Origin: an uncultured Oscillospiraceae bacterium
GTDB taxonomy: Bacteria; Bacillota; Clostridia; Oscillospirales; Ruminococcaceae
DNA length: 37,060 bases
Assembly (NCBI GenBank): GCA_949297385.1
Contig: CASFSP010000067.1
Location: 1-37,060, forward strand
Reading direction: 5' to 3'
This document shows positions 1-37,060 of the stretch, in pieces. A program made the translations under genes and the position numbers. How positions within the stretch are numbered: position 1 is the stretch's first letter; each line of letters starts with the position of its first letter. The notes below the pieces were generated by a model. The model did no database searches. It was not told where the DNA came from and worked only from the letters and a program-made list of their open reading frames with translations.

Positions 1-54
1 AATCGTTTTGGCGCGATGAGCGTCACGTGGGTTCGAATCCCACCATCTCCGCCA
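1..54 (+). tRNA. tRNA-Ser, 3' portion
   Basis: The window opens inside a tRNA gene. The T arm (GTGGG, TTCGAAT loop, CCCAC) lies at about 27-43, then the acceptor 3' strand CATCTCC (44-50), discriminator G51 and an encoded CCA (52-54). A 6-bp long variable arm (TGGCGC/GCGTCA around a GATGA loop) marks a class II tRNA. G73 with a long variable arm points to serine, since leucine tRNAs normally carry A73. The anticodon is off the left edge, so the isoacceptor cannot be stated. Confidence 0.85.
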
Positions 55-62
55 ACAAAGCA

Positions 63-95
63 AAAAGCCCTGTTTTTCAGGGCTTTTTTGTTTTT
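63..95 (+). terminator. Intrinsic terminator after tRNA-Ser
   Basis: AAAGCCCTG, a TTTTT loop and CAGGGCTTT form a 9-bp stem followed by a long T run. It ends the tRNA transcript. Read from the other side, the stem is followed by five Ts, so it may also stop the convergent deacetylase transcript. Confidence 0.85.
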
Positions 96-99
96 TGAT

Positions 100-791
100 T
101 TACTTTTTGATTTCCCGCAGCTGTGACAGTGTGACAAACTGAAAGCCCTTCTGTTCAAGGATGGTCAGTATGTCATCCAGGGTCCGGACTGTCTGCCTGT
201 TGTCATCGTGAAAAATTATCACATCACCACTCTTTATGTCAGTGGTGGAGTTACGGTATATGTCATCTGCACACGGGCTTTCCCAGTCACCGCTGTCGGC
301 TGTCCACAGGGCCATATCCATACCGGCGGCCTGTTCTGTCTGTAAGGTGTATCGGCCGTAGGGAGGGCGGAAATATTTTATTTCATAATATGGCAGGACT
401 TTTTGCAGTTCCCGTCGCATATCATCTATTTCCTGTGTCACCTGCCGGCCGGCCAGTGTTGACAGGTCGCAGTGAGAATAGGTATGATTGCCTATTTCAT
501 GGCCTGCGGCGGCAATCTCTTTTACCAGCAGTTTGTTTTCAGAAACATTTTCCCCCACGAGGAAAAATGTGGCCGGCGCATTATGCCGGTATAAAATATC
601 CAGCACCCGGGGGTGTACTCAGGGTCGGGGCCGTCATTAAAAGTTATGGCCACAGCCGGGCGGCAGGGATCCGGCACAGTATCACACTGTTCTCTGCGCA
701 GGCGGCGGGTAATATAAAAATACAGCATTGCGGTGGTAAGTAGGATTAGCAGAAAAACTGCCAGGCAGAATGTAAAGTTTTTGCGCTTCAT
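100..791 (-). pseudogene. Polysaccharide deacetylase (NodB/CE4 fold), frameshifted
   Basis: The gene reads as one membrane-anchored NodB-type deacetylase broken by a one-base shift near 606-613. The first frame gives an N-terminal membrane segment (FTFCLAVFLLILL) and motif 1 as TFNDGPDPEYTP. The second resumes with LDILYRHNAPATFF, motif 2 GHEIGNHTYSH (HxxxH zinc ligands), motif 3 RPPYG, then DSGDW and the IIFHD histidine motif. One extra C in the C5 run on the coding strand would restore YTPRVLDIL. The usual catalytic-base Asp of TFDDGP is Asn here. The preferred start (791) overlaps the glycosyltransferase stop as ATGA; an ATG at 797 is the alternative. Paired with a PgaC-like synthase, the ancestral product probably N-deacetylated an exported polysaccharide, as PgaB/IcaB does. 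A sequencing error in the homopolymer is possible. Confidence 0.8.
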
Positions 792-2056
792 TTCCATTCT
801 GCCTTCCTTCCCAGCGCGCCGACTGTATACCCGTGCACTGCGGCAGTGCTTTGGATAATTTGGAAAAACAGAATGAAACCGATAAATCCGGCCAGACTGT
901 TTTCAAAGGGAATGTTCAGCCTTTTTTGATATATATACATATTTATATAAAGCAATATGCTGACGGCCAGATATAACAGGGTAAGTATTCCCACTATGTA
1001 GCAATACCCCATAAGGGCAAGGATAATGCCTGGTATAAAGCCGAACAAAAATGCCAGATCAAGATAAATTACACAAAGGTTTACACCGGTAAAATATTTT
1101 GAGAAAAATTTGGGCTGTTTCCAGGGTGGAACAGCACGCAGACCTTCCAGCATTCCGGTTGCCCAGCGTTTGCGCTGGCTGTACAGGCCGCTGAATGATG
1201 AGGGAACTGTTGTATACGCTGCTGCCGCCGGTTCGTATTCTGACGGCAGTCCCTTTTCAAGAAGTTTATAGGTAAGTACAATGTCTTCGCCCATCACATC
1301 CTGCCAGCCGCCAACCCGGCGCACAGCTTCGGTAAGGAAAGCACTGAATACCCCCTGAGCCACCAGCGTGGAACGGTGGCTTCCCTGAAAGCGTTTTACT
1401 GAGGCGATGCTCATCAGATAATCATAGCTTTGCATTGCCGCCGCAGGGGATTCCTTTGTGTTGGATACAAACAGGTTACCGGCTACGCAGGCGCAGTCTG
1501 CGGCGGATATACGGTTAATTATTTTTTGCACAGCATGTTTTTCCAGGTAGGTGTCCGCATCCAGGGTGATAAAATACTTTGTGCACACATGGGCAAGCCC
1601 GGCATTGAGGGCGTTGGCTTTGCCCGGTTTTTCACAGTATATATACTTTACACATCGGCCGGGCGGCGGACACAGGGAAAGTTTTTTGATTTGCTCCTTT
1701 GTGCCGTCGGTTGAAGCGTTGTCTGCCACTATAATACAGATATTTCCGTCATATTCCCGGTTTAATACCGAGCGTATGCAGCGGCTGATATTACCTTCTT
1801 CATTTCGGGCACATATTATTACTGATATATCCTGCGTCGTATGAGGATATTTCACGGGTTTGCGGTGCATAAGATTGGAAATGAATATCGCACACATCAG
1901 AAATCCCGGCAGCAGTGCAATGCCGCCGATTACCCACCACACATACAGCGGCGGAAGAATATATGAAATTCCCCGGGCCCAGCCCACTGCAAAAAACAGT
2001 GAAACTGACAGCCAGGCCAGTCCCAGGAAAATTGAAATAAAAAATTTTGTTTTCAA
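788..2056 (-). CDS. Membrane family 2 glycosyltransferase, PgaC/hyaluronan-synthase-like
   Basis: This is a 422-aa processive GT2 enzyme. Two N-terminal membrane helices are followed by a cytoplasmic catalytic domain opening at DISVIICARNEEGNI, with the UDP-binding DNAS, the DAD metal motif (TLDADT), the GED acceptor motif (MGEDIVLT) and QRKRW, the QxxRW signature of processive synthases. Three or more C-terminal helices follow. The family (PgaC/IcaA, HasA, NodC) polymerises beta-linked UDP-sugars and passes the chain through the membrane. The start is TTG with GGAGG seven bases upstream. The deacetylase gene overlaps the stop by 4 nt, so the pair resembles a small PNAG-type cassette. The exact sugar cannot be told from sequence. 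Confidence 0.88.
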   Translation of the reverse strand: MKTKFFISIFLGLAWLSVSLFFAVGWARGISYILPPLYVWWVIGGIALLPGFLMCAIFISNLMHRKPVKYPHTTQDISVIICARNEEGNISRCIRSVLNREYDGNICIIVADNASTDGTKEQIKKLSLCPPPGRCVKYIYCEKPGKANALNAGLAHVCTKYFITLDADTYLEKHAVQKIINRISAADCACVAGNLFVSNTKESPAAAMQSYDYLMSIASVKRFQGSHRSTLVAQGVFSAFLTEAVRRVGGWQDVMGEDIVLTYKLLEKGLPSEYEPAAAAYTTVPSSFSGLYSQRKRWATGMLEGLRAVPPWKQPKFFSKYFTGVNLCVIYLDLAFLFGFIPGIILALMGYCYIVGILTLLYLAVSILLYINMYIYQKRLNIPFENSLAGFIGFILFFQIIQSTAAVHGYTVGALGRKAEWK

Positions 2057-2188
2057 AAAATCACCTCCAATCCATTCTACGCTGTCTGATGAAAAGTGGT
2101 GATTTTACATTTGTATTTTATTTTTATGTGCGAAATTGTGACGAAAATGAAAAAAACGCTGTTTTATGTGAAACAGCTGTGAAAACAG

Positions 2189-2217
2189 ATGACAAAGCCG
2201 AACAAAAGGTGTATACT
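2189..2217 (+). promoter_or_regulatory. Sigma-A promoter for the CpeT-like gene
   Basis: ATGACA (2189-2194), a 17-base spacer and TATACT (2212-2217) lie about 40 bases upstream of the 2258 start. The preceding 130 bp are A/T-rich and probably also hold the divergent glycosyltransferase promoter, which I could not place. Confidence 0.6.
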
Positions 2218-2257
2218 GCCGTGATTATAAGATGAACAATACCAAGGAGGATTTGAT

Positions 2258-2809
2258 ATGAAAAATTTAGACAGCTTTATGGAAATACTCACAGGAGATT
2301 TTGACAACAGACAGCAGATGGAAGCGCTGGAAAAAGACGGTGTTACAAACTTTCCTTTTTCAAAACATAAAAATACCGCATGCAACGACAAGATAAAAAA
2401 TCTGCCGGCAGACTTTGACGGTGTGTTTATGGTGGAAGAAAGCAGCTATGCTATGTCCGGCAAGGAAAACCGACTGGCTAACCTGTTTTTGTTTACACAG
2501 GAGGGTGAGAATATAAAACTCACATCCTATGAACTGCCCGAAGGCTGTGAAAAGGCTTCATTTACCTATGAAAATATGCCGGTTGTGGATTATGCAGACC
2601 TTAAACCTTCTGCAAAATTTACCCCGGCAGTATACAGCCTGAAAGATGGCGTGTGGGAAGGCGGAAGTGTAAGCATGTTCAGCCCTGTGCTGAAATTTAC
2701 CCTTTATGAAAGATTTTCCCCGGAATTTCTGGAGGTCAGCGAGAGCATGGAAGTAAATGGCAGACGCACTTTTGGATTTGATATGCCGATTGTGTATAAA
2801 AAAATTTAA
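2258..2809 (+). CDS. CpeT/CpcT-like family protein
   Basis: This is a 183-aa soluble protein with no signal peptide. The N-terminus LDSFMEILTGDFDNRQQ followed by VFMVEESSYAM and, later, IKLTSYELPEG matches my recollection of the CpeT/CpcT (DUF1001) beta-barrel family, whose members begin with a G-x-F-D/S-N-x-x-Q motif. Cyanobacterial members attach bilins to phycobiliproteins. Homologues in non-phototrophs have no established role, so no enzymatic function is claimed here. It has a good AAGGAGG site, its own promoter, and nothing co-transcribed upstream. The downstream ABC operon has separate promoters. Assignment is by motif only. Confidence 0.55.
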   Translation: MKNLDSFMEILTGDFDNRQQMEALEKDGVTNFPFSKHKNTACNDKIKNLPADFDGVFMVEESSYAMSGKENRLANLFLFTQEGENIKLTSYELPEGCEKASFTYENMPVVDYADLKPSAKFTPAVYSLKDGVWEGGSVSMFSPVLKFTLYERFSPEFLEVSESMEVNGRRTFGFDMPIVYKKI

Positions 2810-2842
2810 GCCATAGGCCTGATTTGTTTTATTTTTAACAAA

Positions 2843-2895
2843 TTTGATATAATGTTGCTACGGCAACCAAATTTTGACGGTCGGTGTGATATAAT
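2843..2895 (+). promoter_or_regulatory. Tandem extended -10 elements before the ABC uptake operon
   Basis: Two copies of TGATATAAT occur 42 bp apart, with TATAAT at 2848-2853 and 2890-2895. Each has the TG of an extended -10. The first also has a weak TTGTTT 18 bases upstream (2824-2829). A TTGACG at 2874-2879 is too close (10 bp) to serve the second. Confidence 0.5.
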
Positions 2896-2937
2896 GTATC
2901 GGAAAAAACAGCACAGCTGAAAGAGAGGATACACAAA

Positions 2938-3954
2938 ATGAAAAAAGTTTTAAGTGTTGCACTGGCTTTGGTGATGTGTTTGGGATTGTTTTCCGCCTGT
3001 TCTCAGGATGAATCACAGTCGCAGTCTCAGTCACAGGCAGAAGTCGGCGTGACTTTTGCAATAGCCGGCCTTAAAGGCCCCACAACCATGGGCATGGTAA
3101 AACTGATGGACGATGCAGAGAAAAACAATGCCGATATCGCATACACCGGCAACAAGTATAATGTGTCAATGTACGGCACAGCCAACGAAGTTATGCCGTT
3201 GCTGATACAGGGCCAGCTGGATGTAGCGGCACTGCCGGCCAATGTGGCAGCCACACTGTACCGGAAAACCGAAGGTGAAGTGCAGATTGCAGCAGTAAAC
3301 ACCCTTGGTGTACTGTATATGGTCCAGACAGGCGACAGTGTGCAGAGCATTGCTGACCTGAAAGGCAAGACCATATACACCACAGGCAAAGGCACCACAC
3401 CGGAATATACACTGCGCTATATATTGCAGGAAAACGGCATTGACCCGGACAAAGATGTAACAATAGAGTACAAGAGCGAAGCCACAGAGGTGGGCAGCCT
3501 TCTGGCAGCTGCTGACGGCGATATGATTGCCATGCTGCCGCAGCCCTATGTTACAGCTGTTATGGCTCAGAATGAAAATGTAAAAATTGCTTTGGATATG
3601 ACAGAAGAGTGGTCAAAAGTTTCTGACGAAGACCTGGTTACCGGCGTGCTGGTGGCAAGAAAATCATTTATTGAAGAAAACAAAGCGGCTTTTGACAAAT
3701 TCCTGGAAGATTACGCCGCATCAACACAGTATGTAAACGAAAATGTGGAAGCTGCTGCCGAGCTGGTGGCAAAATACGAAATCATCGCCAAACGGCCCCT
3801 GGCCCAGAAAGCCATACCTATGTGCAACATAACCTATGTCAGCGGCCGGGAGATGAAGGATATGGTAAACAGCTATCTGAATGTACTGTTTGAACGGAAC
3901 CCGGAATCAGTGGGAGGAAATGTACCGGATGAAGCCTTCTATTACATGGGCTGA
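2938..3954 (+). CDS. ABC transporter substrate-binding lipoprotein, NMT1/SsuA-like
   Basis: This 338-aa exported lipoprotein has a signal peptide ending in LFSAC with lipidated Cys21, then a Gln/Ser-rich linker. The mature part follows the NMT1/TauA/SsuA periplasmic-binding fold: GLKGPTTMGMVKLM near the start, ANEVMPLLIQGQLDVAALPANVAATLYRK, and the SIADLKGKTIYTTGKGTTPEYTLRYIL block. The fold binds small organic solutes such as sulfonates, taurine or pyrimidine precursors, and the residues visible do not identify the ligand. No riboswitch was recognised in the leader. It is the first gene of a three-gene importer; the permease start lies inside its last 26 bases. Confidence 0.85.
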   Translation: MKKVLSVALALVMCLGLFSACSQDESQSQSQSQAEVGVTFAIAGLKGPTTMGMVKLMDDAEKNNADIAYTGNKYNVSMYGTANEVMPLLIQGQLDVAALPANVAATLYRKTEGEVQIAAVNTLGVLYMVQTGDSVQSIADLKGKTIYTTGKGTTPEYTLRYILQENGIDPDKDVTIEYKSEATEVGSLLAAADGDMIAMLPQPYVTAVMAQNENVKIALDMTEEWSKVSDEDLVTGVLVARKSFIEENKAAFDKFLEDYAASTQYVNENVEAAAELVAKYEIIAKRPLAQKAIPMCNITYVSGREMKDMVNSYLNVLFERNPESVGGNVPDEAFYYMG

Positions 3955-4720
3955 AAATTTGATTAAAAAAATATTTGTGCTGCTGTTCTGGCTGGGGCTG
4001 TGGCAGATCCTTGCGCTGAAAATCGGCAAAGAGGTTCTGCTTGCTTCACCGGCGGCAACAATGCAGGCGCTGGTTTCCCTTGTGGGGGAATCAGCGTTTT
4101 GGCATACAATAGCATTTTCCATAGTAAGGATTGCAGCCGGATTTGTCCTGGGGATAACGGCAGGGCTGGTTCTGGCAGCATTGTCTGCCAGGCTGGAGCG
4201 GATAAGGATGCTGCTGTCACCGTTTTTGTATGCGGTCAAGGCTGCTCCTGTGGCTTCATTTATAATATTGGCTCTTCTGTGGGTTTCGGGGAAAAATCTG
4301 TCGGTGTTTATATCATTTCTTATGGCCATGCCGATAGTTTATTCCAATATGCTGCAAGGCTTTATGAATGTGGATAAAAAACTGCTGGAAATGGCGGCAG
4401 TCTTCCGTATGAGCGCCAGAAACAGGGCCCTATATATATACCTTCCGCGGGTTTTGCCCTATTTTACTGCTGCGTGCACAACGGCACTGGGACTTTGCTG
4501 GAAAAGCGGTATAGCGGCCGAGGTTATCGGCCTGCCGCGGGGCTCCATAGGCGACCGGCTGTACTCCACAAAGCTTTATCTCAACACGCCACAAACCTTT
4601 GCATGGACGCTGGTTATTATAATTATCAGCATAGCAGCGGAAAGGCTGTTTTTAAAGATACTTGGGGTTGTAAATTCGAAAATAAGCCGGGGATTTTTGG
4701 CAAGGAAAGGCGGCCGCTGA
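3929..4720 (+). CDS. ABC transporter permease, SsuC/TauC-like
   Basis: This 263-aa inner-membrane permease has about six hydrophobic segments and the binding-protein-dependent transport fold. The EAA-like loop reads as LEMAAVFRMSARNRALYIYLPRVLPYF, the coupling helix that contacts the ATPase. ATG at 3929 (MKPSITW) is chosen because GGAGG at 3913-3917 sits 11 bases upstream; the ATG at 3920 is only 2 bases from that site. Overlap with the preceding gene and a 1-nt gap to the ATPase indicate translational coupling. Substrate unknown. Confidence 0.85.
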   Translation: MKPSITWAENLIKKIFVLLFWLGLWQILALKIGKEVLLASPAATMQALVSLVGESAFWHTIAFSIVRIAAGFVLGITAGLVLAALSARLERIRMLLSPFLYAVKAAPVASFIILALLWVSGKNLSVFISFLMAMPIVYSNMLQGFMNVDKKLLEMAAVFRMSARNRALYIYLPRVLPYFTAACTTALGLCWKSGIAAEVIGLPRGSIGDRLYSTKLYLNTPQTFAWTLVIIIISIAAERLFLKILGVVNSKISRGFLARKGGR

Positions 4721-4721
4721 T

Positions 4722-5306
4722 ATGGAAAAGAAAATAAAGATAACAGTCAGGAATTTAAGCAAAAGCTATGACGGAACACCGGTTCTTCAAAATGTCAGTT
4801 TTACGGCTGACAACAGCCGTCCACTGTGTATAATGGCACCTTCCGGCGCCGGAAAAACCACACTGGTGTCAATAATAATGGGCCTGGAAAAGGCCGACGA
4901 TGGGTGCATAAGCGGAACGGAGGGCAAGAGGTTTTCTACTGTATTTCAGGAGGACAGACTGTGCGAAGACCTTTCTGCCTTTATGAATGTGGCGGTGGCC
5001 GATGAAAAGGTGGACAGTGATGTGGTGCGCCGGCTTTTACTGAAATCGGGGCTTTTGCAGGAAGATATATACAGGCCGGTAAAGGAACTGTCCGGCGGAC
5101 AAAGACGCAGGGTGGCGATAGTCAGGGCGCTTGCTTCGGACAGTGATATACTGGTTTTTGATGAGCCTTTCAAAGGTCTGGATGAAGAGACCCTGAAGAA
5201 CACTGTGAAACTGGTACAGGAAAATGTAAAAGGAAGGCTGCTTTTGGTGATAACACATGACGCCGGCCTGCCCGGGCGGCTGGGGGCAGATGTTTTCAGT
5301 CTGTAA
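4722..5306 (+). CDS. ABC transporter ATPase, SsuB/TauB-like, short form
   Basis: All nucleotide-binding motifs are present: Walker A APSGAGKTT (residues 39-47), Q-loop Gln76 (VFQEDRL), signature LSGGQRRR (123-130), Walker B ILVFDE (143-148) and switch His179 (VITHD). At 194 aa it is about 50 residues shorter than typical TauB/SsuB proteins and stops soon after the H-loop, so the C-terminal accessory segment is missing. No frameshift is visible, so the short form is probably natural. It should energise the permease immediately upstream. Confidence 0.85.
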   Translation: MEKKIKITVRNLSKSYDGTPVLQNVSFTADNSRPLCIMAPSGAGKTTLVSIIMGLEKADDGCISGTEGKRFSTVFQEDRLCEDLSAFMNVAVADEKVDSDVVRRLLLKSGLLQEDIYRPVKELSGGQRRRVAIVRALASDSDILVFDEPFKGLDEETLKNTVKLVQENVKGRLLLVITHDAGLPGRLGADVFSL

Positions 5307-5345
5307 ATTATTTATGATATATGGGTGAAATATGACGACATGTCA

Positions 5346-5374
5346 TTGACCGCATCATTTCACTGTGGTAAACT
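5346..5374 (+). promoter_or_regulatory. Possible promoter for the 71-aa membrane protein gene
   Basis: TTGACC (5346-5351), 17 bases, TAAACT (5369-5374), about 38 bp ahead of the chosen start. The -10 is weak. Confidence 0.4.
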
Positions 5375-5411
5375 GCGGGTATATGATATTTTGACTTTTG
5401 GAGATATGCGG

Positions 5412-5627
5412 ATGAGGAAAAAGATTGCGCCCATTATTGCAGCAGCCGTTATAATTTTATATTTGCTGGTTTATGTTTTCCTTATTGCGGCACGGGTGGA
5501 ATTTTTCCTGGTCAAAGCATTGCTTCTGATAGTGCCGCTGTGGCTGATATACACCATGACACAGATGCTGCTGGAAAGATTGGACGAGATAGAGAAAGGT
5601 GACGACGATGATATTAGTAACTACTGA
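5412..5627 (+). CDS. Small two-helix membrane protein, unknown function
   Basis: The 71-aa product MRKKIAPIIAAAVIILYLL... has two hydrophobic helices joined by a short ARVEFF loop, ending in an acidic tail (DEIEKGDDDD). Longer in-frame versions reach back to 5325, but GGAG at 5400-5403 is eight bases before ATG 5412. Its last 20 bases overlap the UPF0145 gene, so the two are probably co-translated. I do not recognise a family. It may anchor or partner its cytoplasmic neighbour; that is inference from the overlap only. Confidence 0.6.
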   Translation: MRKKIAPIIAAAVIILYLLVYVFLIAARVEFFLVKALLLIVPLWLIYTMTQMLLERLDEIEKGDDDDISNY

Positions 5628-5919
5628 ATACATAAGTGGAAAAGAGCTGGAGATGCTGGGCCTTGTAAAAGGAAGCACCATACAGAGCAAGGATATGTTC
5701 AAAGATATTTCCCAGGGTCTGAAAACCCTGGTGGGCGGAGAGCTGAAATCTTATACCGAAATGATGAATGAAGCCAGGGCAATAGCCACAAAAAGAATGG
5801 TTGAAGAAGCCCAGCGGCTGGGTGCCGATGCTGTTGTGGCCATGAGATATGCTTCATCAGCTGTTATGGCCGGTGCGGCAGAGGTTATATGCTACGGAAC
5901 TGCTGTAAAGTTCAAATAA
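5608..5919 (+). CDS. UPF0145/YbjQ family protein
   Basis: This 103-aa protein begins MILVTTEYISGKELEMLGLVKGSTI and contains the ARAIATKRMVEEAQRLGADAVVAMRY block, both typical of the YbjQ/UPF0145 (PF01906) fold, which assembles as a pentamer in structural work. A metal-binding role has been proposed but the physiological function is not established. ATG 5608 is preferred over GTG 5599 because AAAGGTG lies at a normal distance. It is the second gene of a two-gene unit and is followed by a strong terminator. Confidence 0.8.
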   Translation: MILVTTEYISGKELEMLGLVKGSTIQSKDMFKDISQGLKTLVGGELKSYTEMMNEARAIATKRMVEEAQRLGADAVVAMRYASSAVMAGAAEVICYGTAVKFK

Positions 5920-5945
5920 AATATATCTGCTCCAAAAGCAAAATG

Positions 5946-5985
5946 AAACGGCGGGATAAAATAAACCCCGCCGTTTATTTTTTGT
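5946..5985 (+). terminator. Intrinsic terminator after the UPF0145 gene
   Basis: AAACGGCGGG (5946-5955) pairs with CCCGCCGTTT (5967-5976), followed by a T-rich tail. Confidence 0.85.
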
Positions 5986-6058
5986 TTTAACAAATTTTTC
6001 AAATTTCGGTCATAAAATTGTGAAATAATGAAATTTATTATTTTGAGGAGGTAAAACT

Positions 6059-7417
6059 ATGGACGATAGTAAAAAGTTGCGGCTTTTCGAAACCATGCCC
6101 ATTCCAAAGGCCGTTATGAATTTAGCTGTGCCCACTGTTATAAGCAGCCTTGTAATGGTTATTTACAACCTGGCGGACACATATTTTGTAGGTATGCTCA
6201 ATGACCCGATACAGAATGCGGCAGTTACACTGGCCGCCCCGTTGATGCTGGCATTTAATGCGGTGAACAACCTGTTTGGTGTCGGTGCATCCAGTATGAT
6301 GAGCCGCGCTTTGGGCAGAAAAGACTATGACACTGTAAAGCGCAGCAGCGCTTTTGGTTTTTATTGTGCTATAATAAGCGGTATACTGTTTTCAGTTTTC
6401 TACACAATATTTTCCCGGCCGATGCTGAAAATACTGGGTACAGATGCCCGGACGGCAACTGCCACATCCCAGTATCTGCTGTGGACGGTTACCTTTGGTG
6501 CTACCCCTGCCATACTGAATGTTGTTATGGCATATATGGTGCGTGCAGAGGGCGCGTCCATGCACGCCAGCATAGGTACCATGAGCGGATGTGTACTGAA
6601 CATAATCCTTGACCCTATATTTGTAATGCCCTGGGGCCTGGGCATGGGTGCGGCAGGCGCCGGCCTGGCCACCTGTATATCAAATGTCTTTGCCTGTCTG
6701 TACTTTGCGGTACTGCTGTTTGTAAAGAGGGGCAATACATTTGTAAGCGTAAACCCCAGAATGTTCAGCTTTAACAGGGTCATAGTCGTAGGGGTTTGTG
6801 CTGTTGGTATACCGGCCGCCATACAGAACCTGTTAAATGTTACGGGCATGACGGTTCTGAACAACTTTACTGCGGTATTCGGTGCCGACGCTGTGGCAGC
6901 CATGGGCATTTCCCAGAAAATACATATGGTTCCAATGCAGATAGCCCTGGGCTTTTCACAGGGCATCATGCCGCTGATAAGCTATACTTACGCCAGCAGA
7001 AATTATGAAAGAATGAAAAATGCTTTGACTCTGGCGACAAAGGTATCCCTCAGCTTCCTGGCAGTTATGACAGCGGTTTATTTCTTCTTCTCCGGCCAGC
7101 TGGTTCAGATGTTTATGAAGAACCGGACGATAGTTGATTACGGCTCTGCATTCCTGAAAGCCATGAGCCTGTCATTGCCCCTTATGTGTATCGACTTTTT
7201 GGCGGTTGGTGTGTTCCAGGCCTGCGGTATGGGTAAAATGGCCTTTGTATTTGCAATACTGAGAAAAATCATACTGGAAATACCGGCCTTGTACATACTG
7301 AATATAATTTATCCGTTGTATGGACTGGCCTGGGCAAGAACCATCACGGAACTGTTCCTTGCCATTGCCGCAGTGGTTGTGCTTGTAAGATTTTTCAAGC
7401 ACGCAGATGTGGCATAA
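6059..7417 (+). CDS. MATE family multidrug efflux protein
   Basis: This 452-aa polytopic membrane protein has the twelve-helix, two-lobed architecture of MATE exporters. The opening MPIPKAVMNLAVPTVISSLVMVIYNLADTYFVG and the ASSMMSRALGRKD loop are diagnostic, and the second half starts near VGIPAAIQNLLN. Family members use Na+ or H+ gradients to expel cationic drugs or metabolites; the natural substrate is not predictable. AGGAGG lies just before the ATG. It is monocistronic between two terminators. No clear regulator is adjacent. Confidence 0.9.
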   Translation: MDDSKKLRLFETMPIPKAVMNLAVPTVISSLVMVIYNLADTYFVGMLNDPIQNAAVTLAAPLMLAFNAVNNLFGVGASSMMSRALGRKDYDTVKRSSAFGFYCAIISGILFSVFYTIFSRPMLKILGTDARTATATSQYLLWTVTFGATPAILNVVMAYMVRAEGASMHASIGTMSGCVLNIILDPIFVMPWGLGMGAAGAGLATCISNVFACLYFAVLLFVKRGNTFVSVNPRMFSFNRVIVVGVCAVGIPAAIQNLLNVTGMTVLNNFTAVFGADAVAAMGISQKIHMVPMQIALGFSQGIMPLISYTYASRNYERMKNALTLATKVSLSFLAVMTAVYFFFSGQLVQMFMKNRTIVDYGSAFLKAMSLSLPLMCIDFLAVGVFQACGMGKMAFVFAILRKIILEIPALYILNIIYPLYGLAWARTITELFLAIAAVVVLVRFFKHADVA

Positions 7418-7440
7418 AATATACTATAAGCAAAAAACAA

Positions 7441-7470
7441 AAAAACACCGGAGTTATCCGGTGTTTTTGT
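7441..7470. terminator. Bidirectional terminator between the MATE gene and livF
   Basis: ACACCGG (7445-7451) pairs with CCGGTGT (7458-7464). A and T tracts flank both sides, so it can end both convergent transcripts. Confidence 0.85.
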
Positions 7471-7494
7471 TTTATATATTTTTATTGCCTGGTT

Positions 7495-8196
7495 TCAGTG
7501 ACCTCCGAGATAGGCTTTTTTGATGTCTTCGCTTTCGCTCAGCTGTTTGCCGGTGCCGGAAAGCACTATTCTGCCGCTTTCCAGTACATAGGCGCGGTGG
7601 GCGATGGACAGCGCCATTTCGGCGTTTTGCTCTACCAGCAGAATGGTTGTGCCCTGCCGGTGCAGCTCTTTGATTATATCAAAAATCTGCTGGACCAATA
7701 TCGGTGCCAGCCCCATGGAAGGTTCATCCAGTATCAGCAGCCTGGGCTTGCTCATCATGGCTCTGCCCATGGCCAGCATCTGCTGCTCACCGCCGGAAAG
7801 GGTGCCGGCCGGCTGGTTTTTTCTTTCTTCCAGACGGGGAAAACGCCTGTATATATCCTGTATATCCCGGGATATATCACCGCTGCGTGTAAAAGCGCCC
7901 ATTTCCAGATTTTCCTGTACGCTCATCTGCAAAAATACCCTGCGCCCCTCCGGAACATGAGCCATTCCCATGGCCGGCAGGCTGTGGCTGGGTGTTTTGG
8001 TTATGTCTTTGCCAAGAAATGTTATGCTGCCGCTTTTGGGACGCAGCAGACCGGATATGGTTTTCAGAGTGGTGGATTTTCCGGCACCGTTGGCGCCTAT
8101 AAGGGATACAATTTCCCCTTCGTTTACCTGGAAAGACAGGTTTTTGACGGCGTGGATTTTGCCGTAATATACATTCAGATTGTCTACTTTAAGCAT
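7495..8196 (-). CDS. livF: Branched-chain amino acid ABC transporter ATPase LivF
   Basis: This 233-aa ATPase has Walker A GANGAGKST, signature LSGGEQQMLAMGRAMM, Walker B LLILDEPSMGL and switch His in LLVEQNAEMAL (the LivF-specific EQN replacing EHD). The MLKVDNLNVYYGKIHAVKNLSF start and MAHVPEGRRVF segment are typical LivF. It is the last gene of the operon and overlaps livG by 8 nt. LivF and LivG form the nucleotide-binding heterodimer of the HAAT importer. Actual ligands could be Leu/Ile/Val or other compounds such as urea or amides, since this subfamily varies. Confidence 0.92.
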   Translation of the reverse strand: MLKVDNLNVYYGKIHAVKNLSFQVNEGEIVSLIGANGAGKSTTLKTISGLLRPKSGSITFLGKDITKTPSHSLPAMGMAHVPEGRRVFLQMSVQENLEMGAFTRSGDISRDIQDIYRRFPRLEERKNQPAGTLSGGEQQMLAMGRAMMSKPRLLILDEPSMGLAPILVQQIFDIIKELHRQGTTILLVEQNAEMALSIAHRAYVLESGRIVLSGTGKQLSESEDIKKAYLGGH

Positions 8197-9034
8197 TTTT
8201 CTCCTCCGCCTTTTTTCCTAAATAAGCCTCGATTACCTTCGGGTTGGATTTTATCTGCCGCGGCGTGCCTTTGGCTATTACACGACCGTAGTTGAGCACA
8301 CATATTCCTTCGCATATTCCCATAACCAGATTCATATCATGCTCTATCAGAAGTACCGCTATATCAAACTCATCGCGTATACGGCGTATGTTTTCCATCA
8401 ACCGGGCTGTTTCGGATGGATTCATACCTGCGGCCGGCTCGTCCAGCAGAAGTATTTTGGGCTGTGTTGCCAGTGCGCGAACTATTTCCAGCCTGCGCTG
8501 GTCACCGTAGGGCAGCGCTCCGGCCGGCATATGGCGCATATCGGCCATGGAGAAAAAGTCCAGCAGCTCCAGGGCCTTCCGGTCAGCCGCCTTTTCCGCC
8601 TGTGAATATCCGAAAAGATGGGTGACACTGGCGGAGAAAGAGGTTTTTATTTTGTTGTGCAGGCCCACCTTTACATTGTCCAGCACAGACATGTTGGCAA
8701 ACAGCCTGATGTTCTGAAATGTGCGGGCGATGCCCATTTTATTCACCTGAAAACTGTTTTTGCCTTTGGTGTCGTAGCCGTCCAGCAGTATTGTGCCGCG
8801 GGTGGGCTGATAAACGCTGGTCAGCAGGTTGAAAACAGTGGTTTTGCCTGCACCGTTGGGGCCGATAAGGCCGGCTATTTCACTGCGGCCTATGGTGAGG
8901 TTGAAATCTTCCACCGCAGTCAGGCCGCCGAAATCTATACCAAGATGATGAGCTTCCAGCACCGGCCTTTTATCCGCATCTTTGCGCGGCACAATGGCGT
9001 TGCTGGGAAATGGTACCATTATTCTGTCAGCCAT
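8189..9034 (-). CDS. livG: Branched-chain amino acid ABC transporter ATPase LivG
   Basis: This 281-aa ATPase carries the LivG hallmarks LGIDFGGLTAVEDFNL, Walker A GPNGAGKTT, GIARTFQNIRLF, signature LPYGDQRRLEIVRAL, Walker B ILLLDEPAAGMNP and switch LLIEHDMNLVM. The signature loop has Asp (YGDQRR) where Gln is more common. There is an N-terminal extension of about 25 residues before the domain; a shorter form starting at an internal codon cannot be excluded. It overlaps livM by 8 nt. Confidence 0.92.
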   Translation of the reverse strand: MADRIMVPFPSNAIVPRKDADKRPVLEAHHLGIDFGGLTAVEDFNLTIGRSEIAGLIGPNGAGKTTVFNLLTSVYQPTRGTILLDGYDTKGKNSFQVNKMGIARTFQNIRLFANMSVLDNVKVGLHNKIKTSFSASVTHLFGYSQAEKAADRKALELLDFFSMADMRHMPAGALPYGDQRRLEIVRALATQPKILLLDEPAAGMNPSETARLMENIRRIRDEFDIAVLLIEHDMNLVMGICEGICVLNYGRVIAKGTPRQIKSNPKVIEAYLGKKAEEKNA

Positions 9035-10046
9035 TATTCTGCCCCTCCTTTTTATATCTGAAATATTTTACTGCCCTTGACCGCAGGCGCCTGGGAGACA
9101 GGGTGTGTCTCAAAAGCATAAATTTTTCACTGGTGCCCAGTATCATCATAACAATAAGGGCCAGTGCGTATATCAGCATGCGGTAATCTGCCAGGGCGCG
9201 CATGCTTTCGGGCAAAACTGTTATCAGCGCAGCGGCTATAACGCTTCCGCGCACACTGCCCATGCCGCCCAGTACCACCATAACCAGTATTTCTATGGAT
9301 TTGTTGTAGTCAAAGGTAGAGGCGGAGAGTATTGACACACTGCTTCCGTACAAAACTCCGGCAACGCCGGCAAAAAATGCCGACAGGCTGAAAACCAGCA
9401 GTTTGTAACCGTTGGCGTTTATGCCCACCGAAGAAGCGGCGATGGCATTTTCGCGCAGTGACATTATGGCGCGGCCGTGCTTTGAATCAGCCAGGTTAAG
9501 GATTACAAACAATGTCAGTATAACAGCGGCAAAACCTGCCGTAAAGGTGGCGTCCTGCGGAGTGCCTTTCAGGCCGGAAGCTCCGCCGGTGAAGTTGAGA
9601 TTGATTATAACGCTGCGCAGTATCTCGCCAAATGCCAGTGTAACTATTGCCAGATAGTCGCCTTTCAGGCGCAGTACCGGTATGCCTACCAGCAGTCCGA
9701 ACAGCGCCGCGCACAGTCCGCCCACCAGCATTGCCAGCGGAAAACGCACTGCCGCAGGCAAAATTTCCTTGAACCTGATGGCAAACAGACACCCTGCATA
9801 GGCTCCTACCGACATAAAACCGGCATGTCCCAGTGACAACTCGCCCAGAAAGCCGATTACAAGGTTTAAAGATACTGCCAGTATTACATTTATGCATATA
9901 GGTACCAGCAGACTGGAAAAGTGCCTGGTAAGATTGTCTGTGATGTCCATTATCTGAACCGCAGCAAAAAACGAAAAACATATAAGGTAGGTAACAAGGT
10001 TTTTTCGGCTTGTTTTTTTCATGCTTTGAAATATATTCTTTTTCAT
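9027..10046 (-). CDS. livM: Branched-chain amino acid ABC transporter permease LivM
   Basis: This 339-aa permease has the LivM landmarks: LLVPICINVILAVSLNLVIGFLGELSLGHAGFMSVGAYAG, IPVLRLKGDYLAIVTLAFGEI, and the coupling region GRAIMSLRENAIAASSVGINANGYKLLVF. A lysine-rich N-terminus precedes the first helix. It pairs with LivH to form the membrane channel and starts nine bases after the livH stop. Confidence 0.92.
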   Translation of the reverse strand: MKKNIFQSMKKTSRKNLVTYLICFSFFAAVQIMDITDNLTRHFSSLLVPICINVILAVSLNLVIGFLGELSLGHAGFMSVGAYAGCLFAIRFKEILPAAVRFPLAMLVGGLCAALFGLLVGIPVLRLKGDYLAIVTLAFGEILRSVIINLNFTGGASGLKGTPQDATFTAGFAAVILTLFVILNLADSKHGRAIMSLRENAIAASSVGINANGYKLLVFSLSAFFAGVAGVLYGSSVSILSASTFDYNKSIEILVMVVLGGMGSVRGSVIAAALITVLPESMRALADYRMLIYALALIVMMILGTSEKFMLLRHTLSPRRLRSRAVKYFRYKKEGQNNG

Positions 10047-10055
10047 ATGCCCTCC

Positions 10056-10931
10056 CTAAACTTTTTCATTTGTCTTTTTGCCCAGAAGCCCTGTGGGCTT
10101 TATCAGCAGTACTGCAATCAGGACGCCGAAAACAATGGCGTCAGACAGTTCGGTTGATATATAGGCCTTGGCCATGTTTTCTATAACTCCCAGCAGTATA
10201 CCGCCCAGCATGGCGCCGGGGATGCTGCCTATACCGCCGAAAACAGCTGCAACAAAGGCTTTGATGCCGGGCATGGAGCCGGAATAAGGGCCTACAAAAC
10301 CATATGTAAGGCCGTAAAAGCTGCCGGCCACGCTGGCCAGGGCACTGCCGATGGCAAAGGTGATTGTAATGGTGCGGTTCACGCTGATACCCATAAGCTC
10401 TGCGGCTTGCTTGTCTTCTGAAACGGCACGCATGGCTTTGCCCATTCTGGTTTTGGATATAAACAGCGTAAGGGCGATCATTATTACGACGGTCACCGCC
10501 ATTGTCACCAAGCTTTCGCCTTTTATTGTAAGCTGCCCTATGGCTATCGGAGACAGGGATATAAATTTGGGAAAGCTTCTCTGGTTGGTGCCAAATATCA
10601 GCTGCGCCAGGCTTTGCAGGAAGTAGCTGACACCGATGGCAGTGATAAGCACCGAAAGGGGAGGTGCACTGCGAAGTGGTTTATAGGCTATTCTTTCCAC
10701 CAGCACGCCCACTGTCACGCAGACGACCACGCTGGCCAGCACACCCACCGCAGGGTGTACACCCATGTTGGTGATGAAGACCACGCAGGTGAAAGCGCCC
10801 ACCATTATAATATCTCCGTGGGCGAAGTTGAGCATTTTGGCGATGCCGTAAACCATGGTATACCCCAGGGCTATCAGCGCATATATGCTGCCAAGGCTCA
10901 GGCCGCTGATAAGGTTGGAAAGAAAGTTCAT
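10056..10931 (-). CDS. livH: Branched-chain amino acid ABC transporter permease LivH
   Basis: This 291-aa permease opens with MNFLSNLISGLSLGSIYALIALGYTMVYGIAKMLNFAHGD, the LivH signature, and has the coupling loop MGKAMRAVSEDKQAAELMGISVNR and the FGGIGSIPGAMLGG motif. ATG 10931 has GGAG eight bases upstream; a GTG three codons earlier overlaps that site and is less likely. It is separated from livJ by a 75-nt gap containing a GC-rich hairpin. Confidence 0.92.
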   Translation of the reverse strand: MNFLSNLISGLSLGSIYALIALGYTMVYGIAKMLNFAHGDIIMVGAFTCVVFITNMGVHPAVGVLASVVVCVTVGVLVERIAYKPLRSAPPLSVLITAIGVSYFLQSLAQLIFGTNQRSFPKFISLSPIAIGQLTIKGESLVTMAVTVVIMIALTLFISKTRMGKAMRAVSEDKQAAELMGISVNRTITITFAIGSALASVAGSFYGLTYGFVGPYSGSMPGIKAFVAAVFGGIGSIPGAMLGGILLGVIENMAKAYISTELSDAIVFGVLIAVLLIKPTGLLGKKTNEKV

Positions 10932-10956
10932 AATATACACTCCGTATCATAAAGTT

Positions 10957-10985
10957 GGAAAATCCGGGCGGTGATTTCCCGCCCG
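10957..10985 (-). terminator. Intercistronic hairpin (attenuator) between livJ and livH
   Basis: CGGGCGG (10965-10971) pairs with CCGCCCG (10979-10985). Read on the minus strand the stem is followed by only four Ts, so it should act as a leaky terminator or an mRNA-protecting stem. Either would leave more binding-protein mRNA than permease mRNA. Confidence 0.6.
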
Positions 10986-11006
10986 AATTTATTTTGTTTT
11001 CGTGAT

Positions 11007-12170
11007 TTAAGCCGTGTAATCTTCGTATGTTACATAGGCTCCGTCTTTTATAACAACAGCTGTGGCCTCTTTGTTGGGCTCACCGTCTGCTGTCCACTGC
11101 ATTGTGCCTGTTACACCTTCTACTGTTATCTGTGTCATGGCAGCTATCATTTTTTCATTGAATGTTTCGTCATCGGTTTCAACACCGGCTGTTTTAAAGG
11201 CTTCTACTATTGCGTATACAGCATCGTAGGCATCAGCTGCAAACTGGTCCGGAACTGCATTGTATTTTGCTTTGTACCGGTTTACAAAAGAAGCTACATT
11301 TTCTTTTGTGGAAGATGCAGCAAAGGGAGTAAGGAGAATAACACCTTCGGTGAGGTGCTGGTTTTCCCGGCCGATTTTTTCCAGTATGCCGTCCATACCG
11401 TCAACGCCGAAGAACACCACATCCAGGCCCATGCTATCTGCCTGTGTCAACACATATGCGGCCTGCTGTGCGTAAAAAGGCATAAACAGAAGGTCAGCAC
11501 CGCTGTTTTTTACAGCCTGCAACTGTACGGAAAAGTCCTGATTGGACTGGTCTGTAAAAGCCTGGGTTGTTACAACTTCAAGGCCTACTTCTTCGGCTGT
11601 TGCTGCAAAGTTTTCGTATATGCCGACAGAATAGTCGTTGGATTTTTCGTAAAGGATGGCTACTTTGCTGCCCACATTGTTGTCTTTGATGAACTTGGCG
11701 GCGTATTTGCCCTGGTCAGGGTCCTGGAAGCATACGCGGAATCCGTTGTCATACTGTGTGCATTCTTTCTGGGAACCGGAGGGCGTGAGCATCAGCAAGC
11801 CGTCTTTGTATGCCTCTTCGCTGACTGCAATACATGCGCCGGAGGTAGTTCCGCCCAGGGATACATTCATGCCGTCGTCCATGAGGGACGCATAGGCTGA
11901 AACCGCCTGCTGGGGGTCTGCCTGGTCGTCTTCAACCCTTACATATACGGTGTAACCGTTGACACCGCCGGCGGCGTTTATCTCTTCCATAGCCAGTTCT
12001 GCACCTTGCTTAACTGATGTGCCGTAGGTGGCGTAATCGCCGGTCAGCGGACCGCTGCCGCCGATGTACAAAACTTTGCCGTCAGCTTGGGAATCAGAGT
12101 TGCCGGAGCAGGCGGTAAGCATACCGCAGGCCATGACGCCTGTCATAAAAACACTTAAAAACTTTTTCAT
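11007..12170 (-). CDS. livJ: Branched-chain amino acid-type substrate-binding lipoprotein
   Basis: This 387-aa type I periplasmic-binding protein has a lipoprotein signal ending in MLTAC (Cys21) and then the Leu/Ile/Val-binding fold: IGGSGPLTGDYATYGTSVKQGAELAMEEINAAGGVNGY, the VSLGGTTSGACIAVSEE ligand segment and the DAYDAVYAIVEAF stretch. The start is MKKFLS at 12170, with GAGGTG at a normal distance; an in-frame extension to 12230 would bury the signal peptide. It is first in the liv operon. Specificity could be an amino acid other than Leu/Ile/Val. Confidence 0.9.
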   Translation of the reverse strand: MKKFLSVFMTGVMACGMLTACSGNSDSQADGKVLYIGGSGPLTGDYATYGTSVKQGAELAMEEINAAGGVNGYTVYVRVEDDQADPQQAVSAYASLMDDGMNVSLGGTTSGACIAVSEEAYKDGLLMLTPSGSQKECTQYDNGFRVCFQDPDQGKYAAKFIKDNNVGSKVAILYEKSNDYSVGIYENFAATAEEVGLEVVTTQAFTDQSNQDFSVQLQAVKNSGADLLFMPFYAQQAAYVLTQADSMGLDVVFFGVDGMDGILEKIGRENQHLTEGVILLTPFAASSTKENVASFVNRYKAKYNAVPDQFAADAYDAVYAIVEAFKTAGVETDDETFNEKMIAAMTQITVEGVTGTMQWTADGEPNKEATAVVIKDGAYVTYEDYTA

Positions 12171-12246
12171 TTTTACACCTCGTAATAAAACATATAACTG
12201 AAAATTTGTTGTGGCTGTCCGCATCAACACCGGTTTTGATGCGGAT

Positions 12247-12276
12247 TATATAAAAACGGTTTCCCGCTTTTGACAA
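12247..12276 (-). promoter_or_regulatory. Promoter of the liv operon
   Basis: On the minus strand, TTGTCA (12271-12276), 18 bases, TATATA (12247-12252; TATAAT overlaps two bases on). It lies just downstream of the preceding gene's terminator and about 75 bp ahead of livJ. No T-box or riboswitch is visible in the short leader. Confidence 0.6.
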
Positions 12277-12277
12277 A

Positions 12278-12314
12278 TAAAAATGCGGCTGTACCTCCAA
12301 AGAAGTACAGCCGC
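12278..12314 (-). terminator. Terminator of the 79-aa membrane protein gene
   Basis: A perfect 10-bp stem, GCGGCTGTAC (12285-12294) with GTACAGCCGC (12305-12314), is followed on the minus strand by ATTTTTATTT. Confidence 0.85.
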
Positions 12315-12333
12315 GGCAATTTTAAACTGCTGC

Positions 12334-12573
12334 CTATAATCGCAATACTTTTTTGGTACTTATCCTGTTGTCGCCTGTAATAATAATGACAACGCAAATA
12401 ATGACGCTGACAACAGCGCCCAGAGCGATAACAGATATTAGTGCCAAAACAAAAGCGCATGCCGACGCAAGGCAGGCATACGCAAAGTATTCAACCATGG
12501 CATGGGAAGAGCAGGCGTGCATACAGGCGCCTCCGAAAGCATTATTGTATGAATAAAATCTTGCTGCTTTCAT
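12334..12573 (-). CDS. Small cysteine-rich membrane protein, unknown function
   Basis: This 79-aa protein has a short polar N-terminus with CMHACSSH (residues 17-24), two more cysteines in the ACLASACAF stretch, then a long hydrophobic region to about residue 66 that could form one long or two short helices, ending in a basic tail. I do not recognise a family. Evidence that it is real: a GGAGGAGC ribosome site, a consensus promoter with an overlapping inverted repeat, and its own strong terminator, making it an independent transcription unit. The paired Cys/His residues could bind a metal or undergo thiol chemistry; that is inference. Confidence 0.7.
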   Translation of the reverse strand: MKAARFYSYNNAFGGACMHACSSHAMVEYFAYACLASACAFVLALISVIALGAVVSVIICVVIIITGDNRISTKKVLRL

Positions 12574-12605
12574 CTTTTGCTCCTCCTTTGTGTTTGTTGT
12601 GTGTT

Positions 12606-12650
12606 ATTATAATGCGGCTTCACAAAGTTGTCAACAAAAAAACAACTTTG
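12606..12650 (-). promoter_or_regulatory. Consensus promoter with overlapping operator-like inverted repeat
   Basis: On the minus strand, TTGACA (12629-12634), 17 bases, TATAAT (12606-12611) matches the sigma-A consensus exactly. A perfect 9-bp inverted repeat, CAAAGTTGT (12623-12631) and ACAACTTTG (12642-12650), overlaps the -35 with half-site centres 19 bp apart, about two helical turns. This fits a dimeric repressor or activator site. Confidence 0.75.
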
Positions 12651-12730
12651 TAATTTTTTATTGTAAAATACTACAATTTTTCAATAAAAGGCTTTATATT
12701 TTTTATATTTTGCACAAAACATAAAACTCT

Positions 12731-12771
12731 ACTTAAAAAATAAAAGACCCTTTCCGTAGAAAAGGTCTTTT
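12731..12771 (-). terminator. lepA terminator
   Basis: AAAAGACC (12742-12749) pairs with GGTCTTTT (12764-12771), followed on the minus strand by TTTTATTTTTT. Confidence 0.85.
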
Positions 12772-12784
12772 GAAAAATTATAAA

Positions 12785-14584
12785 TCAGTCCAGTTTCAGA
12801 ACAGCTGTGAATGCTTCGCTGGGGACTTCTACCGTGCCCAGCTGGCGCATTTTTTTCTTGCCCTCTTTCTGTTTTTCCAGCAGTTTTTTCTTTCTGGTTA
12901 TGTCGCCGCCGTAACATTTGGCAAGTACATCCTTGCGCATGGCCTTGACGGTTTCACGGGCGATAACCTTGCCGCCGATGGCCGCCTGAATGGGTATTTC
13001 AAACAGCTGGCGCGGAATGTTTTCTTTCAGTTTTTCGGCAATTTTTCTGCCGCGCTCGTAAGCTTTGTCCGCGTGGACAATCAGCGACAGAGCATCCACG
13101 ATTTCTCCGTTGAGCATGATGTCCAGGCGCACCAGTTTGGATGGGGCGAACTCTTTGAATTCATATTCGTAGCTGGCGTAGCCCTTGCTGCGGCTTTTTA
13201 TGGAGTCAAAAAAGTCGTATACAATTTCGCCCAGGGGCAGTTCGTAGTGCAGGTCAACCCTGGTTTCGTCCAGATATTTCATGTCGCGGAATACGCCTCT
13301 GCGCTCCTGGCACAGTTCCATAAGTCCGCCCACAAAATCCTTGGGGGTATATATATGCGCATCCACCATCGGCTCTTCGCTTTTTACTATCTTGGCCGGG
13401 TCGGGGTAGTTGGTGGGGTTGTCTATCATCAGCTGGCTGCCGTCGGACAAAGTCAGGCGGTATTCAACGCTGGGGGCGGTGGTGACCAGATCCAGGTCAA
13501 ATTCCCTTTCCAGCCTTTCGATGATTATTTCCAGGTGCAGCAGACCCAGAAAACCGCAGCGGAAGCCAAAGCCCAGCGCCACACTGGTTTCCGGTTCGAA
13601 CACCAGGGAGGCGTCATTCAGCTGCAATTTGTCCAGCGCATCGCGCAGGTCGCCGTATCTGGCGCCGTCTGCCGGGTATATACCGCAGTACACCATAGGG
13701 GTAACTTTTTTATAGCCTGGCAGCGGCCGCGGGGCAGGGTTTTCTGCCAGGGTGACGGTGTCGCCCACGCGGGTATCCTGTACGCTTTTTATGCTGGCGG
13801 TGATGTAGCCAACCTCACCGGCGGACAGAGTCCGGCAGGGCACCATATCGCGGGCGCCCATGCGGCCTATCTCCACCACATCAAATTCGGCACCGGTCTG
13901 CATCATGCGTATGCGCTGGCCGGCTTTCAGAGTGCCGTCCATAACCCTGACATACACGATAACGCCTTTGTATGCGTCATAATAGCTGTCAAAAATAAGG
14001 GCTGTCAGCGGCCGGTCAGCATCGCCTTTGGGCGCAGGTATATCGGTGACTATTCTTTCCAGCACATCTTCTATACCTATACCCATTTTGGCGCTTATTC
14101 TGGGCGCATCAAGGCATGGGATACCTATTATATCTTCCACTTCGTTGGCAATTCTGTCTGGCTCGGCGCTGGGCAGGTCTATTTTGTTCAGCACCGGAAG
14201 CAGTTCCAGGTTGTGCTCCACCGCCATATAGGTGTTGGCCAGTGTCTGGGCCTCGATACCCTGGGAGGCGTCCACCACCAAAATGGCTCCTTCGCAGGCG
14301 GCCAGACTGCGGCTGACCTCATAGCCGAAGTCCACATGGCCGGGGGTGTCTATAAGATTGAATTCGTACTGCTGACCGTCCTTTGCGGTGTAGTTCAGCG
14401 TTACGGCGCGGGCTTTTATGGTTATACCGCGCTCGCGTTCTATATCCATGTTGTCCAGCAGCTGCTCTTCCATCAGCCTTTTTTCCACCGAACCGGTCTT
14501 TTCCAGCAGGCGGTCGGCCAGTGTGCTTTTGCCGTGGTCAATATGGGCGATTATGCAGAAATTGCGTATATTTTCCTGTTTCAA
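12785..14584 (-). CDS. lepA: Elongation factor 4 (back-translocating GTPase LepA)
   Basis: This 599-aa translational GTPase has the standard LepA length. G1 is AHIDHGKST, switch I ends in ERGITIKA, G3 is DTPGH, G4 NKID. The LepA-specific C-terminal domain is seen in [25 protein letters not shown] and the ending [37 protein letters not shown]. It acts on ribosomes, remobilising stalled or mistranslocated complexes and helping assembly. The start is TTG at 14584 with GGAGG six bases upstream. It is monocistronic here; the usual partner hemN/hrcA genes are not adjacent. Confidence 0.97.
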
Positions 14585-14989
14585 TTCTTTCCTCCGTTTA
14601 TGGAAATTACATTACTCTTTATTTTAACATATATAATTAAAAAATAAAATACAAATTTTGTCCTGCTTGCCCTGAGTTTACAGCGAGGCAGTATTATAGG
14701 GGCGCAGGATATGTTGCGATAAAGCTGAAAATGCTATGTGTTCAGCGGAGTATATTATTTTTTATCTGTTTCATATTATTCATGCAGGAACAAAGCCATG
14801 CAGTGGCTGTTTAGGTATACAAATGAGGCGGTATATACTGCTTTGATTTCATAACGGCGATCTATCTTCCGCCTATATGGTCAAAGTATTACAGACCGAC
14901 GGATTGTGTGTATAATGTAAGATTTGTGCAATTTTCACATATATACAAAAATTGTGGGAGAAAGAAAACATATAAAATCGTTGTCCGTA
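14585..14989. other. 405-bp intergenic stretch without a recognisable gene
   Basis: Apart from the lepA ribosome site at its left edge, this A/T-rich stretch between divergent genes shows no ORF with a credible ribosome site, no tRNA, no riboswitch and no convincing hairpin terminator. It probably holds the lepA promoter. Confidence 0.5.
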
Positions 14990-15018
14990 TTGACAAAATA
15001 AGGTGTATAAAAGATAAT
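14990..15018 (+). promoter_or_regulatory. Promoter of the CoA-disulfide reductase gene
   Basis: TTGACA (14990-14995), 17 bases, GATAAT (15013-15018), about 39 bp before the start codon. Confidence 0.75.
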
Positions 15019-15056
15019 ATAATTATCAAAACCGCATAAAACGGAGGTTATAAAAT

Positions 15057-16748
15057 ATGAGATATGTAATTGTAGGCGGTGTTGCCGGCGGCGCCGGTGC
15101 GGCTGCCAGACTGAGAAGGCTGGACGAACAGGCAGAGATTATCATGCTGGAAAAAGGCGAGTTTATCTCCTTTGCCAACTGCGGCCTGCCTTACTACATC
15201 AGCGGTGTTATCGCCGAAAAGGAAAAACTGCTGGTGCAGACACCGGCCAGCTTTACCGGAAGATTCAATGTTGATGTGAGAATTTTTTCCGAAGTTGTTT
15301 CTGTGGACGGCGCAAACAAAACCGTACATGTGAAAAATCATGCAGACGGCACAGAATATGACCTGTCCTATGACGAACTGGTCCTGTCACCCGGTGCGGT
15401 ACCGGTAATTCCGCCCATGACCATAAGCAAGGAAATGCCTGTGTTCACACTGCGCAACATCCCGGACACATATGCAATAAAGGATTTTATCGATGAGAAA
15501 AAACCGGCTACTGCCTGTGTTATCGGCGGCGGCTTTATCGGTGTTGAAGTGGCTGAAAACCTGAAAGAGGCCGGCATAGATGTGACCATTGTGGAGGCCG
15601 GCGACCACATTATGCCCAATATTGACATGGATATGGCCCACGGTCTGCACGGCCATGTAAGGGCAAAGGGCGTAACCCTGGCTCTGGGCAAGCTGGCAAA
15701 AGAAATTGCCGCTGACGGCGTTGTACTGGCAGACGGCGGCTTTGTGCCCTGCGATATGGTTGTGCTGTCCATCGGTGTAAAACCTGCCACAGCATTCCTG
15801 GCCGGCAGCGGTGTGGAACTGGGCAAGCGCGGTGAAATTATCGTGGACGAATATCTGCACACCAATGTGGACGGCATATGGGCAGTGGGCGACGCCATAG
15901 GCGTAAAGAATTTTGTCAGCGGCGAACATTCTGTTATTCCATTGGCAGGTCCTGCCAACAAACAGGCCAGGCTGGTGGCTGACAACATCAAAGGCAGAAA
16001 GACAAAATATAAAGGTACTCAGGGTACCAGCATTGCCAAAGTGTTTGATATGACAGTGGCTTCCACAGGCCTGAGCGAAAAAGATTGTCAGCGCCTGGGC
16101 ATAGATTATCACAAATCCTTCTCCGCCACCAACAGCCACGCCGCATACTATCCGGGCCCGGAGATGATGAGCGTGAAACTGCTGTACACCAAAGGCGAAG
16201 GCAAAGTGCTGGGCGGACAGATTGTGGGTTATTCCGGCGTTGACAAACGCATTGATATACTGGCTGTTGCCATCAGGGCAGGTATGACAGTGTTTGACCT
16301 GCATGAACTGGAACTGGCATACGCACCACCGTTCTCATCTGCAAAAGACCCGATAAACATGGCCGGTTATGTGGGCGAAAATGTGGTGCTGGGCGAAAGC
16401 AAGGTGGCCACTTTTGAACAGGTACTGGCTATGGGTGACGAAGTGACAAAACTGGATGTGCGTACCGAAGCAGAATGTGAAAGAGGTATGGTGCCCGGCT
16501 TTATCAACATTCCTCTGCATCTGCTGAGACAAAGATACACAGAGCTGGACAAATCCAAACCGGTTTATATTCATTGCCAGAGCGGTCTGCGCGCCTATGT
16601 GGCAGAAAGAATTCTGTCCAACCTGGGCTATGACTGCTACAATATATTTGGTTCCTGGATGTGGTACACCATGTGGCAGGCTGATATAAAGGCTACTGCC
16701 GCAGAAGGTGAAAAGACATTCAACTGCGCCCGTCCCGAACTGGGCTGA
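15057..16748 (+). CDS. CoA-disulfide reductase with C-terminal rhodanese domain
   Basis: This is a 563-aa fusion. Residues 1-450 are a class III pyridine-nucleotide disulfide oxidoreductase: FAD motif GGVAGGAGAAAR (7-18), single active-site Cys42 in FANCGLPYYIS, NAD(P)H motif VIGGGFIGVEVAENL, second FAD motif GIWAVGDAIG. Residues about 460-563 are a rhodanese domain with Cys507 in HCQSGLRAY. Such CoADR-RHD proteins reduce CoA disulfide or polysulfide/persulfide and can act as NADH oxidases, supporting thiol and sulfane-sulfur balance. It has GGAGG at 15043-15047 and is monocistronic with its own promoter and terminator. The LysR and glutaredoxin-like genes close by suggest a local redox theme. 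Confidence 0.9.
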   Translation: MRYVIVGGVAGGAGAAARLRRLDEQAEIIMLEKGEFISFANCGLPYYISGVIAEKEKLLVQTPASFTGRFNVDVRIFSEVVSVDGANKTVHVKNHADGTEYDLSYDELVLSPGAVPVIPPMTISKEMPVFTLRNIPDTYAIKDFIDEKKPATACVIGGGFIGVEVAENLKEAGIDVTIVEAGDHIMPNIDMDMAHGLHGHVRAKGVTLALGKLAKEIAADGVVLADGGFVPCDMVVLSIGVKPATAFLAGSGVELGKRGEIIVDEYLHTNVDGIWAVGDAIGVKNFVSGEHSVIPLAGPANKQARLVADNIKGRKTKYKGTQGTSIAKVFDMTVASTGLSEKDCQRLGIDYHKSFSATNSHAAYYPGPEMMSVKLLYTKGEGKVLGGQIVGYSGVDKRIDILAVAIRAGMTVFDLHELELAYAPPFSSAKDPINMAGYVGENVVLGESKVATFEQVLAMGDEVTKLDVRTEAECERGMVPGFINIPLHLLRQRYTELDKSKPVYIHCQSGLRAYVAERILSNLGYDCYNIFGSWMWYTMWQADIKATAAEGEKTFNCARPELG

Positions 16749-16766
16749 TTTTTACAGCAAAATAAT

Positions 16767-16796
16767 AAAACCCCGGAGAAATCCGGGGTTTTGTTT
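16767..16796 (+). terminator. Terminator after the CoA-disulfide reductase gene
   Basis: AAAACCCCGGA (16767-16777), loop GAAA, TCCGGGGTTTT (16782-16792). Confidence 0.9.
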
Positions 16797-16857
16797 ATGT
16801 GATACAAAAAAGAAATATATTTTTTTACATGGTAGAAAGTATGCGGCAGATGGGCGG

Positions 16858-16868
16858 TATGATATAAT
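16858..16868 (+). promoter_or_regulatory. Extended -10 promoter of the 55-aa peptide gene
   Basis: TATGATATAAT contains TATAAT at 16863-16868 preceded by TG at the extended position. No good -35 is present. It is 46 bp before the start codon. Confidence 0.5.
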
Positions 16869-16914
16869 ATAAATATACAAAACGGAAAATATAAACGCGA
16901 AAGGGAGTGCGGTT

Positions 16915-17082
16915 ATGGAAATACTTGAAACTTTGATATCGGTTGCTTTGGCGGCATTTGTTCCTTTATTTATGCTTGAGATAGTACTGACAATATCGAT
17001 GAAAAAAGGCGTGGATTATTATTTCGAGCGTATGGAAAAATATGAAAAGCGGAAGGCGGCGCGGCCGGAAAAAACAGAATGA
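16915..17082 (+). CDS. 55-aa single-helix membrane peptide
   Basis: The product begins MEILETLISVALAAFVPLF, giving one N-terminal hydrophobic helix to about residue 28, then a charged Lys/Arg/Glu-rich tail (YYFERMEKYEKRKAARPEK). GGGAG lies before the ATG, a promoter lies upstream and a strong terminator downstream, so a real transcription unit is likely. No family is recognised; it resembles many small stress- or envelope-associated membrane peptides only in general design. Confidence 0.6.
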   Translation: MEILETLISVALAAFVPLFMLEIVLTISMKKGVDYYFERMEKYEKRKAARPEKTE

Positions 17083-17124
17083 AACAGGCAGTGGCCGTTT
17101 GCGGCATACTGTAAGTAATACAGC

Positions 17125-17154
17125 AAAACCCCGGAGTAATCCGGGGTTTTTATT
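17125..17154. terminator. Terminator between the 55-aa peptide gene and the LysR gene
   Basis: AAAACCCCGGA (17125-17135), GTAA loop, TCCGGGGTTTT (17140-17150). It differs from the terminator at 16767 by one loop base and can work in both directions for the convergent pair. Confidence 0.9.
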
Positions 17155-17161
17155 TGAGCCT

Positions 17162-18043
17162 TTACGGGAAAATCTCTTTGGCTGTTTGCAGGAAAGCGGA
17201 TATGGCCGGTGATATGGTTTTGCTTTTGTGCACCAGTATGCGGCTGTACATAACCGGTGAAAAATCCGAAATGTGCAGCCTTTCCAGCCTGCCCCGGCGC
17301 ACATCGGCTTCGGTGAGAAAATCCGGCAGAAATGCAAACCCCAGCCCCGACCGCCGCAGGTTGCGTATTATTTCTGTGTTGTCAATTTCAAAGCCGGCTT
17401 TTGGCCGCAGGCCTGTTTTTTTCATCCGCTGGGTAAGCCGGTTTCGGTACTGGCATCCGGGCTCGGCAAATATAAAGCTTTCGTCGGAAAGGTCGGACAG
17501 ATTTTTTATGGCAGTGTTTCGCACTGCATTTTTTCCACCTACCACTGACAGCGGCCGGCTTTTTTCGTACAATACGCTAAAACCGTCGCCGGGCCGCCGC
17601 CGGTCAAAAGTCCAGGCAAGGTCCAGGCTGTTGTTTTTCAGTTCCTCCCGCAGCTGCCGGGATCCGCCGGTGGTTACCGACAGACTTACAGACGGATATT
17701 TCCGGGAAAAGGCAGACAGTACATCGGGCAGAAATGCCACCCCGACACTTTCAAGGCAGCCTATTTTCAGACTGCCGGTAATGCCGTTTTCGTTTTGCAG
17801 CCTTTCGGTTATCTGCCGGGTTTTTTGCAGTATATCCGACGCATATTCCAAAAACCGGCTGCCGGCAGCGGTGAGATACACCCTTTTGTTTATCCTTTCA
17901 AACAGCTGTACACCCAGCTCTTCTTCCAGCCGCTGTATCTGGGCGGTAACACTGCTTTGGGCATAGCCCAGGTTTTTTGCCGCCCGGGAAAAACTGCCGT
18001 CGGCGCATATCTGTACAAAGCTTTTTATGTTGCGGATTTCCAT
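17162..18043 (-). CDS. LysR-family transcriptional regulator
   Basis: This 293-aa regulator has the winged helix-turn-helix MEIRNIKSFVQICADGSFSRAAKNLGYAQSSVTAQIQRLEEELGVQLFER at residues 1-50, then the effector-binding domain from about 90 (GSLKIGCLESVG), which ends slightly short. It is divergent from the glutaredoxin-like gene across a 106-bp intergenic region containing a TGAT-N16-ATCA palindrome, the classic arrangement for a LysR protein controlling its neighbour and itself. The effector is not predictable. The start has no strong ribosome site, with only AGGTGA-like bases upstream. Confidence 0.88.
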   Translation of the reverse strand: MEIRNIKSFVQICADGSFSRAAKNLGYAQSSVTAQIQRLEEELGVQLFERINKRVYLTAAGSRFLEYASDILQKTRQITERLQNENGITGSLKIGCLESVGVAFLPDVLSAFSRKYPSVSLSVTTGGSRQLREELKNNSLDLAWTFDRRRPGDGFSVLYEKSRPLSVVGGKNAVRNTAIKNLSDLSDESFIFAEPGCQYRNRLTQRMKKTGLRPKAGFEIDNTEIIRNLRRSGLGFAFLPDFLTEADVRRGRLERLHISDFSPVMYSRILVHKSKTISPAISAFLQTAKEIFP

Positions 18044-18064
18044 AAAGTCACCTATCAGTTTTTT

Positions 18065-18119
18065 TGATTTATATTATATAATATATCAATTTTACAGATA
18101 AATCAATGTAATGTATAAT
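18065..18119 (+). promoter_or_regulatory. Promoter of the glutaredoxin-like gene with LysR-type operator
   Basis: TTTACA (18091-18096), 17 bases, TATAAT (18114-18119). Immediately upstream, TGAT (18065-18068) and ATCA (18085-18088) flank an A/T palindrome centred near 18077. This is the position expected for an activating LysR dimer. Confidence 0.65.
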
Positions 18120-18149
18120 GAAATCACAAACCAAAGGAGGATTTTTACA

Positions 18150-18398
18150 ATGAAAGTTTACGGTTCACATCTTTGCCCCGACACCCTGTATGCCATATCC
18201 GTGCTGAAAAGCAAAGGAATTGATTTTGAATTTATCAACGCCAGCGCTTCACTGGCCGACATGAAACGGTTTATAAAACTGAGGGAAGAAAACCCGTCTG
18301 TATATGACGCTGTAAGAGCCAAAGGCGGCCTGGGTGTACCGGCTTTCCTGACCGATGACGGCAGCCTGACACTGGACCTTGCCGATGTTGTAAAATAA
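18150..18398 (+). CDS. Glutaredoxin-like protein with a CPDT motif
   Basis: This 82-aa thioredoxin-fold protein begins MKVYGSHLCPDTLYAISVLKSKGIDFEF, with one N-terminal cysteine (Cys9) in CPDT rather than CPYC, and the cis-proline region LGVPAFLTDDGS. Lack of the second cysteine suggests a monothiol mechanism or a non-redox role. AAAGGAGG lies ten bases before ATG 18150; an upstream in-frame ATG at 18111 overlaps the -10 box and is rejected. It is divergent from the LysR gene and probably under its control. Confidence 0.8.
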   Translation: MKVYGSHLCPDTLYAISVLKSKGIDFEFINASASLADMKRFIKLREENPSVYDAVRAKGGLGVPAFLTDDGSLTLDLADVVK

Positions 18399-18471
18399 TT
18401 TTACAATTTGTTTAATTTTAAAAATATATACAAATTGTAATTTCGACAAGTAAATTTGCTTTTGACAAAAT

Positions 18472-18500
18472 AAAAGGCGTGGGAACACCACGCCTTTTTG
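18472..18500. terminator. Bidirectional terminator
   Basis: AAAAGGCGTGG (18472-18482) pairs over 11 bp with CCACGCCTTTT (18488-18498), ending both convergent genes. Confidence 0.9.
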
Positions 18501-18503
18501 ATT

Positions 18504-18938
18504 TTATTCAGTCAGCCTGCGCTTTTCCTTTTTGATAATCCTGTATGTAACAAGCAGGGACAAAGCACCCATAACGCCGTAGGAAACATACAGAGCCGCC
18601 AGCATAGTATCTTCTCCGGCAAAATCCCAGGACGCCAGAAACGCAGCCAATAAAAGGAAAGGAACGATTATAAACCGCCGGTATATTATTGTCAGCCGTT
18701 TTTTTACCCGGGCGGGCAGTAGAGGCTTGTATTCTTCTTTTCCTGTTATGCTGCCTATGCGCCGGCAGGCGAAAGCCCAGCCGGAAATTGCCGACACCGC
18801 CCAGGCATTTGAAAAATCGGAACGGCCGGCGGAAAACATTACCGAGTTGAAGGCGCACCGCGCCAGGGCAATGCCTATTCCGGTAAAGACATTTTGCAAA
18901 CTTAACAGGTATTGATATTTGTATTGGTTTTCACTCAT
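18504..18938 (-). CDS. Hypothetical membrane protein
   Basis: This 144-aa protein has hydrophobic segments near residues 14-32 and 45-62, then two strong helices (IIVPFLLLAAFLASWDF and ALYVSYGVMGALSLLVTYRII) and a basic C-terminus. No family recognised. GGAGG precedes the ATG. A plausible minus-strand promoter, TTTACA (18987-18992), 18 bases, TATATA (18963-18968), lies just upstream. It is monocistronic and divergent from the pyr operon. Confidence 0.65.
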   Translation of the reverse strand: MSENQYKYQYLLSLQNVFTGIGIALARCAFNSVMFSAGRSDFSNAWAVSAISGWAFACRRIGSITGKEEYKPLLPARVKKRLTIIYRRFIIVPFLLLAAFLASWDFAGEDTMLAALYVSYGVMGALSLLVTYRIIKKEKRRLTE

Positions 18939-19148
18939 GGTTTTTGCCTCCGTTCTGTGCTGTATATATCAGGTGGAATAGCTATATGTAAATTTAATAA
19001 TATTAACGGAAAGCGCCGGGTTTCTTAACATAATTATAATTTATATATGTATAAATGTCAAAATTTCTCAAACCGCAGATAATAAAGTAAAAATCTGCTT
19101 TTGGCGAAGTTATACAAAAAATCAAAAATATTTACATAAAATTTTTCC

Positions 19149-19177
19149 TTGCAAATGGCATAGGCTTTTGATATAAT
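19149..19177 (+). promoter_or_regulatory. Promoter of the pyr operon
   Basis: TTGCAA (19149-19154), 17 bases, TATAAT (19172-19177), with TG at the extended -10 position. Transcription should begin near 19183-19186. The 190 bp upstream of it show only A/T-rich sequence and the divergent gene's promoter. Confidence 0.8.
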
Positions 19178-19186
19178 AAATCGAAA

Positions 19187-19232
19187 TGCCAAGAACGGCA
19201 ACACACACTGTCTTGGCAGTGTGTGCTTTTTT
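19187..19232 (+). promoter_or_regulatory. Short attenuator-like leader of the pyr operon
   Basis: A terminator hairpin, CACACACTG (19202-19210) with CAGTGTGTG (19217-19225) around loop TCTTGG, is followed by C and six Ts (19227-19232). Upstream TGCCAAGA (19187-19194) is fully complementary to TCTTGGCA (19211-19218), which spans the loop and the first two bases of the 3' arm, so the two pairings compete or form a pseudoknot. TGCC/GGCA (19187-19190, 19197-19200) can form a third small hairpin. The whole element is about 50 nt from the predicted start, too short for a usual PyrR-controlled leader, and no PyrR-binding loop was found. Control by pyrimidine level is inferred. Confidence 0.7.
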
Positions 19233-19274
19233 ATGTAATTTAATATTGTATTCGTTTAAGGAGGTAAACAAGAA

Positions 19275-20144
19275 GTGAAAAACTTATTTGATCTTTCAAG
19301 CCTTTGTGTAGAGGAAATAAACGCTATTCTGGACAGAGCCCGGCAGTTTGCCAATGGGGAGAAAAGCGACGCGGCAAAGGGCAAGGTTGTTGCCAGCCTT
19401 TTTTTTGAGCCCAGCACCAGAACACAAAACTCCTATTCCATGGCGGTAATGCGCCTGGGCGGCCAGGTTATCACCTTCAACAGCGAAGTTTCATCCATGA
19501 AAAAAGGCGAAACTTTTTATGACACTGTAAAAGTTTTCGAGTCTTTGGGGTGCGACGCAGCTATCATCCGCCACAGCGAGAACGAATACTACAAGCAGCT
19601 GACAAATATAAAAATGCCTATACTGTCCGGCGGTGACGGCACAGGCAATCACCCCACACAGAGCCTGCTGGACCTGCTGACAATCAAACAGGAATTTGGC
19701 AAATTTGAAGGGCTGAAAGTGTGCATCGTGGGCGATATAGTTCACTCCCGTGTGGCTCATACCGACATCGAGGTTATGCAGCGACTTGGAATGGAAGTGT
19801 ACACATCCGGCCCGGACGAGTTTAAAGAAGAGGGCTTTAACTACATCGACTTTGACAAAGCGGTAAAAGAGATGGATGTTATCATGCTGCTGAGAATACA
19901 GCACGAAAGGCTGTCCGGCGAAATGATAATGACCAAAGAAGATTACAACAAACAGTTTGGTCTGAATATGGACAGGGTCAAAGCCATGAAACCCAACGCC
20001 ATAATAATGCACCCGTCACCGTTCAACCGCGGTGTTGAAATAGATGATGACTGCGTTGAATGTGAAAAGAGCAGAATATTCAAACAGATGTCCAACGGCG
20101 TGTTTGTGAGAATGGCCGTGGTGGAACGCGCACTGAAAGACTGA
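19275..20144 (+). CDS. pyrB: Aspartate carbamoyltransferase catalytic subunit
   Basis: This 289-aa enzyme forms N-carbamoyl-aspartate, the committed step of pyrimidine synthesis. The carbamoyl-phosphate loop is FFEPSTRTQNSY (Gln where Arg/Lys is usual), followed by EVSSMKKGE, the HPTQSLLDLL motif, and MHPSPFNRGVEI near the C-terminus. It is slightly shorter than the usual 300-310 aa. The start is GTG with AAGGAGGT nine bases upstream. No pyrI regulatory subunit gene follows, as in other Gram-positive operons. Confidence 0.95.
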   Translation: MKNLFDLSSLCVEEINAILDRARQFANGEKSDAAKGKVVASLFFEPSTRTQNSYSMAVMRLGGQVITFNSEVSSMKKGETFYDTVKVFESLGCDAAIIRHSENEYYKQLTNIKMPILSGGDGTGNHPTQSLLDLLTIKQEFGKFEGLKVCIVGDIVHSRVAHTDIEVMQRLGMEVYTSGPDEFKEEGFNYIDFDKAVKEMDVIMLLRIQHERLSGEMIMTKEDYNKQFGLNMDRVKAMKPNAIIMHPSPFNRGVEIDDDCVECEKSRIFKQMSNGVFVRMAVVERALKD

Positions 20145-20151
20145 AAACATA

Positions 20152-20180
20152 CCCTGTGCACAAAATCAGACAGGGAATTT
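20152..20180 (+). terminator. Weak hairpin after pyrB
   Basis: CCCTGT (20152-20157) pairs with ACAGGG (20170-20175), followed by AATTTTT. It may reduce read-through into pyrC. The rest of the 198-bp pyrB-pyrC gap is A/T-rich with no confident promoter; a TTGACA at 20281 lacks a -10. Confidence 0.35.
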
Positions 20181-20300
20181 TTGCCATAAATACAATAGCC
20201 GCCGGCAAAAAAATGTGATAATATAATATATATAATATATATTTCATAAATTAAAGCCGGCAAAACAAATTTTAAATTTTTTGACAAAAGGAAATGTGTC

Positions 20301-20328
20301 GGCGGATTTGCTTTGCAAATTTGCCGCC
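20301..20328 (+). promoter_or_regulatory. Hairpin just upstream of the pyrC ribosome binding site
   Basis: GGCGG (20301-20305) and ATTTGC (20306-20311) pair with GCAAAT (20315-20320) and CCGCC (20324-20328) around a TTT loop, leaving a small TTG bulge. It ends about five bases before the pyrC Shine-Dalgarno and could stabilise the mRNA or modulate initiation. Confidence 0.45.
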
Positions 20329-20342
20329 CGGAAAGGAAAACT

Positions 20343-21611
20343 ATGCTTAATCTGTTGCTTAAAAACGGTACTGTTTATATTGACGGTCGGTTTAAAAAAG
20401 CTGATATGCTGATTAAAGACGGTATAGTTGCAGAGATTGGAGAAAAAATATCCATGGATAGTTGTCCCGTTGCCGACGCCGATAATTTGTTTATATTGCC
20501 GGGTTTCGCAGATGTACATGTACATCTGCGTGAGCCCGGTTTTTCTTATAAAGAAACTATTGCCAGCGGCAGCCGGGCAGCGGCCAGAGGGGGATTCACC
20601 CTTGTGTGCAGTATGCCCAACCTTAACCCTGTGCCGGACAGTGTGGAAAACCTGAAACGGGAACAGGACATAATAGACAGCGACGCAGTTATAAAGGTTA
20701 TGCCCTATGCCTCGATTACCAAAGGGGAAAAGGGGCAGGAGCTGGTGGACTTTGACCGGCTGGCGGATAAATGTTTTGCTTTTTCCGATGACGGCAAAGG
20801 TGTGCAGAGTGCCGATATGATGCGCCGGGCTATGGAAAAGGCAAAAGCGGCCGGAAAGGCGATAGTCGCCCACTGCGAGGATGAAAGCCTTTTGTGCGGC
20901 GGATATATCCATGACGGCGAATACGCCCGCCTGCACGGACACAAAGGAATATCCAGCGCCAGCGAATACCGGCAGGTGGCAAGGGATGTGGAGCTGGTGC
21001 GCGCCACAGGCGTACAGTATCATGTGTGCCATATATCCACCAAAGAGACGGTTGATATAGTCAGAAAGGCAAAGGCCGAAGGCCTGTCAGTAAGCTGCGA
21101 AACCGGCCCTCACTACCTGGCTTTCTGCGATATGGATTTGCAGGATGAGGGCAGATTTAAAATGAACCCGCCTATCAGGAGCGCAGCTGACCGAGATGCA
21201 CTGATACAGGGTATAAAAGACGGTACCATTGAAGTTATAGCCACTGACCACGCGCCCCACAGCCGGCGGGAAAAAACCAAAGGACTGGCGGGCAGCAGCA
21301 TGGGCGTCGTAGGGCTGGAAACCAGCTTTGCTGCGGTGAACACATACATGGTGCAGGCCGGCCACATCGGCTTGGAAAAGCTGGTAGAGATTATGAGCAT
21401 TAACCCCAGGAAGATATTCGGCCTTGACCGGGGAATAAAAATCGGTCAGAAAGCCGACTTCACTGTTGTGGATACACAGAAACAGTGGGTTGTTGACCCG
21501 GCGGAGTTTGTGTCTGCGGGTAAATTTACACCCTTTGAAGGGGTAAAACTTACAGGTGATGTACTGCTTACCGTTTATGACGGAGAGCTTGTATATAATA
21601 AATTGATATAA
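20343..21611 (+). CDS. pyrC: Dihydroorotase, class I
   Basis: This 422-aa amidohydrolase cyclises carbamoyl-aspartate to dihydroorotate. Metal ligands are seen in DVHVHLREPG (HxH), VAHCEDES, VCHIST and IATDHAPHS (catalytic Asp). MPNLNPVPDS is the substrate-binding motif. The Met at 20343 follows AAAGGAAAA; an in-frame Met ten codons upstream lies inside the hairpin and is unlikely. A 24-bp perfect DNA palindrome (20507-20530) covers the codons for the HxH motif. Confidence 0.95.
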   Translation: MLNLLLKNGTVYIDGRFKKADMLIKDGIVAEIGEKISMDSCPVADADNLFILPGFADVHVHLREPGFSYKETIASGSRAAARGGFTLVCSMPNLNPVPDSVENLKREQDIIDSDAVIKVMPYASITKGEKGQELVDFDRLADKCFAFSDDGKGVQSADMMRRAMEKAKAAGKAIVAHCEDESLLCGGYIHDGEYARLHGHKGISSASEYRQVARDVELVRATGVQYHVCHISTKETVDIVRKAKAEGLSVSCETGPHYLAFCDMDLQDEGRFKMNPPIRSAADRDALIQGIKDGTIEVIATDHAPHSRREKTKGLAGSSMGVVGLETSFAAVNTYMVQAGHIGLEKLVEIMSINPRKIFGLDRGIKIGQKADFTVVDTQKQWVVDPAEFVSAGKFTPFEGVKLTGDVLLTVYDGELVYNKLI

Positions 21612-21648
21612 GCAGGGAGGAATAGCGCCAAAAGCGCAAGGTTGTATT

Positions 21649-24600
21649 ATGCCAAAGAGAACAGATATTAAAAAAGTACTTGTGATAGGTTCAGGCCCTA
21701 TCGTTATAGGCCAGGCGGCCGAATTTGACTACGCCGGCACACAGGCCTGTATAGCATTGAAAGAAGAAGGTTACGAGGTTGTGCTGATAAACTCCAACCC
21801 CGCCACAATAATGACAGACACCAAAATGGCGGACAAGGTATATATGGAGCCGCTGACATTGGAATATGTGGCCAGAATTATCCGCAAGGAAAGACCGGAT
21901 GCAATCGTCCCCGGCCTGGGCGGCCAGACAGGCCTTAACCTGTGCGTACAGCTGGGTGAAAAAGGTGTGCTGGATGAATGTCAGGTAGAAGTTCTGGGTA
22001 CAAAGATTGAGTCCATCAAAAAAGCCGAGGACAGAGAGCTGTTCAAGGAAATGTGCCAGGAGCTGGGCGAGCCGGTTATCGCCAGTGAAATAGTTCACTC
22101 CATGCAGGAAGGTATTGAAGCAGCCGAAAGAATAGGCCTGCCGGTTGTTCTGCGCCCTGCATACACACTGGGCGGCACAGGCGGCGGTTTTGCCGATACA
22201 ATGGACGAGTTCAAAGAGATGATGGAACACGCCCTCAGCCTGTCTCCTGTTCATCAGGTTCTGGTGGAAAAGAGCGTAAAAGGCTATCAGGAAATAGAAT
22301 TTGAAGTAATGCGCGACAAGACAGACAAGGCCATTGCCATATGCGACATGGAAAACTTTGACCCTGTGGGTGTGCACACCGGTGACAGCATTGTTTTTGC
22401 TCCCTGCCAGACACTGAACAAAGATCAGCTGGCCATGCTGAAAGCCTCTGCGCTGAAAATACTCAAACATCTGGAAATCGAAGGCGGCTGTAATGTTCAG
22501 TTTGCACTGAAACCGGGCACAATGGAATATTACTTGATTGAAATCAACCCCCGTGTAAGCCGTTCTTCCGCGCTGGCTTCCAAAGCCACTGCTTACCCCA
22601 TAGCCAGGGTTACAGCCAAAATAGCCGTAGGCCTGACACTGGACGAAATCTCTATCAGCGGCATACCCGCATCCATTGAGCCGGCAATCGACTATGTTGT
22701 TGCCAAGGTTGCCCGCTTCCCGTTTGATAAATTTACATCTGCTTCCAACAAGCTGTCCACACAGATGAAGGCCACCGGCGAAGTTATGAGCCTGGGCCAG
22801 TCTGTGCAGGAAATCATGCTGAAAGCCGTAAGAGGTCTGGAAATAGGCGTTGACCATTTTGAAATGGCCAAATTCAAAGACTGGACAAAAGAAGAGCTGC
22901 TGGAATACATCGCAACTCCCACAGATGTAAGACTGTTTGCCCTGTGCGAAGCCATGAGAAAAGGCGCCACCACCCAGGAAATCAACAAGGCAACAGCCAT
23001 CATGCCCCAGCTGGTTGACCTGCTGAGAAGCGTAGTTGACTATGAAGAAGTAATCAAAGCCAATGTAAAAGATGTACAGGTGCTGAAAAAGGCCAAGGAC
23101 ATGGGCTTCTCCGACAGCTACATCGGAAAATGCTGGAATATGAGCAAACTGGATGTGTTCCGTTTCAGAAAAGAAAACGGTGTAATGCCCATCTACCGCA
23201 TTGTTGACAATGTAAAATATCAGCAGGATTATGTGCCTTATTTCTACTCCAGCTACCACGGAGAAAACGAAAGTATAGTAACCGACAAAAAGAAAATACT
23301 GGTGCTGGGTTCCGGCCCGATCAGAATCGGTCAGGGTGTAGAGTTTGACTACTCCACAGTTCATGCCGTATGGGCAATCAAAGAGGCCGGTTACGAAGCC
23401 ATTATCATAAACAACAACCCGGAAACAGTTTCCACCGACTACACCACCGCTGACAAGCTGTACTTTGAGCCGCTGACAGTGGAAGATGTTATGAATGTAA
23501 TCGACCTGGAAAAACCCGAAGGTGTAATAGTATCACTTGGCGGTCAGACAGCTATCAACCTGGCAGGCAGCCTGGATGAGCTGGGCGTAAACATCATCGG
23601 TACAGATGTTGAGGCCATTGAAAAAGCTGAAAACCGCGACAGCTTTGAAAAGATCATGCACACACTGGAAATCCCTGAGCCCAAAGGTGAAGCAGTTACC
23701 AACATTGAAGACGGCGTGAAGGTTGCCAACAAGATAGGTTATCCGGTGCTGGTTCGCCCCTCCTATGTTCTGGGCGGTAGAGCCATGCAGATTGTGCGCA
23801 ATGATGATGATCTGAGAAAATACCTGAGAACAGCCGTTCTGGTGGATGAAGATCAGCCGGTACTGGTTGACAAATACATTATCGGCAAAGAGCTGGAAAC
23901 AGACGCTATCTGCGACGGCAAGGATGTATTTATCCCCGGTATCATGGAGCATGTAGAGGAAACCGGCGTTCACTCCGGCGACAGTATCTCTGTATATCCG
24001 GCACACACCATCAGCAAAGAAGTTAAAAATACAATCATCGATTACACAATCAAATTGGGCCTGGGCATCGGCATCAAAGGTCTGTTCAACATTCAGTTTA
24101 TCGTTGACGAGTTTGACAATGTATATGTAATCGAGGTTAACCCCCGTTCTTCCAGAACAGTTCCGTTCCTGTCCAAATCCACAGGTGTTCCCATGGCAAA
24201 TGTTGCCACAAAGGTAATGCTTGGCCACACACTGAAAGACCTGGGCTACGGCACTTATGTACAGGAAGAGGCCAAACGCTACTATGTAAAAGTGCCCACC
24301 TTCCCGTTCTCCAAGATAAGAGGCCTGGACGCTTACTTGTCACCTGAAATGAAATCCACCGGCGAAGCCATCGGTTATGATGTAAAACTGAACCGCGCCC
24401 TGTACAAAGCATTGCAGGCCGCCGGCACAAAAGTGCAGAACTACGGCACAGTTCTGGTGACACTGGCCGACAAGGACAAACAGAGAGCCCTGCCGCTGGT
24501 AAGGCGTTTCTACGACCTGGGCTTTAACATTGAAGCCACAGAGGGCACAGCCGCATTCTTGAAGAGAAACGGTATCAAGACAAGGGTAAAAGCCAAGATT

Positions 24601-24825
24601 TCTGACGGCAGCAATGACATTATCGACAGCCTGACAAAAGGTTATGTAACCTATGTTATCAACACACAGGATATAGGCGCTGATACACATCATGACGGCT
24701 TCCTTATCCGCCGCTATGCCGTTGAAAACAACATAGGTATGTTTACCAGTCTGTCCACTGTAAATGTACTGCTGAATGTTTTGGAAGAAATCACACTGCC
24801 GGTATCCACAATAGACGCCGAATAA
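21649..24825 (+). CDS. carB: Carbamoyl-phosphate synthase large subunit
   Basis: This 1058-aa protein has two homologous ATP-grasp halves. The first opens VLVIGSGPIVIGQAAEFDYAGTQAC, the second at about residue 550 with ILVLGSGPIRIGQGVEFDYSTVHAVWAIKE. The C-terminal allosteric MGS-like domain has GTAAFLKRNGIKTR. It makes carbamoyl phosphate from bicarbonate, ammonia and two ATP, with ammonia normally delivered by CarA, whose gene is absent here. GGGAGG lies 28 bases upstream with a GCGC hairpin between; AAGG at 21638-21641 is the better-spaced ribosome site. Confidence 0.97.
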   Translation: MPKRTDIKKVLVIGSGPIVIGQAAEFDYAGTQACIALKEEGYEVVLINSNPATIMTDTKMADKVYMEPLTLEYVARIIRKERPDAIVPGLGGQTGLNLCVQLGEKGVLDECQVEVLGTKIESIKKAEDRELFKEMCQELGEPVIASEIVHSMQEGIEAAERIGLPVVLRPAYTLGGTGGGFADTMDEFKEMMEHALSLSPVHQVLVEKSVKGYQEIEFEVMRDKTDKAIAICDMENFDPVGVHTGDSIVFAPCQTLNKDQLAMLKASALKILKHLEIEGGCNVQFALKPGTMEYYLIEINPRVSRSSALASKATAYPIARVTAKIAVGLTLDEISISGIPASIEPAIDYVVAKVARFPFDKFTSASNKLSTQMKATGEVMSLGQSVQEIMLKAVRGLEIGVDHFEMAKFKDWTKEELLEYIATPTDVRLFALCEAMRKGATTQEINKATAIMPQLVDLLRSVVDYEEVIKANVKDVQVLKKAKDMGFSDSYIGKCWNMSKLDVFRFRKENGVMPIYRIVDNVKYQQDYVPYFYSSYHGENESIVTDKKKILVLGSGPIRIGQGVEFDYSTVHAVWAIKEAGYEAIIINNNPETVSTDYTTADKLYFEPLTVEDVMNVIDLEKPEGVIVSLGGQTAINLAGSLDELGVNIIGTDVEAIEKAENRDSFEKIMHTLEIPEPKGEAVTNIEDGVKVANKIGYPVLVRPSYVLGGRAMQIVRNDDDLRKYLRTAVLVDEDQPVLVDKYIIGKELETDAICDGKDVFIPGIMEHVEETGVHSGDSISVYPAHTISKEVKNTIIDYTIKLGLGIGIKGLFNIQFIVDEFDNVYVIEVNPRSSRTVPFLSKSTGVPMANVATKVMLGHTLKDLGYGTYVQEEAKRYYVKVPTFPFSKIRGLDAYLSPEMKSTGEAIGYDVKLNRALYKALQAAGTKVQNYGTVLVTLADKDKQRALPLVRRFYDLGFNIEATEGTAAFLKRNGIKTRVKAKISDGSNDIIDSLTKGYVTYVINTQDIGADTHHDGFLIRRYAVENNIGMFTSLSTVNVLLNVLEEITLPVSTIDAE

Positions 24826-24837
24826 CGATAAAAATAA

Positions 24838-24857
24838 CGGGCCGGTTTTCCGGCCCG
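24838..24857 (+). promoter_or_regulatory. GC-rich hairpin between carB and pyrK
   Basis: CGGGCCGG and CCGGCCCG form a perfect 8-bp stem with a TTTT loop. No T tract follows, so it is more likely an mRNA-processing or stabilising stem than a terminator. Confidence 0.55.
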
Positions 24858-24878
24858 CAAAATAAAAAGGAGAGCCCG

Positions 24879-25616
24879 ATGTACAAAAGAAATATCTACA
24901 CTGTCACGGAGAACAAAAAGATAGCCAAAGATGTTTTTTACATGATTTTGGAGGGTGACACATCCTATATCACTGCTCCCGGACAGTTTATAAACATTGA
25001 AATTGACGGTTTTTATCTGAGAAGGCCAATATCCGTATGCGACTGGGACGAAAAGACCATAACCATAATCTACAAGGTTGTGGGTCAGGGCACACAGGCC
25101 ATGGCAGATATGCCCGCCGGCACCAAGCTGGATATACTCACCGGCCTGGGCAACGGTTTCACCGTAGCCAAAGACAGCAAAACCCCGCTGGTTATAGGCG
25201 GCGGCGTGGGCACACCTCCCATGTACGCGCTGACAAAAGAGCTGATAAAACAGGGCGCAAAGCCAACTGTCATCCTGGGCTTTACCAGCAAGGACGATGT
25301 GTTTGGTGAAAAAGAGTTCAGAGACCTGGGCTGTGAAGTGTATATCACCACCAACGACGGAAGCTACGGCACCAAAGGTTTTGTAACCGATGTTATCAAA
25401 AATCTGTCCGGTTACGATTATTTCTACACCTGCGGCCCCATGGCAATGCTGAAAGCTGTGGCACAGTCCACAGAATGTTCCGGCCAGCTGTCTTTTGAAG
25501 AGAGAATGGGCTGCGGTTTCGGCGGCTGCATGGGCTGCAGCTGCAAAACACTGACAGGCTACAAGAGAATTTGCACCGAAGGCCCGGTATTGTTGAAGGA
25601 GGAAATTATATGGTAA
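24879..25616 (+). CDS. pyrK: Dihydroorotate dehydrogenase electron-transfer subunit
   Basis: This 245-aa subunit carries electrons from PyrD FMN to NAD. Its FAD domain shows LRRPISVCDWDE; the NAD-binding part has VIGGGVGTPPMYAL; the C-terminal [2Fe-2S] site has CGFGGCMGCSCKTLTGYKRIC. It overlaps pyrD by 7 nt, consistent with the PyrDB-PyrK heterotetramer of anaerobic and Gram-positive bacteria. AGGAG precedes the start. Confidence 0.95.
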   Translation: MYKRNIYTVTENKKIAKDVFYMILEGDTSYITAPGQFINIEIDGFYLRRPISVCDWDEKTITIIYKVVGQGTQAMADMPAGTKLDILTGLGNGFTVAKDSKTPLVIGGGVGTPPMYALTKELIKQGAKPTVILGFTSKDDVFGEKEFRDLGCEVYITTNDGSYGTKGFVTDVIKNLSGYDYFYTCGPMAMLKAVAQSTECSGQLSFEERMGCGFGGCMGCSCKTLTGYKRICTEGPVLLKEEIIW

Positions 25617-26518
25617 ACACAAAAGTAACACTGTCCGGCTGGCAGCTGGACAACCCGGTAATTCCCGCTTCCGGCACATTCGGCTACGGCAACGAATTCA
25701 AGGATTTTTATGATATAAACATCCTGGGCAGCTTTTCTTTCAAAGGCACCACAAAAGAGCCCCGTTTCGGCAACCCCACACCCAGAATTGCCGAAACTCC
25801 CATGGGTATGATAAACTCCGTAGGTTTGCAGAACCCCGGTATACACGCGGTTATCGACCACGAACTGCCTCAGCTGAAAAAATTCTTTGACAAAAAAGTT
25901 GTGGCCAACATCTCCGGCTTTTCCATCGATGAATATGCTTACTGCTGCCAGCTGATAGACAAAGAAGACCAGGTGGGCATAATCGAAGTAAATGTATCCT
26001 GCCCCAATGTGGACCACGGGGGAATGGCTTTCGGCACAGATGCGGCCAATGTGGCAGCGGTTACCAGAGCGGTAAAGGCTGTTACAACCAAGCCGGTATA
26101 CATCAAGCTCAGCCCCAATGTAACTGATATAGTCCCCATTGCCAAAGCGGCAGAAGAAGCCGGCGCAGACGGCCTGAGCCTTATCAACACTTTGCTGGGC
26201 ATGAGAATAGACCTGAGAACAGGCAAGCCGGTAATAGCCAACACCATGGGCGGTTTTTCCGGCCCGGCCATATTCCCGGTGGCTTTGAGAATGGTATACC
26301 AGGTGGCAAAAGCGGTAAAAATCCCGGTTATCGGCATGGGCGGTGTGTCCAGCGCTGAAGATGTAATCGAGATGATGTACGCCGGTGCAACAGCGGTACA
26401 GGTGGGTGCGGCCAACCTGAAAAACCCCTATGTCTGCAAAGAGATTATTGAAAACCTGCCCAAAGTTATGGAAAGGTATGGTATAAAAGACCTTAACGAT
26501 ATAATCGGCAAAGCATAA
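25610..26518 (+). CDS. pyrD: Dihydroorotate dehydrogenase, class 1B catalytic subunit
   Basis: This 302-aa FMN enzyme oxidises dihydroorotate to orotate using NAD through PyrK. The class 1 active-site cysteine is in [16 protein letters not shown]/phosphate binding is in [28 protein letters not shown]. The start at 25610 follows GAAGGAGG inside the end of pyrK; an in-frame upstream Met (25571) has no such site. Confidence 0.95.
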
Positions 26519-26529
26519 AGGAGGATATT

Positions 26530-27228
26530 ATGCAAAGAGATGTAATTATTGCGCTGGATTTTAAAGACGGACAGACCGCCCTGAACTTCCTGGACAAATT
26601 TACCGACGAGAAACCTTTTGTAAAAATCGGCATGGAACTGTTTTATGCCGAAGGCCCGTCCATTGTAAAAGCTATAAAGGAAAGAGGCCACAAAATTTTC
26701 CTGGATCTGAAACTCCATGACATCCCCAACACCGTAAAAGGCGGCATGAGAAGCCTGTCAAAGCTGGGCGTTGACATTGTGAATGTACACGCCGCAGGCA
26801 CAATCGAAATGATGAAAGCCGCGCTGGAAGGCGTTGTAAGGGAGGACGGCAGCCGTCCGCTGGTTATCGCTGTAACACAGCTGACATCCACCAGCGAAGA
26901 GAGAATGCAGAAAGAACTGCTGATAAACTCTTCTATCAATGATACCATTGTACACTATGCAAAAAACACCAAGGAAGCCGGCCTGGACGGCGTTGTATGT
27001 TCACCGCTGGAAGCAGGCATGGTGAAAGAGGCTGTGGGCAAAGATTTCCTGACAGTTACACCCGGTGTAAGATTTGCAGACGGTGACAAAGGCGACCAGG
27101 TGCGTGTGACTACACCGGCAAGGGCAAAAGAAATCGGCACAGACTTTATCGTTGTGGGCCGTCCCATCACCCAGGCCGAAGACCCGGTGGCCGCATATCG
27201 CCGCTGTGTAAAAGAATTCTGTGAATAA
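26530..27228 (+). CDS. pyrF: Orotidine 5'-phosphate decarboxylase
   Basis: This 232-aa TIM-barrel enzyme converts OMP to UMP. It begins [21 protein letters not shown] and contains the catalytic K/D array in [16 protein letters not shown]. The phosphate-gripper end reads [17 protein letters not shown] and [12 protein letters not shown]. It starts 11 bases after pyrD with GGAGG. Confidence 0.95.
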
Positions 27229-27259
27229 TAAATTTTGAATAGATAAAGGAGAAATTATT

Positions 27260-27892
27260 ATGGAAAAGAAGATTGCAAAGCATCTGCTGGACATCGGCGC
27301 TGTTTTCCTGCGCCCCGATGAACCCTTTACCTGGGCATCCGGTATCAAAAGCCCTATCTACTGCGACAACCGTCTGACACTGTCCTACCCCGAGGTAAGA
27401 AATGATATCGAACACGGCCTGGCAGAACTTATCAAAAAAGAATATCCCGAATGTGAAGCCGTATTCGGCACATCCACAGCCGGTATTGCCCATGCAGCCA
27501 TAGTTGCTGACATCATGGGTCTGCCCATGGGTTATGTTCGCGGCAGTGCCAAAGACCACGGCAGAACCAACCAGATAGAAGGTAAAGCAGTGCCTGGCAG
27601 TAAGGTTGTTGTTATCGAAGACCTTATCTCTACCGCCGGCAGCTGTGTTGATGTTGTAAATGTTCTGCGTGAAGCAGGCTGCGAAGTTCTGGGTATCGCA
27701 TCCATATTTACATACGGCATGCAGAGAGGCCTGGACCGCATGGCAGAAAACAATGTAAGAAATGTTTCCCTGTCCAATCTGGACGCTCTGGTAGAGGTTG
27801 CCGCACAGCATGGCTTCATCAAGGAAAGCGACATAAAGAGAATTCTCACATTCCGTGCCAACCCCTCTGATCCTGCATGGAAAGACGCATAA
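27260..27892 (+). CDS. pyrE: Orotate phosphoribosyltransferase
   Basis: This 210-aa type I PRTase joins orotate and PRPP. The PRPP signature is [19 protein letters not shown]; the flexible loop has [15 protein letters not shown]; the N-terminus has [22 protein letters not shown]. It is the last gene of the operon, with AAAGGAG upstream and a terminator 15 bases after the stop. Confidence 0.96.
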
Positions 27893-27905
27893 TTTTATAA
27901 AAAAT

Positions 27906-27935
27906 AAGCCCGCCTGAAAAGGCGGGTTTTGTTTT
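27906..27935 (+). terminator. Terminator of the pyr operon
   Basis: CCCGCCT (27909-27915), loop GAAA, AGGCGGG (27920-27926), then TTTTGTTTTT. Confidence 0.9.
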
Positions 27936-28297
27936 TGCCGGAGAAAATAACTGTAATTTTTATATATAAATATTTCCGGGCAGGTTTTGCAGTTGTGTTT
28001 TACCCATTATCGTTTTTGGGGGATATAATATTTCCGGTATTTTGTGCTGGAAATCAGTCGTCGTTCCGACGGCCGTATTTATATATGTATGATTAGGTGT
28101 GTACATTAAAAAAGTCTGTGCGCTCGGATCAACAGCGATGTATTTTTATATCGGTGTCTTAGATATAAAGCCTCCAAAAGTGGAGTTATTAAAAAGCCGA
28201 AAAGTTTTCCACATTTTTAATTCCGGCTGTGGAAAAATTTTAAAATCATCCCGGCAATGCGTCCGGAGGCCGGGTGGGTGTGGAAAACATTACTCCA
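27936..28297. other. Gene-poor stretch with three DnaA-box-like 9-mers
   Basis: About 360 bp without a convincing gene. It holds three copies of TTTTCCACA, which fits the relaxed DnaA-box pattern TTWTNCACA: 28205-28213 on plus, 28228-28236 and 28279-28287 on minus. The first two form an inverted repeat. A 93-codon ORF across this area has no ribosome site and low-complexity content and is not called. Confidence 0.45.
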
Positions 28298-28329
28298 AAA
28301 ACAAAAGCAGACGGATATGCCTGCTTTTT
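28298..28329 (-). terminator. Terminator of the 59-aa membrane protein gene
   Basis: AAAAGCAG (28303-28310) pairs with CTGCTTTT (28321-28328). On the minus strand the stem is followed by TTTTGTTTTT. Confidence 0.75.
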
Positions 28330-28330
28330 G

Positions 28331-28510
28331 CTATTTGTCTGATTTTGAAAATATCATATACATTCCCACTGCGCCTGTGACAAGCCCGATAAAGCCGAAG
28401 GGCAGGTAGGACAGACTGTGAAATATTATGTGGTTTATTTCTGTACCGGCAAGGCACAGCAGTATACCGAACAGTATCAGCGCAATGCCTTTGATATCTC
28501 TTTTGCTCAT
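28331..28510 (-). CDS. 59-aa two-helix membrane protein
   Basis: The minus strand encodes MSKRDIKGIALILFGILLCL..., with a first helix at residues 8-21, a short NHIIFHSLSYLP loop, a second helix at about 38-54 (FGFIGLVTGAVGMYMIF), and a charged end SKSDK. AAAGGA precedes the ATG at a suitable distance and a good terminator follows. It lies 35 bases downstream of the decayed peptidase-like gene and may share its transcript. No family is recognised. Confidence 0.6.
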   Translation of the reverse strand: MSKRDIKGIALILFGILLCLAGTEINHIIFHSLSYLPFGFIGLVTGAVGMYMIFSKSDK

Positions 28511-28545
28511 ATTTTTCCTTTCAGCGATTTATAAAAATTCATCTG

Positions 28546-29448
28546 TCAGCTGCCGCTGATTATATCTTTGCACAGCTGCAAAGCGTCTTGTCCGTCGTTT
28601 ATAAGAATATCCGACCGGGTGCCCGTGCCCTCGTTGCCGGAGCCGTCCCGGTTCAGCCCGTAGAAAGCGCTGAAACGGATTATCAGCCCGCTATTTGGCA
28701 AGGCGGTCAGCAACGGGTCGGCCATTCCGCCGTCGCCGCCGGTGTTTTCGCGTATATCTATAATCAGGTTTGGTACATCTTTGATATCGGCAAAAAATTT
28801 TTCCAGTATCTCTTTGTCCCTGTCATAGCAGGACAGGTCAAAGCTGCTTATTTTCAGGTATGCATACCGGCCGGATATTTCACTTTCAATTTCAGGAAAA
28901 GAAGCACCGCCGGCAGTTTCTGTGTTTTTGTACTCCTCTTTCAGTCCGGCAAGGGAGCGGAAGCCGGGGTGGCTTTTGTCCAGCATGCTGTACAGTTTCC
29001 GGCAGGCCGGGCTGTTAAGAACCCGTTTTTGCCGGCTGATGTTTTTTTCGTCTTCCCGGCTGATAATTTTATCTCCGCTTTCCGGCGCGGAAATATATAA
29101 CCCATACATCCAGCCGTCCGGCCGCCCCAGGTGTCCCCGGCCGCCGAATTCACCAAAAAAGCTGTCGATAGTTTTGAAAAATTCTATGTCGGTATCAGAC
29201 CGGACTGCCTGCCGGCGGTATTTTTCGTAAATTTCTGCCTTTTCCTGTTCTGTCAGACCGGTGTCGGTCCAAAAGAGCCAGCTGTCATCCAGCGTCCGGC
29301 ACAGAAAAGAAAAGTCCTCTTCTTTCTGCCGGTCGGTAAGGTTAATTACATTCTGGGTTTTGTTTATATTATACCTTATGGCCAGCAGTGCACCTGCGGC
29401 CAGTATTATAACTGCGGCAAGGATTACAGCCGCTTTTTTGTGTTTTAT
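28546..29448 (-). pseudogene. S41 peptidase-like protein, start codon lost and 3' end shortened
   Basis: One continuous frame runs from 29448 to the stop at 28546. It gives an N-terminal membrane helix (AAVILAAVIILAAGALLAI), a linker domain (LTEQEKAEIYEKYRRQ..., FFGEFGGRGHLGRPDGWMYGLY) and an S41/tail-protease-like core with YAYLKISSFD and PNLIIDIRENTGGDGG. There is no ATG, GTG or TTG in frame ahead of the helix back to a stop; the codon at the expected start is ATA, shortly after GGAGG. The protein ends about 35 residues after the NTGG motif, before the catalytic Ser/Lys region of S41 enzymes. An internal Met at 29109 would omit the membrane anchor. Either ATA is used as start in a truncated paralogue, or this is a remnant. 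Confidence 0.6.
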
Positions 29449-29474
29449 ACATCCTCCGGAATTGTATTTTAATA

Positions 29475-29503
29475 TGAAAAAAGCCGGGTGCTGCCCCGGC
29501 TTT
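29475..29503 (-). terminator. Terminator of the O-acetyltransferase gene
   Basis: AAAGCCGGG (29480-29488) pairs with CCCGGCTTT (29495-29503), followed by six Ts on the minus strand. Confidence 0.85.
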
Positions 29504-29508
29504 GATTA

Positions 29509-30135
29509 TCAGTATTTCGGTCTGTCTTCGTCCAGGTACAGGTGCAGTTTGGAGTCTTTTTCTGTGATGGGGCGTATGGGTTTGCAGGGGTTGCCATAGG
29601 CGATATATCCTGCCGGAATATCCTTTGTCACCACACTGCCGGCGCCTATAACGCTGCCTTTGCCTATGGTCACGCCGCCGATTACAGTTACATTGCAGGC
29701 CAGCCACACATCGTCCTCAATGTGGATTTCTTCCGCATATTCGGCCATGGTGGTGCTGCCGTCAGGGTTCTGACCCATTCTTTCGTGGGCTATCAGCGGG
29801 TGATTGGTTGCCATTATGGACACATTGGGCCCGAAGCATACATTGTTGCCGATGTAAACCCTGGCGTCATCCATAATTGTGGTGTTGAAGTTGGCAAAAA
29901 AGTTTTCGCCGATAAATGTGTGACTGCCGTAGTTTATCTGCACAGGTCCCTGAAAGTAAAAAGTCTTGCCGGTGCTGCCCAGTATGTCGCGCAGTACACC
30001 CAGCCTTTCAGGGTCGTACTCGTCCATGGCGTTGAACTTCTGGCAGGCGGTGTGTGCCCTGTGCTTGATGTCTTTCAGTTCTTTTTTGCGCGGGTCAAAC
30101 ATTTTGCCGGCAAATATTTTTTCTTCTTCTGTCAT
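29509..30135 (-). CDS. Maltose/galactoside O-acetyltransferase family protein
   Basis: This 208-aa left-handed beta-helix enzyme has the N-terminal Mac domain (EEEKIFAGKMFDPRKKELKDIKHRAHTACQKFN), then hexapeptide repeats (INYGSHTFIGENFFANFNTTIMDDARVYIGNNVCFGPNV), the catalytic His region ATNHPLIAHER, and CoA-binding repeats (IHIEDDVWLACNVTVIGGVTIGKGSVIGAGSVVTKDIPAGYIAYGNPCK). It transfers acetyl from acetyl-CoA to sugar hydroxyls, probably for detoxification. ATGA overlap with the DUF1275 gene upstream shows co-translation. Confidence 0.9.
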   Translation of the reverse strand: MTEEEKIFAGKMFDPRKKELKDIKHRAHTACQKFNAMDEYDPERLGVLRDILGSTGKTFYFQGPVQINYGSHTFIGENFFANFNTTIMDDARVYIGNNVCFGPNVSIMATNHPLIAHERMGQNPDGSTTMAEYAEEIHIEDDVWLACNVTVIGGVTIGKGSVIGAGSVVTKDIPAGYIAYGNPCKPIRPITEKDSKLHLYLDEDRPKY

Positions 30136-30815
30136 GGTTGTATATCTCCTTTTAAATTATTTTCTTTTGTTTTTATAAACATTGTAATAAATACCACCGT
30201 CAGCAGTCCGCAGCACAGCAGAATGGTTTTCTGTCCCATAAAAGGTATTGCAAAAGAGCCGGCCACGCCGCCCAGGGCAAAAAAGCCGATGGTGGAATAA
30301 AACAGCGCCACGCGTTTAAGATTTTGTCTGTCTTTTTTGTGTATGTATTCCATAAGGTTGAAGGTGGCAGAGCGCAGGTTGCCGATACACATGGTGGTGG
30401 CTATGCCGTTACCGCTGATTTTGCGGAAGGCTTCCACCTGTATGCCGCAGGCAAAGCTGGTCAGACTGTTGGCAAATAAATTCATTTCCGGCCCCATGAA
30501 CGCCACAGCAAACAGAATGAATATCTGTGCGGCGGTGGTGGTCTGTCGCCAGTGGAGGTGGCGTTCATGCCGGCGGTATCGCACCTCTTCCGCCAGGGCT
30601 ATGCCGGCCACAAAGGCGACAATGGGCCGCAGATATCTGGCGGCAGAGTCAAAATGCCCGTTGGCAAGATTTATTGCAAACAGCAGTACATTGCCCGTCT
30701 GGGCATTGGCGAATACCTTGCCGCGCCACAGATAGGAATATACATCCATAATTCCTCCGGACACAGCCAGGATAAGACCGATAAAAACAGATTCTGATGT
30801 TTGGGTATTTTTCAT
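30132..30815 (-). CDS. YoaK/DUF1275 family membrane protein
   Basis: This 227-aa protein has about six hydrophobic helices. The DUF1275 hallmarks are the GLILAVSGGIMDVYSYLWRGKVFANAQTGNVLLFAI opening and the SFACGIQVEAFRKISGNGIATTMCIGNLRSAT stretch. Function is not established. ATG 30815 with AGGAGAG upstream is chosen; a GTG at 30833 is a weaker option. It is the first gene of a two-gene operon with the O-acetyltransferase. Confidence 0.85.
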   Translation of the reverse strand: MKNTQTSESVFIGLILAVSGGIMDVYSYLWRGKVFANAQTGNVLLFAINLANGHFDSAARYLRPIVAFVAGIALAEEVRYRRHERHLHWRQTTTAAQIFILFAVAFMGPEMNLFANSLTSFACGIQVEAFRKISGNGIATTMCIGNLRSATFNLMEYIHKKDRQNLKRVALFYSTIGFFALGGVAGSFAIPFMGQKTILLCCGLLTVVFITMFIKTKENNLKGDIQP

Positions 30816-30876
30816 ATATCTCTCCTTTTTCACACCGATTATTATATACCCAAAGTCTGTTTTTTTAAATAGGTAA

Positions 30877-30919
30877 TTTCAATACACCCCCTTGAAAATT
30901 CCGGTCAATATTGTACAAT
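30877..30919 (+). promoter_or_regulatory. Promoter and possible autoregulatory operator of the TetR operon
   Basis: TTGAAA (30892-30897), 16 bases, TACAAT (30914-30919). An inverted repeat TTTCAA-N9-TTGAAA (30877-30897) covers the -35, and the palindrome TTGTACAA (30911-30918) overlaps the -10. Either could bind the TetR protein encoded just downstream. Confidence 0.55.
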
Positions 30920-30949
30920 TAAGAAAAACAAACCGGGCAGGAGGATGCT

Positions 30950-31591
30950 GTGGGTATAGAAAATTTTGAAAAGCTTCCCTGTGAAAAGCAGACTGAAATA
31001 ATAAATGCCGCCATAGAGGTGTTTGGCCGCAATGAATACAAAAAGGCGTCCACAGAGGAGATCAGCCGCAGGGCGGGAATATCCAAAGGAATGCTGTTTT
31101 ACTATTTTAAAGACAAAAAAAGCCTGTATATCTATGCGCTGGATTATATAAGTTCGCTGGTCAGCCGGCAGGTGCTGGATGAAAAATTTCAAAGTCTGGA
31201 CGATTTTTTTGACATACTCAGCTATTCGGCAGACAAAAAAGTGCAGCTGTGGCGGCAGCATCCTGAATACCCGGAATTTGTGCTGAGGGCTTACGGATCA
31301 AAAAACGAGGAGATAAGCCGGACGGTGGCAGGACAGGTGAAGCAGGCCTATGAAAACCTGCCGGGTTATTTTGCAAACATCAGGCTGGATAAGTTCAAAG
31401 ACGGAGTTGACATTGCCATGGTGTCCAAAATGCTGCTGTGGATGGTGGAAGGCTATATTGCAGACGCCGGGCGCTGCGGACGGGGGACAGGCGCGCAGGA
31501 TATAATGCAGGTTTTCAGCCGGGCAATGAACCTGATAAAAAGCGCAGTTTACAAACCTGAATTTATAGGGGGTAAAAATGAACAGAATTGA
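30950..31591 (+). CDS. TetR/AcrR-family transcriptional regulator
   Basis: This 213-aa regulator has an N-terminal helix-turn-helix, QTEIINAAIEVFGRNEYKKASTEEISRRAGISKGMLFYYFKDKKSLYIYAL (about residues 14-64), and a variable ligand-binding C-terminal domain. The start is GTG with GGAGG five bases upstream. Its last 14 bases overlap the ABC ATPase gene, so it probably represses this exporter operon until an inducer binds. Confidence 0.9.
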   Translation: MGIENFEKLPCEKQTEIINAAIEVFGRNEYKKASTEEISRRAGISKGMLFYYFKDKKSLYIYALDYISSLVSRQVLDEKFQSLDDFFDILSYSADKKVQLWRQHPEYPEFVLRAYGSKNEEISRTVAGQVKQAYENLPGYFANIRLDKFKDGVDIAMVSKMLLWMVEGYIADAGRCGRGTGAQDIMQVFSRAMNLIKSAVYKPEFIGGKNEQN

Positions 31592-32468
31592 AGTAGAAAA
31601 TCTTACAAAGGACTACAAAAACGGCCGCGGTATATTCGGCCTGGATTTTTCGGTGGGCCGGTGAGAGGTCTTCGGCTATCTGGGACCCAACGGCGCCGGC
31701 AAAACCACCACCATAAGATGTCTGATGGGCTTTATAAAAGCAGGCGGCGGCAGCTGCCGCATCAACGGAATGGACTGTTTTGAACACAGCCGGCAGATAC
31801 ATAAAAATGTGGGATATCTGCCCGGAGAAATAGCTCTGATAAACGATATGACCGGCAGGCAGTATCTGAAATTTATCCGGGAAATGAAAGGGATAAAGGA
31901 TGACCGCCGACAAAAATATATAACCGACCTGTTTGAGCTGGATGACAGCGGAAAGATAAGGAAGATGTCCAAGGGCACAAAGCAGAAGGTCGCCCTGGCT
32001 GCAGCTTTTATGGGACAGCCGGATATTCTGGTATTGGACGAAGCCACCAGCGGCCTGGATCCGCTGATGCAAAACAGATTTGTGGATCTTGTCCTGGAAG
32101 AAAAGCAAAGGGGCCGGACAATATTTATGTCCAGCCACATATTTGAAGAGGTGGAAAAAACCTGCGACCGCGTGGCTATAATCAAGGAAGGCAGACTGGT
32201 CAGCGTGGAAAACATGGCGGATCTGGCCACCAAAAGGCAGAAGTCATATACGGTGCTGTTCAAAGACCGGCGGCGGGCGGCTGCCTTTGCGGCAAAAGCG
32301 CCTTTTGCCGTGGAAAAGGTTCAGGGAGCCAGGGTGCATTTTTACGCCGGGCAAAATCCCGGGCCGGTACTGGCGGCCGTAGCGCAGGCGGATCCGGTGG
32401 ATATAGAGATAAAAAGCCAGAGCCTGGAAGAACTGTTTTTGCATTTTTACAAGGAGGAAAACAGATGA
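31578..32468 (+). pseudogene. ABC-2 exporter ATPase with an in-frame UGA codon
   Basis: From ATG 31578 the frame reads MNRIEVENLTKDYKNGRGIFGLDFSVGR, then UGA at 31662-31664 (codon 29), then EVFGYLGPNGAGKTTTIRCLMG and an intact remainder of about 268 residues. Q-loop region VGYLPGEIAL, signature MSKGTKQKVALAAAF, Walker B ILVLDEATSGLD and SSHIFEEVEKTCDR are all in place. The normal residue at this position is Gly, and GGA to TGA is one base change. A restart at Met 31725 would lose Walker A. The gene lies between a TetR gene and its permease with overlaps at both ends. A stop here should abolish transport unless read through or a sequencing error. Confidence 0.85.
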
Positions 32469-33259
32469 TATTTCCGCTGATAAAACAGAATATAAAAAGC
32501 TGTATCAAGCCCTTGCTGATTGTCTGGGCTGTGATAATGATGTATACATCAGTAATAGTATATATGTACAATCCTGAATTTTCCCGGATGCTGACTGAAT
32601 ATCAGAAGATAATGCCGGGTATAATGGACGCCATGGGCATGTCCGGCATAGCGGAAAATCTGGTGCAGTGGATGGGCATATACTTGTATGGTTTTATTAT
32701 GACCGCATTCCCGATGATTTTTTCCATAATAGCCGCCAACAGCCTGATGATGAAATATATAGACAGCGGCTCTGTATGCGCCCTGCTGACCAGCGGACGC
32801 ACCAGAAGGCAGATAGTATTGACCCAGGCGGTGTGTGCGGTGGTGTTTGAAATTGTCTTGTTTGCACTGTCCACAGCCGGGGGCGTGGTGTGCGCCCGGA
32901 TAATGTTTGGCGGACAGCTGGATATAAATCTGTACATACAGCTTAATTTCAGCTGTATGCTTATGCAGCTTATGGTGTTGTCCATATCCTTTGCCGCGGC
33001 GTGTTTTTCATCTGATTCAAAGCAGTTTTATACCTTTGGCTCAGGACTGCCGGTGGCCTTTTATATCGCGGATATGGCGGCCAACATGGGCGGCAAAGCC
33101 GAAAATGTAAAATATCTGACCCCGTATACACTGTTTGATGCGGTGAAGATAACTGCCGGGGAAAGCGCCGCGGTTCAGAATGTGGCCATGGCTGTAATCA
33201 GCTTGGTGCTGCTGCGGGGTGCGGCAATGTATTTTGAAAAAAGGGACCTGTCAGTATAA
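32465..33259 (+). CDS. ABC-2 type transporter permease
   Basis: This 264-aa membrane protein has about six helices and a large first outside loop after residue 33 (YNPEFSRMLTEYQKIMPGIMDAMGMSG). The cytoplasmic segment SGSVCALLTSGRTRRQIVLTQ matches the permease family paired with single-ATPase drug and lipid exporters. It overlaps the ATPase gene by 4 nt (ATGA) and is the last gene of the TetR operon. The permease frame is intact although the ATPase is interrupted. Confidence 0.85.
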   Translation: MIFPLIKQNIKSCIKPLLIVWAVIMMYTSVIVYMYNPEFSRMLTEYQKIMPGIMDAMGMSGIAENLVQWMGIYLYGFIMTAFPMIFSIIAANSLMMKYIDSGSVCALLTSGRTRRQIVLTQAVCAVVFEIVLFALSTAGGVVCARIMFGGQLDINLYIQLNFSCMLMQLMVLSISFAAACFSSDSKQFYTFGSGLPVAFYIADMAANMGGKAENVKYLTPYTLFDAVKITAGESAAVQNVAMAVISLVLLRGAAMYFEKRDLSV

Positions 33260-33268
33260 AACGGCATA

Positions 33269-33303
33269 AAAAAATAAGAGGGTGGTAGCCCTCTTATTTT
33301 TTG
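33269..33303. terminator. Bidirectional terminator
   Basis: AAAAAATAAGAGGG (33269-33282) pairs over 14 bp with CCCTCTTATTTTTT (33289-33302). It ends the TetR operon and, from the other side, the nrdD transcript. Confidence 0.9.
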
Positions 33304-33359
33304 CTTTAAAAAATCAGTTCTCTCAACCTGAGTTTTTATTCACTTTATTATATCACAGA

Positions 33360-33536
33360 TTACTGTTTTGTGCAAGAATTTTGCCTTGCCACAGTGTGTT
33401 TTACCCTGTCTGCTTCTTCAGCGCGTTTTGCGTTGTTGAAGCGGTCAACTGTACCTACCAGATATCCTGTGATGCGGCGAATTCTTTCGAATTTTACTCC
33501 TTCGCCTACTAAACCTGTCTGTGGATTGTAATTCAT
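33360..33536 (-). CDS. Stand-alone glycyl-radical domain of anaerobic ribonucleotide reductase
   Basis: This 58-aa product contains GEGVKFERIRRITGYLVGTVDRFNNAKRAEEADRVKH. RITGYL matches the conserved C-terminal loop of class III reductases (R-V-C/S/T-G-Y-L), whose Gly (Gly24 here) carries the radical formed by the NrdG activase. In most NrdD proteins this loop is the C-terminal end of the large chain. Here it has its own ATG and an AAAGGAGG site starting right after the nrdD stop, 13 bases from it. It probably folds into the NrdD active site as a separate chain. nrdG is not in this window. Confidence 0.8.
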   Translation of the reverse strand: MNYNPQTGLVGEGVKFERIRRITGYLVGTVDRFNNAKRAEEADRVKHTVARQNSCTKQ

Positions 33537-33549
33537 AATATGTCCTCCT

Positions 33550-35871
33550 TTAATATAAAGGGTTTACAATTCTGTCTTTTTCTTCCTCCGGGTTGCCGCA
33601 CTGGCCCAGGGTGGAAGCGTTAAGATGTTTGTATAAGCCCAGTTTTTGCAGTTTTTCCAGCGGTACGCCTTCGCCGTCGCGTCTGCCGCAGCGGGGGCAT
33701 ACATCGCCTATAATTCCGTTGTAGCCGCACACCGGGTCGCGGTCAACAGGGTGGTTTATTGCGCCGTAGCCGATGCCCCGTTCCTTCATGGCTCTTACCA
33801 CGCTTTCAAAGGCTTCCAGGTTTTGGCTGACATCTCCGTCCAGTTCTACATAGGTTATGTGTCCGGCGTTGGTAAAGGCGTGATAAGGCGCTTCCAGACG
33901 GATTTTGTCAAAGGCGGAAATTTCGTAATAAACCGGAATGTGGAAGCTGTTTGTGTAATAGTCCCTGTCTGTTACACCGGGGATTATGCCGAAACGCTTT
34001 TTGTCCATTTTGATAAATCTTCCGGAAAGACCTTCGGCCGGGGTGGCCAGCAGTGTAAAGTTAAGGCCGGTTTTTTCGCTCATGTCATCCACGAACTTTC
34101 TCATAAATCCTATGATTTCCAGGCCTTTGCGCTGGTACTCTTCGCCTTCGCCGTGGTGATGGCCGTACAGGGCGGTCAAAGTTTCTGCCAGACCGATAAA
34201 TCCGATGGACAGTGTGCCGTGTTTCAGCACTTCGCCCACTTCGTCGTCTGCGCCCAGGTTGTCGCTGCCCAGCCATACGCCCTGTCCCATAAGGAACGGG
34301 AAGTTGCGCACTTTTTTCTTTTTCTGTATTGCAAATCTGTCCAGCAGTTGTTTTGAGCACAGCTCCATGTATTTTTTCAGGCTGTGGTAAAACCGTTCTT
34401 CGTCGCCTTTGGCCTCTATTGCCAGTCTAGGCAGGTTGATTGATGTAAAGCTGAGGTTGCCGCGTGAGTAGGTTATCCGGTTGGACGGGTCATAGTGGTT
34501 GGCCACAACACGGGTACGGCAGCCCATATATCCGATTTCTGTGCGCACATCGTTGGGGTCGTAATATTCCAGGTTGAATGGTGCGTCCTGGAAAGAGAAG
34601 TTGGGGAACAGCCTTTTGGCGCTTACCTTTATGGCCAGCTGGAACAGGTCGTAGTTGGGCTCGCCCGGGTTGTAGTTTATGCCGTCTTTTACACGGAAAA
34701 TCTGTATCGGGAAAATAGGTGTTTCTCCGTGTCCCAGGCCGGCATCGGTGGCCAGCAGTACATTTTTCATTACCATTCTGCCTTCGGGGCTGGTGTCCAT
34801 ACCGTAGTTTATGGAAGAAAACGGAGTCTGGGCGCCGGCGCGGGAGTGCATGGTGTTAAGGTTGTGAATCAGCGCTTCCATGGCCTGATATGTGGCTGCG
34901 TCGGTTTCGCCTTCGGTCTTTTTCAGCGCGTATTTCTGCGCTTTTTTTGCCACTGCTTCATCACCGGTCATCTCTGTCAGCGCTTTGAGTTCCCGGCGCA
35001 GGTATTCTTCGTCAGCTTTCAGTGCAGGGCCGTGGCCGCATTTTTCCCGGATCTGTCCGCTGACTGCTTTCAGCTGCTCATAGTCGATGGGGCAGTCCAG
35101 AATTTCGCAGCATTTTACGATGTTTTTCAGATACAGCTTGCGATAGGTTTTAGCCACGCCGTCAGCCAGGCCGTAGTCAAAATTTACTATGCTCTGTCCG
35201 CCGTGCTGGTCGTTCTGGTTGGACTGTATTGCTATACAGGCCAGGGCGGAATAGCTTTGTATGTCGTTGGGCTCTCTCAAAAAACCGTGTCCGGTGGAAA
35301 AGCCATCTTTGAACAGCTTTTTGATGTCTATCTGTGTGCAGGTGGTTGTCAGTGCATAAAAGTCAAAATCGTGAATATGAATATATCCTTCACGGTGAGC
35401 CTGTGCCTGGTCGGGGCTGAGCAGGAATTTCAAATAATAATCCTTGGCGCCTTCACTGCCGTATTTCAGCATTGTGCCCATGGGTGTGTCGCCGTCGATA
35501 TTGGCGTTTTCTCTTTTCACATCGCTGTTCAGCGCATCGGAAAATGTTATCTCGTCAAAGATCTTCATCAGGCTGGTGTTTCTTTCGCGGATGTTGTTTC
35601 TGGCAGCGCGGTAAAGGATATATTTTTTAGCCACTGCGTCCAGTCCGCTTTGCATCAGCCGCACTTCCACCCGGTCCTGAATTTCTTCAACGGTGGGGGT
35701 GATGTTGCCGCCCATGGCGATAAAATGATTTTCCACACTGCGTGCCACATCGTCGGCTTTTTCAAAATCCGGAGTTCCGCAGGCCTCCATGGCTTTCAGT
35801 ATGGCCATTTTTATTTTGCTTATATCGTACATAACAACGCGGCCGTCGCGTTTTACTATACCGTTTATCAT
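33550..35871 (-). CDS. nrdD: Anaerobic ribonucleoside-triphosphate reductase, large chain lacking the radical Gly
   Basis: This 773-aa class III reductase makes dNTPs without oxygen. An N-terminal ATP cone (INGIVKRDGRVVMYDISKIKMAILKAM) is followed by the catalytic barrel, with the active-site Cys in GYMGCRTRV and the RGNLSFTSINLPRLAI motif. The C-terminal zinc site has VCGYNG and CPRCGR. After this the usual RITGYL loop is absent; the tail reads GEGVPLEKLQKLGLYKHLN and later EEEKDRI, apparently a degenerate copy of the domain encoded by the next ORF. AGAGG precedes ATG 35871. Confidence 0.93.
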   Translation of the reverse strand: MINGIVKRDGRVVMYDISKIKMAILKAMEACGTPDFEKADDVARSVENHFIAMGGNITPTVEEIQDRVEVRLMQSGLDAVAKKYILYRAARNNIRERNTSLMKIFDEITFSDALNSDVKRENANIDGDTPMGTMLKYGSEGAKDYYLKFLLSPDQAQAHREGYIHIHDFDFYALTTTCTQIDIKKLFKDGFSTGHGFLREPNDIQSYSALACIAIQSNQNDQHGGQSIVNFDYGLADGVAKTYRKLYLKNIVKCCEILDCPIDYEQLKAVSGQIREKCGHGPALKADEEYLRRELKALTEMTGDEAVAKKAQKYALKKTEGETDAATYQAMEALIHNLNTMHSRAGAQTPFSSINYGMDTSPEGRMVMKNVLLATDAGLGHGETPIFPIQIFRVKDGINYNPGEPNYDLFQLAIKVSAKRLFPNFSFQDAPFNLEYYDPNDVRTEIGYMGCRTRVVANHYDPSNRITYSRGNLSFTSINLPRLAIEAKGDEERFYHSLKKYMELCSKQLLDRFAIQKKKKVRNFPFLMGQGVWLGSDNLGADDEVGEVLKHGTLSIGFIGLAETLTALYGHHHGEGEEYQRKGLEIIGFMRKFVDDMSEKTGLNFTLLATPAEGLSGRFIKMDKKRFGIIPGVTDRDYYTNSFHIPVYYEISAFDKIRLEAPYHAFTNAGHITYVELDGDVSQNLEAFESVVRAMKERGIGYGAINHPVDRDPVCGYNGIIGDVCPRCGRRDGEGVPLEKLQKLGLYKHLNASTLGQCGNPEEEKDRIVNPLY

Positions 35872-35904
35872 TATCTCATCCTCTTCTGTCTTATTACAAA
35901 AATA

Positions 35905-35934
35905 ATTATACTCTCACTATATATTGTGTGTCAA
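35905..35934 (-). promoter_or_regulatory. nrdD promoter
   Basis: On the minus strand, TTGACA (35929-35934), 18 bases, TATAAT (35905-35910), 34 bp from the start codon. Confidence 0.8.
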
Positions 35935-35971
35935 ATGAAAAACCACCGTCGATTTATACAAAATATTGAGT
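35914..35971. promoter_or_regulatory. Tandem NrdR boxes upstream of nrdD
   Basis: Box 1 (35914-35929) matches 15 of 16 positions of the NrdR consensus acaCwAtATaTwGtGt and fills the -35/-10 spacer. Box 2 (35956-35971) matches 13 of 16. Their starts are 42 bp apart, about four helical turns, so both lie on the same DNA face. NrdR, an ATP/dATP-sensing repressor, should shut off nrdD when dNTPs are plentiful; nrdR is not in the window. Confidence 0.75.
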
Positions 35972-36096
35972 TTAAATTCTAAGTGCTGATTTTAAATAAA
36001 GCGAAGGATACAAATATTTTCGTTGTTTTCAGACTAAATATATATCTGTTGTACAAAAAATAAGGGGAGAAAAGCAGGCTGTATTTTTTTATCTTC

Positions 36097-36165
36097 TTGT
36101 AAAACAGGGCGCATAATTATATAATTAATAATAATACCATAATAATATGACCGCCCGCAGGCGGG
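36097..36165 (+). promoter_or_regulatory. Promoter and 5' leader hairpin of the flippase gene
   Basis: TTGTAA (36097-36102), 17 bases, TATAAT (36120-36125). A small CCGCC/GGCGG hairpin with a CGCA loop (near 36151-36164) lies in the leader, ahead of AGAGGA. Nothing else was recognised between nrdD and this gene. Confidence 0.6.
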
Positions 36166-36187
36166 GTAAAGAAGAGGAAAATAAATA

Positions 36188-37060
36188 TTGAACAGTAAAT
36201 ATAAATTCTTGTTGTCCAACACAGGACTGTTTTTTATAAGCACATTCAGCAGCAAATTTTTGGTGTTTTTGCTGATGCCCATATACACCGCCGTTCTGAC
36301 GCCGGACCGGTTCAACTCTGTTGACCTTATGACCCAGACGGCCAACCTGTTGATACCGCTGGTTTCTTTGGGGGTGCCCAACAGCATAATCCGTTTCGGA
36401 CTGGACAAAAACTATTCAAAAAGCGGAGTTTTCACCAGCGGCGCGCTGACATACCTGGCCGGTTTTGTTATTTTGCTGCGGTTTTATCCGCTGCTGGTCA
36501 GGATGAAGTTTATATTTTCGGTGCCACTGCTGTATCTTTATCTGCTGTGCAGCTGCCTGAGGACACTGGTACAGCAGTTTGTCAGGGCCAAAACCTATAC
36601 CCGACTGTACGCAGTGGACGGAATTATGGCCACTGTGAATACGCTGATATTGGTTTACCTGTTCCTGGTGAAGCTGAAAATGGGTGCACTGGGATATGTC
36701 CTGGCCACCATAGGTGCGGATTTTATCAGCTTTGTTTTCCTGTCTGTTGTCAGCGGTGCCTGGGGATATTTCCACCCGTCAAAAAAATATATGCCTCTGG
36801 CCAAAGAGATGCTGAAATACTGCCTGCCGCTGATACCCACAGGCATATTCTGGTGGATAACCAATGTATCGGACAGGTATCTGGTCACAGCTATTGTCGG
36901 CCGGGCCGCCGGTGGTATATATGCCATAAGCTATAAAATACCGTCAATCGTAAATCTTTTTTCCACCGTGTTTATCGAGGCATGGCAGATTTCGGCGGTA
37001 AAGGAAGGACAGAGCGAAAACCCGCGGGCATTTTTTAAAAATGTTTTCAGGGCCTATCAG
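36188..37060 (+). CDS. Polysaccharide flippase, Wzx/RfbX-like (partial, continues past window)
   Basis: The open frame runs 291 codons from TTG 36188 to the window edge without a stop. The product starts NSKYKFLLSNTGLFFISTFSSKFLVFLLMPIYTAVLT, the usual N-terminus of the oligosaccharide flippase branch of the MOP superfamily, and has at least six further hydrophobic segments, with a second lobe opening at YCLPLIPTGIFWWITNVSDRYLV. GAGG is ten bases before TTG. Such proteins move lipid-linked saccharide units across the membrane, so more glycan genes probably follow to the right. Confidence 0.85.
   Translation, partial: MNSKYKFLLSNTGLFFISTFSSKFLVFLLMPIYTAVLTPDRFNSVDLMTQTANLLIPLVSLGVPNSIIRFGLDKNYSKSGVFTSGALTYLAGFVILLRFYPLLVRMKFIFSVPLLYLYLLCSCLRTLVQQFVRAKTYTRLYAVDGIMATVNTLILVYLFLVKLKMGALGYVLATIGADFISFVFLSVVSGAWGYFHPSKKYMPLAKEMLKYCLPLIPTGIFWWITNVSDRYLVTAIVGRAAGGIYAISYKIPSIVNLFSTVFIEAWQISAVKEGQSENPRAFFKNVFRAYQ

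Follow-up and report, generated by a model that had tools for sequence, protein, structure and literature searches.

In the window, the 37,060-nucleotide stretch of DNA analysed here, a 50-nt leader (19183-19232) separates a promoter with an extended -10 from a pyr operon of the order pyrB-pyrC-carB-pyrK-pyrD-pyrF-pyrE (19275-27892). Three hairpins interlock in it: the 5' hairpin H1; T, the hairpin of an intrinsic terminator; and A, a helix of 8 bp (TGCCAAGA/TCTTGGCA) that is mutually exclusive with the other two. The best reading of this leader is a real, conserved and compact attenuator, restricted to one genus and independent of PyrR, and we consider it probable that it works by means of alternative hairpins. 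The conserved competition between the folds points to a pyrimidine switch of very small size, with an input signal that we infer.

Organization of the leader and its surroundings

The features of the region are collected in Table 1. The core of the promoter, CTTGC and TTTGATATAAT, is kept among the congeners that carry the leader.

Table 1. Features of the pyr leader and of the DNA next to it, in window coordinates
Feature	Position	Strand	Description
Promoter	19149-19177	+	-35 TTGCAA, 17-nt spacer, extended -10 TGATATAAT (TTGCAA-17-TATAAT with a TG extension on the -10); 3' end at 19177
Predicted transcription start zone	19183-19186	+	6-9 nt past the -10, placed by the spacing rule
H1, 5' hairpin TGCC-AAGAAC-GGCA (anti-antiterminator)	19187-19200	+	Stem arms TGCC 19187-19190 and GGCA 19197-19200; in 6 of 6 distinct leaders despite a 1-nt loop indel
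Helix A, 5' strand TGCCAAGA	19187-19194	+	Complementarity, folding, covariation
Helix A, 3' strand TCTTGGCA	19211-19218	+	Lies in the loop and upper 3' arm of the terminator; L025 has three doubly compensated pairs
T, intrinsic terminator hairpin, 10 bp	19202-19225	+	Stem arms 19202-19211 and 19216-19225, then a T6 tract at 19227-19232; three pairs changed on both sides among leaders
U tract of the terminator	19227-19232	+	UTP-dependent timing window in the kinetic model
Possible leaderless ORF (putative), 30 codons	19186-19278	+	Begins with an ATG at the predicted 5' end; its TGA overlaps the GTG of pyrB
pyrB Shine-Dalgarno GGAGG	19260-19264	+	Read from the sequence
pyrB	19275-20144	+	First gene of the operon

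Tens of bases 5' of the -35, a weakly conserved TTTGTATAACTTNTCYAAA-like motif is present in the window (19071-19090, where it is partly inverted) and at the same place in congeners; this motif is a possible operator or UP element. A promoter that matches the sigma-70 consensus perfectly (TTGACA-17-TATAAT, 19061-19033, minus strand) is directed away from the pyr operon and faces a 144-aa ORF (18504-18938) that has no NCBIfam match.

Among the congeners, carA passes the curated cut-off in only 4 of 16, though several nearly complete genomes have pyrB, and the gene may have been lost or have diverged in the genus. Upstream of carA in G014 (L079:1201-1500) there is a short ORF with a terminator (GGGTGACTGTCTCAGTCACCC, T-rich tail), a possible separate attenuator.

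Helix A competes with H1 and with the terminator

The two strands of helix A are perfect 8-nt complements, and the minimum-energy fold of the leader is H1 + T, at -20.5 kcal/mol (z = -4.1). Thus, the terminator hairpin overlapped by a perfect 8-bp alternative pairing, proposed in an earlier sequence-only reading of this DNA, was borne out. When the 5' segment was shuffled, the first 14 nt had an equally long match to the terminator region in 0.4% of cases, and 24 of 5000 shuffles reached an A state of this stability.

When the six distinct leaders known from the genus (see below) were folded at growing length, all of them followed the same path: H1, then A, then H1 + T. With some 15-17 nt exposed the fold was H1; at roughly 33-39 nt it was helix A, lengthened by CGG/CUG or a similar pairing, and from about 38-41 nt onwards H1 + T. 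Once the 3' strand of A is out and while the terminator arm is still inside, each of the six leaders has A as its minimum-energy fold. Note that a pseudoknot of full A with intact T is sterically implausible and not expected, since A and T share 19216-19218 and the connector between the 3' strand of A and the 3' arm of T has zero length. Of the pseudoknot-capable pairings claimed earlier, the competing helix therefore stands and the full pseudoknot does not; among pseudoknot-like contacts, only a short loop-loop contact could form.

The leader could also be a terminator with little or no regulation, in which helix A is passive or makes a loop-loop contact that stabilises the terminator. No other final fold comes near T + H1 in stability (about -20 kcal/mol), and the covariation described below comes from a single lineage; both points speak for such an element. 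The three exact compensations, the invariant GG of the terminator loop and the conservation of the leader beyond that of its flanks argue in the opposite direction, and we regard this explanation as improbable.

The leader is conserved in the genus and helix A covaries

The leader lies beside a pyrB of the same type in 8 of the 16 genomes of the genus, in six distinct sequences. The window and G015 share a leader identical at 53 of 53 positions, with upstream DNA identical at 152 of 180 and third positions of pyrB diverged by 16%. In the other congeners the upstream DNA aligns poorly; promoter and leader are still recognisable. Five of the six distinct leaders read CCAAGA...TCTTGG, and the sixth, L025, whose pyrB is 80% identical to that of the window, reads CCGGA...TCCGG. 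The swap of AAG/CTT for GGA/TCC amounts to three double compensatory changes in helix A (A-U to G-C twice, G-C to A-U once). Counted over the leader alignment (A3), helix A has 97.9% pairing and three pairs changed on both sides, a level of covariation matched by 2 of 500 shuffles; slid controls gave at most one such pair. T covaries as well. Covariation had been set beforehand as the test of the alternative helix, and it was found, in a single lineage. Because all the changes in A fall in one divergent lineage of one genus, we consider that these alignments give good but not overwhelming evidence for the helix.

The three covarying pairs of A all sit in the two hairpin loops and would also fit a loop-loop contact in place of helix A. 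However, the terminator loop has an invariant GG; it pairs with the CC of H1 in helix A, and the terminator stem does not need both of these bases. This invariance beyond the need of the stem speaks for the whole alternative helix rather than for a contact of the loops alone. Conservation and covariation together uphold the earlier view of a short attenuator leader with a competing helix and no PyrR control.

A covariance model of the leader (R1), run over 258 genomes of the family, revealed no further true leader copy among the matches inspected. The remaining matches of 22-34 bits that were inspected were ordinary terminators or unrelated sequence, none of them upstream of pyrB, and a second exact copy in G015, located at a contig end, is most likely an assembly overlap. 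In these genomes, the device looks restricted to the genus. L028 (pyrB 63% identical) has the 5' AUG and a terminator and lacks helix A, a point against the proposed mechanism. L029, without a U-tract terminator, was not retained.

Two further pyrB loci are of note. In the AT-rich L026 (1400-1500; pyrB 81% identical), the leader has an A-like hairpin (AGCAAGATAG/CTATTTTGCT) and neither a terminator nor an ATG. L027, on a contig labelled Candidatus Arthromitus, has a pyrB 85% identical to that of the window, which reflects either contamination or horizontal transfer.

The leader is independent of PyrR

In the Rfam search, the PyrR-binding RNA model (RF00515) had no match in the window at the gathering score, whereas the positive controls, two leaders from other Clostridia (L047 and L048), matched it in the same kind of search. 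In the genome that contains the window (97% complete), the best match to the pyrR model scored 34.7 bits against a cut-off of 138, and none of the 15 congeners passed the curated cut-off. The same model did so in 20 of the 61 genomes searched, including other genera of the family, and 30 other pyrB upstream regions from the class showed, as judged by eye, mainly PyrR-type motifs. The sequence-only reading, which had seen neither a PyrR-binding motif nor a pyrR gene, was therefore correct on both. With its three competing hairpins the leader resembles the PyrR-dependent attenuators in its working; having neither an RF00515 match nor a pyrR gene, it is not a member of that class.

In PyrR attenuation, PyrR stabilises the anti-antiterminator. 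Another trans-acting RNA-binding protein, or some other factor, might stabilise H1 in the same manner when pyrimidines are in excess; the logic would be that of the PyrR leaders, and H1 is present in all six distinct leaders. We think this quite unlikely, since the H1 loop of L025 is wholly different, with the stem and the complementarity alone kept, and no candidate regulator is found among the genes of the operon, nor is PyrR.

The replacement of this loop also disfavours the tiny riboswitch-like element that had been suggested, in the sense of a ligand aptamer. No conserved ligand-binding core is apparent in the leader alignment and there is no Rfam match; the conserved bases are mainly those needed for pairing, for the U tract and for the AUG.

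The start site had been proposed as well to allow UTP-dependent slippage on its AAAU. This sequence is present at the 5' end in the window and in most congeners, and slippage on A repeats is common in another Firmicute (PMC4448216). However, L024 has an interrupted A-run (GAGATG) and L025 has none (GACGATG), and the hairpins persist in both; moreover, additional A residues would leave helix A unextended. Among the congener leaders there is no conserved start homopolymer whose extension pairs with the terminator. UTP-sensitive slippage is thus very improbable as the control.

A ribosome-coupled alternative

In E. coli pyrBI attenuation, a translated leader ORF spans the terminator, and UTP-dependent readthrough needs ribosomes. 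The main rival to an attenuator of alternative hairpins is a ribosome-coupled one of this type with a leaderless ORF: low UTP would stall the polymerase in the U tract, and a ribosome coming from the 5' AUG would cover an arm of the terminator and prevent termination. An AUG is found in every leader 6-8 nt past the -10, including L025, where the spacing is altered, and L028, which lacks helix A, and it lies 0-2 nt from the predicted 5' end; L031 has a GTG at its place. Moreover, several leader ORFs end overlapping the pyrB start or a few bases away from it. However, the UGCC of AUGCC is already needed by H1 and A, and a purine is needed by the start site. Although an ORF with a 5'-terminal AUG is present in all leaders, its peptide is not conserved, with frame-shifting indels between congeners, and the other frames are open too. 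In the window all three frames are open through T, and openness was therefore dropped as evidence of coding. Finally, a ribosome on the 5' AUG would destroy the conserved helix A, and pyrBI has no need of an antiterminator. We consider the ribosome-coupled alternative unlikely.

Leader-ORF look-alikes in L033, L035 and L036 were rejected, their ATG lying upstream of the predicted start. In the congener loci L011-L016, which have the other pyrB type and no terminator, a start codon is located about 8 nt past the -10 (TACAATTAAAAAAATGAAAAATTATG; GTG in L015) and about 25-40 nt 5' of pyrB, and its ORF is fused to pyrB or overlaps the pyrB start. This ORF is a candidate for a second leaderless leader ORF, behind an A-run.

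A proposed mechanism and a kinetic model of the UTP response

For the alternative-hairpin attenuator, we infer the start site, the order of folding in vivo and UTP as the signal. H1 would fold first, hiding the 5' strand of helix A. Once the terminator loop and GGCA are out, A would be more stable than H1 and would block the nucleation of T, resulting in antitermination. If A had not yet formed when the 3' arm of T emerges, T and H1 would form and transcription would halt before pyrB. Our leading guess for the input is the RNA polymerase's own speed. In the interval when A can form and T still cannot, the polymerase would be busy adding the U tract; low UTP would lengthen this interval, H1 would yield to A and the operon would be on, while at high UTP H1 would stay and T would be favoured. 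In this scheme H1 would set the delay, A would make the decision and the U tract would measure UTP.

This response was simulated with a kinetic model of simple helix zippers, in which pseudoknots, NusA and pausing were left out. If the polymerase shield is taken as 10 nt, nearly all the bases added during the decisive interval are U. With A present, the number of settings in which low UTP lowered termination, the right sign, went from only 26 of 60 at k0 = 3e6 through 45 of 60 at 1e7 to 57 of 60 at 3e7. In the model without A, low UTP always raised termination (lowered in 0 of 60 settings), and without H1 termination was near zero and readthrough constitutive. These runs point to a role for each helix. 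Note that the UTP effect shrinks or reverses if A needs 2-4 nt more polymerase clearance than T. The model shows the UTP-speed mechanism to be feasible, with the right sign under some assumptions only, and does not by itself establish its operation.

The whole statement, a PyrR-independent three-hairpin attenuator with UTP-set polymerase speed as its input, we advance tentatively and at somewhat less than even confidence. That it is a self-timed RNA switch without ligand pocket, protein or ribosome, in which H1 delays and the terminator U tract meters UTP, is possible though doubtful.

Discussion

The promoter, the three helices, the conservation of A and the absence of PyrR are supported by the sequences compared here. 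The leader shares with the PyrR-dependent pyr attenuators of Firmicutes (RF00515) the kind of operon and the logic of anti-antiterminator, antiterminator and terminator; unlike them, it has no PyrR motif, Rfam match or pyrR, and with about 50 nt, against the 115 positions of the Rfam model, it is about half the size. As in E. coli pyrBI, a leader terminator precedes pyrB, an ORF possibly spans it and UTP is a plausible signal. In contrast to pyrBI, the leader is not long and lacks a separate U-rich pause region, the AUG is at the very 5' end, and a competing helix, which pyrBI does not need, is conserved.

The B. subtilis pyrG attenuator depends on CTP-sensitive reiterative transcription, in which added G residues form the pairing strand. 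As there, the 5' end of our transcript is the antiterminating strand and no protein regulator takes part; the pairing strand, however, is encoded here and not made of added residues, and the start-site run is not conserved. Attenuation of B. subtilis pyrG is under slippage-based control (PMC4448216). In the open-access literature we found no leaderless or PyrR-independent pyrB attenuator of this kind in Firmicutes, which is weak evidence, most subscription papers being outside the scope of the search.

If UTP is sensed by the speed of the polymerase alone, this leader would be among the smallest attenuators and would provide a minimal, testable case of metabolite control through co-transcriptional folding, and it would illustrate how pyrimidine synthesis can stay under control in a lineage devoid of PyrR.
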